This document shows positions 1-64,000 of a stretch of 64,000 nucleotides of DNA, piece after piece. Made by a program: the position numbers and the translations under genes. The first letter of the stretch is position 1, and each line of letters begins with the position of its first letter. The DNA comes from Anaerolineales bacterium (GTDB lineage Bacteria; Chloroflexota; Anaerolineae; Anaerolineales; Villigracilaceae), in contig JAFGMV010000004.1 of assembly GCA_016927315.1 (NCBI GenBank), forward strand, positions 1-64,000, written 5' to 3'. A model generated the notes under the pieces. It did no database searches and was not told the DNA's origin. It saw nothing but the letters and a program-made list of their open reading frames with translations.

Positions 1-140
1 AGACAGCTGAAATACAGAGCAAAGCAGATAAACGAGCCTGCTTGCCGGCAAAAGCAGTCCAGGTGACTTTCGTCCGCCCAAAAAAGGATATGCTTTCCAA
101 TAAATAGGCTCTTTTCCATAATAAATACGGACTCTTTCCA

Positions 141-158
141 ATCCGCTCTCGAGCGGAT
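141..158. repeat. 8-bp inverted repeat
   Basis: ATCCGCTC and GAGCGGAT form a perfect inverted repeat with a 2-nt centre. It lies immediately left of the palindrome array and may be part of the same regulatory or structural region. Confidence 0.5.
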
Positions 159-165
159 ACCAAAA

Positions 166-221
166 AGATGCGCATCTATTGATCAAAAGATGCGCATCTT
201 TTGGTGAAAAGATGCGCATCT
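166..221. repeat. Three 12-bp palindromes phased at 22 bp
   Basis: The perfect palindrome AGATGCGCATCT occurs at 166-177, 188-199 and 210-221. The spacing is exactly 22 bp from start to start, about two helical turns. Copies 2 and 3 share extra flanking A and T bases. Same-face phasing of a self-complementary site is typical of cooperative operators for dimeric DNA-binding proteins. No start codon of a clear gene lies within 500 bp, so the target gene is unknown. Confidence 0.7.
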
Positions 222-749
222 TTTTGGTAAAAGGTACCGTGTGGTTTTTATTCAGCCGGGACTTCTTTTTATTCACTCCACCGGCATTTCTCGTTTCTTT
301 CGGGGCGATTTGTGGCCGGAAAACAAAGGACTGAATCCGGGAGTTGAGAGTTTGGCGGCGGGGTGGAAGAATATGGCTGCAGACGGCTCAAGGATCGGTA
401 TACCCAGGCGGGTATTTGCTTGAACAAGGTCGGCGCTGAACGCCTGTCACCTGTACGGGCGGATTAAATGAATGGCAGGTTTGATGTCCACCGGGAATCT
501 GCTTATCACTCGCCCCTGGATTGACAGACACCCATACATGAATATCACAACGAAAAAAATCTGCTAACAGGACATTTTATTTTTCAGAGGGTGAAAATCG
601 CTGCAAGAGATCGACCTGGATATTTATGACCAGTGACCGGTACCAATTTTTCCCCATTGAAAAGAGTAGGGTTTTCCCTCATTGTATTTCCGCCTGTGAT
701 GGATAGAATTAAATTGGCTAAACTATACGAAAAAAGGGAGAATTGGGAG

Positions 750-923
750 ATGAATAATTTTCTTCTATTAATTCTGACATCCACAGTGGCGTTCGGGGGA
801 TTATCCATGTTCATCCGTCTTCAAAACAAAATCTTACAGTGGTTTGGTCTCGCCCTCGTGGTCCTGGGCCTGGGGGGGCTGGTCTGGGTGTTCGCATTGG
901 CAAAATCAGCTCTGGCTTCCTGA
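750..923 (+). CDS. Small hydrophobic membrane protein, 57 aa
   Basis: An ATG at 750 follows a purine-rich stretch (AGGGAG then TGGGAG, 735-749) that can serve as ribosome binding site. The frame stays open further upstream, but only this start has such a signal. The product has two hydrophobic segments (about residues 2-21 and 28-50) separated by a short basic loop, so it probably spans the membrane twice. I do not recognise a family. It stands alone, and no function is proposed. It could be a chance frame, but the binding site and membrane topology favour a real small protein. Confidence 0.45.
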   Translation: MNNFLLLILTSTVAFGGLSMFIRLQNKILQWFGLALVVLGLGGLVWVFALAKSALAS

Positions 924-1401
924 TTCACCCTACATTATTTCCGAAATACATAAAGGGCAGGCCGCTGCTGGTCTGTCCTTAATGCTTTTTTACATCAACC
1001 AACTTCGCTTCACCATAATTAAATGTTGAAACAGACGAAGTCAGTCAGGCTGCATAATCATTGGGAGAGCAGCAAGCTGGTCCACGCCGGGAGCAAGGGT
1101 GTCCGTTCCTACAACCGGAACAAATCCACCCCGACCCGACCTTTCCATCGCATGCCCGCCGTACCCAGCGGGGCGCCTATGGGCAGGCACGATTACGACA
1201 GTGTCAGCTACAATTTTTACCGGACTTCCAGAACAAGTAAACTGTAGTTCGTCATGACTTATAAAAACGGACAATCGGCTTTCAATCCGTCCGCCGGCGG
1301 ATTAAATCGAGCGGGGGGCAGATTGAGAAAATATCACTAAAAACCGGATACCCGGTTTCTGAGTTATGGCTATAATTAGCTGCAAAAAGGAGAAACAAAC
1401 A
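924..1401. other. Intergenic region, unassigned
   Basis: Overlapping short frames on both strands (about 1023-1274) have no ribosome binding site or known domain. A GC-rich stretch near 1140-1190 resembles dispersed intergenic repeat sequence more than coding DNA. AAAAGGAG at 1384-1391 belongs to the downstream cyclophilin gene. Confidence 0.4.
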
Positions 1402-2079
1402 ATGTCCTCAAAAAAAGCGTTGACGAAAAGCCAGAGAAGAGCCGTCAAGAAACAGACTGACACGATCCAGATGGCAGCTTTCATCATCCTTGCTGCTGCA
1501 GTCGTAGTAGTCATCTGGTTGGTTATTGCCTCCCAATCACCGAAAAACGATGTGCTGCCTCCGGTTACCTCCAAACAATATGACTCTCCCCCTGAGATGA
1601 CTATCGATGTGAACAAGACATATTACGCCACTGTCAAAATGAAAAAAGGGGGGACATTTACAATCCAGCTCTACGCCGACAAAGCGCCGGTTACCGTCAA
1701 CAGCTTTGTCTTCCTGGCTCGGGAAGGTTATTTTGACAACACCACCTTCCATAGAGTACTGGAAGGGTTCATGGCGCAGGGCGGCGACCCCACTGGAACG
1801 GGTATGGGCGGACCAGGGTATCAATTCGAAAATGAAACCAGCGATCTGCACTTCGACCAGGCCGGGGTGGCTGCCATGGCTAACTCCGGACCGGATACGA
1901 ACGGGAGCCAATTCTTTATCACCTTTGGCCCGGCCTCCCACCTGGATGGCGGGTATACCATTTTTGGCCAGGTTATCGATGGGATGGAGGTGGTCAACAA
2001 CATTACACTTCGTGATCCAAACCTCAACCCTGACTACATTGGGGATGTGATTACAAGCATTACGATCACCGAGGAATAA
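1402..2079 (+). CDS. Membrane-anchored cyclophilin-type peptidyl-prolyl isomerase
   Basis: This 225-aa protein should catalyse cis-trans isomerisation of prolyl bonds. A lysine/arginine-rich N-terminus precedes one transmembrane helix (about residues 24-43), which should hold the catalytic domain outside the membrane. The cyclophilin domain fills the C-terminal two thirds. It shows the FHRVLEGFMAQGGDP segment with the catalytic Arg, GSQFFITF, and HLDGGYTIFG. The start at 1402 is chosen because AAAAGGAG sits 10 bp upstream; an in-frame ATG at 1366 lacks such a site. An extracytoplasmic protein-folding role is inferred. No operon partners are adjacent. Confidence 0.9.
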   Translation: MSSKKALTKSQRRAVKKQTDTIQMAAFIILAAAVVVVIWLVIASQSPKNDVLPPVTSKQYDSPPEMTIDVNKTYYATVKMKKGGTFTIQLYADKAPVTVNSFVFLAREGYFDNTTFHRVLEGFMAQGGDPTGTGMGGPGYQFENETSDLHFDQAGVAAMANSGPDTNGSQFFITFGPASHLDGGYTIFGQVIDGMEVVNNITLRDPNLNPDYIGDVITSITITEE

Positions 2080-2162
2080 AACCGGTCGCGATCCATAGGA
2101 AAGTACAGAACCTTCGCTGCGAGCCGCAGTCCTTACCCCTGGCAGTCTTAGTATGTAAACAA

Positions 2163-2197
2163 TGTCATTGCTTCGGGCTGACGCCTTTGCAATGACA
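2163..2197. terminator. Hairpin after the cyclophilin gene
   Basis: TGTCATTGC (2163-2171) and GCAATGACA (2189-2197) form a 9-bp stem with a 17-nt loop. There is no U-tract, so it may be a REP-like hairpin or weak terminator. The arm resembles the widespread GTCATTGCGA-type intergenic repeats of many bacteria. Confidence 0.5.
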
Positions 2198-2227
2198 GTT
2201 CACTCTTGTTTTTGACTGTAAATAAGA

Positions 2228-2255
2228 AGGAGGTTGGAATAAAATCCAACCTCCT
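2228..2255 (-). terminator. Strong hairpin below the 366-aa lipoprotein gene
   Basis: AGGAGGTTGGA (2228-2238) pairs perfectly with TCCAACCTCCT (2245-2255) around a 6-nt loop, just beyond the stop codon at 2261. The minus-strand sequence after the stem is only moderately T-rich. It could also block transcription arriving from the cyclophilin side. Confidence 0.7.
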
Positions 2256-2260
2256 ATACT

Positions 2261-3361
2261 TCAGCGGCGCACACAACTGCACGATTCGTTATTCCACACA
2301 TAACCACGTGGACATCCATTGGCAGGCGGCCCGGCGCATGTATCCCCATTCGATTTAACCAGCCCTGCACAAACGCCGAATTCAGCCCCGGTGGAGGCAA
2401 ACCCTACCGGCATACGGCAGGTATTGTCCAGGCCCGATAGTTCCTTGATAGGATAAAAGTATTCATATTCAATCAAGGGAGAACCGGCCTGTTCTTTGGT
2501 ATAAAAATCGTTCAAATCGAACATTGGCGGTTCAAATCCATTCCCCGCCCAGGCGCCAATTGTGTAGTGAGGGTCGCCGCCAATCAGGGATTCTTTGAAA
2601 GCAATCTGGACCGTATTGGCATCTTGTGGATCGACCCGGACCCAGGCCATATCCGGATCATCTCCCAGCCCATTGTCAAAGACAATCGTTTCAAAACCAT
2701 CCCGAGAGCCGGGCGCCTCGTCCGCATACCCTGCCTTTTGTCCGCCAACATCCTTGTTCATATCCCGCCAGACCTGCACCCGTTCGGTCGTCCACGCGGT
2801 TCCTGAAGGGGAAATGACAAAGATCATCCAATCACCCCGGGCATCGACATCAAGGTCAATCTCGAGCGCATAACGACCTCCTGTCATTCCTTCGTGATTT
2901 TGGCCTTTTAAGGTAATGGTGACAAACATCCAGGGACTTGCATTGAAAACCTGGGCTTCGATGATATCCAGGTCCGGGAAATAGATGTCCATCGTATTGG
3001 CGTTGAAGGGACGTTCGAATTCATTAAACGTGAACCGGTCCCCTCCGGGTGATCGCCGTTGGTCTGCACTAATCGAAGAGTCCTGGTCTCCGGTACTGGT
3101 GATCCGCTCCTCAGGCAAACCACCAGGTACATCAACATGGGTAATGACAGGAACCCCGGGTTCTTCTGCGGGAGTCTCTTCCGTAGCACCGGTAATCGGG
3201 ATAACGGCTTCTTCCGCTTCAACCACAGCTGCTGGAACCTCAATATTTTCTGTGGTCGCAACAGCCGGATCATTGATGGCGCTCGAAAGCGGGCTGCTGC
3301 AGGCGCTGATAAATAAGATGATCCCAATAAATATAAAAACGCTGATTTCCTTTGGCTTCAT
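2261..3361 (-). CDS. Predicted surface lipoprotein, 366 aa
   Basis: The N-terminus is a lipoprotein signal with lipobox ISAC and the lipidated Cys at position 21. It is followed by a Glu/Ala/Pro-rich linker (about residues 30-100). The central part (about 110-310) alternates beta-prone stretches such as FNEFERPFNAN and YALEIDLDVDARGDW. It resembles extracellular beta-sandwich domains, but I cannot assign a family. The last 55 residues hold six cysteines, suggesting disulfides. AAAGGAG lies 6 bp before the ATG. It has no close co-directional neighbour and is bounded by a terminator. Function unknown; cell-surface location is inferred from the lipobox. Confidence 0.75.
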   Translation of the reverse strand: MKPKEISVFIFIGIILFISACSSPLSSAINDPAVATTENIEVPAAVVEAEEAVIPITGATEETPAEEPGVPVITHVDVPGGLPEERITSTGDQDSSISADQRRSPGGDRFTFNEFERPFNANTMDIYFPDLDIIEAQVFNASPWMFVTITLKGQNHEGMTGGRYALEIDLDVDARGDWMIFVISPSGTAWTTERVQVWRDMNKDVGGQKAGYADEAPGSRDGFETIVFDNGLGDDPDMAWVRVDPQDANTVQIAFKESLIGGDPHYTIGAWAGNGFEPPMFDLNDFYTKEQAGSPLIEYEYFYPIKELSGLDNTCRMPVGFASTGAEFGVCAGLVKSNGDTCAGPPANGCPRGYVWNNESCSCVRR

Positions 3362-3635
3362 TTTTTCTCCTTTCAGACAAACAACTGCTTTTGTAATATC
3401 ATTATAATAACCTTACAATATTGTAAGGTCTATCCCCCAAAAGAGTGAACGCAATACATGACTGATTCTCAAACTTAAAATCTAGTACATACTTCATTCG
3501 ACTCCCCTTTTCATCCATCCTTCCCGAAAGGGGAGGTGGAGATCAAATACTTTAAAGCTCTTGATTTATTGGAATAATAAATTTGGGGGGAGGTCTGCTT
3601 TCCATAGTACCTTAGAACAATGACAGTACCGACAT

Positions 3636-3742
3636 TTACAGAGTACTGCGAAAATTTCTGAACTGAAATTCTGGTTTTTGAAGGTGCTTGATTGGATCCA
3701 AGTTTAGATATTTAGGCAAGAAGCAGTAGATAAGGATCTATC
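3636..3742. repeat. Dispersed intergenic repeat, copy 1
   Basis: It starts with TTACAGAGTACTGCG and, exactly 80 bp later, has GCAAGAAGCAGTAG. The same two blocks at the same 80-bp spacing occur at 9178-9284, with a diverged interior. This is an ancestral duplicated element of unknown function. Confidence 0.6.
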
Positions 3743-3791
3743 CTTCACCGCCGGATCCTTTGTTGCTTCGAAGGTGTTAAGTCCCTGCCGA

Positions 3792-3821
3792 GCGCCGTCC
3801 GCCAGGACAAGTGTTCGGCGC
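3792..3821. repeat. 30-bp dispersed repeat with inverted ends, copy 1
   Basis: GCGCCG at the left and CGGCGC at the right flank a conserved centre. The reverse complement matches 42756-42785 at 27 of 30 positions. In both places a CCTTCGACAGGCT-type motif lies within about 100 bp. Confidence 0.65.
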
Positions 3822-3900
3822 GCCTCATATCATGCGGTACGGCGGCATTGAAAAGAGCATCGTATTTCCTGACAATAGTCGCAGCAGTCGAAGAACCTGC

Positions 3901-3919
3901 CCTAAGCCTGTCGAAGGGC
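3901..3919. repeat. CCCTTCGACAGGCTTAGG-type repeat
   Basis: CCTAAGCCTGTCGAAGGGC is a form of a short motif that recurs between genes in many environmental bacterial genomes. A variant is at 42658-42675. It is probably a mobile or structural intergenic sequence, with no known product. Confidence 0.5.
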
Positions 3920-4192
3920 TAATTCTTGATACTCTGCCCTTCCCCCATTTGAGGACAGACAATGCAGCTGGGTCCCTCAAAAATTCGTCACCCCGCCCCT
4001 TGACCATCATCGCTTGTGTAAACTGTCCGGTTGCCGGTATCTAGCCCGAAATTAACAATTTCATTGCAAGCAGGGTGTGCTCGCTAACAGCAGGATCCCC
4101 CTTTGGGCAAGCAATCTGTTGGAATGACATCCATACAAAGTGTCATGTGAATTTCGAGACAGAAACTTCGTATTCCTTATTCCACATCCCCA

Positions 4193-6025
4193 TCAAGGCA
4201 CAACAGGGCAGGGTCCTGGGAACAGCACATCAAACGAATAAAGATAAGCATCGACCGTTGTTCCCGGATAACCATTGATATAGGGAACCCCTGCGCCAAA
4301 AAATGTATAGTTCCCCAATCCATCAACTGCGATGAAACGCCAGAAGGCAACCTCACCGGCACTCCCCGGAATAGAAATACTACCCGTCCAGGTATACCCG
4401 GCGCCCGCTGTTAAACCTGCCTGGGTTGTCGCATTCATAAAGGTATCATCAAGCAGCAAATATTCAACGTATACATTCGAAACCCCGTCAATATCCAGCA
4501 CTTTAACACTGTAACCCTGGGTACACATTGCTGCGCTGGTTACATTAATGAGGTTGGGACCAACAACATTAAGAAATTCAGAATCTGTACCTGCCATCAC
4601 ATCCTGAGTGACCGGAGCTGAGGTGCTGCCAATAAAATCAACACCACCGCTATACGTGGCAGTAACCGAGTGTGGTCCCGAACTGGTGAATATAATTGCA
4701 CAGGTCCAGGGAGCAAAACTCACATTACAGCTGTCAACCCCATCAGAAAAGGTAACGCTTCCGGTAGGAGCGCCGGCCCCAGGCGCTGCCGGATCAACGG
4801 TAGCTTCAAACGTGACCGCTGAGCCGACCAGGGATGGATACGGGCTTTGCGTTGTAATTGTCGTTGTCGTGCTGGAGGGGCTGACTGAATACGGTACATT
4901 CGAAGAGACAGCGCTCGTATACTGGGCATCACCGGCATAGTAGGCCGTCAATGTCGGGGTTCCGGCGGCCGGGATAGCGCCAACACATGAGGCCATCCCG
5001 CCTGAAAGTGTCGCACTACAAAATGACACCCCGTCTGCCCGCACCTGAACAGTTCCGGTTGGGACCGCTCCGGTACCGGTAACACTCACATCAACAGACA
5101 CATTTTGCCCAACGATCGATGAGGTCGGTGTTACGGCACCGATCGAAACCGCGGGGGTCAGTTTTGTGACCGGAGCAGGTTCATCTGTTTCCGGAGGGAT
5201 CACATATCCTGTTATTACTTGGGTACTGGTTGGTACAGGAGTAGCGGTATAGGCCATAGCCGTCGCTGTCAACGCCGCTGAAGTGGCCGTCATGGCGGTT
5301 GCCGTAAAAGCCGCAGAGGTTGCCGTGTATGCTGTAGAAGTCGCTGTCAGTAACGGGATAACCAGGGTTGCCTCCGGATTATTCTCCAACCACTCCTGGA
5401 TATCTGCTTCGTCCATCTCGCCAATTACCGGAGGGCCCCCGGCATTGGTGATTACGGCCGTCATTCCGGCAGTTAATTCAACCCTGCCATCTTCATTTTC
5501 GAGTGCGCAGGTTCCTTCCAGACAGGTTACCTTCACCTCACCAGTTTCAGGATCATAACTGACACTCATATACGATCCCCGCACCGAAGCCAGGCCGGAG
5601 GGAGTCTGCACCTCCAGGGAACCCCCATTCAGAATGACCCATAATTTGCCCAGATCCAGGCGAAGCCGCTGAAGCAAATTACCGCTTTCCTGTTCAGTCG
5701 GCTGTAAAGAAAACAAAGTATCCGCACTCAGGCGGATTATTGAGCCATTTGAAAGATCCAGGCGCACCCGTGAAGCCGTCTTCGTCATCACCTGACCATA
5801 CGGCAGGAGAACATACCCAATAAAGCCATCCGTATACGCCTCATCCAGTGGCCCCCTCACAAGAACACTGCCGGAAAGCTCGGACATTGTAGCCGAAATT
5901 GGCGCTTCCTTCTCAACCCCAGCGACAGCTGTTGAATTCTGGACACTAACAGTTGTCTTGTTTTTACAACCCGAAAAAACAAAAAATACAATAACCAATA
6001 GTCCGGGGATCAATTTATTTTGCAT
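4193..6025 (-). CDS. FecR-domain lipoprotein with Ig-like repeats
   Basis: A 610-aa predicted lipoprotein: the signal ends in FSGC with the lipid-bearing Cys at position 20. Residues about 45-175 are a FecR-like domain (VRLDLSNGSIIRLSADTLFSL, then a TPSGLASVRGS stretch). Here such a domain is likely a surface module rather than an iron-signalling anti-sigma factor. A Thr/Ala-rich linker (about 225-275) precedes two bacterial Ig-like domains with the PTGTVQV and PTGSVTFSDG patterns. A further C-terminal beta domain follows. The start at 6025 is chosen because it begins the lipoprotein signal and follows AAGG; an ATG 54 bp upstream gives a poor leader. No partner genes; ligand unknown. Confidence 0.8.
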   Translation of the reverse strand: MQNKLIPGLLVIVFFVFSGCKNKTTVSVQNSTAVAGVEKEAPISATMSELSGSVLVRGPLDEAYTDGFIGYVLLPYGQVMTKTASRVRLDLSNGSIIRLSADTLFSLQPTEQESGNLLQRLRLDLGKLWVILNGGSLEVQTPSGLASVRGSYMSVSYDPETGEVKVTCLEGTCALENEDGRVELTAGMTAVITNAGGPPVIGEMDEADIQEWLENNPEATLVIPLLTATSTAYTATSAAFTATAMTATSAALTATAMAYTATPVPTSTQVITGYVIPPETDEPAPVTKLTPAVSIGAVTPTSSIVGQNVSVDVSVTGTGAVPTGTVQVRADGVSFCSATLSGGMASCVGAIPAAGTPTLTAYYAGDAQYTSAVSSNVPYSVSPSSTTTTITTQSPYPSLVGSAVTFEATVDPAAPGAGAPTGSVTFSDGVDSCNVSFAPWTCAIIFTSSGPHSVTATYSGGVDFIGSTSAPVTQDVMAGTDSEFLNVVGPNLINVTSAAMCTQGYSVKVLDIDGVSNVYVEYLLLDDTFMNATTQAGLTAGAGYTWTGSISIPGSAGEVAFWRFIAVDGLGNYTFFGAGVPYINGYPGTTVDAYLYSFDVLFPGPCPVVP

Positions 6026-6134
6026 AAAACCTTCGCCTTGCAACAGTCGGCCCAACCCATCACTACACTCATTATACAAACAGACACAGAATTTGATTTC
6101 ATCTTCCGGCTTTCAAAAGCCATTGGTCATTGGT

Positions 6135-6389
6135 TCATCTCAGTATTTCTTTTCCAGCTCGTTCAATATCATCATAGATCACTTTGATGTCTGCTTTCAT
6201 TTCCCGGGTTGCCGTTGGTGTATAGGGGATCATTTTGACCATATCTTTTGCCTGCCGCAGCAGGTCTTTAACCCCGGCAATATAAGAAAGATCAAACCGC
6301 CCTCCCACAGGAACGGGCAAGTCCCGCGCCTGCCGGATGAGTTGACGTGCACGCCGTATACGTTCTTCGGCTGGTATCAATCTGGCCAT
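6135..6389 (-). CDS. Conserved-looking small helical protein, 84 aa
   Basis: The start at 6389 follows AAAGGAG 6 bp upstream; a longer frame begins 48 bp earlier but lacks a site. The product is basic and largely helical, with regularly spaced Arg/Leu residues (RIRRARQLIRQAR, then LLRQAKDMVKM). It has no membrane segment or Cys pair. It starts 22 bp after the stop of the membrane-protein gene upstream on the same strand, so the two are probably cotranscribed. I do not recognise a family. A cytoplasmic accessory role to the neighbouring membrane protein is conceivable but unproven. Confidence 0.6.
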   Translation of the reverse strand: MARLIPAEERIRRARQLIRQARDLPVPVGGRFDLSYIAGVKDLLRQAKDMVKMIPYTPTATREMKADIKVIYDDIERAGKEILR

Positions 6390-6411
6390 GAACACTCCTT
6401 TCTCTTGGAAC

Positions 6412-7035
6412 TTAAATCCATCCGAGGAAACCAGCAAAGATCACCATCATTAGGATATCAATGATCGCGATCGTGCTGATGAAAGTGGTTTGTCGTTTCG
6501 GCTGCCAATCATAACAATAGAAAGCTGCCAGGAAAAATGGAATGTAGACTGTCAAGAATACCGGGAAAGCTCCCCACCAGGGGTAAACCCAGACAAAGAC
6601 GGGGGTCTTGGCCAGGAATATTTCGATTATCGCGAAAAGGGCTGCATTCCCAACAGCAAACAGCAGACGATTATTGATCCCCAGGATTTTCACTTTGGGT
6701 TCTTCAGGAAGCAGTTTACTCAAGACAAGTCCGGCAATAGAAAACATAAAGCTCAATTCGACCCCCACCCCGACCAGGATCAGGTAAGACGTCCCGGCTG
6801 GGACCGTCCACAAGGCGTGTCCGCTGAAGTGCTGGACCAGGGCATTCAGAATCTCATAGAACCAGTGGACCGCATACAAGGCAAGCCCGGCGGCGATCCC
6901 TTTCCAGTTTTTCCTTGAGATTTCACTCAGGTAAACATACACCACCAGTGCAAGAAATGTAATTACATACCACTGGAAATTGTCTCCCTTGCGAAGGATG
7001 TCAAGGGCCATGCGGGTCACTTCGGGGTTATTCAC
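6412..7035 (-). CDS. Polytopic membrane protein, 207 aa
   Basis: Six or so hydrophobic segments cover the length (about residues 20-37, 47-65, 80-110, 122-140, 148-175 and 185-205), with short charged loops. GAGGTGAG precedes the ATG. No catalytic motif is visible and I do not recognise the family. Conserved-looking features are the paired Trp/Tyr region VWVYPWWGAFP and a loop rich in Glu/Pro/Lys. It is the first gene of a probable two-gene unit with the 84-aa protein. Transporter or sensor roles cannot be distinguished. Confidence 0.65.
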   Translation of the reverse strand: MNNPEVTRMALDILRKGDNFQWYVITFLALVVYVYLSEISRKNWKGIAAGLALYAVHWFYEILNALVQHFSGHALWTVPAGTSYLILVGVGVELSFMFSIAGLVLSKLLPEEPKVKILGINNRLLFAVGNAALFAIIEIFLAKTPVFVWVYPWWGAFPVFLTVYIPFFLAAFYCYDWQPKRQTTFISTIAIIDILMMVIFAGFLGWI

Positions 7036-7133
7036 ATCTCACCTCCACTTCCTGAATGTTACAAACCGGGGAATACTTACTGCTTATAAGTATACAATGA
7101 ATGGTCCAGCGGGCTGGCTGAAACGCACAAAAA

Positions 7134-7175
7134 AAAAAGTACACATCCTTGCAGTTATCAGGATGTGTACTTTTT
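7134..7175 (-). terminator. Rho-independent terminator of pgi
   Basis: A 16-bp perfect stem (7134-7149 with 7160-7175) has a 10-nt loop. On the minus strand it ends in a run of ten T residues, 20 bp after the pgi stop codon. The plus-strand T-run is short, so it acts mainly for pgi. Confidence 0.9.
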
Positions 7176-7193
7176 CATTTGTATCCTGATCGA

Positions 7194-8843
7194 TTATGAA
7201 AGCGCCTTGACAAGATCAGAGACTGTATCCGGCGAAGGCAGGTGCACCCTCAAGACCCGTCGGTTGTTCGCAACCAGCGCCTCATAATCTCCCAAGGCCT
7301 GGGCTAATTCCAACATACCGAAACTAAGCGTCTCCTCCGGGATGGGGAAATCCAGTTCAGGGGTGGCTGTAATCTGCAGGAATACCCCTGTATTTGGTCC
7401 GCCTTTATGATACTGGCCGGTAGAATGCTGGAAGCGCGGGCCAAATCCGACAGTTACCGCGCACCCGGTCAGTTCTCGAATGATCACGCGCAACTCTTGC
7501 AAAACACTGCTCATTTGGATATTACGGGGCAGATAAGCGTTAATGGCCACATAATCGCCGCTTTCTGCCTGTGACAAGAATGCTTTCATGGAGCTGCCCA
7601 GTCCGGCTCCATTGATCATCCCAGGGGAGAACAGTTTGATCTCATTCCTTACCAGGATCGGTTGTCCTTCATCAAGTGTACCTGTCTGCTTGTATGCATC
7701 AATCTTTGCTTTGGTGATTGACTTGCTCTGCTGAACATTGGGTTGATCAAAAGCATTGACACCCAGAATATGGCAGGCAACAGCAGTGGCATATTCCCAG
7801 CGATACATCTCTGCAAACAGGTCATAAGGGTCATTGAACTGGTAAACCAGCACCGGGAACCCGGCGTCCTTAAGGCCGCTGATATCAGGGTCCAGGCTGC
7901 CGTCCTTTCGCAGATAAACGAAGAGACGATCTTCGCCATACAACCTGATTTTCCCAACCGGTTCCAGATCAATGGGCAGGATCCCTTTCCCTTCTTTACC
8001 ACTCGACTCGGCAATTAACTGCTCTAACCAGGAACCCATCGACTCGAGCCCAGTGTCAGCCAAGATCGTCAACTTATCACGGCCTTCAATAGCGGCCTGA
8101 GCGATCACTGCCCCCAACTTGAGCCCAGGATTATCATCCACTGGTGTTCCTACCGAACAGTGTGAGGCCATATCCCCGGCAGCCCTCAAAAAACGATCCA
8201 GATCCAGGCCCATTAGGGAGGCAGGCACCAGTCCAAAGTGGGTTAAGGCAGAAAACCGCCCGCCCACAAAAGGATTGGCCTTGAACATTTTTCTGAAATT
8301 CCGATCCCGCGCCATTTGCTCCAGAGAAGTACCCGCATCTGCGATAGCCACGAAACGGGAGCCGTCCCCTGCGGATAATTCCCAGAAATACTGGAACAAC
8401 GCCAACGTTTCGGTTGTTCCACCAGATTTGCTGGATACAATATACAGACTCTTCTCAGGTGGAAAATCCCTGGCGGCCTGGGCAACCTGGCCTGGATCAG
8501 TTGAATCGATAATTTCAAAAGGGAGTTTCAACTCAGAAGATAAAACCTGACTCATCACTTCTGGCGCTAACGACGAGCCTCCCATACCCATCAATAACAA
8601 CCGTTCAATGCCTGAATCGTGGACTTCTGCTGCGAAGGCTTCGATTTCATCCAAAGCCAGGCGTGAAGTTTCAGGCAATGTCAGCCAATCCAGACGAATT
8701 CTGATTTCCTTTTGTCCACCCGGATCCTCTGTCCATAATGTCGGGTCTTTGGCAAACATGCGCATTGGCACTTCATTTTCTTTGAGTTTGCCAATTTGTT
8801 CTGCAACGGATCCTTTCATTGACCCTAGAAAAATTTCATTCAT
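7194..8843 (-). CDS. pgi: Glucose-6-phosphate isomerase
   Basis: Interconverts glucose 6-phosphate and fructose 6-phosphate. The 549-aa protein has two SIS-type sugar-isomerase halves. Diagnostic segments are GMGGSSLAPEV (about residue 86) and SSKSGGTTET (about 137). The C-terminal GPRFQHSTGQYHKGGPN block resembles the isomerase half of bifunctional transaldolase/phosphoglucose isomerases rather than the E. coli-type enzyme. No transaldolase domain precedes it. It is last in the minus-strand series tkt, rpiB, phosphohexomutase, pgi, but a 645-bp gap with repeats separates it from its upstream neighbour, so it likely has its own promoter. A strong terminator follows. The start is the first ATG before a conserved-looking N-terminus; its ribosome binding site is weak. 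Confidence 0.92.
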   Translation of the reverse strand: MNEIFLGSMKGSVAEQIGKLKENEVPMRMFAKDPTLWTEDPGGQKEIRIRLDWLTLPETSRLALDEIEAFAAEVHDSGIERLLLMGMGGSSLAPEVMSQVLSSELKLPFEIIDSTDPGQVAQAARDFPPEKSLYIVSSKSGGTTETLALFQYFWELSAGDGSRFVAIADAGTSLEQMARDRNFRKMFKANPFVGGRFSALTHFGLVPASLMGLDLDRFLRAAGDMASHCSVGTPVDDNPGLKLGAVIAQAAIEGRDKLTILADTGLESMGSWLEQLIAESSGKEGKGILPIDLEPVGKIRLYGEDRLFVYLRKDGSLDPDISGLKDAGFPVLVYQFNDPYDLFAEMYRWEYATAVACHILGVNAFDQPNVQQSKSITKAKIDAYKQTGTLDEGQPILVRNEIKLFSPGMINGAGLGSSMKAFLSQAESGDYVAINAYLPRNIQMSSVLQELRVIIRELTGCAVTVGFGPRFQHSTGQYHKGGPNTGVFLQITATPELDFPIPEETLSFGMLELAQALGDYEALVANNRRVLRVHLPSPDTVSDLVKALS

Positions 8844-9013
8844 AAAATAAGGACGCCTTTCTTTCGTAAAATATACAACAGCTCCTCAGACCAGAACGCA
8901 TAAAATTCAGGAAGCATCATACCATATGAGTTACCCTTTTGGTACGCGTATCGTAACCAATACTATCTTTAACTTTATCCCATTCTCCAGGGGCATGAGT
9001 TTTCTCCGAAATC

Positions 9014-9157
9014 AAGGGGTTCACAAAAATGGTGCAGCGTTTATTCGCAGACATGGCTTCCTCGGAGCAACGTCCCAAGGGTTGACCTGCCCGGTAGAAG
9101 GTCTGATAGAAAACCTTCGTGACGTTCGACACTGGTTATTCTACAGATTTTTAGTGT
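9014..9157 (-). repeat. Homologous leader element A (upstream of pgi)
   Basis: About 145 bp match 11101-11245 at roughly 80 percent by eye, with a few single-base gaps. Shared blocks include ATGGTG, GCAGACATGGC, CGGAGCA, CTGCCCGGTAGA, GTCTGATAGAAA and TTCTACAGATTTTT. Both copies have the same orientation relative to the gene that follows on the minus strand. An ACCATATG motif lies between each copy and the gene. It may be a regulatory leader, a duplicated promoter region or a mobile repeat. Confidence 0.65.
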
Positions 9158-9177
9158 ATCCGAAATCAAGTGATCAA

Positions 9178-9284
9178 TTACAGAGTACTGCGTAAATATT
9201 TTAACCTGATCGTCACAATTTACCCGTGTTTTGATTTCACAAAGTTCACCTACTTATGCAAGAAGCAGTAGTAGGAAAATATCC
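9178..9284. repeat. Dispersed intergenic repeat, copy 2
   Basis: TTACAGAGTACTGCG begins at 9178 and GCAAGAAGCAGTAG at 9258, the same 80-bp offset as in copy 1 at 3636. It sits about 20 bp beyond leader element A. Confidence 0.6.
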
Positions 9285-9488
9285 GTTCTTTCGAAAGCCT
9301 GGAAGCATACAAAAAGGGGCTGCCGGGCATCGATGAAACGCAAACCGGAGAGGAATAAGTCAGCCAGTGCTTCTTTCTCAACAAGGTACGGCATTAAAAG
9401 CATATACTTCTCAAGTGAGTAATCACTTTGTGTCAGGTTAATATCCTGATCGGCTTTACTGTCAAGGCCGCAGGATAAAAACATGAAT

Positions 9489-11021
9489 TTATCCACCGAA
9501 GTACAAGACAGCAGTATCCAGTTCTTCAAAATCAGCAAAAAAAGTTTTCAGCCGAGTTACAATTTTGGACACCCCCCCAGGGACATTGGATTCCACATTC
9601 AAAGGCAAGACCGGATCATGCAGCGAGAGCCGCAGCAAGAACCAGCCGTCCTGGTCATCGTCGCGGCATGAAATGCGGATTCCTTCATAGTTATCAGGAA
9701 CCACCTGCCAACCTGATTGTCCTGCAGAAAAGGTTCGCAAGGCATCAATGACCTGCAGCCCATATTCGTGAAAGTCATCCAGTTTGATCATCAGGCGGAA
9801 TTCTTCGCTCTCCACCGGTTCATTCAGGTCCGCGATCAGATCGGTTAGGGCCTTGCCCTGTAAACGAGTTTTTGCCAGCTCGACGACAAGTTTGCTGACC
9901 AGGTAAGCGCCGTCATCGAGGAAAAAATTCTCGCGCATGGCCGCATGCCCAGAAGTTTCGATCGCCAGCCAGGAAGCCTTTCCATCATCATTGAGGCGAA
10001 CAGCTTCATTGATCACATTCTTATAACCACGCTTAAAGCGCTGGTGAATACCACCCAGATTTTTTTCGATAAACTGGGTCAGGCCATCGGAGGTGATCGA
10101 GTCAGTCACAATGGTTGAACCGGGATGCTCTTGCAGGACAATTGCTGAGATCAATGCAATCAGGCGGTTGCGATTGAGTGCACGGCCCTGGTCGTCAACC
10201 GCTGCAGCTCGATCTACATCCGTATCGAAGATTATCCCGAAATCAGCCTGATTTTCCAGTACTGCTTGCTGTATGGCTGCCATGGCTGAATCATCTTCGG
10301 GGTTGGGAACATGGTTGGGGAAAAAACCATCCGGATTCAGAAACTGACTGCCGGTTGTGTCGGCGCCCAATACACTTAAAACCTTATCCACATAAAAACC
10401 ACCGGCGCCATTACCGGCATCAACAACGATTTTCAAACCCTGCAACGGTTGCTCATACGTATCAGGGTGATTGATCCCCTGCCGGACTTTTTCAACCAAC
10501 TGGGCAGTATAAATTGAAATGAAATCACATGGTTCAATTAAACCAGGCCGGGGTGGGACCGCAAATCTGCCAGCTTCAGCCACAGCCAAGATATCGCTGA
10601 TATCCTGCTTATCCAACCCTCCCCGTGAAGTAAAAAACTTCATACCATTACGATTGAACGGTAAATGGCTGGCAGTGATCATGATTGCCCCATTGAATTC
10701 AAACCCTGGTATGACCGTACTCATAAACATGGCCGGAGTGGAGGCCATCCCAAAGTCGTAGACCGTACAACCTGAAGCGGAAATACCCGATAAGACGCTC
10801 TCCATGATCTCGGGTCCAGAAATACGACTATCCCTACCAACCGAAACGGAAAGTTCAACAGCGGGTTTACCAGTCCTGTCCTCCAGCCAGACTACAAAAG
10901 CTCGCCCGAGTATCCCGGCAACCAGAGGCGTCAGATTTACTTCTTCGCCTTGAACGCCTTCCAGCGCCACCCCGCGTATATCCGAGCCGTTTTGTAATTT
11001 GTTCCAATTGAAATCTTTCAT
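9489..11021 (-). CDS. Phosphoglucomutase/phosphomannomutase family enzyme
   Basis: A 510-aa alpha-D-phosphohexomutase, which moves phosphate between C6 and C1 of hexose phosphates. Motifs appear in order: the phosphoserine loop ITASHLPFNRNG (Ser about 125), the metal-binding DTDVDRAA (about 250), the sugar-binding ETSGHAA (about 330), and the C-terminal phosphate-binding region NYEGIRISC. The serine loop reads TASHLP instead of the usual TASHNP. Substrate (glucose, mannose or glucosamine phosphate) cannot be fixed from sequence. The start at 11021 is chosen because the preceding 21 codons look unlike the family. It lies between rpiB and pgi on the same strand and supports sugar-nucleotide or glycogen metabolism. 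Confidence 0.88.
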   Translation of the reverse strand: MKDFNWNKLQNGSDIRGVALEGVQGEEVNLTPLVAGILGRAFVVWLEDRTGKPAVELSVSVGRDSRISGPEIMESVLSGISASGCTVYDFGMASTPAMFMSTVIPGFEFNGAIMITASHLPFNRNGMKFFTSRGGLDKQDISDILAVAEAGRFAVPPRPGLIEPCDFISIYTAQLVEKVRQGINHPDTYEQPLQGLKIVVDAGNGAGGFYVDKVLSVLGADTTGSQFLNPDGFFPNHVPNPEDDSAMAAIQQAVLENQADFGIIFDTDVDRAAAVDDQGRALNRNRLIALISAIVLQEHPGSTIVTDSITSDGLTQFIEKNLGGIHQRFKRGYKNVINEAVRLNDDGKASWLAIETSGHAAMRENFFLDDGAYLVSKLVVELAKTRLQGKALTDLIADLNEPVESEEFRLMIKLDDFHEYGLQVIDALRTFSAGQSGWQVVPDNYEGIRISCRDDDQDGWFLLRLSLHDPVLPLNVESNVPGGVSKIVTRLKTFFADFEELDTAVLYFGG

Positions 11022-11323
11022 GAGTGATCCATACCTGTATTCAGTCAAAATGATTGTGGTCGCTCCAAGTCTACCATATGGCATACAGATAATTTATTAA
11101 AGATTCCCAAAGGGTTGCACAAAATGGTGTAGCTTTTATTGCAGACATGGCATCATCGGAGCAGCGTTCCGAAGGTTGATCTGCCCGGTAGAGAGTCTGA
11201 TAGAAACCTTTCGGGAGGTTCGAAACTGGGTTTTCTACAGATTTTTGTGCACCCTTCCCAATACGCCAACAACACGAGGAGGGTTCCCTACCCATCTCAT
11301 CCAGTCAAGCATTGGGAATGGAT
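11022..11323. other. Intergenic region upstream of the phosphohexomutase gene
   Basis: Mostly occupied by leader element B. No gene is supported; a minus-strand frame at 11071-11295 is the translated repeat itself and parallels the frame over element A. Confidence 0.6.
11101..11245 (-). repeat. Homologous leader element B (upstream of the phosphohexomutase gene)
   Basis: Partner of the element at 9014-9157, in the same orientation relative to its downstream gene. A near-complementary pair (TCCGAAGGTT and AACCTTTCGGGA) inside it could form a hairpin about 30 nt long between arms; the pairing is only partly kept in element A. Confidence 0.65.
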
Positions 11324-11353
11324 AAAAAAGCGGACCGTCTCTTAAGCGATCCG
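11324..11353 (-). terminator. Rho-independent terminator of rpiB
   Basis: CGGACCG (11331-11337) pairs with CGATCCG (11347-11353), including one G-U pair. On the minus strand the stem is followed by CTTTTTT. It lies 14 bp past the rpiB stop codon. Confidence 0.8.
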
Positions 11354-11366
11354 TTTTCCGGAAATT

Positions 11367-11813
11367 TTAATTTTCGGCTTCCAACTTACGGATTTTATTC
11401 ATCCGGCGTACGAACCGCTCTCCCCCATCGAACTCAGCTTTCAGGAAAGCCCTTACGATCTCTTTGGCAATTTCAATACCAATAATTCGGGCTCCCAGAC
11501 ACAGCACGTTCATTTCATCATGTTCAACACCCTGGTGCGCAGAGTAGGTATCATGGCAAATTCCTGCATAGATGCCCTTCATTTTGTTAGCCGCCACACA
11601 CGCCCCGATCCCTGAACCACATATAATAATCCCCCGGTCTGCTTTACCAGATTGGACTGCACGCCCAACTTTTTCTGCATACTCAGGGAAATCGACGCTC
11701 ACCTGGCTGTCAGTACCCAAGTCAATGGTTTCATGCCCGGCTGCATGTACCGTTTCAAGGATGGTCTCTTTCAACGGAAAACCCCCATGGTCACAAGCAA
11801 CAGCAATTTTCAT
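11367..11813 (-). CDS. rpiB: Ribose-5-phosphate isomerase B
   Basis: Interconverts ribose 5-phosphate and ribulose 5-phosphate in the non-oxidative pentose-phosphate pathway. The 148-aa length is typical for the RpiB/LacAB family. Visible motifs are ACDHGG near the N-terminus, the active-site CGSGIG loop with its Cys (about 65), and the HDTYSAHQGVEHDEMNV region with conserved His residues. The ATG at 11813 follows GGAAC, a modest ribosome binding site. It lies downstream of tkt on the same strand and has its own terminator. Allose phosphate isomerase activity is a less likely alternative. Confidence 0.93.
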   Translation of the reverse strand: MKIAVACDHGGFPLKETILETVHAAGHETIDLGTDSQVSVDFPEYAEKVGRAVQSGKADRGIIICGSGIGACVAANKMKGIYAGICHDTYSAHQGVEHDEMNVLCLGARIIGIEIAKEIVRAFLKAEFDGGERFVRRMNKIRKLEAEN

Positions 11814-12005
11814 TAGTTCCTCTTCTTTTCCATGATGTATAAAAATGCAGGGTTAACATTTCCATTAGAGCAGCGATACAGTAAAGAGTATACAATTCTC
11901 GTATAACACAAAGCTGATGGATGTTATAAAATCACTGCTTTTGCCTGCGCCGGCATAAACAGCCAACGATATCCCTGAACACCCAATCCAGCATTTATTC
12001 ATCAA

Positions 12006-12051
12006 TGGAACCGTCACTGGCTGGACAACTGCCAAACCAGTGACGGTTCCA
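12006..12051 (-). terminator. Long hairpin after tkt
   Basis: A 15-bp perfect stem (12006-12020 with 12037-12051) and a 16-nt loop lie 7 bp past the tkt stop codon. No long T-run follows, so it may stabilise the 3' end or act as an imperfect terminator. The rest of the tkt-rpiB gap holds nothing recognisable. Confidence 0.65.
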
Positions 12052-12057
12052 CATCAA

Positions 12058-14052
12058 TTAACCCAAGACTTGCCTGGCTTTCGCAATTACATTCTCAACA
12101 GTGAAGCCATACTTTTCAAACAAAACCTTGGCCGGAGCAGACGCACCATAGCTCTCCTGAGTGATCAATGCGCCAAGATCACCAGTATAGCGTTCCCAAC
12201 CCTGACCAACACCGGCTTCAACAGCCACGCGGGCTTTGACCGACGAAGGCAAAACAGAGTCTCGATAAGCCTGGTCCTGCTTTTCAAACAATTCCCAGCT
12301 TGGGAAAGAAATCACTCGCACCTTCACACCTTCTGCTGCCAGCTGTTTGCCGGCTTCCAGCACCAGACTTACTTCAGACCCTGAGGCCATCAGGATCAGT
12401 TCCGGGGCACCCTCTCCCAGGTCTGCCAATACATAGGCGCCCTTATCAAGTTCGCTCGCGGGTGCATATATGTCCCGGTCCAGGGTTGGCAAGTTCTGCC
12501 GGGTCAGAATCAGGGCGGTTGGGGCATGCCTGTTCTCGATAGCAACTTTCCAGGCTTGCGCGGTTTCATTGGCATCAGCCGGACGCAAGACATTCAGGTT
12601 GGGAATCGCCCGCAGGGCAGCAAAATGTTCAACAGGCTGGTGAGTGGGGCCATCTTCACCAACCCCAATGCTGTCATGCGTGAAGACATAGATCACCTGA
12701 AAACCCGATAATCCAGCCAGACGAATAGGCGGACGCATATAATCGGAAAAGATCAAGAAACCACCACCATAGGGAATCAACCCGCCAAACAGATACATAC
12801 CATTCAATATTGCCCCCATAGCATGCTCTCGCACCCCGAAATGGAAATTGCGGCCGGTAGGCGCATCCTTTTGAAAAGCTTCCAACCCATCCATCCAGGT
12901 CTTATTAGAAGGCGCCAGGTCGGCGGAGCCGCCCATTAATTCAGGCAGTGTAGATGCAATCGCGTTGATCACTTTTCCGGATGATGCACGTGAAGCAATA
13001 CCTTTCTCATCCGCCGGGAAAACGGGCAAGGCCTCTGTCCAGTTCGCAGGTAATTCTCCTTTCAGGCGACGCTTTAGTTCAGCAGCCTTAATCGGGGATT
13101 CTTTCGCGAAGTCTTCCAGCCTGGCATTCCAGGCTTTTTCAGCTTTAGAGCCTGTATCCACTGCCTGCCGGTAAAAGTCGAGGACATCCTCAGGAACATA
13201 GAAACGCGGCTCAACCGGCCAACCCAGGTTTTCTTTAGCAGCATTCAGTTCAACGTCGCCTAACGGTTCTCCGTGAACCTTGGAAGTACCCTGTTTGTTG
13301 GGCGCGCCAAAACCAATCTGGGTACGACATACAATCAGTGACGGACGTTCATCTTTCCTGGCAGCCTGGATGGCATTATCAATTGCTTCGACATCATTGC
13401 CATCTTTCACATATTGTACGTGCCAACCGTACGCTTCAAAGCGGGCTCCGCGGTTCTCAGTAAAGGCCAGGTCAGTAGCGCCATCAATTGAGATACGATT
13501 GTCATCATACAGATAGATCAGACGCCCCAGGCTGAGATGGCCGGCCAGGGAAGCCGCTTCTGAAGATACACCTTCCATCAGGTCGCCATCAGTAACAATA
13601 GCATACACATAGGAATCGATCAGTTCTCGCTGGTAAAGCGCTGCGAGGTGTGCAGCCGCCACCGCCATACCAACACCAGCCGCAAAACCCTGCCCTAACG
13701 GCCCCGTAGTCATTTCAACGCCGGCTGTATGGCCGTACTCAGGATGGCCGGGGGTTTTGCTGCCCCATTGACGGAAATTTTTGAGATCTTCAATCTCCAG
13801 CCCATATCCGGTTAAGCAAAGCAGGGAATAGAGCATCATTGATCCATGTCCACCTGAAAGGATAAAGCGATCACGTCCGGCCCATTTCGGGTTTTTAGGA
13901 TTGTGCCGCAGGTGTCTGGTCCAAATAGTGTACGCCATGGCTGCAGCTCCCATCGGGAGACCGGGGTGTCCGGAATTGGCCTGCTGAACCCCGTCTGCAG
14001 ACAGAAAGCGGATCGCATTAATCGCGCGAGTTTCAAGGTCTTGATTACTCAT
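12058..14052 (-). CDS. tkt: Transketolase
   Basis: Moves two-carbon ketol units between sugar phosphates with thiamine diphosphate. The 664-aa protein has the full three-domain length. The N-terminal part shows [11 protein letters not shown] and the cofactor/metal segment [17 protein letters not shown] (about residues 150-167). The pyrimidine domain shows GVREHAMG and [34 protein letters not shown] sits about 12 bp before the ATG. It is the most upstream gene of the sugar-phosphate series with rpiB. A hairpin in its leader and a palindrome between it and the divergent gene at 14395 are possible control sites. Confidence 0.96.
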
Positions 14053-14095
14053 GGGTCGTATCTTCCTCCGAAAAAGTTTCCAAAAAATAATATTG

Positions 14096-14114
14096 CAGGT
14101 CCCAAAAGGACCTG
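14096..14114 (-). promoter_or_regulatory. Hairpin in the tkt leader
   Basis: CAGGTCC (14096-14102) and GGACCTG (14108-14114) form a 7-bp stem with a 5-nt loop, about 44 bp before the tkt start. On the minus strand an A/T stretch with six Ts follows within 10 nt. This suggests an attenuator-like or upstream terminator element. Confidence 0.4.
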
Positions 14115-14134
14115 GAAATGTACATTCCCTTTTT

Positions 14135-14153
14135 TTGTTGCACGGTGCAACAA
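14135..14153. promoter_or_regulatory. 19-bp palindrome between tkt and the 14395 gene
   Basis: TTGTTGCAC-G-GTGCAACAA is a perfect inverted repeat with a single central base, 83 bp upstream of the tkt start codon. The odd-length dyad with a central G resembles operators of LacI- or GntR-type regulators. No such regulator is in the window. Confidence 0.55.
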
Positions 14154-14394
14154 TACCCAGTTTAAGGATTTTACCATTATATTCTTAGTTCTGAGACAGA
14201 AACTGGATTTTTATACTTTTTAGATGTGGACATCTTATTAGGCGCCATCCAGGTCTTCGATTCTCAAACCAGTGAGTGTTTCTCCAGAGCCAGAAACCCC
14301 TGTAAAAGCATATTTGATGATGTGCTTTTTATTCATTCAGTCTATAATTACAGGGAAATCATCCTTCGAAACAACAATAATCTGAGGAGGCAAT

Positions 14395-15459
14395 ATGCCG
14401 GATTTAAACTCATCGGAAGAAATCACGAGTGCCATCAATTCTCTGCAAAGTAAACTCAGAATTCTTCAGGAAACCGTTCAGTTGACCAATATACGAGATA
14501 CAGTCGAAGATATGCTTACGACGGTAAACAATCTGGATAAACGAGTTACTGATCTGCGAAACAAAGGGTATGCTTTTAACAAAAATCTTGAAGATCAGGC
14601 TGAAAACTACAGAAAGCAATGGGAAAAACTCTACCCACCAATAGAAAAGCAAATAACGGCCCAGGTTTCCGTATTACGAACTGCCTTTGACCCGCTGGAG
14701 TTGCAGATGCGACAACTGGCGCAACTCAGCAACAATCCGACCGCTGCCAGACCTTCAATTAGAAGCTTGGAAACCAGTCTTAAAACCATGGAAGACAAGG
14801 TCGATGCCAGTGAACGCACGATCAGCGGGATGTATGATCAGTTTTACAGCCAGCTGAACAAAATAAAAACGAAATTATATAAACTTGAATGGATGATGAC
14901 AGAACTGGCAGAAGCCAGCTTCCAACTTCTGCCAACAGAATCCGGTATTATGGCTGTCAAAGCTGTTTGGGTCAAAACCGGAGAAGAACAGAAAGGCGAT
15001 CCAGAAGGCATCCTGTACCTGACCGACCAGCGTCTACTTTTTGAACAAAAAGAAAAAGTTGCGACGAAAAAAGTTTTATTTATTGCTACAGAAAAGGAAA
15101 CAGTTCAGGAACTCTTGTTGGAAATTCCTTTGTCCATGGTAGATGGGATTGAAATAAGTAAGCATGGGTTAATGAAGAACGAAGATCATATAAATCTAAA
15201 GCTTGCCACTGGGGCTCCGATGCAAACAGCGTCCTTCCATATCTGGCAAGCCAACCAGGAATGGCAAGCCTTGATCAACCGTGCAAAGGCGAAAGAATTT
15301 GACAAGGACCGCGCCCTGGAAATCGACCAGGAAATTCTGGACAAGATCAGTTCTGCTCCAACCCAGTGCCCATCATGTGGTGGAAATATCAATCAGGTTG
15401 TGCTGCGTGGAATGGACAGCATCAAATGTGAGTTTTGTGGATTCACCATCCGTCTTTAG
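14395..15459 (+). CDS. Coiled-coil, PH/GRAM-like, zinc-ribbon protein, 354 aa
   Basis: AGGAGG precedes the ATG by 5 bp. Residues 1-180 are strongly helical and coiled-coil-like, with heptad patterns such as LQSKLRILQETV and KIKTKLYKLEWMM. Residues about 185-300 resemble a PH or GRAM-type domain (GILYLTDQRLLFEQKE, then SMVDGIEISKHGL). The C-terminus carries a zinc ribbon with CPSCGG and CEFCG. There is no signal peptide or membrane helix, so it is probably cytoplasmic and perhaps membrane-associated. Family not recognised. The next gene starts 9 bp after the stop, so cotranscription is likely. An Anaerolineae cell-envelope scaffold is a guess only. Confidence 0.75.
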   Translation: MPDLNSSEEITSAINSLQSKLRILQETVQLTNIRDTVEDMLTTVNNLDKRVTDLRNKGYAFNKNLEDQAENYRKQWEKLYPPIEKQITAQVSVLRTAFDPLELQMRQLAQLSNNPTAARPSIRSLETSLKTMEDKVDASERTISGMYDQFYSQLNKIKTKLYKLEWMMTELAEASFQLLPTESGIMAVKAVWVKTGEEQKGDPEGILYLTDQRLLFEQKEKVATKKVLFIATEKETVQELLLEIPLSMVDGIEISKHGLMKNEDHINLKLATGAPMQTASFHIWQANQEWQALINRAKAKEFDKDRALEIDQEILDKISSAPTQCPSCGGNINQVVLRGMDSIKCEFCGFTIRL

Positions 15460-15468
15460 CATTTCTTT

Positions 15469-16887
15469 ATGCTGCGTTTGACAATCCTGCATACCAATGA
15501 CCTGCATGGTCGGGTACAAAAGTTAGCGCGCATCACCACCCTGGCAAAAAAGATCGACAAAGAAGTAACCGCTCAGGGTGGTCATTGTGTCCTGTGGGAT
15601 GCCGGTGATGCAGAAGACACAACTTTGCTTGAAAGCAGCCTGACCAAAGGCGGTGCCATGATGGCACTGCTAAAAACAGCCGGGTACGATCATGAAACCC
15701 TTGGAAATGCATCCCCAATTCGGTATGGGCCTCAAGTGGTTAGTATGCTGGCTGAACGCCTGGGGCAGCCGCTGCTCTGTGCGAATATGTTCAACCAGAA
15801 GACGGGTGAACTTATTGATGGTTTGCAGCCCTATGCGCTTGAGATTTTTGGAGACTTGAAAGTTGGAGTAATTGGCCTGACCGACCCAATCGGTGCATAT
15901 TCAATTTTCGACCTCAAGATGGGAAAACCTCTTGAGCTGTTACCTGTCTTGATCGAGCAGATAAAAGCGAAGGGGGGAAAAACTGTCTTTCTTCTGTCAC
16001 ACCTGTCCTCCGCGGTAGATTTTGAAATTGCGAAAGCGATTAAGGGCCTGGATGTAATCATTGGCGGACATGATCACCAGCTAATTTCTCCACCGGAAAT
16101 AATCAACAATACCCTGATTGTCCAGGCCGGGGAATTTGGTGAATTCCTTGGACAGCTTGACCTGGATATTGACATACAAACCGGGCAAATTACAAACTGC
16201 CATCATCAGCTTATTCCGGTTGATGACAACATTCCCCAAGATATTTATCTGCTGCAGACATATAAAACTGAACAAGAAAATGGTCAACAAATGATGCAGC
16301 GACTGATTGGCGAACTGCTTGATCCATTCCCCCTACAACCTGAGCAGGAATGCCCTGCAGGCAATTTACTGGCAGATGCACTTCTGGACCGCTTTCCAGA
16401 GGCTCAGATAGCGCTGGCTTTACCTGGTCAATGGACAACCGGGTTGAAAGCAGGTATGGTTACCTTTGGAGATCTGTACAGCGCAACCCGCTCTACGTCC
16501 AACCCCGCATTCATCGAACTTACCGGAGGACAAATCCTTCAATTCCTGAATCAAGCCCTGAAACCAGAACTCATAAGAAAAAAAATCAGACCTCTCCGCG
16601 GTCAGATCGTCGGCTTTCCGCATATTGCCGGTCTGTCAGTCAAATACGATCCAAAAACCTGCCAGGTTGCCCGGGCTCTGATCGGCCAGGAAGAATTACA
16701 TCTCGATCAGGTTTACCCTGTTGCTACAACAGATCTGGAAATCTCGGACTATATCAATTACCTGGTAATCCCTGATGAAAAGGTTGACTATGAAGTTCCT
16801 ACTATCATGCCTGAAATGCTGGAGGAATATATTTCCAGGTATTCCCCCCTGAAAGCACCAGCGAATGACCGGATTACCAAAGAGTAA
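15469..16887 (+). CDS. Metallophosphoesterase of the 5'-nucleotidase/UshA family, altered active site
   Basis: The 472-aa protein has the family architecture: an N-terminal metallophosphoesterase domain (residues 1-250) and a C-terminal 5'-nucleotidase domain. HTNDLHG at residues 7-13, a WDAGDAED motif, SHLSS and GGHDHQ keep the metal-binding Asp, His and Asn. However, the usual GNHEFD catalytic loop reads GNASPI, so the His and Asp of the catalytic dyad are missing. There is no signal peptide, unlike periplasmic UshA. It follows the coiled-coil gene by 9 bp with no clear ribosome binding site, so translation may be coupled. It may be inactive, or use another substrate such as a sugar-nucleotide or cyclic phosphate. 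Confidence 0.8.
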   Translation: MLRLTILHTNDLHGRVQKLARITTLAKKIDKEVTAQGGHCVLWDAGDAEDTTLLESSLTKGGAMMALLKTAGYDHETLGNASPIRYGPQVVSMLAERLGQPLLCANMFNQKTGELIDGLQPYALEIFGDLKVGVIGLTDPIGAYSIFDLKMGKPLELLPVLIEQIKAKGGKTVFLLSHLSSAVDFEIAKAIKGLDVIIGGHDHQLISPPEIINNTLIVQAGEFGEFLGQLDLDIDIQTGQITNCHHQLIPVDDNIPQDIYLLQTYKTEQENGQQMMQRLIGELLDPFPLQPEQECPAGNLLADALLDRFPEAQIALALPGQWTTGLKAGMVTFGDLYSATRSTSNPAFIELTGGQILQFLNQALKPELIRKKIRPLRGQIVGFPHIAGLSVKYDPKTCQVARALIGQEELHLDQVYPVATTDLEISDYINYLVIPDEKVDYEVPTIMPEMLEEYISRYSPLKAPANDRITKE

Positions 16888-16889
16888 AT

Positions 16890-17300
16890 ATGCCCGGGAA
16901 TAGTCAGCAAAAAAAGATTTGGCTCATTGTCGGGATATCACTTTGCGTTGGATCGCTCCATTTCATTACTGGCGAAAAATACTCGGGACCTTTTCCACTA
17001 TTTGTAAATGGATACATGATAGATATCCTGCTGCCACTCTCATTGTACTTCCTCTTATGTTTACCAAATCTGGACAAATCAATCCTGAAATCCTGGTTTG
17101 CCAAAGCACTACCTGTTTTTTCTGTCGGACTGACCGTTGAAATACTGCAATATCTGGGTATCCCAATTTTCGGACAAACCTATGATCCGATTGATTTTTA
17201 CATGTATGCCATTGGGATTATCCTGGCCGCATTACTTGACAAGCAATTTTTTCCACACATTTTCAGCTTCTGGAATAATCATGATGAGGAAATCCGATGA
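16890..17300 (+). CDS. VanZ-like membrane protein, 136 aa
   Basis: Four predicted membrane helices (about residues 9-25, 42-60, 70-90 and 105-125). The VEILQYLG and DPIDFYMYAIG segments fit the VanZ-like pattern of a Glu/Gln in one helix and an Asp before the last helix. VanZ relatives affect resistance to glycopeptides, but most members have no known role. It starts 2 bp after the previous stop and overlaps the next gene by 4 bp, so the three or four genes from 14395 to 18031 appear to be one operon. Confidence 0.6.
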   Translation: MPGNSQQKKIWLIVGISLCVGSLHFITGEKYSGPFPLFVNGYMIDILLPLSLYFLLCLPNLDKSILKSWFAKALPVFSVGLTVEILQYLGIPIFGQTYDPIDFYMYAIGIILAALLDKQFFPHIFSFWNNHDEEIR

Positions 17301-18031
17301 TACGAACCATTGAAGAACTGGCTATGAATGCCTGGCCAACACATAAAACGGTTAATTATGATGGTTGGATCCTGCGGTTTGCTGAAGGGTATACACGTCG
17401 TGCAAATTCAGTAAATCCACTGTATTCATCTAATCTCCCAGTGGAAGAAAAAATCGAATTTTGCGAACAGTTATACCAAGCAAAAGGAATCGAAATTGCC
17501 TATAAGATGACAACATCCTGCTTGCCAAAGGATCTGGATGCGCACCTTGAAAGAAGAGGCTATCGAATTACGGCACAAACAAACATCGATATACTTGACT
17601 TGTCCGGTTGGGATGCTCCAGAGGAGGCTGACATCTGTGAAAGCCTGACGGCAGAATGGCTGGATGCCTTCTGCCAAATGAGTAATACCTCCCCAGAAGA
17701 TAAAAAATCGTCACAAAAGATCCTGGAATTGATCGTTCCCCGAACTGCATATGCAGCCCTTTGGCAGGAAAACCAGTTGGTTGCCTGCGGGCTTGGTGTC
17801 CTGCAAAACGGATATTTGGGTTTTTTTGATATTATCGTCGATGAAAAACATCGTCGAAAAAGCCTGGGACAAAAGATCATGAAAGGCATCACTTCCTGGG
17901 GAAAACAGAATGGAGCACAAACTGGATACCTGCAGGTTATGCAAAACAACCCCGCGGCGCTTCGACTTTACTCAAACTTGGGGTTTAAAAAGTTATACGA
18001 ATACTGGTACAGGGTGAAACCAGAAGATTAA
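17297..18031 (+). CDS. GNAT-family N-acetyltransferase, 244 aa
   Basis: The C-terminal half is a GNAT acetyl-CoA-binding fold: a beta strand FFDIIVDEKHRRKSLGQKIM provides motif A (RKSLGQ, close to the usual Q/RxxGxG/A). It is followed by YLQVMQNNPAALRLYSNLGF, typical of the motif B region. The N-terminal half (residues 1-110) looks like a diverged second GNAT-like half. Acceptor substrate unknown. The ATG overlaps the VanZ-like stop codon (ATGA). Its stop overlaps the 3' end of the opposing ABC ATPase gene by 4 bp. Confidence 0.85.
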   Translation: MIRTIEELAMNAWPTHKTVNYDGWILRFAEGYTRRANSVNPLYSSNLPVEEKIEFCEQLYQAKGIEIAYKMTTSCLPKDLDAHLERRGYRITAQTNIDILDLSGWDAPEEADICESLTAEWLDAFCQMSNTSPEDKKSSQKILELIVPRTAYAALWQENQLVACGLGVLQNGYLGFFDIIVDEKHRRKSLGQKIMKGITSWGKQNGAQTGYLQVMQNNPAALRLYSNLGFKKLYEYWYRVKPED

Positions 18032-19161
18032 GCATCCCGACCGAGTCGGCGTCCACTTTGGGTATCAAAGTAATACATCTTCTCTGGAACTATCGTTACT
18101 GCAACACGATCCCCAACAACCAGAGACCAATCGAGGGAACAACTTGCGGTGTATGTCCAATCGCCGGTTCGAATATGAATCAGTTGCGTACGATGCGAGT
18201 AATCGGGCTCAACAACTTCAACTTCCCCGCGCATCAGCACATCTTTGGTATCGAATGGAACAGGTTTAACGGCCTCGGAGCGAACCCCCAATGTAATCGC
18301 CTGGCCTTGTGAAACCCTTTTCAATACCCCTGGTGATAACTTAGATTCGAACCAATTCCCCATTACCAACCGGCTTCCCTGTACCTGCCCACCTTCCAAT
18401 AAATTCATGGGTGGAAGACCAACAAAACCAGCCACAAAAGTATTGACTGGTCTCTCCATGATCTCAGAAAATGTTCCCACCTGTTCAATTTTTCCAGCTC
18501 GCATGATCGCCAACTGGTCTGCCAGGGCAATTGCATCAACCTGGCTATGGGTCACATATAACGCTGTAATATCAAATTGGCGAAGTAATTTCTTGAGTTC
18601 ACCACGTGTCTTTTCCCTTAATTTTGCATCCAGGTTAGCAAGCGGTTCATCCAATATAAAAAGCTTTGGGTTCCGAACCAGTGCCCGGGCAACCGCAAGC
18701 CTTTGTTGTTGACCTCCAGAGAGTACACCAGGCTTTCGCCTGAGAAGTTGTCGAAAACCGAATCCCATAAGATTTGATGTCGCTTCAACGCGTGCCCGAG
18801 TTTCCTCATCTTTGATATTATGAACCCAAAAATAAAATCGCAAATTTCCTTCCCCTTCAAAATGAGGATAAAGGGCATAAGATTGGAAAACCATTCCGAT
18901 ATGCCTCTTTTGTGCTGGCGTCTTACGCATATCAACACCATCATAATAAATTTGTCCGATATAATTTCTCTCAAGACCCGCTACGGTTCGCAACAAAGTT
19001 GTTTTACCACATCCTGATGGACCGATAAATACGAATGTTTTTCCATTTGGAATAGTAAGGTTAATATTATCCAGTGCGGTAATCTTTTTATACTTTGCAA
19101 GATTTGAACTTTCCCTGTCCATAAATGTAACAGAGATATTTTCCAACTGGATGGTTGCCAT
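18028..19161 (-). CDS. ABC transporter ATPase, sugar-import (MsmK/UgpC) type
   Basis: A 377-aa ATPase with Walker A GPSGCGKTT (about residue 48), Q-loop MVFQSYALYPH, signature LSGGQQQR, Walker B LFILDEP and switch His in YVTHSQ. The C-terminal 130 residues form TOBE/OB-type domains typical of carbohydrate or glycerol-phosphate importers. No permease or binding-protein gene is nearby, so it may energise transporters encoded elsewhere, as MsmK does. Relative to the closest families, the helical region reads PHFEGEGNLRFYFW instead of PHMTVYDNIAFGL, a noticeable departure. Ribosome binding site GAGGAAG precedes the ATG. Confidence 0.85.
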   Translation of the reverse strand: MATIQLENISVTFMDRESSNLAKYKKITALDNINLTIPNGKTFVFIGPSGCGKTTLLRTVAGLERNYIGQIYYDGVDMRKTPAQKRHIGMVFQSYALYPHFEGEGNLRFYFWVHNIKDEETRARVEATSNLMGFGFRQLLRRKPGVLSGGQQQRLAVARALVRNPKLFILDEPLANLDAKLREKTRGELKKLLRQFDITALYVTHSQVDAIALADQLAIMRAGKIEQVGTFSEIMERPVNTFVAGFVGLPPMNLLEGGQVQGSRLVMGNWFESKLSPGVLKRVSQGQAITLGVRSEAVKPVPFDTKDVLMRGEVEVVEPDYSHRTQLIHIRTGDWTYTASCSLDWSLVVGDRVAVTIVPEKMYYFDTQSGRRLGRDA

Positions 19162-19173
19162 ACTTCCTCGTTA

Positions 19174-19941
19174 TTAATACTTTGAATTCAACGGTTTTTC
19201 TGGTAGAACAATCTGCCCTTCCCCGGGATCGCCAACAAGTGTTACCTTATGTGGGCGATTTACTACAAGATGAGCAGTATAGGCAATCATGAGTGCGTCT
19301 AAAATATCTGGGGGTAAAATTTTTCCCAATGGAAGGGAGCCCCTCAGTAAGCGAAAACGAGTTACTTCTTCAAAAAAATCCATCGGATTATTAATTTCCA
19401 AACCGCGTTCGAACAAAACCAGTTGACGCTGCAAACGCCCTTCAAGAGTGATCCGTGACAAGGGAACTTGTTCTAAAAGAACCGTAAAACATGCCTTTGC
19501 GTTTGTCTCCATCACCAAGTTTTCGGGCTGATCATGTGGATATGCCTGGAAACCTAATTTCAGAATTTCCTTATACAATCTTATACTTTGGTGTATCCGA
19601 AGAGATGCATCTTCTCCCCTGAAAGGGGTTCTCCCAACATTAACCTTAACTTGTTTCAACTGATATTCAGACACACGCATATCATATTTTCTCCCCCGTT
19701 TGGGTTTCGGTGATAACATATCCCGAAACTCATCATCCTGCATCAATCCCTGATTTAAACTGACTGGAGCCCCAATTGCCACATTTGCAGACAAATGTTG
19801 TTTAATATAAAAAAGCAATTTATCCAAAGTATAACGACCTGAAGCAATTGGTTTCTTCGCCATATCCAGTGCTGAGAAGACATATGGTTTCTGGCCTGAA
19901 ACCAGACTGACGCCGATGAAAGTTCTGTCTGCAATATTCAT
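19174..19941 (-). CDS. DUF429-like protein, 255 aa
   Basis: The pattern TFIGVSLVSGQKPYVFSALD at the N-terminus, the NVAIGAPVSLNQG strand in the middle, and DALMIAYTAHL near the C-terminus fit DUF429, a family with a predicted RNase H-like fold. No activity is established for it. The frame is open to a TTG at 19986, but no start has a clear ribosome binding site. The ATG at 19941 is preferred because it begins at the first strand and avoids crowding the divergent gene at 19998. It ends 13 bp upstream of the ABC ATPase start, suggesting an operon. Confidence 0.6.
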   Translation of the reverse strand: MNIADRTFIGVSLVSGQKPYVFSALDMAKKPIASGRYTLDKLLFYIKQHLSANVAIGAPVSLNQGLMQDDEFRDMLSPKPKRGRKYDMRVSEYQLKQVKVNVGRTPFRGEDASLRIHQSIRLYKEILKLGFQAYPHDQPENLVMETNAKACFTVLLEQVPLSRITLEGRLQRQLVLFERGLEINNPMDFFEEVTRFRLLRGSLPLGKILPPDILDALMIAYTAHLVVNRPHKVTLVGDPGEGQIVLPEKPLNSKY

Positions 19942-19997
19942 AGTAAGATATGTTTGGCTAGCGTTGACAGTACCAGTGTAGCGCAAAAAGGTAACGA

Positions 19998-20543
19998 ATG
20001 CAACAAAGATACAAGGCTTTTCTATTCACGATAATATTGGTATCCAGTTTATTCTGGATTCGATTTAGTGTCGAGCAACCGACCATCTTAAAAAAGGATA
20101 ATCTGCAAACCCCACATAAAGGTTTTTCTGCACCGGATTTCACCCTGCAAACCCTGGATGGAATGCTGGTTACACTTTCAGAATATCAAGGTCAGATCGT
20201 CCTGCTCAATATTTGGGCAAGTTGGTGTGGACCATGCCAGGCAGAAATGCCTGCCATGCAGCATATCCATGAAAAATACCTGGATCGAGGCGTGATTATA
20301 TTAGCGGTCAATGCGACCTATCAGGATAATACTGATAACGTCAACGGCTTTGTGCAAGAGTTAGGATTGACTTTCCCTGTATTGCTTGATATCAATGGAC
20401 AGGTTGCCAAACTTTACCAATTGCATTCACTACCAACCTCTTTCTTTATCGACAGGAATGGCATTATCAAGGAGGTAATAATTGGCGGACCAATGTCCGG
20501 CGCCCTGCTGCAATCCCGGATTGAATCTCTGCTTATGGAATAG
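19998..20543 (+). CDS. TlpA/ResA-like membrane-anchored thioredoxin
   Basis: A 181-aa protein with an uncleaved N-terminal anchor (residues 7-22) and a thioredoxin fold. WCGPC is at residues 76-80, and LHSLPTSFFID contains the cis-Pro. Such proteins reduce or form disulfides outside the cytoplasmic membrane, for example in cytochrome c or surface-protein maturation. AAAAAGG lies 7 bp upstream of the ATG. It is followed after 5 bp by an Lgt-like gene, so the two are likely cotranscribed, together with folB. Confidence 0.88.
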   Translation: MQQRYKAFLFTIILVSSLFWIRFSVEQPTILKKDNLQTPHKGFSAPDFTLQTLDGMLVTLSEYQGQIVLLNIWASWCGPCQAEMPAMQHIHEKYLDRGVIILAVNATYQDNTDNVNGFVQELGLTFPVLLDINGQVAKLYQLHSLPTSFFIDRNGIIKEVIIGGPMSGALLQSRIESLLME

Positions 20544-20548
20544 CCACA

Positions 20549-21286
20549 ATGTTCCCAGCCATCGAACTTGGACCGCTCTCATTTCCTGCCCCTGCCCTGA
20601 CACTTTTTCTGGCGACCTGGCTGGCGCTCTTCCTGACTGAAAAGACTGCGCAAAAAAAAGGCTTCGAAGCGGCAAAGCTCTACAATTTATCGCTTATAGC
20701 AATGGGGACAGGAATAATTGGATCCCGCTTGGTTTATATTGCCCGATATCCTGGAGCATTTGTTGAAAATCCAGGCAGCCTGTTCTCACATAACCCAGGC
20801 CTGCTGGATCTTTGGGGAGGACTTCTCTTTGGTGTTTTTTCAGCATTGGGATATGGCCAACGAAAAGATCTTAAGCTATTCCCAACACTTGATATACTGA
20901 CACCTGGGTTTGCAGTCCTGGCCATAGGCCTGGGAATTTCTCATCTTGCCTCTGGAAATGCATTCGGGATGCCAGCAAATCTTCCCTGGGCAATAGACTT
21001 GTGGGGAACAAGGCGACACCCCAGCCAGATTTATGAATCAGTCATTTCAATGATAATATTCGGTTTTATCTGGTCCCAAAAGAACAAGGCAAAAAAAACG
21101 GCAGGCTCACTCTTCTTTGAATTTGTTGCTCTGACTTCCGGAAGCCGACTATTCCTTGAAGCTTTCCGCGGGGATAGTATCCTCGTATTTGGAGGAATAC
21201 GAGTAATACAAATTGTTACCTGGTTTCTCCTGGCGATTTCCCTTTATTTTATTTTCAAATTAGGAAAAAAGAAAACCGATGGATAA
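20549..21286 (+). CDS. Lgt-like membrane protein with altered key residues
   Basis: A 245-aa polytopic protein with about seven helices and several Lgt (prolipoprotein diacylglyceryl transferase) landmarks: IGSRLVYI, GGLLFG, NAFGMP.NLPWAI, RHPSQIYES and SRLFLEAFRGD. By alignment with E. coli Lgt as I remember it, the essential His103 position is Trp (LDLWGGLL). The Arg143 region (GRxGNFxNxE) is shortened and lacks the Arg (GISHLASGNAFG). Either it is a paralogue with another role, perhaps linked to the TlpA-like neighbour, or a highly divergent transferase. It overlaps folB by 8 bp. Confidence 0.75.
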   Translation: MFPAIELGPLSFPAPALTLFLATWLALFLTEKTAQKKGFEAAKLYNLSLIAMGTGIIGSRLVYIARYPGAFVENPGSLFSHNPGLLDLWGGLLFGVFSALGYGQRKDLKLFPTLDILTPGFAVLAIGLGISHLASGNAFGMPANLPWAIDLWGTRRHPSQIYESVISMIIFGFIWSQKNKAKKTAGSLFFEFVALTSGSRLFLEAFRGDSILVFGGIRVIQIVTWFLLAISLYFIFKLGKKKTDG

Positions 21287-21626
21287 AGTAATTATAAAAA
21301 ATCTTCGCGTCCGTGGAATCCTGGGTATTTATGATTGGGAACGTAATCGTAAACGGGAAATATTGATAAACGTCACCCTCTATACCAACACCCGGGTAGC
21401 TTCAAAAAGCGACTCAATCGATGATTGTGTTAACTATCAACCAATAGCAGAAAAACTACGGTCATACACAAAAACCGCTGCCCGGATGACCGTTGAAGCT
21501 CTGACCGAAGACTTGGCAAATATTTGTTTGAACGAATCCGGTGTAATGAAAGTAACTGTACGGGTAGAAAAACCAGGCGCCATAAAAGGTTCAGAATCAG
21601 TTGGTATAGAAATTGAGCGCCCTTAG
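21279..21626 (+). CDS. folB: Dihydroneopterin aldolase
   Basis: Cleaves dihydroneopterin to 6-hydroxymethyl-dihydropterin in folate synthesis. The 115-aa length is normal. IIKNLRVRGILGIYDWERN, the substrate-binding NYQPIAEKL region, the conserved Glu in TVEALTEDLA, and KPGAIKGSESVGIEI match the family. It overlaps the Lgt-like gene by 8 bp and is convergent with folE, which starts the same pathway. Epimerase side activity is known for the family. Confidence 0.9.
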   Translation: MDKVIIKNLRVRGILGIYDWERNRKREILINVTLYTNTRVASKSDSIDDCVNYQPIAEKLRSYTKTAARMTVEALTEDLANICLNESGVMKVTVRVEKPGAIKGSESVGIEIERP

Positions 21627-21648
21627 AGGATTTATTCAAATAGAAACA

Positions 21649-22278
21649 CTAAAATTGCAGCGGCGAAGCCCCTCGGGAGATATTGTCCAAGAATTCCTGC
21701 CTGGTACCTAAATTGGCACGAAAAGCTCCATGCATCGCAGAGGTAGTCATACGAGCATCGTGCTTTTTGACACCTCGCATGACAGAACAAAGATGAACTC
21801 CTTCAACTACGACTGCCACTCCCTGAGGTTGTAATAAATTATGGATATAATCAGCAATTTGACGTGTCATGCGTTCCTGAACCTGCAGACGACGGGCAAA
21901 CATATCAACGACGCGGGGTATTTTTGACAATCCAACAACTTTGCCACTCGGGATATAAGCTACATGTGCCCTCCCTAGAAACGGCAGCAAATGATGTTCA
22001 CACAGGCTATAAAATTCAATATCTCTAACAAGAACCATCTCGTCATAAGAAATATCGAAAATGGCATTGTTAATCAATTTTTCTTGGTTAACAGTATAGC
22101 CATTAAGGATTTCTGCATACATCCTAGCAACGCGACGCGGTGTATTAATAAGACCTTCACGTTCAGGATTTTCACCAAAAGCAACCAGCATGGCTAGAAT
22201 TGCCTTTTCAACAGCCTTTCCATCAATACCACTTGTATCAATATCTTCCTGGGTTAGATCATCATCAAAATCCATCAT
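21649..22278 (-). CDS. folE: GTP cyclohydrolase I
   Basis: Converts GTP to dihydroneopterin triphosphate, the first pterin step. The 209-aa protein has the zinc ligands in [10 protein letters not shown] and in [11 protein letters not shown], plus the substrate loops [19 protein letters not shown] and [13 protein letters not shown] lies before the ATG. It converges with folB (22 bp between stops). The product could serve folate or queuosine-type pathways. The hpf terminator sits between it and the gene upstream, so it probably has its own promoter. Confidence 0.95.
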
Positions 22279-22297
22279 TTTTCGAATTCATCCTTTG

Positions 22298-22329
22298 AAA
22301 AAAAAGGCCCGGCAATGATTTGCTGGGCC
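22298..22329 (-). terminator. Rho-independent terminator of hpf
   Basis: GGCCCGGCAA (22306-22315) and TTGCTGGGCC (22320-22329) pair with one G-U pair and a tetraloop. On the minus strand eight Ts follow. It lies between hpf and folE. Confidence 0.9.
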
Positions 22330-22353
22330 AGTAATATCCTAATCTACAGAACC

Positions 22354-22917
22354 TCAGTCAACGTAGGGTTGAATTAAACCGAATGACCCATCTCGTCGCT
22401 TATAAAGAACCTGAATAGCATTTTCCTCTGCATTAAAAAATATAAAGAATCTGTCATGCCCAAGCATCTGCATTTGTTCGATTGCCTCAGCTTCATTCAT
22501 TGGAATCAAGGCAAACTTTTTTCGGCGCACAACACTTGCCGTCTCTTCTTCTTCTTCATATGATGGCAATGGTTCCACCACTTCGGCAGCCGACCGTCCA
22601 TCCCCACGACCACGTTTTCGTTTTCCTTTATACCGATCAATCTGACGCTGAACTTTATCCAGAGCAGAATCAAATGCAGCAAAGATATCATCTGCTCTTT
22701 CTTCAGAACGTAAGATAAATCCCCTGCCTCGCACTGTGATCTGAGCAACCTGTCGATCTGAGGCGCTACGTGCTGATTTGGCATGGGAAAGTTCTACACG
22801 CGTTTCCTCAATTTCCTTGAGATACCGATCCAATTTACTGGCTTTATCCGATACATAATTATTCAAGCGATCGGATACTTCCATATTTCGACCTTGAATC
22901 TCGAATCTTTGAGCCAT
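22354..22917 (-). CDS. hpf: Long-form ribosome hibernation-promoting factor
   Basis: A 187-aa HPF/RaiA family protein that stabilises inactive ribosomes. The N-terminal domain (residues 1-95) has the FEIQGRNMEVSDRLNNYV start typical of the family. An acidic/basic linker (about 105-130) leads to the C-terminal dimerisation domain RRKKFALIPMNEAEAIEQM. The long form promotes 100S ribosome dimers. GGAGG precedes the ATG at 22917 by 5 bp; the frame extends upstream by 15 codons without a site. It follows comF by 41 bp, and the two are probably cotranscribed. Confidence 0.93.
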   Translation of the reverse strand: MAQRFEIQGRNMEVSDRLNNYVSDKASKLDRYLKEIEETRVELSHAKSARSASDRQVAQITVRGRGFILRSEERADDIFAAFDSALDKVQRQIDRYKGKRKRGRGDGRSAAEVVEPLPSYEEEEETASVVRRKKFALIPMNEAEAIEQMQMLGHDRFFIFFNAEENAIQVLYKRRDGSFGLIQPYVD

Positions 22918-22958
22918 AGTTCCTCCATTCTTATGTTTGATCATACCAGCACCATCAA

Positions 22959-23678
22959 TCAACTATCACTACGGTAGGACAAAGCCCTTGCAACAGTAAT
23001 CGCTTTTACACCCAGCGCCCCTGCATTCATAAGCGCTCTTGCACAAGAAGATAGGGTTGCCCCGGTTGTGGCAACATCGTCTATCAGGATAATCTGTTTC
23101 CCTTGAATCAACTTTGGGATGGCCTGAAAAGCATCCATCACATTACTTCGCCTCGCTACGACAGACAAACCAACCTGAGTTGTGGTTTCCCGAGTCCTGA
23201 ACAATGCACGCGGGTTGTAATCCCAATCCATTAATAAGGCAAGTGGATATGCAATCAATCCAACTTGATTATACCCGCGTTCCCCCCGTCGATGTTTTCC
23301 CAACGGCACAGGGACAACCATATCTGCAGACCAGGATAATTGTCTCAAAAACATGATTATCTGGCTGGCCAAGGCATCGCCCAATCCCATGTCCCGTCTG
23401 TACTTCAAACGATGTAATGCATTTCGAACAGGACCTTCAAAAGCAGCCCAGCTTCTCAAAATCTGATAATCTGGTAGTTTCTGACCACAGGCATCGCACA
23501 ACCTCCACGATTCCAAAGGAATTCCACATACAGCACAGACTGGTCCTGAGATCAAGTTCACGTTTTCCTGGCAATCCGGGCACCAACGATAATTTGGGCG
23601 TTCACATCCCCCACATTTTGGCGGAAATATCAGATCCAATCCCGTCCAAAATAATCCTTGAAGATAATACTTCCACAT
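22959..23678 (-). CDS. ComF-family phosphoribosyltransferase-like protein
   Basis: A 239-aa protein with two N-terminal Cys pairs (CGGC and CPDC, then CAVC and CDAC) that should bind zinc, and a PRT-type domain with the PRPP-loop IILIDDVATTGATL. ComF is needed for DNA uptake in competent bacteria, while many homologues are of unknown role. It lies between tadC and hpf on the same strand; the gap to tadC is 23 bp, so readthrough from the pilus operon is possible. The Tad locus and ComF together hint at DNA uptake, but no other competence gene is visible. Confidence 0.88.
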   Translation of the reverse strand: MWKYYLQGLFWTGLDLIFPPKCGGCERPNYRWCPDCQENVNLISGPVCAVCGIPLESWRLCDACGQKLPDYQILRSWAAFEGPVRNALHRLKYRRDMGLGDALASQIIMFLRQLSWSADMVVPVPLGKHRRGERGYNQVGLIAYPLALLMDWDYNPRALFRTRETTTQVGLSVVARRSNVMDAFQAIPKLIQGKQIILIDDVATTGATLSSCARALMNAGALGVKAITVARALSYRSDS

Positions 23679-23701
23679 AATCGAATAATAGGTGATGTTT
23701 T

Positions 23702-24652
23702 CTAACCGCCTGACATTAATGGGCCAAAGGCATCAACAAGACGTAATGCTGCTGGTGTTAGCAGGATAATCATAATTGAAGGGAAGATTAATAACCCCAT
23801 GGGAATAATCATGATCGTCGGCGCTCTGTGGGCTTTTTCTTCTGCGAACTGCCTTCGCTTCATACGCATCTGTTCCGATTGAATACGCAAGACCTTTGCC
23901 ATACTGACACCCAAGGATTCGCTTTGTATAACCGCAGCAACAAAACTGGTTAACTCCGGCAAATCGATACGATCAGCCATATCTTTCAGCGCTTCACGTC
24001 TGACCTTTCCCAATTGAACTTCACGAATTGCGCGGGCAAACGCCAGTGACAATTCATTCTCCCACTTCTCGCTGACCTTTGACATTGCAGCATCAAATCC
24101 CAAGCCAGCCTCAACACAAATTGTCAATAAATCCAAAGCATCTGGCATGGCTTTCCTGATTTCCTGTTGGCGCCTGTTTATCTTGCTTCTTAACCATAAT
24201 TGAGGAAAGAAAAATCCAACAACCGAAAAAATCAACAAAAATAGCAAAAATTGAGAGAACTTAAACTTCGATATAAAGTAAAACAGAGTGAGAAAACCAT
24301 CAAAGACAAAAGCAACGACAAACCTTGTTGCAAGAAAAGTCGCGGCATCAATTCGTCCCGGATTACCTGCCAGTTCTAATTGTCTGGTAGTTTGCTGCAA
24401 TACTTTCTGTGGTGTAAATTTTGCTGAGATCTCCCCTGCTTTTCGAATAAATGGAATTAAAACCCTTTCTGCAAAAGGTTGCGAAAGTTCAATCTCTTCC
24501 AGGGAGACAATCTCTCCACGAGCACTGAACTCTGCAAGGCGCGATTCCAATGGATCAATTTCGTCTTCTTCTTCAACAGTTCTTCTCCCCACCAGAATAA
24601 GAACAATTGCACCAGCAAGAACAATCAATCCTAATACGATCCATACAATCAT
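23702..24652 (-). CDS. tadC: Tad pilus inner-membrane platform protein TadC
   Basis: A 316-aa T2SSF-domain protein. One N-terminal helix is followed by a pair (about residues 100-150), a cytoplasmic domain with PDALDLLTICVEAGLGFDAAM, and a C-terminal helix pair. It works with TadB as the membrane platform on which the TadA ATPase drives Flp assembly. It is last in the Tad series and starts 6 bp after tadB ends. Confidence 0.9.
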   Translation of the reverse strand: MIVWIVLGLIVLAGAIVLILVGRRTVEEEDEIDPLESRLAEFSARGEIVSLEEIELSQPFAERVLIPFIRKAGEISAKFTPQKVLQQTTRQLELAGNPGRIDAATFLATRFVVAFVFDGFLTLFYFISKFKFSQFLLFLLIFSVVGFFFPQLWLRSKINRRQQEIRKAMPDALDLLTICVEAGLGFDAAMSKVSEKWENELSLAFARAIREVQLGKVRREALKDMADRIDLPELTSFVAAVIQSESLGVSMAKVLRIQSEQMRMKRRQFAEEKAHRAPTIMIIPMGLLIFPSIMIILLTPAALRLVDAFGPLMSGG

Positions 24653-24658
24653 TTTGTA

Positions 24659-25612
24659 TCAAACCTCAATATCTGCTATTTTCATCATAACAAAATAACC
24701 AATCGCAATCAAAAAACCAGCCAAAGCAAGTGCCCCTCCACCACACCAGGGACCCTTAATAAAGAAAAACATGAAATAAGGGCGTTGTACAAACCAAAGA
24801 AAAACCGTTAGAATAATCGGTATCATTGCCAGGAATTGTCCTGACGCACGCACTTGCGAAGTCAGCACCCGAATTTCACCCTTAATGCGAACGCGTTCTC
24901 GGATCGTAAATGCAATCGTGTCCAGAATCTCAGATAGGTTACCTCCGACTTCTCTCTGAACGTTTATTGCAGTGATAACAAAGTCAAGGTCATCACTTGG
25001 AATGCGGCGTATCAAATTGTCCAGAGCGCTTTCCATTGGGATGCCGATTTGAATCTCTTGCACCACCCTGTGAAATTCATCTGCTATCGGAATCGGAAGC
25101 TCCTTACTGATCGCTTCCATGGCCTGCAGCGTTGAATATCCAGCCCGGAGACCATTGACCATTAGGTTAAGCATATCACCAAGCTGGTCATTAAATTTTA
25201 GCAAACGCTGACTTTGCTGACGTTTTACATAGATCCTTGGCAAGAAAGCCCCCACAACCACGCCAATCAACAATGAAATAATATTCCGCCCTCCGATCAG
25301 GAAGGCTAACAATCCAACAACAAAAATCGAAATGATGATCAGGGCATAATATTCCACAACTTTAAACTTCATATCAGCCCGTGCCAACTCACGGGCCATA
25401 CGATCACCAAAAGATGTCTTTTCAACTTTCCGGCTTACCCAATCCGTAACATAAGAACCATCACTGTCCCTCTTTTCACTCTCATCTTCCTCCAGGTAAC
25501 TCCCAAGCCGGTCTTCTACCAGTGTACGTTCACTATTAGAAGATACAATCACCCCAATAATCAGTAGAATGATAACAACTATTCCACCAATAACCAAAAT
25601 CCAGGTCCACAT
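24659..25612 (-). CDS. tadB: Tad pilus inner-membrane platform protein TadB
   Basis: A 317-aa T2SSF-domain protein with the same helix plan as TadC. The cytoplasmic segment FNDQLGDMLNLMVNGLRAGYS and the VQREVGGNLSEILD block are diagnostic. It lies between cpaF and tadC with short gaps, consistent with one operon. A few Gly/Cys residues near the C-terminus (GPWCGGGALAL) are unusual for the family. Confidence 0.9.
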   Translation of the reverse strand: MWTWILVIGGIVVIILLIIGVIVSSNSERTLVEDRLGSYLEEDESEKRDSDGSYVTDWVSRKVEKTSFGDRMARELARADMKFKVVEYYALIIISIFVVGLLAFLIGGRNIISLLIGVVVGAFLPRIYVKRQQSQRLLKFNDQLGDMLNLMVNGLRAGYSTLQAMEAISKELPIPIADEFHRVVQEIQIGIPMESALDNLIRRIPSDDLDFVITAINVQREVGGNLSEILDTIAFTIRERVRIKGEIRVLTSQVRASGQFLAMIPIILTVFLWFVQRPYFMFFFIKGPWCGGGALALAGFLIAIGYFVMMKIADIEV

Positions 25613-25635
25613 AAGCTAACCGTTTCCTAAATTAC

Positions 25636-27042
25636 CTAGTAACGTCTTCTCTCACCAACGCCAAAAATTGTTGGCGGGAGATTGATACCGGATGCTTCAA
25701 TCTTATCAATGAATTTGGGGCGCAAACCAGTTGGCTTAAGCCGCCCAACGATCTTTCCATCCTCAATGCCGGTCTGCTCAAAGACAAACAAGTCCGTCAT
25801 TGTAATCACATCACCTTCCATACCACTGACTTCAGTAATATAGGTCACCTTTCGGGTACCATCCCTCATACGAGATTGTTGTACTACAACATCGATTGCC
25901 GAAGAAATCTGCTCCCTGATGGCCTTTGCAGGCAACTCCATCCCAGCCATCAAAGTCATCGTTTCAAGACGAGAAAGGGTATCGCGTGGAGAATTGGAGT
26001 GCAGTGTGGTCAAAGAGCCATCGTGACCTGTATTCATCGCCTGCAACATATCCAAGGCTGCTTCATCACGAATCTCACCAACTACTATTCGATCTGGACG
26101 CATACGTAAGGAGTTTACCACCAACTGTCGAATAGTGATTTCACCACGTCCTTCAATGTTAGGAGGACGTGATTCGAGTGTGACAACATGTTCCTGACGA
26201 AGCTGCAGTTCGGCTGCATTTTCTATTGTCAGGATTCTTTCATCGCCAGGAATAAACCCGGACAAAATATTAAGCAGCGTAGTCTTTCCAGAACCAGTAC
26301 CACCGGCGATAACCATATTTAGTTTTGATTCAACACAAGCTTTTAGGAATTGAAGCGCTTCCGGAGAAATAGAGCCAAACTGAATCAATTGTTCAACTGT
26401 AATCGGGTTCTTGGAAAACTTACGAATGGTGAGTGTCGGACCGACCAATGATATAGGCGGAATGATTGCATTCACACGAGAACCATCTGGTAAACGGGCA
26501 TCTACATAGGGGCTTGATTCGTCAATACGCCGACCTAAAGGGGCAACAATGCGATCGATGATACGCATGACATGATCATTATTTTCAAATGTGACCGGCA
26601 CACGATGTAACTTCCCTTTGCGCTCGATGTATATGTTTTTTGCACCGTTCACCATGACTTCTGTGATTGTCTCATCTTCCAAAAGCGGCTGCAGCGGTCC
26701 TAGCCCCAGAAGTTCTGCCGCTATCTGTTCAAATAATCGAGCCCTCTCTGGCCTGGAAAGGACTATGTTTTCTTCCGATAGGATTTGTTCAAAAAGATCC
26801 TGAATTGTCCTTCGAACCTCATCCGTTTTTCCAATATCCATTGATGGATCAAGTTCTGCTAGAAGTTTATTTTGAACCCGTGTTTTTAGGTCAAGGTAAC
26901 TACCAACTTGTGGGCCAGACGCAGGAGCACTTGTCCTGCGAGCCTGTAACGATGATAACCTGGAACCTTCCCCACCACCTTGATCTCCTGGCATATTTTG
27001 CGAACCACCCTGCCCTTGTTCAATACGTTTAAGTAACGACAT
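25636..27042 (-). CDS. tadA: Tad pilus assembly ATPase
   Basis: A 468-aa secretion ATPase of the TadA/CpaF type (GspE superfamily) that powers pilus extension and perhaps retraction. Seen are Walker [18 protein letters not shown] (about residue 245), the Asp box with [15 protein letters not shown], Walker [13 protein letters not shown], and the His box with [17 protein letters not shown]. The N-terminal 100 residues are a Gly/Ser/Gln-rich region then a helical domain. GAGGAG precedes the ATG. It follows cpaE by 28 bp. Confidence 0.95.
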
Positions 27043-27070
27043 AATATCTCCTCACAAAACCGGCATCCGC

Positions 27071-28297
27071 CTAACCGCCAAATTCAATTTCTTCCACTTT
27101 AGATAAAGCCGTTCGTAGACTTTCTGCCAGGGCATAAATTCCTCTTGCAGCCGGTTGTGTCTTTTTATCTATTACAAAGGGAATTCCGCGGTTTACAGAT
27201 GGGATCACGACGCGTTCATCCAAAGGAATAGTCGCAACAATTTCCTGTTTTAGATTCTCACCGATTCTTTCGGATGTAATGGCAATGCGTTTGTCGTATT
27301 TATTCATGGCAAATACAATTCGCTCTCTTGCAATCCCCAGCGTTTCTAATACATCCAGGAACAACCGACAGTTTTTAATGGCTGGAATATCTTGTGTTGT
27401 CAACAAAATAATGGAACTGCTAACATCAATAGCCCCAAGCGTAATGTCTGTCAAAAGAGATGTTGTATCAACAATGACATAAGCATAAAGCTGCTGTAAA
27501 TACTCTAAAACCTTGACAAACTGGTCTGAGGTTACATTTTCAGCTTCAGCGGGTTGTGATGGTGCCGCTAGTATATGGATTCCCGAGCCTGCGTGTTTGA
27601 TCATTATTTCATCAACGATATCCGGATCAAGTTCATCCACTCTTGGAGCGACATCAATAATAGTATTTTTGCCCTGTTCATTTACAAATACTGCGACATC
27701 ACCAAATTGAAGGTTCCCATCCACGATAACAACACGGGTATCTTCATTATGCAGCGCAATAGCGAGATTGACAGCTACTGTCGTGCATCCGGTGCCTCCT
27801 TTGGGGCTGTAAATTGAAACGATTTTTCCCTGCGAAAATGAACGAGCCTGAACCGGTTTTAACCCAGAAGATGATTGTAATGGAATGGACTGTATACTTT
27901 TCGCCCGCTCTTGAACAGCCATTTCACTTGCCCGGCGGATGGCAGAGATCAACTCGTCCCCCATGGGAGGTTTGGTCAAAAAATCTCTTGCCCCAGCTAA
28001 CATAGCCTTACGCATATAATTTTGATCCCCCTGGACCGACAATATCACTACTTGGATGTATGGTTTACTTTTCCGGATTGTTTCAGTTGCCGCGATCCCA
28101 TCGATATCCGGCATATTGATGTCCATCAGAACAACATCAGGATCAAGTTCTTGTGCTAATTGGATCCCTTCCTTGCCTGTTTTTGCCGCGCCAACAACTT
28201 CGACATCAGATTCGAACTGCAATAATTTACGAACATTCTCACGTGTTTCTGCAATGTCATCAACAATCAAAACGCGAATCTTATCGCCAACAGCCAT
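27071..28297 (-). CDS. cpaE: CpaE/TadZ pilus localisation ATPase with receiver domain
   Basis: A 408-aa protein. Residues 1-125 form a receiver domain with intact phospho-acceptor Asp (VVLMDINMPDIDG) and the conserved Lys in FLTKPP. Residues about 150-400 form a MinD/ParA-like ATPase with deviant Walker A SPKGGTGCTT and IVDGNLQFGD. CpaE/TadZ proteins place the Tad machinery in the cell. The intact Asp suggests phosphorylation control, unlike the degenerate receivers of many TadZ proteins. The DegS-like kinase upstream is a possible partner, but this is not shown. Confidence 0.92.
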   Translation of the reverse strand: MAVGDKIRVLIVDDIAETRENVRKLLQFESDVEVVGAAKTGKEGIQLAQELDPDVVLMDINMPDIDGIAATETIRKSKPYIQVVILSVQGDQNYMRKAMLAGARDFLTKPPMGDELISAIRRASEMAVQERAKSIQSIPLQSSSGLKPVQARSFSQGKIVSIYSPKGGTGCTTVAVNLAIALHNEDTRVVIVDGNLQFGDVAVFVNEQGKNTIIDVAPRVDELDPDIVDEIMIKHAGSGIHILAAPSQPAEAENVTSDQFVKVLEYLQQLYAYVIVDTTSLLTDITLGAIDVSSSIILLTTQDIPAIKNCRLFLDVLETLGIARERIVFAMNKYDKRIAITSERIGENLKQEIVATIPLDERVVIPSVNRGIPFVIDKKTQPAARGIYALAESLRTALSKVEEIEFGG

Positions 28298-28326
28298 AAT
28301 GTCCTCTAATTCAGATTAGCACAACG

Positions 28327-29424
28327 CTATTCTTCAGTATTTACAGTAATTACATCATTGGGCAAGAAGGGAAGTATCAATTCATCAATTCTTGGTTCAA
28401 CTGCATAAGGCAACTTTGCCGGGACAGGGATATTATATTGGCTCAAGAGGTACTGCAGTGTTGCACTTTCAGTTGCAACACGAGATTCATCGCTGGCATT
28501 CCGCAAGGTAAGCGATAATTTTGCGCCGCTATACATAAGATAGGTGAGTGCAACTGAATCTTGCGGAGACACAATCAGGGTCAACAAATCTGGAATCTCA
28601 GCACTTACAATCGGCGTGACGACTTCTTCTTCCGGAGACTGGGTACTTCCTACTTGAGCTGCTTCCGTCAGCGGGAAGGTTCCCATGCGCATCACAACCA
28701 CATCCTGCAAAATCATCTGGCAAACCATGCGCGGTCGTTGCTCTTCACCTGGCACAATGTAAATACCCTGCTGATAAGAAGGTTCAACTTCCGTACGTCC
28801 CTGAACCGGTCCTGTTACACCTTCAAACATAGACGAATTCAAGATCAAAGAGACGCCCGGCATATCACCAGGGGGCACATTCGCCGGAGCAACCAGAGTT
28901 CCGATATTATTGGGCAAAGACGATTGGAAAGATGGGTCAATATCTACAAACAACATACATGCAGTAAGATTTACATGCGCACCTTTGGAAACACCAAAAG
29001 CAACCGATTCAAGACGTGTGGTTGGTATCGTCGTAGCCGTCATTCCTGGAGGAATGATTGATGCCCATTGAGGACCTTCTAGAGCAATTGCCGCAGTCGA
29101 CTCTACGATCATTGATTGCGTCAGTGGAACTCCAGGCTCCAGAGGATAACGGGCAACTTTTCCTACGATTTCACCTATCTCATCCTGTCGGATCATTACC
29201 GTTACATATTTATCTTGCGGAATTGACATTGTCCCCAAGGCATCTTCCTTGATCTCGGCACCTTGAGGAATGCTTTGTTGAGAGATAACAATATCAACAA
29301 AAGTAATTTCCGGCGTCTCCTGAGCAGTCAGGCCGGGGAGCAAACGGCCAAAGGCGAGGAAAGCTACTCCCAAACCAACAACCACTATTAATATTAAGAA
29401 GATATAGATTCGTCCACGACGCAT
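28327..29424 (-). CDS. cpaB: CpaB/RcpC-like pilus assembly protein
   Basis: A 365-aa protein with an N-terminal membrane helix (residues 7-27) and a SAF domain (about 45-110, with SIPQGAEIKEDALGTM). It continues with a long extracytoplasmic region. In diderms RcpC/CpaB works near the secretin; here no secretin gene is present, so it probably acts at the single membrane or in the wall. The start at 29424 is chosen because AAGGAG lies directly upstream; a GTG 15 bp earlier overlaps that site. Confidence 0.88.
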   Translation of the reverse strand: MRRGRIYIFLILIVVVGLGVAFLAFGRLLPGLTAQETPEITFVDIVISQQSIPQGAEIKEDALGTMSIPQDKYVTVMIRQDEIGEIVGKVARYPLEPGVPLTQSMIVESTAAIALEGPQWASIIPPGMTATTIPTTRLESVAFGVSKGAHVNLTACMLFVDIDPSFQSSLPNNIGTLVAPANVPPGDMPGVSLILNSSMFEGVTGPVQGRTEVEPSYQQGIYIVPGEEQRPRMVCQMILQDVVVMRMGTFPLTEAAQVGSTQSPEEEVVTPIVSAEIPDLLTLIVSPQDSVALTYLMYSGAKLSLTLRNASDESRVATESATLQYLLSQYNIPVPAKLPYAVEPRIDELILPFLPNDVITVNTEE

Positions 29425-29629
29425 TGGAGTCTCCTTCACATATGCATATTATTTCGATGAAGTGTATCATAAGAATTATACAGTAAATATCTCGAAATCG
29501 TTATTAGTAAAAAAGGGGGAAAATAAAAAAAAGTTTTTTTACAACCATGGCGGATAACATCAAGACTTGAATAATATCAGAAAATGGAACTATATTTCAA
29601 AAGAAACATCCCAACGAAATATCCAAATA
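29425..29629. other. Spacer between flp and cpaB
   Basis: AT-rich sequence with no gene. It should contain the promoter for cpaB and the downstream tad genes, because flp has its own terminator. Confidence 0.5.
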
Positions 29630-29659
29630 AAAAGGAGCAGGTTTGAACCTGCTCCTTTT
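29630..29659 (-). terminator. Rho-independent terminator of flp
   Basis: AAAAGGAGCAGGTT (29630-29643) and AACCTGCTCCTTTT (29646-29659) form a near-perfect hairpin ending in Ts on the minus strand, 22 bp beyond the flp stop codon. It likely lets flp be expressed far more than the assembly genes. Confidence 0.9.
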
Positions 29660-29681
29660 GCCAATTACATTGATTTGGATT

Positions 29682-29855
29682 CTAGCTGCCACCAACGCCC
29701 TGGGCGCCTTGCATCTGATCCTGGATGGCGGAAAAGACGTTACCGATCTCAGTTCCGAGTGCGAGCAAGATTGCGATAACGACGACTGAAACCAGAACGA
29801 GGATCAAAGCATACTCTACCAAACCTTGGCCTTTTTCTTTCGGTGCGAATAACAT
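29682..29855 (-). CDS. flp: Flp-type pilin
   Basis: A 57-aa class IVb prepilin. The short leader ends at Gly in KEKG, followed by QGLVEYALILVLVSVVVIAI with the required Glu at +5 and Tyr at +6. A hydrophobic helix makes up most of the mature part, and the C-terminus is Gln/Gly-rich. It is the structural subunit of the Tad pilus. AAAGGAG lies upstream of the ATG at 29855; the longer frame to 29900 has no site. It lies between the two-component pair and cpaB, with its own terminator. No prepilin peptidase gene is in the window. Confidence 0.93.
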   Translation of the reverse strand: MLFAPKEKGQGLVEYALILVLVSVVVIAILLALGTEIGNVFSAIQDQMQGAQGVGGS

Positions 29856-29992
29856 AATCAATTTCTCCTTTATAGAATAGAATTCGAAAAACCAACTCAA
29901 TTACTAACCTTATTATAGCAACACGGCATAATTTTTCAAGAAATAAAAATTACAGTTACCTAACAAAGTAACCAAACTTTCAATTCTGATAA

Positions 29993-31039
29993 TTAGCTCA
30001 CTGCCGGGACGGTAAATGTGATTCTGGTACCTTTCCCGATTACGCTGTCGATTTCAAAATTGCCGCCTAACATCTCTGTGCGTTCCTTAATCAATGTCAG
30101 ACCCAGGCTCTTATTGTCATTCAATGAATCAAGATCAAAACCTTTACCGTTATCGTCAACAGTCACTTTGATCGCTTCGGTACCCATATCCAGGTGGACT
30201 TTTACCAAATTCGCCTGACTGTGCCTGGCCGCGTTTCCTAATAACTCTTGTACAGCACGGAAAATCATCACTTCTAAATAAGGTTCAAGCCTGCGCTCTT
30301 TTCCAGTTACAGTGACATTCACTTCCATCCCACCTTGTTCTTTAAGTACACCGGCATATTTCTGAAGTGTTGGGGATAAACCAAGATCATCTAACATCAT
30401 TGGACGCAATTCAGAAATAAAATTACGAACTTTCTGGAAGGTCCCCATTGCCGACGCTTTAAGTGTATCAAGTTCATCGCGCGCTTGGGCAGGATCGATA
30501 TCAAGCAAGCGCATGGCGATTTCTGTCTGCAGGATAAAGTTCGATAAAGCCTGTGCAGGGCCATCATGCATCTGGCGTGATAGAAGCTGGCGTTCTGCTT
30601 CCTGTGCATTTACCACCATCTCAACACTGCTTAGATTCCCCATCCCTTTGGCTGAAACTGATTCGCTACTGATGGGAGAATTTCTTTGTTTGACCAGTTC
30701 TTCCAGGATTGATTTAAAGCGTTCAAGATGAGTTTGATCACACTGCAATTTTTCTAACTGCCCTCTCATTACAAACAGCCGCTGTTGTGCGTCGAGTGCA
30801 GAGTCATAAGCCATACGCACTTCTTCCATTGGCATTTTGTCAATCTCAGATTGGACTTGCTGTAAATGCGCAGTAATAGCTGCGTTGCGCTGGCTGAGTT
30901 TATTTACTTCTCCCTGGCTCTGTTCGATCATCAGCGTAACTTCATCCAGAGAACGCTGAGTTTCCTCCAGTTCAGACTGAAAATTCAATCCTTTAGTGTT
31001 TTCCTTTATCCCGGTTCCGTCAAGTTGATTGTCGGCCAT
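29993..31039 (-). CDS. DegS-like cytoplasmic sensor histidine kinase
   Basis: A 348-aa kinase without membrane helices. Residues 1-130 are a long coiled coil, as in the DegS sensor. The HisKA_3 dimerisation helix contains the phosphorylated His in SRQMHDGPAQAL. The C-terminal ATPase domain shows QELLGNAARHSQA (N box) and VDDNGKGFD (G1 box). It follows the NarL/DegU-type regulator gene by 6 bp, so they form a cognate pair. Position just upstream of flp suggests that the pair controls pilus expression; this is inferred only. Confidence 0.9.
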   Translation of the reverse strand: MADNQLDGTGIKENTKGLNFQSELEETQRSLDEVTLMIEQSQGEVNKLSQRNAAITAHLQQVQSEIDKMPMEEVRMAYDSALDAQQRLFVMRGQLEKLQCDQTHLERFKSILEELVKQRNSPISSESVSAKGMGNLSSVEMVVNAQEAERQLLSRQMHDGPAQALSNFILQTEIAMRLLDIDPAQARDELDTLKASAMGTFQKVRNFISELRPMMLDDLGLSPTLQKYAGVLKEQGGMEVNVTVTGKERRLEPYLEVMIFRAVQELLGNAARHSQANLVKVHLDMGTEAIKVTVDDNGKGFDLDSLNDNKSLGLTLIKERTEMLGGNFEIDSVIGKGTRITFTVPAVS

Positions 31040-31045
31040 AAAAAA

Positions 31046-31747
31046 TCACTCCTGTGATTTGATATCAGTACTTTGCAAATTCACCCACCCGCGTTTGAGT
31101 GCGTACACAACAGCCTGAGTGCGATCCTCCACCCCAAACTTCCTAAGAATTGAGGTAACATGATTCTTTACGGTTTGATGGCTAATTCCTAACCGCCCCG
31201 CAATCTCTTTATTACTCATCCCGCGCACAACACACGACAAGACTTCCATTTCCCTATCAGACAGGGGATGAAATGGACTTCCCGGCTCACTATAGGAACG
31301 CCGTGCGCCTTCCATCTGATCCTCCAGCCATTTCTCCAATTCACGTCGAGAAAAAGAATTCCCTTCCATTACATACTTCCCCGCAGCAACCTCCCGAATA
31401 GCCTTAGTCAACCGCTTGGGCTCAATATCTTTTGCACAATACGCTGCGGCGCCAGCCAGAGCAGCGTGAATAGCCTGCTCAAGGTCATCGTACCCGGTAA
31501 GCAATAATATCCTAGTCATCAATTTTTCCTGCACAACCTGGTGGGTTACCTGTTGGCCATTCAAGCCTGGCAAATTGACATCTAGGACCGCGATATCCGG
31601 ACGCAAGGTGCGAATTAATTCCAAGGCATCGTCACCTGAAGCAGCCTGTCCAACAACATCCATATCAGCTTCAAGGGATAAAGCATCCACTACCCCCTGA
31701 CGGAAAAGAGGATGATCGTCAACGATCAGTAGTTTAATTTTGTTCAT
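31046..31747 (-). CDS. NarL/DegU-family response regulator
   Basis: A 233-aa regulator. Receiver domain residues 1-120 with acidic pair VDDHPLF, phospho-acceptor in PDIAVLDVNLPG, and Lys in YCAKDIEP. A LuxR-type HTH lies at the C-terminus (HPLSDREMEVLSCVVRGMSNKEI, then LGISHQTVKNHVTSILRKFGV). The ATG at 31747 is chosen because the receiver starts there. It is upstream of the DegS-like kinase and probably the first gene of that operon. Confidence 0.93.
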   Translation of the reverse strand: MNKIKLLIVDDHPLFRQGVVDALSLEADMDVVGQAASGDDALELIRTLRPDIAVLDVNLPGLNGQQVTHQVVQEKLMTRILLLTGYDDLEQAIHAALAGAAAYCAKDIEPKRLTKAIREVAAGKYVMEGNSFSRRELEKWLEDQMEGARRSYSEPGSPFHPLSDREMEVLSCVVRGMSNKEIAGRLGISHQTVKNHVTSILRKFGVEDRTQAVVYALKRGWVNLQSTDIKSQE

Positions 31748-31826
31748 AGCAAAACCCGCTTCCCAAGATTCGATAAGAGTATAGCACATGAAGGATGCAC
31801 AAGCAATTTCAGTATGACAAACATTT

Positions 31827-33164
31827 TCATTGAAGTCCGGCCGTTGTCACCTGATCCAGCCACGTTCTGGGTGGTTGCAGCGCCCACCATCGAACCCAAT
31901 ACAACCCAATAATCAGGAAAAGCGGTACTGGTAAGTACATCACAACAGCTAAAGAAATTTCTCTAGCCTCAACAAACTGCCAGTAGCAAACCCATGATCC
32001 AGCAGATAATGACAGTAGGAAGAAAATGTTCAACCAGGCTCCAGTCACAGGCCATCTGTCCTGGATAACCATCAGTAATAGTATTACCGGTGGCCCCATA
32101 ACAACGTACGCATTGAGATCTACCGAGAGACCCATCAGCGGGGTAGCTGCTAGTGTGAGACAGGCAACCCAATAAAAACGGCGGAAATCCAAATAGCGCG
32201 CCGCCCACCATTCCAAATAAACCAATACAAACATTACTGAAACCAGTACCCACCCGGCTTTTTCTGGCAACGCGGGCCAAATACTTGATAATACCCGCAG
32301 AACAGATATTTCCGAAGAAGACCGGCCGCTGCTCACAACCGAACGGATAAATTGTCCAAACCACTGCGGGTAAATAAAGGAAGCAATCACATTCAGGACA
32401 AATAGTGTCAGGATCAATGTAATAAAAACCGTCCAGCGCCTATGAGCAAGAATCCAGACCAACAGAAACACCAGGAATGGCAGACCGATCTCCCACTCGA
32501 TCGTTATCAATGCTAACAAAACACCTACCAATTGATCTTTACCAGTACGCAATCCCCAAAGAATAACCATATACAGCATTGTGGTCAAAATTACAACATC
32601 CCCATCCTGCAAAGCTTTTAAGCTGTAAAACCAGACCAAGGGAAAAAGATAAAACCCTATCAAGAATACTCGTCCTGGTCTTCGATCAGTGAGGTCGATG
32701 CTGAAATACACCGAAACAATTATCGCGATTTCTAGGATGAGGGTCCAGATAGCCCGGATAATTGCAAACCAATCTGCATCGGGAACCACCACCAACGCGG
32801 GGAAAAAAAACGTAAAGATCGCTGTGACAACATCAGGAATGGCTACAAGAGGAATAAACAGGATCAATATATATAAGGGCAGTTCCTGATTATAAGGATA
32901 TTCACCTGCCAAAGCCGCCCTTCCATAGATATCCCGCTGAACATCTATCGAAACTCCGGTGCTATAGGGGTCAGTCCGGTGCAGTAATGACCGCGCCCCA
33001 TGCCAGTAAATATTGACATTTCCCCCGGGAAGTCCCTGCAAAAGCAGCAGGTTGATCCATACTGCCCCGGCCAAGATAGCTATCACCCCGATACCGGCCA
33101 GGGTCCGTACACCAATCAGGCGCCAATCGATTTTCGATGTTAGTATGGGTGATTTCAAAATCAA
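31827..33164 (-). CDS. Polytopic membrane protein, GT87/DUF2029-like
   Basis: A 445-aa protein with about eleven to twelve membrane helices. An extracytoplasmic acidic/polar loop after helix 1 (IYWHGARSLLHRTDPY) and the WFYSLKALQDGDVVILTTML segment fit the alpha-mannosyltransferase/GT87 pattern of polyprenyl-phosphate-sugar-dependent GT-C enzymes. Donor and acceptor unknown. It could act in surface glycan or lipoglycan synthesis. The next gene on the strand is a DMT transporter; no operon link is clear. Confidence 0.65.
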   Translation of the reverse strand: MILKSPILTSKIDWRLIGVRTLAGIGVIAILAGAVWINLLLLQGLPGGNVNIYWHGARSLLHRTDPYSTGVSIDVQRDIYGRAALAGEYPYNQELPLYILILFIPLVAIPDVVTAIFTFFFPALVVVPDADWFAIIRAIWTLILEIAIIVSVYFSIDLTDRRPGRVFLIGFYLFPLVWFYSLKALQDGDVVILTTMLYMVILWGLRTGKDQLVGVLLALITIEWEIGLPFLVFLLVWILAHRRWTVFITLILTLFVLNVIASFIYPQWFGQFIRSVVSSGRSSSEISVLRVLSSIWPALPEKAGWVLVSVMFVLVYLEWWAARYLDFRRFYWVACLTLAATPLMGLSVDLNAYVVMGPPVILLLMVIQDRWPVTGAWLNIFFLLSLSAGSWVCYWQFVEAREISLAVVMYLPVPLFLIIGLYWVRWWALQPPRTWLDQVTTAGLQ

Positions 33165-33211
33165 TCTCCAGATATTTCAATATTCAAGGAAATCCAGGGT
33201 AGCTGAACGGT

Positions 33212-34087
33212 TTATGCCGTGTCTGGTAGGCTAGATATCTCTGGGGCCTTTACCTGTGCCAAAAGTACAGCAGCAAAAATCAAGAAACACCCAGTGATTT
33301 GAATAGAAGTCAAGAATTCATTAAGGAATAACCAACCAAAAATCAGGGCAAATACTGCTTCCAGACACATGATCAATGCGGCATCTGTCGGATGTGTATG
33401 TTTCTGAGCCCAAACCTGAAACGTATACCCAAGAGCAACAGAGAAAATACCTGCATATCCGATGGCAAGAGCCAGCACGCCCCAATCCGGTGAGACAGAC
33501 CGCTCAAAAATGAGACCAAAAATCAATTGGAGAACCCCGGCAACCATAAACTGTCCCATAGAAAAAGTCAATGCACTATACCGGGAGGCATACTTACCCA
33601 ACAAAACCACATGCAATGACCAGAAAAAAGCGCCGAGCATTTCCAGGGTATCCCCAATCTGAATAACAGTTAACTTCCCTCCGGTGCTCAAGAAAAAAGC
33701 CCCAACCACTGCAAGAAGGATTGCTGCTACAATCAGCCAATGGGGGCGTTCGCGCCAGCCCCAAAAAACGACCAGTGGTACAAATACAACATACAGACTG
33801 GTAAAAAAACCGGCATTTGCTGCAATTGTGTACTGCATTCCAGCTTGCTGTAATGAACTTCCGATAAACAATATACCCCCGGCAATTCCCATCCAGCGTA
33901 TCTGCCCGGGTCTAAGGATGGCTTTCCTTTTTCGAACAAAAGGATAAAGGACAAGTGCAGCCAAAAGAAAACGAATTCCATTAAAGATAAATACACTTCC
34001 CATCCCAGCTGCAATTCGCTGGGCCACGAAGGCGCTCCCCCAAACCAGTGCCACAAAGAAGAGGACGATGTTTGCTTTTATACGCAT
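33212..34087 (-). CDS. EamA/DMT-family transporter
   Basis: A 291-aa protein with ten predicted membrane helices in two EamA repeats. The first repeat contains VALVWGSAFVAQRIAA and the second LALAIGYAGIFSVALGY, both typical. Such carriers export amino acids, drugs or metabolites; substrate unknown. The start at 34087 lies 7 bp after the aldo/keto reductase stop. The 31 extra codons upstream in frame overlap the reductase and are rejected. Cotranscription with the reductase is likely. Confidence 0.9.
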   Translation of the reverse strand: MRIKANIVLFFVALVWGSAFVAQRIAAGMGSVFIFNGIRFLLAALVLYPFVRKRKAILRPGQIRWMGIAGGILFIGSSLQQAGMQYTIAANAGFFTSLYVVFVPLVVFWGWRERPHWLIVAAILLAVVGAFFLSTGGKLTVIQIGDTLEMLGAFFWSLHVVLLGKYASRYSALTFSMGQFMVAGVLQLIFGLIFERSVSPDWGVLALAIGYAGIFSVALGYTFQVWAQKHTHPTDAALIMCLEAVFALIFGWLFLNEFLTSIQITGCFLIFAAVLLAQVKAPEISSLPDTA

Positions 34088-34094
34088 GGAAATT

Positions 34095-35069
34095 CTATTC
34101 CTGCAGAGGCGGCTGCCAGGCTGAAGCCTGATCAAGCCGGGATTTTTCTTCAGGGTCCAGGGCAATCCCCAGGGCTCCAAGGTTATCTTCTAATTGTTCC
34201 AGGGTACGCGGCCCAATGATCGGGCTGGTAATGATCGCATCGGAGAGCAACCAGGCCAGAGCCACTTGTGAAACACTGGCCCCCTTCTCGGCAGAAAATG
34301 TATCCAGGATATCCAGCAATTTCCAGTTACGGTCCGTGAAATACTTCTGCACACTTCCCTGGCGAACACTTTCTGGCCGGCTTTCTCGTCTGTACTTCCC
34401 AGTCAGGAAACCCGCAGCCAGCGGGCTGTAAGGGATCACACCCAATCCAAGTTTCTGGCAAATAGAACGCAGTTCCCGTTCGAATTCATCACGACGCACC
34501 ATAGAATAATGCGGTTGAAGAGAGTCAAAACGAGCCAGCCCCAATTTGTCGGACGTCCAGAGCGCTTCCATCAACTGACGAGTATTGTAATTCGAACAAC
34601 CTATATAACGCACTTTTCCCTGACGGACTAAGTCATCAAAAGCCCGCAGTGTCTCATCACTTGAGACCGAATCATCTGGCCAATGAGCCTGATAGAGATC
34701 AATACAGTCCAGCTGCAACCGGCACAGTGAGGCTTCAACCCCGTTCATAATATGGTAGCGACTCAACCCCTCATCGTTGGGACCATTTCCAAGGCGGCTG
34801 CGAACCTTGGTAGCAATTACGATCTGATCTCGTGGGATATTATTTTTCTTCAACCATCTGCCAATAATCGTTTCAGATACCCCTCCAGGATTTCCTTCTA
34901 CCCAACGCGAATAGACATCAGCGGTATCAATAAAATTGATCCCCCGGTCATAGGCAAAAGTAAGTATTCGAAAAGCATCTGCTTCTTCAACAGACCAACC
35001 AAACTGCATGGAACCCATACACAGGGGCGATACCTTCAGGCCTGTTCTACCAAGATTTCGGTATTCCAT
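34095..35069 (-). CDS. Aldo/keto reductase
   Basis: A 324-aa NAD(P)H-dependent oxidoreductase of the TIM-barrel AKR superfamily. The tetrad can be placed: Asp and Tyr in FIDTADVYSRW, Lys in IATKVRS, His in YQAHWPD. The cofactor region is SPIIGPRTLEQLEDN. Substrate unknown; close families reduce sugar aldehydes or xenobiotics. GGAG lies before the ATG at 35069. It precedes the EamA transporter in a probable two-gene operon. Confidence 0.93.
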   Translation of the reverse strand: MEYRNLGRTGLKVSPLCMGSMQFGWSVEEADAFRILTFAYDRGINFIDTADVYSRWVEGNPGGVSETIIGRWLKKNNIPRDQIVIATKVRSRLGNGPNDEGLSRYHIMNGVEASLCRLQLDCIDLYQAHWPDDSVSSDETLRAFDDLVRQGKVRYIGCSNYNTRQLMEALWTSDKLGLARFDSLQPHYSMVRRDEFERELRSICQKLGLGVIPYSPLAAGFLTGKYRRESRPESVRQGSVQKYFTDRNWKLLDILDTFSAEKGASVSQVALAWLLSDAIITSPIIGPRTLEQLEDNLGALGIALDPEEKSRLDQASAWQPPLQE

Positions 35070-35191
35070 GATTATCTCCAAATAATAAATTCATCTTTTA
35101 AACTCAAATCACCTATTCGATCTCAAATAACCAGCAAAGTCAAATCAGGCAGCCCAACATGACTGGTGCAGCTACCAACCGCTGTCTTTCT

Positions 35192-36697
35192 CTACGGGAA
35201 AAACCTATTAGGCCCTGGCGGACTGAAATCCGATACTCCTTGTTGAAGGGTTTCGACCAGCGGGGAATTTTCTTTTACAAACAATGCACTGTTTGCATCC
35301 TCGAAGACCAGCATCCACCCTGGTTTTAACTTCATCAAATTATAGGTGGGGGTTCCCTCTCCAATCAAAACCATATCCGTCCAATTGGCATCCAATATCT
35401 GATCCCAATTACCGGTACCATAGATGAAGTTACCGTACTGCCGGTAGATACGTTCAGAATAAACCGTCTCGCGCCTGCCGTCCATAGAGACCCTGACCTC
35501 AGGCCCAAGATGCCAGATGATATATTCACCCCAATTGAAGTCAGTAGCCATATTTCCAGAAATACCGCTCTGCCTAATCAAGGCGATGGAATTATCAGGG
35601 AAGTAATCTTCAAACACTTTGATCTGCCAGAAACTCCGGGTAAAACTCAATATGATCAACGTAATGACCCCGGCAGTCCCCAGACTGCCGAACAAAATCG
35701 AACTCCCTTTGGTGATCTCTTTGCTGGGCATGACTTTATTCAGGGCGCTTGAGATATATTCAGCCAGCATGATTATTGATGTAATCGAGAACATCGGGAG
35801 CAGGCGCAGCGCTATCCAAGGAAGCAGCATGGCGACCCCAAAAAGGATCATGGGAACCGGTTTTCTTTTCAGGGGAGTAAACACCAGCCCTAAAACAGAA
35901 ATACCAAAGGTCAGGCCATACAATACGCCAAACTCTGAGGCCAGAACCATTGGCTGCCATTCAATTATTTCGGGGCGGGGTACTGTGGCAGTCCTGAGCA
36001 AAAAGGCAAACAACTCGATCCCATAGGGATTGACAAGCGGCGCAAGAACACTCAACACAATGGGGAGGGTGATCTTCTTCCAGGAACTGCGAGTAAAAAC
36101 CAGGTGCGCGGCAAACCAGACCGCCAAAATACCGATCCCCGACAAATAACCACCATGTAAATTGGTCCAGAACACGATAACGATTGGCTCAACCCACAAC
36201 CATCGATAGTCTCCCTTTTCTGCTTTATAAATAATCAACATCGTGACAGTATAGAAAAGGAACGTAAAAATCTGAGGACGCACGGTCTGGATCACCAGGT
36301 AAGAGGTACCCATGGTAATAAAGAGCAGGGCTGCTTCTACAAGTTTAATCTTTAATAAAAGCAGGTGCCTGTATATCAGGGTAACCGTGAGAAAACCAAC
36401 GATCAATTTCAAAACAATCAGCCCTGTAGACCCGGCTGTCAGATAAGCCGCGGCGAAAACAACCTCTGTCAGCCATTCGTGATTAATCCAGGGTTGATCA
36501 CCCGATACATATGAATAAGGATCAATGCGTGTTATTTCACCGGATTGCAGGATATCAATCCCAAAACGAACATGCCCCCATAGATCAAGATCAGCAAAGG
36601 TAGAACCAAAAATCAGAACTGCAGCAATAACAAGTAGGAACAAAAAACTGTAGTCCAGCCGCCTTATACCAATGTGAGTTTGATTTTCCTGTTTCAT
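35192..36697 (-). CDS. Polytopic membrane protein with extracytoplasmic C-terminus, 501 aa
   Basis: About ten to eleven membrane helices are followed by a soluble C-terminal region (about residues 370-501). The loop after the first helix (DLDLWGHVRFGIDIL, then PYSYVSGDQPWINHEWLTEV) and the C-terminal DFNWGEYIIWHLGPEVRVSMDGR motif recur in Chloroflexota and other bacterial proteins that resemble GT-C glycosyltransferases. Function not established. AGGAG precedes the ATG at 36697. It has no close operon partner. Confidence 0.7.
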   Translation of the reverse strand: MKQENQTHIGIRRLDYSFLFLLVIAAVLIFGSTFADLDLWGHVRFGIDILQSGEITRIDPYSYVSGDQPWINHEWLTEVVFAAAYLTAGSTGLIVLKLIVGFLTVTLIYRHLLLLKIKLVEAALLFITMGTSYLVIQTVRPQIFTFLFYTVTMLIIYKAEKGDYRWLWVEPIVIVFWTNLHGGYLSGIGILAVWFAAHLVFTRSSWKKITLPIVLSVLAPLVNPYGIELFAFLLRTATVPRPEIIEWQPMVLASEFGVLYGLTFGISVLGLVFTPLKRKPVPMILFGVAMLLPWIALRLLPMFSITSIIMLAEYISSALNKVMPSKEITKGSSILFGSLGTAGVITLIILSFTRSFWQIKVFEDYFPDNSIALIRQSGISGNMATDFNWGEYIIWHLGPEVRVSMDGRRETVYSERIYRQYGNFIYGTGNWDQILDANWTDMVLIGEGTPTYNLMKLKPGWMLVFEDANSALFVKENSPLVETLQQGVSDFSPPGPNRFFP

Positions 36698-37010
36698 ACT
36701 ACACACTCCTAGGATTGACAGGCGCACCGTTCCTCATTATCACCCTGGAGGTATATCCCTGGAGACAGGTTTCGTGAACGAAAGGGCGCCAGGTATTCTT
36801 TTGTGAAAAGCACCGAAGTCAAATGTACCCACTATGGAAAGCAAACCGTCAGGCGGTTAAATTGATACCGGCCATTTGAAAGTGGGAGATATTATCTCAC
36901 ATTTTTTCAGGCCAACCCGCTTTCCATTCGGCGCTATCACAGCTGTTTGTATTCCTTGAAAGGCTTTACAAAAGATCATCACTTCCGATCTGCATAAGGA
37001 GGCCGTCTTC
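36698..37010. other. Intergenic region, nothing recognised
   Basis: No gene, hairpin terminator or repeat that I can support. It separates the membrane-protein promoter from the 3' end of the alanyl-tRNA editing gene. Confidence 0.5.
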
Positions 37011-37730
37011 TCAGACTACTTCAATATATATTCGCTTATTGATTGAGCCCTTGCTCTTATAGTCGGTTACAGTGACCTTGCCGACCTCGGAGGTGTTTTT
37101 CACGTGCGTACCACCATCGGCCTGCAAGTCCAACCCAACGATCTCAACCGTGCGGATTTCAGTGATCCCTTCCGGAAGCAGGTTGATCTTGGTCCGGATC
37201 AGATCCGGAATTTGGAAAGCTTCCTGGCGGGGCAGTATTTTGACCAGCACATCCCGGGCAGCCTCAATCTCATGAATGACAGCCGCTTCGATTTCAGCCA
37301 CCAGCTCTCCCCGCAAGGTTTCAAACTCGAAGTCCATGCGGCCCTGCAGAGGTTCCATATTCCCACCAGTGACCAGGGCGCCATAATCCCGGTAAACCAC
37401 CCCGCACAGGATATGCAAGGCAGTATGTGTGCGCATCAACCGGTAACGCCGCTCCCAATCCACCTGACCAGTAACGTGCACGCCGACCTCCGGCAGCGCC
37501 GTCTCCCCGTCCAGTAGATGCAGCACCTCAGCGCCCTCCCGTTTTACCTTGATTACAGGATAGTTCTGTCCAACTGTAGACAGAATACCAAAATCGCAGG
37601 GCTGACCGCCGCCTCCGGGATAGAAAGCAGACCGGTCAAGGACGATGGCGCGCCTTGCCGGATCTACAGCAGTGACAACCCCCTCGAATTCCTTCAAGTA
37701 ACTATCGGTTTGATACAATTCTTCGGTCAT
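37011..37730 (-). CDS. Alanyl-tRNA editing protein, AlaX-like
   Basis: A 239-aa free-standing homologue of the AlaRS editing domain that hydrolyses mischarged Ser- or Gly-tRNA(Ala). The FYPGGGGQPCDFG loop and the metal-binding HTALH are clear. The second metal site reads DGGTHVKN where AlaRS has CGGTH, so one ligand differs; this occurs in some AlaX proteins. The size suits AlaX-M. It starts 4 bp after the stop of the upstream saccharopine-dehydrogenase-like gene, implying an operon. A trans-editing role in amino-acid metabolism context is likely. Confidence 0.88.
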   Translation of the reverse strand: MTEELYQTDSYLKEFEGVVTAVDPARRAIVLDRSAFYPGGGGQPCDFGILSTVGQNYPVIKVKREGAEVLHLLDGETALPEVGVHVTGQVDWERRYRLMRTHTALHILCGVVYRDYGALVTGGNMEPLQGRMDFEFETLRGELVAEIEAAVIHEIEAARDVLVKILPRQEAFQIPDLIRTKINLLPEGITEIRTVEIVGLDLQADGGTHVKNTSEVGKVTVTDYKSKGSINKRIYIEVV

Positions 37731-37734
37731 CGCT

Positions 37735-38895
37735 TCACTCCCAATTTACAGAAAATTCAATCCCTCGCTGACAAACGGCCTCCATGACATCTGAAGCTGA
37801 CACAGCCTGTTCCATACGATGCGCACCAGGACCGATCTTACCGGCTGCCTGGAATTCCATCATGATGGCACAGTGCCACCCTGTCAGACGCTCCATTCCG
37901 GTGAATCCAGTCTTGGGATCAAAGCCATCCAACAGGTTAACCACTACTTTCGCCTGGCGGCCGTCTTTCTCACCGATCCCGATTGCCCGCATAACACATA
38001 CATCTTCAACTTCATCTGTAGTGATCTTACCATCAAGAAGTTGATGGTAAAAATCCCGGGGGACCACTTCGTGTCCATCGATCTGGACCGGTTCTTCAGA
38101 AAAAAGCCCCAGGCGTTTGTATGCTTCAAACGTCTGGTAATGCCCGGGGTATCGCAGTACTTTATTCTCATAGCGCTGCAGCTTTCCCAAGTGGCTATCC
38201 GCGGTCGTCGACATACTTCCGGAAATTACAAACGCTTCCAACTGGCCGAGAGGCGGGAAATCTACCATCTCCACTTCAGTAAAAGTGGGCACCATGGTGA
38301 TCTTCCCGTCCCGGATAAACGTGGCCTCCCCATCGTACTCATTGGTCAGGCCATTTAGATGAAAAGTGCACAAATAATTCCAGGGGGGCGTCGGTTCCTT
38401 CGGCAGACCGGCATCATACAAATAGACCTCACGCGGGGTATCGAGCAGGTCGATCACATAGACCCCCATGGTATTGATCAACCCGGGACCCATCCCACAG
38501 TCCGGAACAACGCTGACCCCGGCCTGGCGCGCGGCTTCATCAAACTCCAACTGAGCCCAGACGACCTCCGTATTGCCTCCCATGTCACACAGGCTGGCGC
38601 CCATTTTGATACAGGCTTTGGTAATCTCCAGGTTGAAGTAATAGGGCACAGCGCTGAGGACCACATCCGCACCATCGAGTACGTGCATCAACCGGTCTGT
38701 ATCGGTTACATCCAACTGCACAGTTTCAGCAACATCGTGTCCGATCAGGGAGTTAATTCGTTCGACAGCCCTTGAAGCGACCTCCCGGCTTGCATCTGCC
38801 ATGAGGATACGGCTGGCCTGCCCGAATTTCGCCAGATCAAAAGCTGCAGCCGTGCCCTGACGACCGGACCCTAAAACAACATACTGGTAAGACAT
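37735..38895 (-). CDS. Saccharopine dehydrogenase-family oxidoreductase
   Basis: A 386-aa NAD(P)-dependent enzyme with an N-terminal Rossmann fold (VVLGSGRQGTAAAFDLA). The substrate-domain patterns are DGADVVLSAVPYYFN, CDMGGNTEVV and PDCGMGPGLIN. It resembles L-lysine 6-dehydrogenase and bacterial carboxynorspermidine or saccharopine-type reductases. The exact substrate cannot be set. It forms an operon with the AlaX-like gene (4-bp gap). The ATG follows a GGAGAATG-type site. Confidence 0.85.
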   Translation of the reverse strand: MSYQYVVLGSGRQGTAAAFDLAKFGQASRILMADASREVASRAVERINSLIGHDVAETVQLDVTDTDRLMHVLDGADVVLSAVPYYFNLEITKACIKMGASLCDMGGNTEVVWAQLEFDEAARQAGVSVVPDCGMGPGLINTMGVYVIDLLDTPREVYLYDAGLPKEPTPPWNYLCTFHLNGLTNEYDGEATFIRDGKITMVPTFTEVEMVDFPPLGQLEAFVISGSMSTTADSHLGKLQRYENKVLRYPGHYQTFEAYKRLGLFSEEPVQIDGHEVVPRDFYHQLLDGKITTDEVEDVCVMRAIGIGEKDGRQAKVVVNLLDGFDPKTGFTGMERLTGWHCAIMMEFQAAGKIGPGAHRMEQAVSASDVMEAVCQRGIEFSVNWE

Positions 38896-39039
38896 GCATC
38901 ATTCTCCTGTAAAGAAGTCAGGTTAGTGTACATCGAAATGCCGCAGCAGGCAACATTCCAACCGGGAGGAACCGCCGGAAACAAGGATCCGGTTTGCACT
39001 TTTTCAGGAAAGAAATTCGAGGGGTAACGGAAGGATGAC

Positions 39040-39083
39040 TACAGGATCAGTACAGGATGAGTACAGGATCAGTACAGGATACT
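39040..39083. repeat. Four tandem 11-bp repeats
   Basis: Units TACAGGATCAG, TACAGGATGAG, TACAGGATCAG and TACAGGATACT follow without spacers. They lie about 145 bp upstream of the saccharopine-dehydrogenase-like start and just past the terminator of the receiver gene. An 11-bp period places each unit on the same DNA face. The rest of the gap 38896-39158 holds no gene. Confidence 0.7.
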
Positions 39084-39109
39084 CGAAAGACCATCAACGT
39101 TTCCTGCAT

Positions 39110-39140
39110 AAAAAAAGGGCTCACTGTGACAGCAAGCCCT
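39110..39140 (-). terminator. Rho-independent terminator of the kinase-receiver operon
   Basis: AGGGCT (39116-39121) pairs with AGCCCT (39135-39140). On the minus strand seven Ts follow. It lies 18 bp after the receiver stop codon. Confidence 0.8.
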
Positions 39141-39158
39141 GCTGGAGCGTTATTCGAA

Positions 39159-39524
39159 TCAGGAATTCAAACGCAGCGCCAGATCACGCAGTTGAGAGAA
39201 GCTCACCGGTTTTATCAGCACTAACTCGCTGCTCTCCCGCAAAATATCAGCCATTTGCGGATCAGCCGTCGCCAGAATGACTTTTGTATTTACCAAATGA
39301 GACTGCTCACGAATATATTTCAGGATCTTATCGCCAGAAACATTCGGAAGATGGAGATCCAGGACGATCAGGACTGGTGAAACCGTTGAGAGTAAACTAC
39401 AGGCCTTTTTACCATCTTTCACTGCCTGAACATCATACATTGCGGCTTTTAGCGCCAGGGAAAAAATCTCTGATAATTTATCATCATCTTCAATCACCAG
39501 CGCTAACGGTATTGCTTTATTCAT
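39159..39524 (-). CDS. Receiver-only response regulator
   Basis: A 121-aa single receiver domain: acidic triplet EDDDK near the N-terminus, phospho-acceptor in VLIVLDLHLPN, and Lys in VLIKPVS. There is no output domain, so it acts by protein contact or as a phosphate shuttle. Its start overlaps the end of the histidine kinase gene by 8 bp, so the two are translationally coupled cognates. A terminator follows. Confidence 0.92.
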   Translation of the reverse strand: MNKAIPLALVIEDDDKLSEIFSLALKAAMYDVQAVKDGKKACSLLSTVSPVLIVLDLHLPNVSGDKILKYIREQSHLVNTKVILATADPQMADILRESSELVLIKPVSFSQLRDLALRLNS

Positions 39525-41679
39525 CTTGCTTCACCTCGATAAATGGGAATGTTACCGTAAATGTACTGCCCTGGCCAACCTGGCTCTCGACCTGCAGTGA
39601 ACCTTGCATCAGGGAGGTCAATTCTTTCACAATCGAAAGCCCCAATCCAGAACCACCCGATTCATGGGCGCCGGTCTGTCCGGTTTGCCGAAAGACCTCA
39701 AAGATTATCTTTTGGTCATCTGCCGATATTCCCCGGCCGGTATCCTCGACAGAGACAGACCAGTGGTGATCATCCGGCATGAAGAAGCGGACGGATACGT
39801 GACCCTCGTTTGTGAACTTAAGTGCATTCCCTATCAGGTTGAGCAGAACCTGTTTCAACCAGTACATATCGGCTGTAATCTGGGCGGGGAAACCCGGGGC
39901 GATTTCAAATTCCAGCGCCAGCTTTTTCCTCCTGGCATACAGGCTCATGGTTGACTTCAGCACAATGACCAGTTCTGACGGTTCGAATGGTATTGGGCGA
40001 AGTACGATCTTCCCGGTTTCGATCTGGGCTTGGCCAATCAGGTTATTGATGAAGACCAGCAGCTGGTTAGCGCTGTCGGTGATTTCGGAGATAGCCCGGT
40101 TCTGTTCTTCGTTGATCTCACCAAACACCCCTGAGGCAATCATATCAGCATAGCCGATCACCCCACCCAGAGGGGTACGTAAATCATGACTGACGTTCGC
40201 CAGCAGTTGTGTTTTCAGACGATTGGCTTCAAGCGCCTGTCCATGCGCCAGACGCAGCTCCTCTTCCGCTTGTTTACGGTCACTGATATCCTGCTTGACA
40301 GCAATATAAGACGAAAGTGTGCCTTCCGGCTGCACTAAAGGTGTTATCGTCATCTCTTCATGATATAGAGAGCCATCCTTGCGGCGGTTGATCAATTCTC
40401 CATGCCAGACCTTGCCGTTCCCGATCGTATCCCAAAGGTCCTGATAAAACCCGTCCGAATGCTGTCCTGATTTCATGATGCGGGTGTGCTGGCCAAGCAC
40501 CTCTTCACGGGAATATCCTGTCAGGCGGGAGAAAGCCGGGTTCACCCATTCAATTATTCCATTGGCATTTGTGATCACAATACCATTGGCGGCCGCTTCG
40601 AGTGCGGCACTCTGCAGCAGGATCTGATCTCTAGATTTCTTTTTCTCTGTCACATCGTTCAGAAAAACAAGATAACCGGTCTGCAGCTTGCTCTTATCGA
40701 CAATCGTCTCGATACGCAGATCATATACAGACAAGGGTTTATCATCTGGTACGAATTCATAACTGTCCTGTACCCCCGGCCTGGTGCGCTGGATCAACTC
40801 GTTCCATTCTGGAATCACATCCCCTACCGGCAGTCCGATCAGGCTATCAGAGGAACGTAAAAAAATGTCTTCCGCCGACGGATTTGCCTCAATAATCCGC
40901 TGCTGCAAATCTACCACCAGGACACCGTCCAGCATGGTATTGAATATCGAATTCTGGGCAACCGGAATAATATCGGCCAGCCGATAACGGGTGAACCCGA
41001 CTTCCAACCCAAAAACGGTAAAGAGAAAGGCCAGCGGCGTCCAATCCAGCCCGGGGATTGGGTCCAACCCGATCAGGTAGAAGATATTCGCTGCCCAGGG
41101 GACCCCCATGCCGGCCAGCATAACACCTGCCTGAGCCCGGTAGAGACCCTGCCGCCGGATTACCATCTGGATAAAGACAATCGTTGCCAGCAGGATCAAG
41201 GAATAAGAATAGGCCGTATGCACCCAAAACCAGTGTCCATAGGAAACGGATAATGGGCCAATTGGCGAAATCTCGGTCCTCTCAATCGATTTCCAGATCA
41301 AATGATGGGTTTCATTGGTAAAAACCAGGCCAGCCGTAATGACCGGAATAATGCTCAGGATCAATATCCTGTGCAGGTTCATCCATTTGCCGCGGCCGCT
41401 GTAAATCATTGCAAATAAAAATATCGCCGGCGGTAAAGCCGCGATCCCAAGATATTCCAGCCTAGCGCAGAAAATCTTGGAAGCCGTATCTTCCGCCAGG
41501 ATCTCGACGCTGTAAGCGAGCGTCCACAAACTCAAGGCGGCAATTGAAGAAATCAGGCTGGTGGTCCCGGGACGGGAACGCATCGTCCATAAGCGCGCGA
41601 CCAGCAAAATCGCAATGATGAAACTGATCATCAAGGCAATGGAATAGGCTGAATACGATAGAACCAGGTACACTTCCAT
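39517..41679 (-). CDS. 7TM-PAS-PAS hybrid-type sensor histidine kinase
   Basis: A 720-aa membrane kinase. Residues 1-225 form a seven-helix histidine-kinase N-terminal sensor domain. They are followed by two PAS domains (about 240-355 and 365-480; the second has GIIEWVNPAFSRLTGYSREEVLG). HisKA with NVSHDLRTPLGG gives the phosphorylated His. The ATPase domain shows NLIGNALKFT, VEDTGRGIS and SGGSGLGLSIVK. The signal is unknown; PAS domains may bind small ligands or sense redox. It overlaps the downstream receiver gene. No obvious ribosome binding site before the ATG. Confidence 0.92.
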   Translation of the reverse strand: MEVYLVLSYSAYSIALMISFIIAILLVARLWTMRSRPGTTSLISSIAALSLWTLAYSVEILAEDTASKIFCARLEYLGIAALPPAIFLFAMIYSGRGKWMNLHRILILSIIPVITAGLVFTNETHHLIWKSIERTEISPIGPLSVSYGHWFWVHTAYSYSLILLATIVFIQMVIRRQGLYRAQAGVMLAGMGVPWAANIFYLIGLDPIPGLDWTPLAFLFTVFGLEVGFTRYRLADIIPVAQNSIFNTMLDGVLVVDLQQRIIEANPSAEDIFLRSSDSLIGLPVGDVIPEWNELIQRTRPGVQDSYEFVPDDKPLSVYDLRIETIVDKSKLQTGYLVFLNDVTEKKKSRDQILLQSAALEAAANGIVITNANGIIEWVNPAFSRLTGYSREEVLGQHTRIMKSGQHSDGFYQDLWDTIGNGKVWHGELINRRKDGSLYHEEMTITPLVQPEGTLSSYIAVKQDISDRKQAEEELRLAHGQALEANRLKTQLLANVSHDLRTPLGGVIGYADMIASGVFGEINEEQNRAISEITDSANQLLVFINNLIGQAQIETGKIVLRPIPFEPSELVIVLKSTMSLYARRKKLALEFEIAPGFPAQITADMYWLKQVLLNLIGNALKFTNEGHVSVRFFMPDDHHWSVSVEDTGRGISADDQKIIFEVFRQTGQTGAHESGGSGLGLSIVKELTSLMQGSLQVESQVGQGSTFTVTFPFIEVKQDE

Positions 41680-42025
41680 AAGAATGCCATCACTATATCA
41701 AAGGGATACAAAAATAATCAAACTAACACCAAACTGTAATGAACCGGTTTCAGGCAAAACTTCACAGGAGAAATACTGATGACGGAATTTCTTCCCGGAT
41801 TGGGGGAGATTATTCAGATTTCTCTACCGTACCTCTGTTCTTTTGCATAAAAACCAGGGAATTGCTTCGCAAAAAATGCTCGCAACATGATTTTCGGATT
41901 TGTACAGTAAAGAAGTCCAGATAAAATGCAAACCCCGCCAGGCGGCTGTGCGGGGCTGCTTTACTACAATTTTTTTGGGATTTTCTGCATCCGGGTAAAC
42001 GTTTACAGATGGCGGGAGTACGGCT
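41680..42025. other. Intergenic region
   Basis: No gene is supported. It holds the kinase promoter and, at 41933-41955, the terminator of the chagasin-like gene. Confidence 0.5.
41933..41955 (-). terminator. Terminator of the chagasin-like gene
   Basis: CCCCGC (41933-41938) pairs with GCGGGG (41950-41955); on the minus strand TTTGCATTTT follows. It is about 70 bp past the stop codon. Confidence 0.6.
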
Positions 42026-42433
42026 TCAGCGCACAAGCACGGTCAATGTATAGGTCTGCAAGGGGGCGACGCCGGCCTCCCAGGAACGCTGATACTCCAA
42101 TACCAGTGTCGTCTGGCCTTTTCCAACAGCTTCAAAGCGGTAAGCTTCTTTGCCGCCGACCCCGACCTGACCTTCCGCCGCGGGGGATTGTGTATAGGTA
42201 ACGTCACCCTGCTGCTCGAGTATGCTGCTGTCGATTTCCCGCACCGTCCAACCATAGCCTGTGGTCGGATTTGAGTCAAGTGAGACCGTAACAGTCTCCC
42301 CGCGATGCAGTTCAATCACTCCCCCATTGCGGTTTTCACCAACCGTAAGACCTCCCGAACCACATCCGGCCATAAACATGAAGAAAATCAATGCCCCCAT
42401 CAAAACCGAAGTCCGTAATAACTTGTCTGCCAT
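42026..42433 (-). CDS. Chagasin-like (I42) cysteine-protease inhibitor lipoprotein
   Basis: A 135-aa predicted lipoprotein with the lipobox MAGC. The mature part carries the three chagasin-family loops: NPTTGYGW (the L2 inhibitory loop), a Gly-rich VGVGGKEAYRFEAVGKG stretch, and the QRSWE segment where RPW is usual. Such inhibitors block papain-like cysteine proteases. The lipid anchor would place it on the cell surface against external or self proteases. AGGAG precedes the ATG at 42433. It stands alone with a terminator. Confidence 0.88.
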   Translation of the reverse strand: MADKLLRTSVLMGALIFFMFMAGCGSGGLTVGENRNGGVIELHRGETVTVSLDSNPTTGYGWTVREIDSSILEQQGDVTYTQSPAAEGQVGVGGKEAYRFEAVGKGQTTLVLEYQRSWEAGVAPLQTYTLTVLVR

Positions 42434-42657
42434 CAGATTTCTCCTTTCCTGCAATCCATTTATACTCAAGACGAACCGATGAGAAAAAAAGTTCCCGGCT
42501 TTGGGCAGGTTTACGGAAAAATAGTCCGCCGCCAGACAGTTTACCCCAAAAGGCGGGATAAAGGAGCGACGAGACGAGCAGGATGCCGATTGGGTGGGGT
42601 GTGAGAAACACAGTCGCAGTGTTTCCGAGTGAAAAGAGGGGCAGGAAGCAGGCAGCG

Positions 42658-42675
42658 CCCTTCCGACAGGCTCAG
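42658..42675. repeat. CCTTCCGACAGGCTCAG-type repeat, copy 2
   Basis: This is a variant of the motif at 3901-3919 in opposite orientation. It overlaps a perfect 6-bp-arm palindrome (42673-42686). Confidence 0.5.
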
Positions 42676-42725
42676 AGCAGGCTCTGCGACTACGGCGTAT
42701 TATCGAGAAGTCTCGTTAATGCCCC

Positions 42726-42742
42726 AGTGGAACGGTTCCACT
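42726..42742. repeat. 17-bp palindrome
   Basis: AGTGGAAC-G-GTTCCACT is a perfect inverted repeat with a central G. It may be a hairpin at the 3' side of the pirin gene or an operator for the chagasin-like gene 290 bp away. Confidence 0.5.
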
Positions 42743-42755
42743 CATAAGGCGCCGG

Positions 42756-42785
42756 GCGCCGAACACCTGTCCTGGCAGACAGCGC
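42756..42785. repeat. 30-bp dispersed repeat, copy 2
   Basis: It matches the reverse complement of 3792-3821 at 27 of 30 positions. The ends GCGCC and GGCGC-like bases are kept. It is preceded by a second GC palindrome (GGCGCC-GG-GCGCC). Confidence 0.65.
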
Positions 42786-42867
42786 CAGGGGGGCAAGCAG
42801 GGACTTTCTCCCCCTGATAACAAAAGTGTCTGGCGGCCGGAAATATTTTTTATGACAGCAAGCGCAT

Positions 42868-43713
42868 TTACTCCTGGACGAAGGTTCCATTGCGCAGGTC
42901 GATCAAAGCCTGCTGGATCTCTTCGCGCGTATTCATCACAAACGGTCCATAGGGCACAATCGGCTCACGGAATGGCGATCCGGCAATCAGCATGAAGCGC
43001 ACACCCTCAGGACCAGCCTGCACCTGGATTTTCTCCCCGTCTCCAAAACGGACCATGTGAACCGCACTGATTTCCTGGCCCGAGAACCGACCGGCGCCTT
43101 CAAATACATACGCCAGGGTGGTATCGCCCGAGGGCACAGCCCGCACCCAGCCTGCCTTTGGGTCCAGGGTCACATCAAGGTAGAGCGGCCGGGCGGCGAT
43201 GCCTGTAACGGGACCTGTTACCCCATTTGCTTCGCCGGCAACCACGCGAATGCAGACGCCGCTGTCGGCAACCGTTGGGATATTCCTTGCAACCACTTCC
43301 TGATAGCGCGGCTGGCTCATCTTGAGGCGGGAAGGCAAATTTACCCACAGCTGAAACCCATCGATCGAACCCTGGGGGCTGCGCCTGGGCATCTCTTCAT
43401 GGAGGATGCCGCGTCCCGAGGTCATCCACTGCACATCCCCGGAGCCGATCGAACCAGTGTTCCCCAGGCTGTCCCTGTGGCGCACCGATCCTTCCAGCAT
43501 GTAAGTCACGGTCTCAATCCCGCGGTGCGGGTGGGTTGGAAATCCCCGGATTGGACCTTCCGCGGGATCATTAAACGCGAAATGATCGAACAACAGGAAA
43601 GGGTCGTGCGGGTTGGAGGCATGCGGGGCAATCGAACGCCGCAGCAGTACCCCGGCGCCTTCAATAACCGGTTGAGGTTCGATCCTCTGTGTTACTTCCT
43701 TGAATAGACTCAT
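42868..43713 (-). CDS. Pirin-family protein
   Basis: A 281-aa bicupin. The N-terminal cupin has the metal-binding HPHRGIETVTYMLEGSVRHRDS and the later MTSGRGILHEEMP, giving the three His and one Glu ligands typical of pirins. Some bacterial pirins have quercetin 2,3-dioxygenase activity; others bind regulators. Role here unknown. GGAG lies 9 bp before the ATG. Cytoplasmic; no operon partner. Confidence 0.93.
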   Translation of the reverse strand: MSLFKEVTQRIEPQPVIEGAGVLLRRSIAPHASNPHDPFLLFDHFAFNDPAEGPIRGFPTHPHRGIETVTYMLEGSVRHRDSLGNTGSIGSGDVQWMTSGRGILHEEMPRRSPQGSIDGFQLWVNLPSRLKMSQPRYQEVVARNIPTVADSGVCIRVVAGEANGVTGPVTGIAARPLYLDVTLDPKAGWVRAVPSGDTTLAYVFEGAGRFSGQEISAVHMVRFGDGEKIQVQAGPEGVRFMLIAGSPFREPIVPYGPFVMNTREEIQQALIDLRNGTFVQE

Positions 43714-43809
43714 ACCATTAAGCTCCTTCCGTAAATTCTCTCGGAATACAGAATGGACGTGTTCTAACGCGTTTTTTTTACAATGCCGGGATTGAACGAT
43801 CCGACTGCC

Positions 43810-44631
43810 TCAAGGCACAGGTAAAATACCCAACTCAACCAGTATAGCGCGAGTGATTTCTTCACGGGCTGGTCCGTTGACGCCGATTGGCTCAGGACTT
43901 TCAAAACTCGTCGCGAAGAGATACCCATTGTCTTTGGTTTCAACCCAACCGACCCACCAGCCGACCTGGGTTCTTGCCCGCAGCACCCAACCGGTTTTGG
44001 CATGCAGGGTATATTCATCCGTTTCTTCCAGGATGAGCATTTCTTTCACCAGTTCCATATGCTCGACAGAAAATGGTAATTGGTCGAGATACAATCTTTC
44101 CAGGAACAACACCTGCTCATCGGGCGAGATCCGCAGCCCGCCATCCAGCCAGAACGAATCGATATTCCCGGAGACCTCCTGGTTGCCATACTCGATCTTC
44201 TCAACATAGGCCTGCATCCGTTCAGCCCCTACCCTGCGAGCCATCTCTTGAAAATACCAGACCGTCGAATACCGCAGGGCGGTGCGCATGGTCTGGTCCT
44301 GTTCCCATTCGGGTATGCCGTACTTCGTGCCGTCCCAGGCCAGGACCGTATCAGCCGATGCGACCACCCCGCTGTCCAATGCAATCAGGGCGTTCGGAAT
44401 CTTGTAGGTAGAAGCCGGTAGATAGGCCTTGGAACATAGTTCCGGATTGTAACGGATCCAATGGTCTGCCTTCAGATCGTACAAGACAAAACAACCATCC
44501 AGGCGACGAACAGCAAAATGCTTACCCAAATCCGGACGGATTTCAGCAGCTGCTTCAATTGGTAGGGCCGAACACCCACACAGTACCGCCGCCCAATATA
44601 CAAAGAATGCCTTGAAAAAGATATGTTTCAT
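43810..44631 (-). CDS. Class D beta-lactamase-like lipoprotein
   Basis: A 273-aa protein with a lipobox (LCGC, Cys 20) and the class D serine-hydrolase motifs in order: STYK (Ser 74, Lys 77; the Lys is carboxylated in active enzymes), STV at 122-124, YGN in KIEYGNQ, and KTG in HAKTGW. The WLDGGLRISP segment is also typical of OXA enzymes. It may hydrolyse beta-lactams or be a penicillin-recognition protein; all core residues are present. The lipid anchor suits a single-membrane cell. It is divergent from the helicase-like gene 54 bp away; no mobile-element genes or integron site are seen. Confidence 0.92.
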   Translation of the reverse strand: MKHIFFKAFFVYWAAVLCGCSALPIEAAAEIRPDLGKHFAVRRLDGCFVLYDLKADHWIRYNPELCSKAYLPASTYKIPNALIALDSGVVASADTVLAWDGTKYGIPEWEQDQTMRTALRYSTVWYFQEMARRVGAERMQAYVEKIEYGNQEVSGNIDSFWLDGGLRISPDEQVLFLERLYLDQLPFSVEHMELVKEMLILEETDEYTLHAKTGWVLRARTQVGWWVGWVETKDNGYLFATSFESPEPIGVNGPAREEITRAILVELGILPVP

Positions 44632-44685
44632 GAGTGAGGATTATATCCGATTGACAAATCAACTCACATCCGCTACTCTTGAAAT

Positions 44686-46794
44686 GTGAATCAAGTCAAC
44701 CTCACCCAGCGACAGCGCGAAGTGATCGAGGCCGGTGCAGACAGCCGGATCTTTCTTTCCGGCCAGGCCGGATGCGGGAAAACCACAGTGGGGCTCGAGC
44801 GAATGCTGTACCTGCTCGAGCAGGGAATCCCTGCAAACAGCCTGTTGGTGCTGTCTCCGCAGCGCACACTTGCGGCTCCCTATTTCGATGCATCCACCTC
44901 CCCGCGGGCCGGGCCGGGCGGACAGGTTTCCATCCTAACGGTTGGCGGTCTGGCACAGCGCACAGTCGACCTGTTCTGGCCGCTGGCGGCAGAAACCGCC
45001 GGGTTCACCCATCCTGATCAACCGCCGGTCTTCCTGACCTTGGAAACGGCACAGTACTATATGGCTCACCTGGTCCGGCCGCTGTTGGAGGAGGGTTTCT
45101 TTGAATCGATCACCATCGACCGCAACCGCCTGTACAGCCAGATCATTGACAACCTGAACAAATCGGCGGTGATTGGCTTCCCTCACACAGAAATCGGCGA
45201 CCGGTTGAATTCTGCCTGGCTGGGTGATCCCGGCCAACGGCGGATCTATCAAGATGCCCAAGAAAGTGCTTCGCGTTTCCGGGCATACTGCCTGGAGCAT
45301 AACCTGCTCGATTTCTCGCTGCAGTTGGAAGTGTTCCTGGATATTCTCTGGCCAGACCCGGTTGTGCGGGAATACCTTACCCAGATCTACCAGTATCTTA
45401 TCTATGACAACGTCGAAGAAGACATCCCCCGGGCCCACGACCTGCTGCGGGACTGGCTGCCCGAATTCAAAGCCGCCCTGCTGATCTATGACACGGGCGG
45501 CGGGTATCGAAAATTCCTGGGCGCCGATCCAGAAACAGGCCAGGCTCTGAGCCAGCTGTGTGACCAACAGATTGAACTGGATGACTCTTTTGCAGCCTCC
45601 CAGGGGATCGCAAACCTGGCCAACAACCTGCGCAGCGTGATCTCTCCTTCCGGAGGATCACTGTACCGGGAGAAAGTCCCGGTAGGGGTACTGAGCTTCC
45701 CGCATGAGACCCGTTTTTACCCGCAGATGCTCGATTGGGTAGCAGAACAAACACGATCCCTGGTCTCGGAAGCGCAAATACCGCCAGGGGAAATTGTCAT
45801 CCTGGCACCTTACCTGTCCGACTCGCTGCGCTTTTCCATCATGGAGCGCCTGCAGGCACGCGGTATCCCGGTTCGCTCCCACCGCCCGTCACGGTCATTG
45901 AGGGACGAGCCGGCCTCACAGGCGCTGCTGACCCTGGCAGCCCTGGCGCATCCTGGCTGGCATATGCGCCCGAACACCTATGACGTCACCCAGGCGCTGC
46001 TGCTGGCTCTCGATGGCATGGACCTGGTGCGGGCCAAACTATTGACAGAAATCGTCTACCGCAGCAGGGAACTTACCCTGGCGCCTTTTGAACAGATCAA
46101 TCCGGACATGCAGGAACGGATCACATTCCTGCATGGGAATCATTACACCCAGCTGCGCAGCTGGATACTGGAATTCCAAGCGGGACCTCCTTTACCGCTC
46201 GACCATTTCCTGCGGAAGATGTTCGGGGAAGTACTCTCACAGCCGGGATTCGGTTTTCACCACGATTTCGACGCTGTGAGAGTAGCCGCCAGCCTGATCG
46301 AATCGATCCGCAAGTTCCGCCTGGCGATGGAACCTGCCCAACCCAGCCAGGGAGGGCTGGAGTTCGACCTGGGGAGCGAGTACATTTCCATGCTGCAGGA
46401 CGGAGTCATTTCCGCCCAATACCTGGAAGCCTGGCGCACCGGGACGGATGAAGCGGTACTGGTGGCGCCGGCTTACACCTTCCTGATGATGAACCGTCCG
46501 GTTACGGCACAGTTCTGGCTCGATCCCGGCTCGAGCGGCTGGGTCGAGCGGCTGTCGCAGCCGCTGACACAACCGTATGTGCTCTCACGCGGCTGGCCTG
46601 ACGCCCAGCTGTGGACAGACGCTCATGAAGTCGAGACCAACCAGGAGAACCTGGCCAGGCTGGCCAGCGGCTTGCTGTACCGCTGCCGGGAGCGCCTCTT
46701 TTTGGGATTGGCAGACCTGGGTGAAAGCGGCTTCGAACAGCGTGGTGCTTTATTACAAGCTTTTCAGCAAGTTTTGCAAGAAAGCAGTAAATAA
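44686..46794 (+). CDS. UvrD/AddB-like protein with degraded helicase motifs
   Basis: A 702-aa protein of the UvrD/Rep fold. Walker A is intact (LSGQAGCGKTT, about residue 26). At the position of motif II the DExxD box reads YDNVEED, so the catalytic Glu is Asn. Motif III reads YDTGGGYRKFLGADPE without the Gln. The motif V and VI regions (APAYTFLMMNRPV and LLYRCRERLFLG) lack the usual residues. It likely binds but poorly hydrolyses ATP, as with AddB or RecC subunits. The GTG start at 44686 has no clear ribosome binding site. It probably partners the intact UvrD at 47272. Its stop codon overlaps the left inverted repeat of an inserted module. Confidence 0.82.
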   Translation: MNQVNLTQRQREVIEAGADSRIFLSGQAGCGKTTVGLERMLYLLEQGIPANSLLVLSPQRTLAAPYFDASTSPRAGPGGQVSILTVGGLAQRTVDLFWPLAAETAGFTHPDQPPVFLTLETAQYYMAHLVRPLLEEGFFESITIDRNRLYSQIIDNLNKSAVIGFPHTEIGDRLNSAWLGDPGQRRIYQDAQESASRFRAYCLEHNLLDFSLQLEVFLDILWPDPVVREYLTQIYQYLIYDNVEEDIPRAHDLLRDWLPEFKAALLIYDTGGGYRKFLGADPETGQALSQLCDQQIELDDSFAASQGIANLANNLRSVISPSGGSLYREKVPVGVLSFPHETRFYPQMLDWVAEQTRSLVSEAQIPPGEIVILAPYLSDSLRFSIMERLQARGIPVRSHRPSRSLRDEPASQALLTLAALAHPGWHMRPNTYDVTQALLLALDGMDLVRAKLLTEIVYRSRELTLAPFEQINPDMQERITFLHGNHYTQLRSWILEFQAGPPLPLDHFLRKMFGEVLSQPGFGFHHDFDAVRVAASLIESIRKFRLAMEPAQPSQGGLEFDLGSEYISMLQDGVISAQYLEAWRTGTDEAVLVAPAYTFLMMNRPVTAQFWLDPGSSGWVERLSQPLTQPYVLSRGWPDAQLWTDAHEVETNQENLARLASGLLYRCRERLFLGLADLGESGFEQRGALLQAFQQVLQESSK

Positions 46795-46820
46795 CCGCCA
46801 AGGCCGCAAAGTACACTAAG
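46793..46820. repeat. Left inverted repeat of the GxxExxY module
   Basis: 28 bp beginning AACCGCCAAGG and ending ACACTAAG. It includes the last two bases of the upstream TAA stop codon. Confidence 0.65.
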
Positions 46821-46834
46821 GAATGTGAATTGGG

Positions 46835-47242
46835 ATGTCTCAAGAAATTGAAGCTAGCGCCAAAGATGTTGTTGACTCTACAATTAAGGTGCACAAAGCC
46901 CTCGGGCCCGGGCTAATGGAATCTGCCTGCCAGCAATGCTTGTCATACGAACTTCGCCAGTGCGGAAGAAAGGTACTTACCGAATTGTTGGTCCCAATAT
47001 TCTACGATAACCAACAGATCGATGCTGGCTATCGACTCGATATGCTCATCGACAATATGGTTATTGTCGAAAACAAAACTGTTGAAACCCTGCTACCCAT
47101 CCACGTGGCTCAATTGCTGACCCATCTCAAACTCAAGGAATGTAAACTGGGTTTTCTACTCAACTGGAATGCCAGACTGATGAAAGACGGTATTCAGTGC
47201 GTCGCAAACGGAATGCCAGTTAACCTCCTTAAAAAATCTTAG
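46835..47242 (+). CDS. GxxExxY-family protein (PD-(D/E)XK fold)
   Basis: A 135-aa member of the GxxExxY family. KALGPGLMESAC carries the naming motif, with Cys where Tyr is usual. The nuclease-type core follows: an Asp in DAGYRLDMLIDN, then VIVENKTVETL (E-x-K), then VAQLLTHLKL. These match a PD-(D/E)XK arrangement. The cellular role of the family is not established. Base use is more AT-rich than that of the helicase genes on each side, consistent with insertion. No strong ribosome binding site. Its stop codon overlaps the right inverted repeat. Confidence 0.85.
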   Translation: MSQEIEASAKDVVDSTIKVHKALGPGLMESACQQCLSYELRQCGRKVLTELLVPIFYDNQQIDAGYRLDMLIDNMVIVENKTVETLLPIHVAQLLTHLKLKECKLGFLLNWNARLMKDGIQCVANGMPVNLLKKS

Positions 47243-47265
47243 CGTCCTTTGCGAGCTTAGCGGTT
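47238..47265. repeat. Right inverted repeat of the GxxExxY module
   Basis: 28 bp whose reverse complement begins AACCGCTAAG. It overlaps the ORF stop codon and lies where a ribosome binding site for the next gene would be expected. Confidence 0.65.
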
Positions 47266-47271
47266 CATACT

Positions 47272-49497
47272 ATGACTCTTACCTTCACCCCTCGCCCCTC
47301 CCAGGAAAAGATCCTCCGGTACACCGGAGGAAAGATGGGCATTTCCGCGGTGCCGGGCAGCGGCAAGACCTTTGTGCTCTCGCACCTGGCTGCCGACCTG
47401 ATCGCCCGCGGCGGGCTTGAGCCCGGACAGGAGGTGCTGATTGTCACGCTGGTCAATTCTGCTGTAGATAATTTCTCCGGGCGCATCAGCACGCTCATCT
47501 CCAAACAGGGACTGCTGCCGCGCATCGGTTACCGGGTCCGGACCCTACACGGGCTGGCGCATGATATCGTCCGGGAACGGCCGGAGAAAGTCGGCCTGGA
47601 AGAACGGTTTGCGATCATCGACGAGAGGGAAGCGGAGTTGATCAGCAAAGAGGCCGCCAACGCCTGGCTTTCAGCCAATCCCAATACACTGGATGAGTAC
47701 CTCGACCCAGAATTGGACGAGAACAAACGCGACAGGGTCCGAAGGCAGCAGCTCCCCGACCTGGTTTACCACCTGGCGCTGGCGTTTATCCGTTCTGCCA
47801 AGGACCACCGCCTGACCCCGGAATTGCTGCGTTACAAACTGGATGCGGCGCCTGCCCGGCTGCCGCTGGCGGAAATGGGTTGGGCGGTCTACAAAGACTA
47901 CCAGCGCGCGATCGCTTACCGGGGTGCGGTCGATTTCGATGACCTGATCCGGCTGGCGCTTGACCTGCTTGAACGCGATTCCGACTTCCTGGAACGACTG
48001 CAGAGCCGCTGGCCTTACATCCTTGAGGATGAAGCCCAAGACAGCAGCCAGACACAGGAAGAAATCCTGCGCTTATTGGCTGCCGGACAAGGCAACTGGG
48101 TCCGGGTTGGGGATCCCAACCAGGCGATCTTCGAAACCTTCACCACCGCAAACCCCCAATATCTGCTGGACTTCATCCGGCAGGAAGCCGATACCCGGCG
48201 CGAATTACCCGATTCGGGCCGCTGCCAGCCAGCCATCATTGCCGCGGCGAACCAGCTGATCGACTGGGTCATGCAGGATCATCCGGAAGAGGCCGCTCGA
48301 AATGCGCTGACGACGCCTTATATTCAGCCCACCCCTCCCGGCGATCCACAACCGAACCCGCCTGATGACCCGGACGGCATCCGCTTCATCGATCGCAAAT
48401 ACAGTCCCGATGAGGAGATCAAGGCTGTGGTCGATTCAATCGAACGCTGGCTGCCGGAGCATCCGCAAGAGACAGCCGCTGTGCTGGTACCGCGTAATGC
48501 CCGCGGGGTAGAAATGATCAATGCACTCAAACAGCGTGGGATTCCGACCCATGAACTGCTGTCCAGTACGCAATCGACGCGGGCTGCAGCCGGCGCGCTC
48601 GGGAACCTGATCACGTACCTGGGTGATCCGACCTCTGCAGCCAAACTGGCGCGGGTCTATGAAGTCTGGAGGCGGTCATGGCGTGAGGAAACCGAAAAAC
48701 AGGACCTGCTGGCAGACATCAAGAAACGCATCCGCGGCTGCAGCCAGGTGGAAACCTTCCTGGCGCCGCGCCCAGACAGGGATTGGCTGTCAGAAATAAG
48801 CGAGGGGCTTCCGGAAGAGGTGCTGTCAGAGTTGGAAGAATTCCGAAACCATGTCATCCACTGGCAGGGGACCACCCGACTGCCCATCGACCAGATGATC
48901 CTGACCCTATCGCAGGACCTGTTCACCGAACCAGCCGACCTGGCGCTGGCGCACAAACTGGCCCTGGTGCTGCGCAAAGCCGCAGAGGATCACCCAGACT
49001 GGCGGCTGCCGGAGCTGACTGGTGAGTTAGGAAGTATTGCCCGCAACCAGCGCCGTTTCATCGGCTTCAGCGAAGATGATTCAGGCTTCAACCCTGATAC
49101 CTACAAAGGCAAGATGGTGGTGACCACCATGCATAAGGCCAAAGGCCTGGAATGGGACCGGGTTTACCTGATGTCTGTCAACAACTATGATTTCCCATCG
49201 AACCAGACCTTTGACACCTACATCTCCGAAAAATGGTTCATCCGGGGGAACCTTAACCTGGAAACTGAAGCGCTGGCCCAGCTCGAGGCCACACACTCTA
49301 CAGGGGAATATGACTGGTATGAAGAGGGGGTCGCCACCCAGCAGGCCCGTCTGGACTATGTAAAGGAACGCCTGCGCCTTTTTTATGTGGGCATCACACG
49401 CGCCCGGCGCGAATTGATCGTCACCTGGAACACCGGCAGGCAGGGGAACGCGGGGGCCAGTCTGCCGTTTGCGGCCCTGACCGGAAAACAGGAGTAG
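47272..49497 (+). CDS. UvrD/PcrA-type ATP-dependent DNA helicase
   Basis: A 741-aa superfamily 1A helicase with all core motifs: Walker A AVPGSGKT (about residue 27), motif Ia LVNSAVDNFSGR, DEAQD motif II (ILEDEAQDSSQTQ), motif III RVGDPNQAIFETF, motif V TTMHKAKGLEWDRVYL, and motif VI RLFYVGITRARREL. It unwinds DNA 3' to 5', in repair or recombination. It lacks a nuclease domain. The upstream degenerate paralogue suggests a heterodimer. No ribosome binding site is present, as the right repeat of the GxxExxY module lies 6 bp before the ATG. Confidence 0.95.
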   Translation: MTLTFTPRPSQEKILRYTGGKMGISAVPGSGKTFVLSHLAADLIARGGLEPGQEVLIVTLVNSAVDNFSGRISTLISKQGLLPRIGYRVRTLHGLAHDIVRERPEKVGLEERFAIIDEREAELISKEAANAWLSANPNTLDEYLDPELDENKRDRVRRQQLPDLVYHLALAFIRSAKDHRLTPELLRYKLDAAPARLPLAEMGWAVYKDYQRAIAYRGAVDFDDLIRLALDLLERDSDFLERLQSRWPYILEDEAQDSSQTQEEILRLLAAGQGNWVRVGDPNQAIFETFTTANPQYLLDFIRQEADTRRELPDSGRCQPAIIAAANQLIDWVMQDHPEEAARNALTTPYIQPTPPGDPQPNPPDDPDGIRFIDRKYSPDEEIKAVVDSIERWLPEHPQETAAVLVPRNARGVEMINALKQRGIPTHELLSSTQSTRAAAGALGNLITYLGDPTSAAKLARVYEVWRRSWREETEKQDLLADIKKRIRGCSQVETFLAPRPDRDWLSEISEGLPEEVLSELEEFRNHVIHWQGTTRLPIDQMILTLSQDLFTEPADLALAHKLALVLRKAAEDHPDWRLPELTGELGSIARNQRRFIGFSEDDSGFNPDTYKGKMVVTTMHKAKGLEWDRVYLMSVNNYDFPSNQTFDTYISEKWFIRGNLNLETEALAQLEATHSTGEYDWYEEGVATQQARLDYVKERLRLFYVGITRARRELIVTWNTGRQGNAGASLPFAALTGKQE

Positions 49498-49662
49498 CTC
49501 ATCGACAGATTCTCCCAACTCTACGGATGGCTGACCGGCACATGGCACCGGCAGAGCAAAATTGGAAAAGGGATCTTAGGCTGCACCCTGCTGGTACTCC
49601 TGCTGTGCCGGTGTGGTATTCCATTGATCCGGTTGTATTTCTACCCAAGCCCATCACCCTGA
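49498..49662 (+). pseudogene. 54-codon in-frame segment after the UvrD stop, possible gene remnant
   Basis: Directly after the TAG stop, the same frame stays open for 54 codons with protein-like content: a WLTGTWHRQSK stretch, a membrane helix (about residues 24-37) and a YPSPSP tail. There is no ATG, GTG or well-placed TTG. The pattern of a short basic head, GCTLLVLLL helix and Pro/Ser-rich linker is like the start of surface proteins in this group. It may be the remnant of a gene, or a readthrough tail. Confidence 0.35.
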
Positions 49663-49750
49663 AAAGTACCATATCAAAAATACTACTGTAACGTTTGCCC
49701 CTTTCTCTCAAGACTGATACAATTTATACAGGTGAAGACAGGAGGTTAAG

Positions 49751-52132
49751 ATGGCAAATGCAATTGGGCCCGATGTAAGCTTTTACCAGGACGAAGCGGA
49801 AACTCCAGAGGGAATTGATTTCGTTAGAATGAAACAAGCTGCTGATTTTGTCATCATCCGAGCAGGACAAAATCTGTGGATAGATCCCGATTTCGAAACA
49901 AACTGGCGTGAAGCCAAGAAAGTTGGGCTGCCCCGTGGTTCTTACTGGTTCTATGACAGCCGCGTGGCGCCCAAACGCCAGGCAGAACTTTGGCGTGATG
50001 CTCTGAATGGGGACCTGGGTGAACTACCTCTCTTCGCCGATTTTGAAGATGCCTTTGATGGTCCATACACAGGGTGGAGGAAATGGTACGACTTCATGGA
50101 AGAACTGAAGACTCTCTTCCCAGGTAAAGAACTCGCGGTGTACACAGCCTACTATTACTGGAAAGATAACGGTCCCAATGCACAAACCGACCCGGACAGC
50201 CTGGAATATTTTCACCAATATCCGCTTTGGGTAGCAAACTATGGCGCCTCTATACCTCTGGTACCAAAACCCTGGAGTTCCGACGAATGGCTGTTCTGGC
50301 AGTTCACCGAAACAGGCAGCGGTGAAACTTACGGCGTCGAAAGCCTCGGGGTCGACTTGAACTACTTCAATGGAGATACGAAAGCTCTACAACAACGCTT
50401 CAACCTCCAGGATGGCAATGGAAACGGCAGCCCGACCGGGGATACCTATCAGGTTGACCTCAGCGTTCGTAATGGGCCCGGATTGGCTTATGAAGTCCTC
50501 GGGACCCTGGAACATGGTGAAATCGTTGAGAAACTGCTGCTGAGCACAGATGCAAACTGGATGCGCATTCGGCGAGATAACGGGCAAACCGGCTGGAGCA
50601 TTCTCAAGCCCCTGCTAAAACTTGACCAGCCTGAGCCTGAGCCTGAGCCCGAACCGGAACCTGAAGAAAAATGGGCAAAGGTCATTCCAACTGCCTTGAA
50701 TGTTCGCGAAGGCCCCAGTACAGCGTATGACCCGGTTGGTACCCTGGAACAAGACCAGGTTGTCAAGGTGCTGGGGATAACTGCAGATGGAAGCTGGGTA
50801 CAAATCCTGCGCGAAGCGGATGGCCTGGCCGGTTGGTGTTATGGCCAGTACCTGGTTTTCCTGTCAACTGCTCCTGATCCGGAACCGGAGCCGGAGCCGG
50901 AACCCGAGCCAGAACCGGATCCCACAGAAGAGAAGTGGTACCGGGTAACGGCTACCGCCCTGAACGTACGTGAAGGCCCCAGTACAAGTTTCGATAAAAT
51001 AGGAACCTTGGCCAATAATGAAGTTGTGAAAAGCCTTGAAGCCACTGAAGATGGCAGCTGGATAAAAATCAACCGCGCTTCAGATGACCTGACCGGCTGG
51101 TGTTACAGTCCTTATCTGACCCAAACCACCGCCCCGGACGATGTAGAGCCGCTGCCCGACAGCCTGTTCCTTGGCCGCTACCTGGTAACCGCCGTTTCGT
51201 TGAATGTACGCGAAGGCTCCAACACCAGTGAGACAGTGTTAGGATCCGTAAAAAAAGATGAGATCGTCCAGGTAATTGAAGCCAACAGCGATGGGAGTTG
51301 GCGAAAAATTGAAAAGGATGATCTGACCGGCTGGTGTTCCAGCGAGTTCCTGGAACGCTATCCGCCAGCAACATACCTGAACCAAAAATACTATAACAAC
51401 AGCGTGCGTTATATTCGACAGGTTATCGATACCCCAAGAAATATGCTTGTCCACGTTATGGTAGTGGATTTGAACTATGATAAGTTGTCCTTCCTGGTCA
51501 CACCTCCGGAAAATTTAGGGGCAGCGCCGCTTTGTACACAGACAACCACTCAATTCCTGGCAAAATATGACCTGCAGATAGCAATCAACGGGGATGGCTT
51601 TTCGTATATTGATAATCAGGATACCTGCCCGGGTGGTGGTGATCCCGTCAAGCCAAACAGTTATGCGGCTTCACGCGGTACTATCTATTCTCAGCAGTGG
51701 CACGACCGTCCAATCCTGTACATCAATAAGAACAACGAAATCACATTCAATGTGCCAAAAGGCCAGGTCTATAATGCCATCTCCGGAGACCGGATGCTGG
51801 TTGAAAAAGGAACGCCGGTTGCCGGTCTGGACGATATCACGCTGCAGCCTCGCACAGCCGTTGGCCTGAACCAGAACGGACGTTGGTTAATCATGATCGT
51901 GGTCGATGGACGCCAGCCAGGTTACAGCGAGGGGTGTACGTTCAAGGAACTGGCTGACATGCTGATCAAGTTTGGCGGCGTCCATACTGCCATCAACCTG
52001 GATGGCGGCGGTTCTTCTGCCATGGTGATCGAGAAGAACAACCAGCCGAACCTTTTGAATTCTCCGATTGAGGAGAATCTCCCCGGTAAAGAACGGGCTG
52101 TTGCCAATCACCTCGGTATCGGGATCAAGTAA
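49751..52132 (+). CDS. GH25 lysozyme-like, four SH3, NAGPA-domain protein
   Basis: A 793-aa multidomain protein. Residues 1-215 are a GH25 muramidase-like domain (GPDVSFYQ at 6-13; catalytic pair in FADFED, Asp 97 and Glu 99; WLFWQFTETG). Four bacterial SH3 domains follow (about 230-290, 310-375, 395-460 and 475-540; repeated LNVREGPST), joined by Pro-Glu repeat linkers. Residues about 545-793 are a phosphodiester glycosidase (NAGPA) domain with AINGDGFS, VDGRQPGYS and NLDGGGSSAMV. No signal peptide is present although the domains are wall-directed. AGGAGG lies before the ATG. The stop overlaps the next start (TAATG). A related NAGPA protein is at 55097. Confidence 0.9.
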   Translation: MANAIGPDVSFYQDEAETPEGIDFVRMKQAADFVIIRAGQNLWIDPDFETNWREAKKVGLPRGSYWFYDSRVAPKRQAELWRDALNGDLGELPLFADFEDAFDGPYTGWRKWYDFMEELKTLFPGKELAVYTAYYYWKDNGPNAQTDPDSLEYFHQYPLWVANYGASIPLVPKPWSSDEWLFWQFTETGSGETYGVESLGVDLNYFNGDTKALQQRFNLQDGNGNGSPTGDTYQVDLSVRNGPGLAYEVLGTLEHGEIVEKLLLSTDANWMRIRRDNGQTGWSILKPLLKLDQPEPEPEPEPEPEEKWAKVIPTALNVREGPSTAYDPVGTLEQDQVVKVLGITADGSWVQILREADGLAGWCYGQYLVFLSTAPDPEPEPEPEPEPEPDPTEEKWYRVTATALNVREGPSTSFDKIGTLANNEVVKSLEATEDGSWIKINRASDDLTGWCYSPYLTQTTAPDDVEPLPDSLFLGRYLVTAVSLNVREGSNTSETVLGSVKKDEIVQVIEANSDGSWRKIEKDDLTGWCSSEFLERYPPATYLNQKYYNNSVRYIRQVIDTPRNMLVHVMVVDLNYDKLSFLVTPPENLGAAPLCTQTTTQFLAKYDLQIAINGDGFSYIDNQDTCPGGGDPVKPNSYAASRGTIYSQQWHDRPILYINKNNEITFNVPKGQVYNAISGDRMLVEKGTPVAGLDDITLQPRTAVGLNQNGRWLIMIVVDGRQPGYSEGCTFKELADMLIKFGGVHTAINLDGGGSSAMVIEKNNQPNLLNSPIEENLPGKERAVANHLGIGIK

Positions 52133-53208
52133 TGCACACAGTGGCTGATCTAGATATCTACGAAAAGCTTGCCCGTCGTCTGGATGCTTTGCCGAATGGG
52201 TTCCCATCCACAGGGAACGGAGAAGAACTGCGCCTGCTGGCAAAACTCTTTTCTCACCAGGATGCTGAACTTGCAGGCCAACTGAACCCGGACCTGGAAC
52301 CGTTGGATGGTATTGCTGAACGCACCGGATACGACCGCCAGCAGTTGCGAAAACAGCTAAAAGATATGGCCCGCCGCGGCCTGATTGCCACCGGCCGTAC
52401 AGAACAAGGCCTGGGGTTTGGCCTGCTCCCTTTTGTAGTGGGCATTTATGAATACCAGGTTGACACGATCGATAAGGAACTGGCTGCACTGGTAGAAGAC
52501 TACTTCCAGAAAGCCTTTTGCGAAGCACTCCGTATCAAGCCCCAATTCCATCGCATCCTCCCTGTCCGGGAAAGCATTTCGAATACCATGGAAATCCGTC
52601 CCTATGAAAGTGCGACTGAGATTATAGACAAAGCCCAGGCATGGGGTGTATTGGACTGCATCTGCCGAAAACAAAAAGCCCTGATCGGGGAACCTTGTGA
52701 GCACCCGTTGGACGTGTGTATGGTATTGAGCGCACGTCCCGGAGCCTTTGACGGCAGCGACACGATCAAAGCTCTCAACCGGGAAGAAGCTCATTCCACC
52801 CTGAAGCGTGCTGCCGATGCAGGCCTGGTCCATTCCGTCAGCAACAACCAGGAAGGCATCGACTACATTTGTAATTGCTGCACCTGTTCTTGTGGCATCC
52901 TGCGAGGCATGGCCAACCTCGGGATGGCCGGAATTGTTGCCCATTCGTCTTTTATTAGCAGCGTCGATCAAGCGAGATGCAGCGCCTGCGGAACCTGCCT
53001 GGACTACTGCCAGTTTGGCGCACTACTCCTGGAAGATGCCATCCGGGTGGATTCTATTCGCTGCGTTGGCTGCGGCCTGTGTGTCCCGGCCTGTCCTGAG
53101 GAAGCACTGGCAATGATACTAAGGTCCGAGAATGAGCTGCAAGATATTCCCGCCACTCCGGAAGATTGGAAACAACAACGAAACGCATTCCGAAAACTCA
53201 ACGCATAA
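52132..53208 (+). CDS. Winged-helix and 4Fe-4S ferredoxin protein, 358 aa
   Basis: Residues about 45-95 resemble a winged helix (LDGIAERTGYDRQQLRKQLKDMARRGL). A middle region has CICRKQK, CEHPLDVC and a CNCCTCSCG cluster. The C-terminus has two ferredoxin motifs (CSACGTCLDYC and CVGCGLCVPACP), enough for two 4Fe-4S clusters. This architecture is known from anaerobes, where it is annotated only as 4Fe-4S binding protein. A role in electron transfer or redox-responsive control is inferred. It is translationally coupled to the GH25/NAGPA gene, an odd pairing. Confidence 0.85.
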   Translation: MHTVADLDIYEKLARRLDALPNGFPSTGNGEELRLLAKLFSHQDAELAGQLNPDLEPLDGIAERTGYDRQQLRKQLKDMARRGLIATGRTEQGLGFGLLPFVVGIYEYQVDTIDKELAALVEDYFQKAFCEALRIKPQFHRILPVRESISNTMEIRPYESATEIIDKAQAWGVLDCICRKQKALIGEPCEHPLDVCMVLSARPGAFDGSDTIKALNREEAHSTLKRAADAGLVHSVSNNQEGIDYICNCCTCSCGILRGMANLGMAGIVAHSSFISSVDQARCSACGTCLDYCQFGALLLEDAIRVDSIRCVGCGLCVPACPEEALAMILRSENELQDIPATPEDWKQQRNAFRKLNA

Positions 53209-53515
53209 AGCCAGGGGGGTATTTCGCACTGGATTTTAAAAATGCTGTCTGGAGAGCGTTCAATGGGAGTACCCTTACCCGGAGAGTAAAAACTCTCATG
53301 CTGCCAAGGATTATCCATCCCGGGAAGCAGTCACACAAAACCACAAAACATGCCCTGTATCTTTATACTTTCGCCAATAATCGTTGCCAACCCAGCCATA
53401 AACCATAACCACACCAGCCTTCACCTTTGTTGAAACTCAGGGCTGCGGCGCCGGTCCCCCTTAATGATGGAATCCGGGATCATCGAAATTTTCACCATTG
53501 CCTTATAATTAACAT
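53209..53515. other. Intergenic region
   Basis: Contains a GAGAGT-AAAA-ACTCTC hairpin (53283-53298) near the end of the iron-sulfur gene, with no T-run. No gene is supported. Confidence 0.45.
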
Positions 53516-54112
53516 ATGAACAATCTGGATCACATCTTCAAACCTGAATATCCATTCCTGCAGAAACATGCCCCTACAGTACTGCCTGTCATCTTTGTTA
53601 TTCTGATATTGTATGGCACACTCTATGCAATCAACCTGCCACCGCTTTTCTGGATCTGCATGCTGATACTGGCGGTAATCGCTTCGCTGCTTCCTTATTT
53701 TTTTATTAGAGAAATTCGCTTCACACAGAACTTCGTTGTGCGGCGTTATTTTTTACCGGATCGCTTCCTGGAACTCGAAGAGATCGCTAATATCGATGCA
53801 CACTTTGTCCATCTAAAGAACAGTCGAATACGCCTTGGCGGCCTGACAAATATTGAAGCGCTACAAGCCCGGTTCCAACGGTGGAGGTCTGCCAGTCTCC
53901 TCAAGGGTCGTTCCCAAAAAGATACCGGATATTCGACTCTTTTCCCGATGCGCGGGGCCGGCAGTTATGCCTTCATGTGGGGGCTGTTTACAGGGGTCAC
54001 AGCCCTTATGCTGCAGCCTGATTGGATCACACTGGATGAACGCTGGTTCTTTGGTGTTATTTTCCTGGTTGTATACCTGCTGCATGTGTATCTGTTACCA
54101 AAAATCATCTGA
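53516..54112 (+). CDS. Membrane protein, 198 aa, family unknown
   Basis: Two helices (about residues 20-38 and 43-64) lead to a soluble domain with beta-strand character (VVRRYFLPDRFLELEEIANIDA). Two more helices (about 148-165 and 172-193) follow. The arrangement recalls bacterial PH-domain membrane proteins, but I cannot confirm it. There is no strong ribosome binding site; ATG at 53516. No operon partner is certain; the nuclease gene follows after 114 bp. Confidence 0.6.
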   Translation: MNNLDHIFKPEYPFLQKHAPTVLPVIFVILILYGTLYAINLPPLFWICMLILAVIASLLPYFFIREIRFTQNFVVRRYFLPDRFLELEEIANIDAHFVHLKNSRIRLGGLTNIEALQARFQRWRSASLLKGRSQKDTGYSTLFPMRGAGSYAFMWGLFTGVTALMLQPDWITLDERWFFGVIFLVVYLLHVYLLPKII

Positions 54113-54226
54113 TCTGAAGCGGCCAGGCCGAAAACAGTCTCCCCTTACAAAGGCCTCGAAAATGGATCGCAGGATTACTACAGAATTACCGTCCTGAACA
54201 CTGTATCGGGACAATGAACTGACGTT

Positions 54227-55078
54227 ATGGAAAATAAAGCCAACCTGAAACTTCCTATGAACTTTACTTTCTCTCAATCCTCACTGCAGGATTATGCAGA
54301 TTGCCCGCGACGCTTCCAATTGCGTTATATGGAGCAGTTGTCCTGGCCGGCTGTCGAAACTGAACCCGTTATTGAAAACGAAAAACATCAACAGGAAGGC
54401 AATCAATTTCACAGACTTGCCCAACAATACCTGATTGGCCTTCCTGAAGATAAGATTTCAAAAATGGCGCTTACTCCCAACCTGCAGGACTGGTGGGAAA
54501 ACTTTTTGAATTCAAAATTCATCGGCGCAATCAAAAATGGGTCTGTTCTATATCCCGAGATGAGCCTGGCTGCACCAATCGGCTCATCACACCGTTTGGT
54601 CGCTAAGTACGATCTGATCGCTGTCAGCCCGGATCATCGCTACATTATTGTTGACTGGAAAACTTACCAAAAACGCCCCAAGGACAATTGGATGGCGCTT
54701 CGCTGGCAAACACTGGTATACCGGGCATTACTTGTACGCGCAGGCAGCCACTTAACCCATGGCAGTCCGGTTGAACCATCACAAATTGAGATGGTTTACT
54801 GGTATACCAATTATCCATCTGAACCAGCAGCATTTCCATACAATAAAGCCAGATTTGAACGTGACTGGGACTTAATCGAAACGACCGTAAAAGAGATTTC
54901 TGAACTTCAATCATTCGAGATGACGACTGAAGCAAAGAAATGCCGCTTCTGTGTTTTCCGTTCATATTGTGACCGGGGTACTCAAGCCGGAGACTGGCTG
55001 CAAGCTGAAGCTGAAATGGAACCAGATCCTGAACATTTCGATATCAATTTTGAACAAATCGGGGAAATTGCTTTTTAG
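54227..55078 (+). CDS. PD-(D/E)XK nuclease with Fe-S cysteines, AddB/Cas4-like
   Basis: A 283-aa single-domain nuclease. DYADCPRRFQLRYM (Cys 26) and the C-terminal CRFCVFRSYC (Cys 239, 242, 248) give the four cysteines of the iron-sulfur staple seen in AddB and Cas4. The active site shows FHRLAQQY, an Asp in VAKYDLIAV, IVDWKT (D-x-K) and QTLVYRALLV. AddB enzymes carry this domain fused to a degenerate helicase; here it is free-standing. No cas genes are near. A partnership with the two UvrD-fold proteins at 44686 and 47272 is a hypothesis. An alternative start is the Met at residue 11. Confidence 0.88.
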   Translation: MENKANLKLPMNFTFSQSSLQDYADCPRRFQLRYMEQLSWPAVETEPVIENEKHQQEGNQFHRLAQQYLIGLPEDKISKMALTPNLQDWWENFLNSKFIGAIKNGSVLYPEMSLAAPIGSSHRLVAKYDLIAVSPDHRYIIVDWKTYQKRPKDNWMALRWQTLVYRALLVRAGSHLTHGSPVEPSQIEMVYWYTNYPSEPAAFPYNKARFERDWDLIETTVKEISELQSFEMTTEAKKCRFCVFRSYCDRGTQAGDWLQAEAEMEPDPEHFDINFEQIGEIAF

Positions 55079-55096
55079 AATTACTGAAATTAAAAC

Positions 55097-55993
55097 TCAT
55101 TCACCGGTATATACACCCAAATGGTTGGCTACCGGTCTCTCTGTACCCGGAATGTAATGATCAATGGGTGAATTGATTACCTGCGGTTCTCCATCAACGG
55201 TAATCACCATCGTTGAAGATCCCCCGCCATCCAGGTTCATTGCCTGATAAGCGCCATAAGCGACCAGGATCTCAGCCAGCGTCTCGAAAGAAGCTCCCTG
55301 ACTGTAAAATGGCTGGCGTCCATCAACAACAATTAAATATAACCACCGCCCATTCCTGTTGATGCCCACGGCAGTGCGGGGTTCCAGCGTTGCGCTATCC
55401 AGGCCGGCGACAGGTTCGCCTTTCAACACCAACATGCGGTCACCGGATATTGCGCTGTATACATTTCCAGGTCTTTGGTTAAACGACAGGGCGCCGCGCC
55501 TGCTGATGTACAGGGTCGGCCTGTTTTCCTCTTCCTTCCCCTGTGAATAAATTTGTTTAGCAGACGCAGCAAACCCATTGGGAGTGACCGGATCTCCGCT
55601 GTGGGGATAGTAATCCAATGGACCGTTCGAATACCAGGGCGAAAAGCCGTCGCCATTGACTGCAATCTGGACACCAAATTCTCTTAAAAACTCTGATGTG
55701 GTCCGGGCATTGAGGGGTTTCTCGCCAGTATTGTCAGGCGGCGTTACCAGCAGGCTGATCCCCTTCTCTTTGGTATCAATCACCAAAACGTGCGCGATGG
55801 TCATATTGGGGAGATAATACACCCTGCGGTGATACGTTACACCTGCAAATAAATCCTGTTTGGTTGGGATTGGAGCGGGCCGGTTCGTATCATTAAACAG
55901 ATAACCACCGATCGCTAAAGCTGCACCGCATAAAAAAAGTACTGCTGCAAGAAGTATCCCACCAACAAGACAAGTACGTGTTCGTTTCTTCAT
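55097..55993 (-). CDS. Membrane-anchored NAGPA-domain protein, 298 aa
   Basis: An N-terminal anchor (about residues 12-32) is followed by a phosphodiester glycosidase domain with AVNGDGFS, VDGRQPFYS and NLDGGGSSTMV. It is closely related to the C-terminal domain of the 49751 protein; both share the ISGDRMLV and PVAGLD segments. NAGPA domains cleave GlcNAc-1-phosphodiesters in animals; bacterial members act on surface polymers. It should act outside the membrane. It converges with the nuclease gene and follows DUF1385 on the same strand by 11 bp. Confidence 0.9.
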   Translation of the reverse strand: MKKRTRTCLVGGILLAAVLFLCGAALAIGGYLFNDTNRPAPIPTKQDLFAGVTYHRRVYYLPNMTIAHVLVIDTKEKGISLLVTPPDNTGEKPLNARTTSEFLREFGVQIAVNGDGFSPWYSNGPLDYYPHSGDPVTPNGFAASAKQIYSQGKEEENRPTLYISRRGALSFNQRPGNVYSAISGDRMLVLKGEPVAGLDSATLEPRTAVGINRNGRWLYLIVVDGRQPFYSQGASFETLAEILVAYGAYQAMNLDGGGSSTMVITVDGEPQVINSPIDHYIPGTERPVANHLGVYTGE

Positions 55994-56004
55994 AAATTTA
56001 GCTG

Positions 56005-56886
56005 CTAGGTTACCAACTCCTGTTCGGCCTGATACATGGTATTGAAAGACGCAATCGAAACTTCCAACATCCCAGCATCAGGTTCACGGGTTGTCAGCGA
56101 CTGCAAAGCCAGATTTGGTTTGATTATGAATTGAACCAAAGGAGAATCGAGGTGATTTGCCGTCCAGCGGATATATTCGACTGCCATTCCGGCCAGAACC
56201 GGAATAAAGAGAATGCGGGAAACAAGCCGCCAGAATATCGGCATTGGCCCTAACAGGGTAAACACAAGGATTGACAATAAAACCAGGGTAAGCATGAAAG
56301 CCGTCCCACAACGGGCATGTTCGAGCGGGTATTTGGCCACCTCTTCTGGCGTCAACTCGGCTCCGGCTTCAAAAGCGTTAATCGTCTTATGTTCAGCGCC
56401 ATGATAAGCAAACAAACGGGCCACATCGGGCATAAAACCAATCGCCCAAATATAACCAATCAATAAACCCAGACGAACCAGCCCTTCAAGCAGGTTGTTT
56501 AACCAGACCCCCCAACCCAAGTAGTGTTCTGCCAACCCACCAATACCGGCTGGGAGCACGAAGAAAAGTGCAATCCCAAGAAGCATAGAAAAGCCCAGGG
56601 TCAGGTAGAGCGCCGGACCTTCGAGTTTTTCATCTTCCCCGGTCTGAATATTGGCCGAGATCGTCAGGGCGCGCATTCCTAACCCCAGAGCATCCCAAAG
56701 CAGGATCAAGCCACGAACAAAAGGGATTTTGGCGATACCGCTCTTGTAAATCCTGGCCAAATCCTCTTTATGAACAACGATTTTTCCATCCGGATCACGC
56801 ATAGCAATTGCCAGGGCTTTCTGTCCTCGCATCAGGACCCCTTCTATCACCGCCTGACCACCATAAGCAATAATTCGATCTTCCAT
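56005..56886 (-). CDS. DUF1385 (YqhQ-like) membrane protein
   Basis: A 293-aa protein with the DUF1385 signature: GGQAVIEGVLMRG at residues 9-21, RGLILLWDALGLG, and YHGAEHKTINAFEAG. About five to six helices are predicted. Members are widespread and often sit near prfA or rpmE, but their role is unknown. It starts 25 bp after the M20 dipeptidase stop, so it may be cotranscribed, and is followed by the NAGPA gene. Confidence 0.92.
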   Translation of the reverse strand: MEDRIIAYGGQAVIEGVLMRGQKALAIAMRDPDGKIVVHKEDLARIYKSGIAKIPFVRGLILLWDALGLGMRALTISANIQTGEDEKLEGPALYLTLGFSMLLGIALFFVLPAGIGGLAEHYLGWGVWLNNLLEGLVRLGLLIGYIWAIGFMPDVARLFAYHGAEHKTINAFEAGAELTPEEVAKYPLEHARCGTAFMLTLVLLSILVFTLLGPMPIFWRLVSRILFIPVLAGMAVEYIRWTANHLDSPLVQFIIKPNLALQSLTTREPDAGMLEVSIASFNTMYQAEQELVT

Positions 56887-56911
56887 ATCAGCAATCTCTC
56901 CTAACGATCGG

Positions 56912-58288
56912 CTATCTCATATTGTAAAAGAAATGGACCAGTGCTTCCATACCCCGAAACCAGGTTGGCAGGTGTAACTTTTCATTGGGCGCGTGTAGAT
57001 TGTCTTCCGGTAGGCTGAACCCGCTCAATGCAGACTCAACCCCCAGCATACGCTGTAAAGACTCAACCACGGGGATCGATCCGCCTTCCCGTCGATAATA
57101 TGGACGCACACCCCAGACTGTTTCCAGCGCTTTTCCAAGCGCCACAACACCGGGATTGTCCAACTCTGCTATGGCCGGGGGATTTTTTTGCAGCAGCTTC
57201 ACTTCCCAGTGGATCGTATCCGGGGCATTCTCTTCCATATATTGAATCAACTGTTTATGTACATCCGCTGGTTTTTGATCTGCCACCAGACGACAGGATA
57301 TTTTCGCCATCGCTTTACCTGGTAAGACGGTTTTTGTCCCAGGCTCAGTCCAGCCGGAGAGCAGGCCATTTACCTCCAGTGTCGGACGGGAACCAATCCG
57401 TTCGGCAGGAATGAAATCCGGTTCTCCCCAAAGGTTAGGCACACCGGTTTGCTCCAGGTAAAAAGCTTCGTCCATTGGCAGGCGAGCCTGGTCTGCTCGC
57501 TCTTCATCCGACAATTTCCTGACCGGGTCATAGAACCCGGGCAGGGTAACCCGACCTTCCTGGTCATGCATCCCGGCGATCAATTCACATAATGCCTGGG
57601 CCGGATTGTGCACCACCCCACCATATAAACCGGAATGCAAATCGTGGTCAGGACCAACAATCCAGATTTCAAAATAAACCAAACCGCGCAGCGCATAAGT
57701 AATCGTCGGTTCTTCCTTACCGATCATCCCGGCATCAATATTCAAGGCCACGTCACTCGTGAACAACTCCTGGCTGCCATGCAGAAAGGCATCCATACTG
57801 GGAGAACCTATCTCTTCTTCCCCTTCGATCAGGAATTTGAGATTTACCGGCATCTGACCTGTTTTCATAATGGCTTCGATAACGTTCAAGGAGGCCATTA
57901 TCTGCCCTTTCATATCTGAGGCACCGCGGGCAAACAGGTTTTCACCACGCAAAGTCGGTTCGAAAGGAGGGGTGATCCACAGGTCAAGCGGGTCAACTGG
58001 CTGGACATCATAATGCCCATAAACAAGAACCGTCGGGGCCTCTTTGCCGGCTTTAAGCCAATCCCCATATACAACAGGGGCATTTGCTGTGGGCAAGACC
58101 TGCACATGTTCTATCCCCAATCCTGTTAAATGTCCAGCAAGCCACTCAGCTGCTTGTTTGATTTCGGGATCATCCGGTTTTTCTTCCGCAGAAATCGATG
58201 GAATACGTAAAAAGTCCTTCAGATCAGTCAAGAAACGATCTTTGTTTTTTTCGATATACGCTATAGCGAGTTGGCGGACATCAGACAT
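56912..58288 (-). CDS. M20-family dipeptidase
   Basis: A 458-aa zinc metallopeptidase of the M20 (CNDP/PepV-like) group. Metal ligands appear in VYGHYDVQP, the bridging Asp in ARGASDMKG, the catalytic and metal Glu in EGEEEIGS, and a further Asp in NIDAG. The dimerisation (lid) domain includes DLHSGLYGG. It should cleave dipeptides or peptide-like amides in the cytoplasm. The oligopeptide-binding protein gene upstream fits with peptide use. AGGAG precedes the ATG. Confidence 0.93.
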   Translation of the reverse strand: MSDVRQLAIAYIEKNKDRFLTDLKDFLRIPSISAEEKPDDPEIKQAAEWLAGHLTGLGIEHVQVLPTANAPVVYGDWLKAGKEAPTVLVYGHYDVQPVDPLDLWITPPFEPTLRGENLFARGASDMKGQIMASLNVIEAIMKTGQMPVNLKFLIEGEEEIGSPSMDAFLHGSQELFTSDVALNIDAGMIGKEEPTITYALRGLVYFEIWIVGPDHDLHSGLYGGVVHNPAQALCELIAGMHDQEGRVTLPGFYDPVRKLSDEERADQARLPMDEAFYLEQTGVPNLWGEPDFIPAERIGSRPTLEVNGLLSGWTEPGTKTVLPGKAMAKISCRLVADQKPADVHKQLIQYMEENAPDTIHWEVKLLQKNPPAIAELDNPGVVALGKALETVWGVRPYYRREGGSIPVVESLQRMLGVESALSGFSLPEDNLHAPNEKLHLPTWFRGMEALVHFFYNMR

Positions 58289-58306
58289 CTCTATCTCCTG
58301 CTGGGT

Positions 58307-58861
58307 TCAGCTGATTAGCTTTCCATAAAGAAACCAGAATACATCCTGTGGAAATCCAGGTATCAGTTGTTCATCCCAAATGAAATCACCTGCTTGAAAA
58401 TCATCTTTAAGTTCTCCATCCAGACGAGATAAGGCAGCAATTTCTTCCGGGCGAGTTGATAATTCCGACAAAAGTAATTCTAACATCACTCGTAAGCGAA
58501 CCTCATTTGGATAATAGTCCGCTTGTTCGTCACGCCCTTCTTGGTAATCAACCAAATAATTCTTCCAAAGAATGAGTCTGGATTGGAATTCATTTTCACA
58601 TTTTGCAACCCAAAGCGTTTGCCGTTTTAAACGCATGGTATCTACCGCCATCTCGATTTGCAATACTTTCGATTCATCTTCAGATGGAGAAAGAACACTC
58701 AAACGCCGTATTGCAAGCAGTATCCCCCCAACAGTCAGCCGCGGCAATGATACACCCGAAGCTGTTGTAACAGGCCAGTACAATATTTGCGAAAGCAGAT
58801 ACTCGGGCAGTTCCTTTATGCCTGCTTCAAGAAAAAGCCTGTCCTTCCCGGCTATATTCAT
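58307..58861 (-). CDS. Hypothetical protein, 184 aa
   Basis: A soluble, mostly helical and acidic protein with no Cys clusters, signal peptide or membrane segment. I do not recognise a family. A LPRLTVGGILLAIRRLSVLSPSE stretch lies near the N-terminus and the end is rich in aromatic residues (FPQDVFWFLYGK). It lies between the peptide-binding protein (8-bp gap) and the M20 dipeptidase (18-bp gap) on one strand, so the three are likely an operon. It may take part in the same peptide metabolism. Confidence 0.7.
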   Translation of the reverse strand: MNIAGKDRLFLEAGIKELPEYLLSQILYWPVTTASGVSLPRLTVGGILLAIRRLSVLSPSEDESKVLQIEMAVDTMRLKRQTLWVAKCENEFQSRLILWKNYLVDYQEGRDEQADYYPNEVRLRVMLELLLSELSTRPEEIAALSRLDGELKDDFQAGDFIWDEQLIPGFPQDVFWFLYGKLIS

Positions 58862-58869
58862 TATGCCGC

Positions 58870-60564
58870 TTATGGAATTTCAGCAGGCGTCGGCTCAGTT
58901 TCAAGAGATCGTCGCGTGACCAGATACCAATCAACCGGGAGCCCATTTAACCGATCACTGGTGTCATAGAGCGGGGCAATTTGCACTCCGTTCACTTGAG
59001 CATCAACTGCATATGTATAAACAGGAAAATATAACGGCAAGGAGGGCAACTCTTTGGCAAAAATCACCTGGAAGTTGCGATAAAGACGCGCCCGGAAGTC
59101 AAAATCTGTAGATACACGCGCCTGCTCAAGATACTCACTGGCAGTCCGGTTATCCCATTGGGTGTAATTTTGTCCGCCAGTATCTTCAGACTGGTGCCAA
59201 AAAGGATATGGATCGGGATCAGGAGAACGGGAAAGGTTCAGATCAACCAGCGCCGCCTGATAGTTCCGGTTTGCCAGACCATCATAAATCAATTGGTCGT
59301 ACTGCAGCGGAATCAGGTTGACTTCAACGCCAATATAAGCCCAATTTTCCTGAATAATCTGGGCTATCTCCGTATGCAATTCATCGTTAGGATGCATTAA
59401 AGTCAGGGATAATCTCTCCCCTTCCATAGACCGCACCTCCCCACCTTCGGCAGGAATGGTATAACCTTCACTTTTCAGTAATGAAATAGCCTGCTCAGGT
59501 TCGAAATCCAGGTGTTCGACGTCATCATAGTATGCCCAGGAACCCGGTAAAATCGGTCCATCGGCAATAATCGCCTGCCCGCCCAGGGTATGGTTGACGA
59601 TATAACTGCGATTCAGCCCTAACATCAGGGCTTTCCGGATGACATCATTCTGTAAAAATGGCGCCGTTGGGTCATTCAGATTGAACAACACAATACTCAA
59701 CATTGGTAACCGGCCAGTGTAAATGGACAGGTTGGGATCTGCCAATGCCTCGCTGAGCACATCTTCAGTGATATGACTGATCCCTAAGGCCTCACCCTGT
59801 CGGTAAGCATCATAGGCGGAAGCTGAAGATGGATAGTACCTGAAAACAACCTGGGGAATGAACGGCTGTTTTCCGAAGTAACCATCAAATGTTGTCAACA
59901 CCACCCCGGTGATTTGACCATTCTCTACAATCAAATGGTCAAGCTTATAGGGACCACTACCAATTGGTTTAAGATTAAAATCAGCATCCACGATCTGATC
60001 TGCGGGGATCGGCTCCAGTAAATGCTTTGGTAACACACCAAAGGTAAGATAATCCAGAAATGGTGCATACGGTTCTGTTAAAGTGAATTTCAGGTTTTTC
60101 TCGTTCAGGCGAGTGATTTCTACACCAGCCCAGAGGTCTTTAATATCCTGTGGGTAAAATGAAGCGTTACTCTTGATCAAATCGATCGTAAAGATCACAT
60201 CATCACTGGTAACCGACTGCCCATCATGCCAGACAGCGTTCGGCCGAATGGTAAAATTATAGATCATACCATCCTGCGAAACTCCCCATGACTCTGCTAA
60301 ATCTGGCCTGGGGAACCCCCTCTCGTCAAAGCGTATCAGTCCGTTGAAAATCAAACGGTTCACATCGCGATCGGCCGGGTTGTTCCAATCAAAAAGTGGA
60401 TTCAGCCGCCCCATTGAACCAACCATTGCTTCGGTGTAAACACCTCCACTTGCCGGTTGTGGTAACAGCGGTTCAACCAGTACTGATTGCTGTGTAAGTA
60501 GTAAGACTCCCACGATGATGAGAGTCAGAACAACAACAAGAATCTGCCAGCGTAGACGTTTCAT
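58870..60564 (-). CDS. Peptide/nickel ABC transporter substrate-binding protein
   Basis: A 564-aa SBP_bac_5 family protein with an N-terminal membrane anchor (residues 7-27) instead of a lipobox. Diagnostic segments are NRLIFNGLIRFDERG, WHDGQSVTSDDVIFTI, LTFGVLPKHLLEP and the C-terminal LPLYFPVY. It captures peptides or similar solutes outside the cell; no permease or ATPase gene is adjacent. The start at 60564 is chosen because the earlier start at 60594 lies inside a terminator hairpin. The downstream hypothetical gene and M20 dipeptidase suggest peptide import and breakdown. Confidence 0.9.
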   Translation of the reverse strand: MKRLRWQILVVVLTLIIVGVLLLTQQSVLVEPLLPQPASGGVYTEAMVGSMGRLNPLFDWNNPADRDVNRLIFNGLIRFDERGFPRPDLAESWGVSQDGMIYNFTIRPNAVWHDGQSVTSDDVIFTIDLIKSNASFYPQDIKDLWAGVEITRLNEKNLKFTLTEPYAPFLDYLTFGVLPKHLLEPIPADQIVDADFNLKPIGSGPYKLDHLIVENGQITGVVLTTFDGYFGKQPFIPQVVFRYYPSSASAYDAYRQGEALGISHITEDVLSEALADPNLSIYTGRLPMLSIVLFNLNDPTAPFLQNDVIRKALMLGLNRSYIVNHTLGGQAIIADGPILPGSWAYYDDVEHLDFEPEQAISLLKSEGYTIPAEGGEVRSMEGERLSLTLMHPNDELHTEIAQIIQENWAYIGVEVNLIPLQYDQLIYDGLANRNYQAALVDLNLSRSPDPDPYPFWHQSEDTGGQNYTQWDNRTASEYLEQARVSTDFDFRARLYRNFQVIFAKELPSLPLYFPVYTYAVDAQVNGVQIAPLYDTSDRLNGLPVDWYLVTRRSLETEPTPAEIP

Positions 60565-60572
60565 AGGCACAT

Positions 60573-60629
60573 AAAAAGAAAGGCCTGTTCCCATCCCGGC
60601 AACGAGCGCAACCGGAATGTCGGCCTCTC
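60573..60629 (-). terminator. Rho-independent terminator of secG
   Basis: On the minus strand GAGAGGCC (60622-60629) pairs with GGCCTTTC (60578-60585), including one G-U pair. An inner CATTCCGG/CCGGGATG arm extends the hairpin, and TTTTT follows. It lies between secG and the peptide-binding protein gene. Confidence 0.7.
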
Positions 60630-60646
60630 AGACAGGTAGAAAACCC

Positions 60647-60871
60647 TTATTGGGAAATGACAACTGAAATGATCGCCAGTATAAAGAAAACTATGCTGAG
60701 AACAACGGTGACCCAGTATAATGTTTTTTCGATACCACGGCGAGCAGTGAAAACGCCACCGGCGTCACCACCAGCTAAGCCTCCCAGTCCTGCGCCCTTA
60801 CTTTGCAAGACAACACTGATAATCAGTGCGATCGAAGTTATAATCAAAGCAATATCTATATATGACTGCAT
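60647..60871 (-). CDS. secG: Preprotein translocase subunit SecG
   Basis: A 74-aa protein with two membrane helices (residues 4-20 and 53-72). The loop SKGAGLGGLAGGDAGGVFTARRG is typical of SecG. It assists SecYEG protein export. The upstream ATG at 60871 follows AAGGAG. It is divergent from the PHP gene at 60945 and has its own terminator. Confidence 0.93.
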   Translation of the reverse strand: MQSYIDIALIITSIALIISVVLQSKGAGLGGLAGGDAGGVFTARRGIEKTLYWVTVVLSIVFFILAIISVVISQ

Positions 60872-60944
60872 ACTTTTGTCTCCTTCGGAATAGCGGGCAA
60901 ATTATACCTGTGAAGATAGAGAGTCGTCAACCACGAGGTTTCCA

Positions 60945-62009
60945 ATGCACGAAATTGCCATAAACCTTCATATCCATTCCCGCTACTCAGATGGTAGTGG
61001 CTCACACAAAGATATCGCCCAGGCTGCCATGCGCGCCGGCTTGGAGGCGGTCATCGTTTCTGACCATAATGTATTGGTTCAAGGACTTGAAGGATACTAC
61101 CGGCATCAGAAACAACGCACCCTGGTCCTTATTGGACAGGAAGTCCATGATCAGGAGCGCGATCCGCAAAAAAACCATTTGCTGGTTTTTGGCGCCGACC
61201 GCGATTTGGCCACATTTGCAGACAATCCACAAACACTGGTGAATGCGGTTAAAAACGCCAACGGTCTGTCGTTTATCGCCCACCCCTTTGAAACAGCTTC
61301 GCCAGTATTTAACGAGCCAGATATTTCCTGGGTCAATTGGGACGTGGAGGGTTTTACCGGCATTGAACTCTGGAATGGAATGAGTGAAATGAAAGAGCAC
61401 CTGAGCAGCATAGCCCAGGGGATACTTTTTGGGTATTTCCCGGAACTCATTGCGCATGGTCCCCGCACCGAGACACTGCAACGCTGGGATGAATACCTGC
61501 TATCCGGTAAGCACATCGTTGCTGTCGGAGGATCAGACGCACATGCGTTCAACTATCAATTAGGTCCACTTAGAAAAGTAATCTTCCCTTACCATTTCCA
61601 TTTTTCAACCATTAACACCCACTTGCTCCTGGCAAAACCGCTTAGCGGAGAACTTAACACAGACCGCCAGTTGATCCTTGACGCGCTCAAACAAGGGCAC
61701 GTCTTTATTGGATATGATCTACCTGCTTCCACGCGCGGTTTCCGCTTTACTGCCCAGGGACGGGATAAAACAGCATTTATCGGGGATGAAATCCCGGCTC
61801 GCGAGGGAGTGACCATCCAGATCCGACTGCCTTCCATGGCTGCAGAATGCCGATTGATCCATAATGGTGCGGTTATTCGTACCTGGAAAAAAGCAGAAAT
61901 CTGTTCATTTATTACAACCAAACCGGGTTATTACCGGGTCGAAGCCTATCGCCGCTACTTGGGACAGTTGAGAGGATGGATATACAGCAACCCCATTTTT
62001 ATAAAATAA
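60945..62009 (+). CDS. PHP-domain phosphoesterase-like protein
   Basis: A 354-aa protein. Residues 1-220 form a PHP domain with metal ligands in NLHIHSRYSDG, IVSDHNVL, SFIAHPFE and GGSDAHAF. The C-terminal 120 residues form a beta-rich domain. It resembles PHP proteins of the YciV/TrpH or CehA-like type. A phosphoesterase role on nucleotides, sugars or phosphonates is likely but the substrate is unknown. No signal peptide. GAGG precedes the ATG. Not clearly in an operon. Confidence 0.85.
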   Translation: MHEIAINLHIHSRYSDGSGSHKDIAQAAMRAGLEAVIVSDHNVLVQGLEGYYRHQKQRTLVLIGQEVHDQERDPQKNHLLVFGADRDLATFADNPQTLVNAVKNANGLSFIAHPFETASPVFNEPDISWVNWDVEGFTGIELWNGMSEMKEHLSSIAQGILFGYFPELIAHGPRTETLQRWDEYLLSGKHIVAVGGSDAHAFNYQLGPLRKVIFPYHFHFSTINTHLLLAKPLSGELNTDRQLILDALKQGHVFIGYDLPASTRGFRFTAQGRDKTAFIGDEIPAREGVTIQIRLPSMAAECRLIHNGAVIRTWKKAEICSFITTKPGYYRVEAYRRYLGQLRGWIYSNPIFIK

Positions 62010-62146
62010 GCGCGTTGTGAACAGGCTCACTCAAGCAGTGTTCCCTTATGTAAGAGAGGCATTATTCTCTTTATAATCATTCAACTCTCCAAGACTTGTA
62101 AGATAAATCAATCCAAATGATCTAACATTGCGCAAATACCTGTCTA

Positions 62147-62182
62147 AGCGATCCTGTCAGCGATCCTGTCAGCGATCCTTCT
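62147..62182. repeat. Three tandem 12-bp repeats
   Basis: Units AGCGATCCTGTC, AGCGATCCTGTC and AGCGATCCTTCT follow each other without spacers, about 125 bp before the rpsF start. They may bind a protein or be a slippage product. Confidence 0.65.
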
Positions 62183-62249
62183 CAAAATGCTCACTTTGTG
62201 TTAAACTACCAGCCAATTAGGCACATAAAAACGAATGTGTCTCTTTCCG

Positions 62250-62277
62250 CCCTGGCTCACCCACGGTGTTGACCGGG
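62250..62277 (+). promoter_or_regulatory. Possible structured rpsF leader
   Basis: CCC-T-GG pairs with CC-GGG with a bulged T, enclosing a CACC-CAC-GGTG hairpin, 30 bp before the rpsF start. Known S6:S18 autoregulatory leaders in several phyla contain a stem with a bulged CCG. I see a CCG in ACCGGG but cannot confirm the consensus. Confidence 0.3.
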
Positions 62278-62306
62278 AGCAACCCCAAGGAAAGGAGGTT
62301 TCCCCA

Positions 62307-62591
62307 ATGCGTAAATACGAACTTGTTTGCGTGATCCATCCTGATCTCGATGAAGTCGCTTTTAACGGCGCCGTCGATAAAGTCAAAGGTTGGATTTCTG
62401 AAACAGGCGGCAGCGTTGATAAAGTGGACAACTGGGGCCGTCGCAAGTTGGCCTATATGATCCGCAAGCAACGTGAAGGCCAGTATATTCTGTTGAATGT
62501 CAGCATGCCGCCCACAGCCTTAAACGAACTCGAACGCAATATGCGGTTCCACGAACCGGTTCTGCGGTATATGATTTCACTGGTCTCGTGA
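62307..62591 (+). CDS. rpsF: 30S ribosomal protein S6
   Basis: A 94-aa protein with the S6 pattern: MRKYELVCVIHPDL, then VDNWGRRKLAYMIRKQREGQYILLNV, then RFHEPVLRYMI. It binds 16S rRNA as a dimer with S18. AAAGGAGG precedes the ATG at 62307 by 8 bp; a longer frame upstream is rejected. First gene of the rpsF-ssb-rpsR operon. Confidence 0.97.
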   Translation: MRKYELVCVIHPDLDEVAFNGAVDKVKGWISETGGSVDKVDNWGRRKLAYMIRKQREGQYILLNVSMPPTALNELERNMRFHEPVLRYMISLVS

Positions 62592-62638
62592 TTGGACTGT
62601 TCTTGGTTTTCCCGGTCAATGATCAAAAGGAGGAAGAG

Positions 62639-63058
62639 ATGAGCCAAGGCCTTAATAAAGTCATGATAATCGGTCACCTGGGACGAGATCCAGAAATGCG
62701 CTACACTCCATCGGGTCGACCTGTGACAACTTTCTCAGTCGCCGTAAGCCGGTCGTGGAATAAACCCGACGGCGAGCGCCACACTGAAACAGAATGGTTC
62801 AATATTGTTGCATGGAGTAATCTTGCCGAGATCTGCAAAAACTATCTGAACAAAGGCCAGCAGGTTTATGTTGAAGGCAGATTACAAACCCGGCGCTGGG
62901 AAGACAAAGAAGGCGGTAAACACACTACCATCGAGATTGCTGCAAACAAAATGATGATGTTAGGCGACCGCCGGGACTCAAACAACGACCAGATTGAAGA
63001 ACACAAAGCCGAAGAAGATGATATTTCCTCGGTTGAAGATGATGAATTTCCGTTCTAA
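62639..63058 (+). CDS. ssb: Single-stranded DNA-binding protein
   Basis: A 139-aa SSB. The OB-fold is intact ([21 protein letters not shown], then [14 protein letters not shown]). The acidic tail ends in DDEFPF, the protein-interaction tip. It protects single-stranded DNA and recruits repair and replication partners. AAGGAGGAAG precedes the ATG at 62639; the upstream ATG at 62588 overlaps rpsF and gives an atypical start. Central gene of the rpsF-ssb-rpsR operon. Confidence 0.96.
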
Positions 63059-63081
63059 CAACAGACGAACAGGAGTATGAC

Positions 63082-63360
63082 ATGAGCATGGATGATACAA
63101 GCTCAGGAGGGCGCTCCGGACACCGGTTTTACTCGCGCCCCAAAGTATGTCAATTTTGTGTTGACAAACATCAGACAATTGATTACAAGAAATTTGATTT
63201 ACTGAAACGTTTCATTACTGACGATGGCAAGATCCGCCCAAGGCGGCAGACCGGTACCTGCGCCCGCCATCAAAGGACTTTAGCCCGTGCGATCAAGCAG
63301 GCCCGTCACATTGCCCTGCTCCCCTATACCGGAAAATACTGGGAAGAAGGACATTCCTAA
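63082..63360 (+). CDS. rpsR: 30S ribosomal protein S18
   Basis: A 92-aa S18 with the zinc-type Cys pair CQFC near residue 23 and another Cys in TGTCARHQR. The core [25 protein letters not shown] and the C-terminal [16 protein letters not shown] are typical. Cys-bearing S18 proteins are the zinc-dependent form. The gene follows ssb by 23 bp. Confidence 0.96.
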
Positions 63361-63372
63361 ACCAATGTACTA

Positions 63373-63405
63373 TACGCGAGGTATGGATTGTCCGTGCCTC
63401 GCGTA
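63373..63405 (+). terminator. Hairpin after rpsR
   Basis: TACGCGAGG (63373-63381) and CCTCGCGTA (63397-63405) form a 9-bp stem with a 15-nt loop, 12 bp after the stop codon. The following ACAATTTAAA is only weakly T-rich, so it may be a partial terminator before the foldase gene. Confidence 0.55.
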
Positions 63406-63425
63406 ACAATTTAAAGAGGCCAAAC

Positions 63426-64000
63426 ATGGCAAAAAACAACCCCAAACCATCTATAGCCAGCAAGAAACACATCGCTCGATTGGAACGTGAACGCCGGCAA
63501 ACCCGGTTGATCCGTTATGTTGCCATTGGTATATTCTTATCAATTATACTAATTCTGACTTATGGTTACCTGGATCTGCATGTGTTTGCACTCCAAAAAC
63601 CCGTCGCCATCGTTAATGGTGAGAATATCTCTATTCAAGAATTTCAGGGTCAGGCGAAGATGAAACGAGCTGAATTGGTAGATACTCACCAGCAATACGT
63701 TAATTTTGCGAGTTATTTGGGTATAGACCTCAGAACCGACCCAACCTTCGGGAATACAGTCAAAAATATTGAACTCCAATTATTTAAACCGCAAGATATG
63801 GGGAAAGAGCTGCTCGACAATATGATTGATGATCGATTAATTCGCCAGGAAGCCGAAAAGATGGGTATTACGATCAGCTCCGCAGAACTGGAAAAAGAAA
63901 TCCAGAAACAAATGGGATATTTCCCAGACGGAACCCCAACCCCGACCCGTACACCAACCACCATTGTGGAACCGACCTTATCCCCCAAGACCCTGGCACT
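63426..64000 (+). CDS. SurA/PrsA-like peptidyl-prolyl isomerase, N-terminal part
   Basis: Cut by the window end; 191 codons are visible. A basic N-terminus and one membrane helix (about residues 29-48) precede PVAIVNGENISIQEFQGQ, the typical opening of the SurA-N/parvulin-chaperone family. A helical region follows (DDRLIRQEAEKMGITISSAELEKEI). A Thr/Pro-rich insert lies at the right edge. GAGG precedes the ATG. It likely folds secreted proteins outside the membrane. The catalytic parvulin domain is not visible, so activity cannot be judged. Confidence 0.85.
   Translation, partial: MAKNNPKPSIASKKHIARLERERRQTRLIRYVAIGIFLSIILILTYGYLDLHVFALQKPVAIVNGENISIQEFQGQAKMKRAELVDTHQQYVNFASYLGIDLRTDPTFGNTVKNIELQLFKPQDMGKELLDNMIDDRLIRQEAEKMGITISSAELEKEIQKQMGYFPDGTPTPTRTPTTIVEPTLSPKTLA

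Follow-up and report, generated by a model that had tools for sequence, protein, structure and literature searches.

A 473-bp unit inserted between two helicase genes of an Anaerolineales bacterium appears, with confidence slightly better than even, to be the 'master' form, the one that bears the gene, in a family of extragenic palindromes with arrays of short iterons as ends, in which the GxxExxY protein would act on its own iterons and copies lacking the ORF would spread. The unit lies in the window (the whole stretch of 64,000 nucleotides that was analysed) and consists of one GxxExxY ORF between inverted ends (Table 1).

Table 1. Features of the GxxExxY element and of its insertion site; positions refer to the window.
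Feature	Position	Strand	Remarks
Whole element, 473 bp	46793..47265	+	GxxExxY ORF between inverted ends
Left end	46793..46820	+	Three iterons, 9-bp period; begins within TAA of upstream gene
Left-end iterons	CGCCAAG 46796-46802, CGCAAAG 46805-46811, CACTAAG 46814-46820	+	7 bp each
Right end	47238..47265	-	Inverted copy; iterons CGCTAAG / CGCAAAG / CGCTAAG on - strand
GxxExxY ORF, 135 aa	46835..47242	+	TIGR04256 / PF13366
Upstream host gene (702 aa) with divergent UvrD-like N domain	44686..46794	+	Left border of insertion site
Downstream host gene, UvrD-type helicase, 741 aa	47272..49497	+	Right border of insertion site

The two ends are imperfect inverted repeats, identical at 23 of 28 positions, as had been stated in the preliminary description. 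Each arm is built of three tandem 7-bp iterons at 9-bp spacing (CGCcAAG-gc-CGCAAAG-ta-CaCTAAG). When up to 3 mismatches are allowed, the end pattern is found at only two places in the window, which are both ends of the element, and at none in 100 shuffles; the flank-to-flank alignment score is 18 (shuffled mean 9.7, maximum 13.5). The previously described borders were confirmed: the left end begins within the upstream stop codon TAA (46792-46794), and the right end is followed after 6 bp by the UvrD ATG (47272). The right arm contains the stop codon of the GxxExxY ORF. This ORF is indeed more AT-rich than its surroundings (GC 45% vs 59% in each neighbour gene). Neither arm has the GTAG or CGTC tetranucleotide that would serve as a tag at the foot of the hairpin, the ends reading AACCGC... 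Profile searches of the element detected no DDE, tyrosine or serine transposase domain, which distinguishes it from a classical IS or a MITE of an IS; PF13366 was the sole match, and Y1_Tnp was absent. A 23-nt direct repeat (83% identity) was also observed, one copy being located just past the left end (46818-46840) and the other in the ORF (47135-47157).

The GxxExxY ORF, reported earlier as the only one in the unit and as having a PD-(D/E)XK-like core (D, then E-x-K), matches PF13366 (PDDEXK_3; E 1.5e-31) and TIGR04256 (E 4.1e-33; 114.2 bits, curated cut-off 35). Its product is therefore a family member over the curated cut-offs. The family is annotated solely as a nuclease-superfamily protein. 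The window protein keeps E29, D69, E79-x-K81 and Q93; D69 and E79-x-K81 are invariant in the family alignment (79 sequences). The name-giving G-x-x-E-x-x-Y is incomplete: G26 and E29 are kept, and Tyr32, which is Tyr in 78/78 relatives, is replaced by Cys. Altogether three positions invariant in the 78 relatives are changed (L28M, Y32C, R122C), as is a near-invariant one (Y97H). Cys32 is read as decay within the GxxExxY family because of the profile score and because relatives at the same site have Tyr. Judging by these substitutions, the window copy is probably a decaying one.

The AF2 model of the protein (pLDDT 92.8) has a compact PD-(D/E)XK fold. Its top structural match, with a modest Z of 9.3, is SSO0001, a Cas4 protein; Hjc resolvase, restriction-enzyme-like folds and others follow. 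A Foldseek search with the model returned no match at E < 0.001, and no solved structure was found by sequence. The set of E, D, E-x-K and Q-xxx-Y residues in GxxExxY proteins is that of the RecB/Cas4 branch of PD-(D/E)XK. The protein is of the single-domain PD-(D/E)XK nuclease type with a Cas4/RecB-like core, and cleavage is predicted for it. The Cas4 and RecB-type PD-(D/E)XK nucleases, including MGE-Cas4, were taken as a comparison system (PMC5704561). The likeness concerns the core and the top structural match. Unlike Cas4, GxxExxY proteins have about 130 aa and lack the conserved iron-sulphur-cluster cysteines (no Cys column is invariant or near-invariant across the 79 sequences), and the window copy is not located beside cas genes.

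Two further GxxExxY matches are present in the window's genome. One of them (G000:C18:8551-9023) is a sister element of 473 bp, identical in length to the window element and with ends of the same build, which lies in sense on contig 18 between the HerA gene and a gene adjoining NurA; its ORF carries one TAG. The other, on contig 67, has one TAA and no recognisable ends. Across the genome the end pattern rises above background only at the four ends of the two 473-bp elements, so the repeats there do not occur without the gene. In the search suggested earlier, the ends were found in this genome only around GxxExxY copies. Since every GxxExxY copy of this genome is altered or has stops, all three look broken or altered. 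The system looks moribund here, being represented by an altered in-frame copy and two copies with stops, with no ORF-less copies of its flavour.

The gene upstream of the element had been considered a degenerate helicase. This view has to be abandoned, since the ORF is intact and its homologues, 52-72% identical, adjoin UvrD in relatives; the gene is divergent, not decaying. Comparison of orthologous loci, proposed in the same description as a way of finding the empty site, revealed an empty junction in G017, where the helicase genes are adjacent with a gap of 11-24 bp. In other relatives the helicase gap holds different inserts, including Y1 transposase-like genes. Two further genera belonging to this family also have a GxxExxY element with iteron ends in the gap; their proteins group with the window protein in a clade (support 94/93), the sister group of which (L070, L071) is located beside other genes. 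A clade spanning three genera at the helicase site and a sister group elsewhere indicate that the element is an old resident that arrived after at least one change of site. Retention of the ORF by relatives without the repeats had been named as an observation that would speak against the unit; the relatives that keep the ORF in the helicase gap (G038, G009) keep the iteron ends with it.

Both helicase-site relatives carry extra tandem partial copies of the right end. At four loci (L011 and L405 at the helicase site, L097 and L119) one end and the adjoining part of the ORF are tandemly duplicated, in some cases together with part of the neighbouring gene, as if repair had copied part of the junction repeatedly. 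The helicase junction collects various small elements: Y1 (IS200/RAYT-like) transposase genes lie in the gap of L012 and L039 (the L012 type was checked by Pfam), and L020 and L021 hold apparent antitoxin/toxin pairs.

Similar ends accompany GxxExxY genes far beyond this family. GxxExxY loci were gathered from the same order and from species across bacteria and archaea, and the best inverted match between 220-bp flanks was determined at a threshold of z 4, with ORFs of the same contigs as controls. Inverted ends were detected at 82/112 GxxExxY loci from many phyla vs 20/480 control ORFs; the remaining 30 loci have no ends at this threshold. The earlier claim that the unit is discrete, with inverted ends and a nuclease-like protein of its own, is supported. 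In the 71 kb lying no farther than 250 bp from GxxExxY ORFs, the strict three-iteron motif gave 87 arms, as against 46 in the other 482 kb and 1 after everything was shuffled, which corresponds to an enrichment of about 13-fold. Chance symmetry of the ends is ruled out by the end-pattern shuffles, by the comparison of loci with controls and by the strict-arm counts. The iteron spacing has its mode at 9 bp, followed by 8 and 10 bp, and is nearly absent in shuffles. The window protein retrieved no relatives from viral contigs, where one locus only was found with the family alignment.

The iterons occur in many flavours (CGCAAAG, CACAGAG, CGCAGAT, CACGAAT, ATTAAG and others). For 43/103 loci the best match of a flank was its own opposite flank, about 1 being expected; hence, both ends of one element share the iteron flavour. 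Distances between proteins and between iterons are correlated over diverse loci (Mantel r 0.38, with 0/2000 permutations as high; 0.37 with GC held constant) and between sites of 20 Flavobacterium genomes (r 0.49, 1/5000 permutations). To judge from these correlations, the iteron type tracks the GxxExxY protein sequence even within one genus, and shared ancestry can explain part of this. At loci with co-directional neighbours the GxxExxY ORF lies in sense in 54/61.

The behaviour of the two forms, with and without the gene, is seen best in 20 close Flavobacterium genomes, which contain about 110 GxxExxY copies (2-12 genes per genome). The 80 copies retrieved for site comparison fall into about 14 sites at stop/start junctions. 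By species, the hemW/cyclase junction holds a full element, an ORF-less palindrome of another flavour (85-90 bp) or a palindrome of a third flavour, and in more distant species nothing is inserted. The gap at the map/methyltransferase junction is filled, depending on the species, by one or the other of two unrelated elements (different iterons; protein identity 29-40%), and it is empty in at least 11 species. The CCA-adding-enzyme site is filled in 5 genomes and empty in 15; when empty, it already holds GAATTCGTGGC, which is half of that element's end. The filled and empty states are scattered on the flank tree with 8 changes, the tree being weakly supported. No clear target-site duplication was revealed at the CCA-adding-enzyme and map/methyltransferase sites (flanks 80-90% identical; AT-rich near-matches rejected), and no base-exact empty site was found, the closest pairs being about 90% identical.

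At most sites the copies with the gene have diverged to about the same extent as their flanks, or more; clusters 11 and 12, which are small, are exceptions. At the CCA-adding-enzyme site ORF identity is 92% vs 81% in the flank. The median dN/dS is 0.03-0.12 at 11/12 sites and 0.21 at one site, the latter value coming from two pairs. The nearest cross-site identity of gene-bearing copies is 84%, and near-identical copies at different sites are absent. The Flavobacterium full elements are thus mostly inherited vertically and are under purifying selection.

The ORF-less palindromes are numerous in the same genomes. One iteron flavour alone has 36-349 arm matches per genome (0-2 per strand in the reversed-pattern control). 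When G203 was compared with its close relative G224, all of the 3 examined full-element sites of G203 were found to be occupied in G224 by a palindrome that differs in flavour and lacks the ORF, one of these being nested within older arms; a comparison over 240-280 kb revealed more nested and exchanged palindromes. The preliminary description held that wide occurrence of the repeats without a GxxExxY ORF would speak against it. Such occurrence is real in Flavobacterium, where the palindromes lacking the ORF seem to be the mobile, REP-like component of the system, and it is not seen in the window's genome. Judging by these sequences, the ORF-less ends look like the dynamic part, and the gene-bearing copy like a resident master. 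The number of arms is not significantly related to the number of same-flavour GxxExxY genes in the 20 genomes (Spearman 0.33, p 0.16), and the 162 arms of G198 are not matched by any intact GxxExxY gene; the lack of this relation is the main quantitative point against the simple version of the proposed explanation. In Flavobacterium a short palindrome of a different kind, CCCGATAGCTATCGGG, lies as an insert within iteron palindromes or within sequences resembling the ends (L389, L413 and G224/G203 intergenic regions). In L372 (G157, map/methyltransferase junction) apparent type A end remnants surround an unrelated palindrome, CCTGCAAGGTTTTCAAAAACCTTG, and look like a decayed element overprinted by another repeat.

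In the explanation preferred here, the GxxExxY protein would bind its own iteron arrays and would cut or otherwise process DNA at them, probably at the palindrome, perhaps when it is extruded or single-stranded. Through repair or re-synthesis, a new copy of the palindrome could then arise in an operon junction or in the loop of a palindrome already present. The gene-bearing copy would persist chiefly by vertical descent, like RAYT genes, while the ORF-less copies would proliferate. We infer both the binding and cutting of the arrays and the spread of palindromes by repair.

Several other mechanisms could leave some of these traces. A self-contained transposon, moved to new places as an entire 473-bp unit by its GxxExxY protein through excision or copying, would agree with a discrete unit having inverted ends, with up to 12 copies per genome, with the existence of empty sites and with the location of L070 and L071, the nearest relatives outside the window protein's clade, at another site. 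It is unlikely, given that full copies stay at shared sites in Flavobacterium, ORFs diverge about as much as flanks, no gene-bearing copies are near-identical across sites and no target duplication was seen. The fixed intergenic sites with patchy occupancy, the scattered states on the (weakly supported) flank tree, the small nuclease gene and the half end retained at the empty CCA-adding-enzyme site resemble a free-standing homing endonuclease, which would cut the empty junction, so that the same site acquires the element when repair uses the occupied allele as template. Homing is nevertheless judged quite improbable: unrelated proteins share the map junction, ORFs and flanks have diverged equally at most sites, which does not fit a recent sweep (the CCA-adding-enzyme site is the exception), and inverted iteron ends and numerous ORF-less copies are foreign to homing endonucleases.

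The ends could also act at the RNA level. They would pair in the operon transcript and undergo processing, much as RNase III processes the intervening sequences of 23S rRNA, so that the small gene is insulated; the palindromes would stabilise or terminate mRNA, and movement would not involve the DNA ends. The sense orientation within operons, the position of palindromes in stop/start gaps and the S23/IVS parallel are in favour of such a module. However, G-U-compatible arm mismatches are not in excess (173 vs 203), and RNA pairing was rejected by this test as the cause of end symmetry. Nested insertions also contradict it, as do the tandem iteron build and the match between iterons and protein, which point to recognition by a protein; the probability of an RNA-level module is low. 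Least of all is it expected that GxxExxY is a passenger, i.e., cargo or a host nuclease kept, for example, for defence, and that the palindromes are spread by RAYT-type Y1 transposases or by the machinery of other palindromes. Y1 transposase-like genes do occur in the same helicase gap of two relatives, and the arm and gene numbers are not significantly correlated, but this very improbable explanation leaves aside the enrichment of arms at GxxExxY genes and the protein-iteron covariation, and the iterons that accompany S23 genes are of another, heptameric type.

The element resembles known selfish repeat systems in style, not in ancestry. In REP/RAYT systems (REPtrons, REPINs) and TIRtrons, a small gene lies within inverted palindromic repeats that have many ORF-less intergenic copies; the gene-bearing copy is largely vertically inherited, and the repeat type goes with the enzyme type (PMC2817692, PMC3116915, PMC3733652). 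The GxxExxY gene shares this layout, being flanked by inverted palindromic repeats, and in the Flavobacterium relatives, though not in the window's genome, numerous ORF-less repeats are added to it. The enzyme differs, belonging to PD-(D/E)XK and not to the HUH-tyrosine transposases; the ends differ as well, since they lack the GTAG/CGTC tag and are made of three to four iterons spaced 8-10 bp apart, and many iteron flavours coexist in one genome. Because the HUH transposase and the tag are absent, the element was not assigned to REP/RAYT. By analogy, the GxxExxY system may work like REP/RAYT with a nuclease in place of the transposase.

A second parallel is provided by S23p/IVS elements (PF05635), described as selfish, in which a small ORF is also located between inverted repeats of tandem short units. 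They differ in the four-helix-bundle protein, which has no nuclease fold, in the 7-bp period and in the location of the known examples in rRNA genes. The PF05635 S23 genes of the relatives (L151-L180) are surrounded by inverted tandem-unit repeats with a period of about 7 bp, e.g., TTAGCGG x5. In the Coxiella 23S intervening sequence, GACAGAT heptamers precede the S23p ORF (PMC4990558), which fits these inverted heptamer-like arrays; the S23 type of one-gene element is a likely source of 23S rRNA intervening sequences. One-gene, iteron-ended elements may thus form a wider class.

The earlier proposal that the unit is mobile holds in part. Its modular structure and the empty helicase junction of G017 are in its favour; ready spread of the gene-bearing copy is not borne out, considering the fixed Flavobacterium sites, the similar divergence of ORFs and flanks and the three-genus clade at the helicase site. 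It is unlikely that the gene-bearing copy, especially the altered one of the window, spreads by itself. No description of the inverted ends of GxxExxY genes was found in the open-access papers searched. In RepRanger, Flavobacterium genomes with many REPs are listed, with no mention of RAYT or GxxExxY.

GxxExxY genes are common, often several per genome, and are annotated without function; their link to iteron ends and gene-less palindromes provides a testable job for them. Many intergenic repeats that lack an explanation, such as those of Flavobacterium, would be accounted for by this link, and REP/RAYT, the best-studied case of a gene associated with a population of extragenic palindromes, would gain a counterpart based on a nuclease. 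The covariation of iteron and protein is a ready set of natural protein-DNA specificity pairs. A more general reading, toward which doubt somewhat exceeds confidence, is that GxxExxY proteins could be the dedicated enzymes of phylum-spanning selfish palindromes, which would form a class apart and do without any transposase, with each protein acting on regularly spaced arrays of its own flavour and ORF-less copies being multiplied at operon junctions by cutting and repair. If this reading is true, these palindromes would constitute, together with the S23/heptamer elements, a broader class of one-gene, iteron-ended elements.
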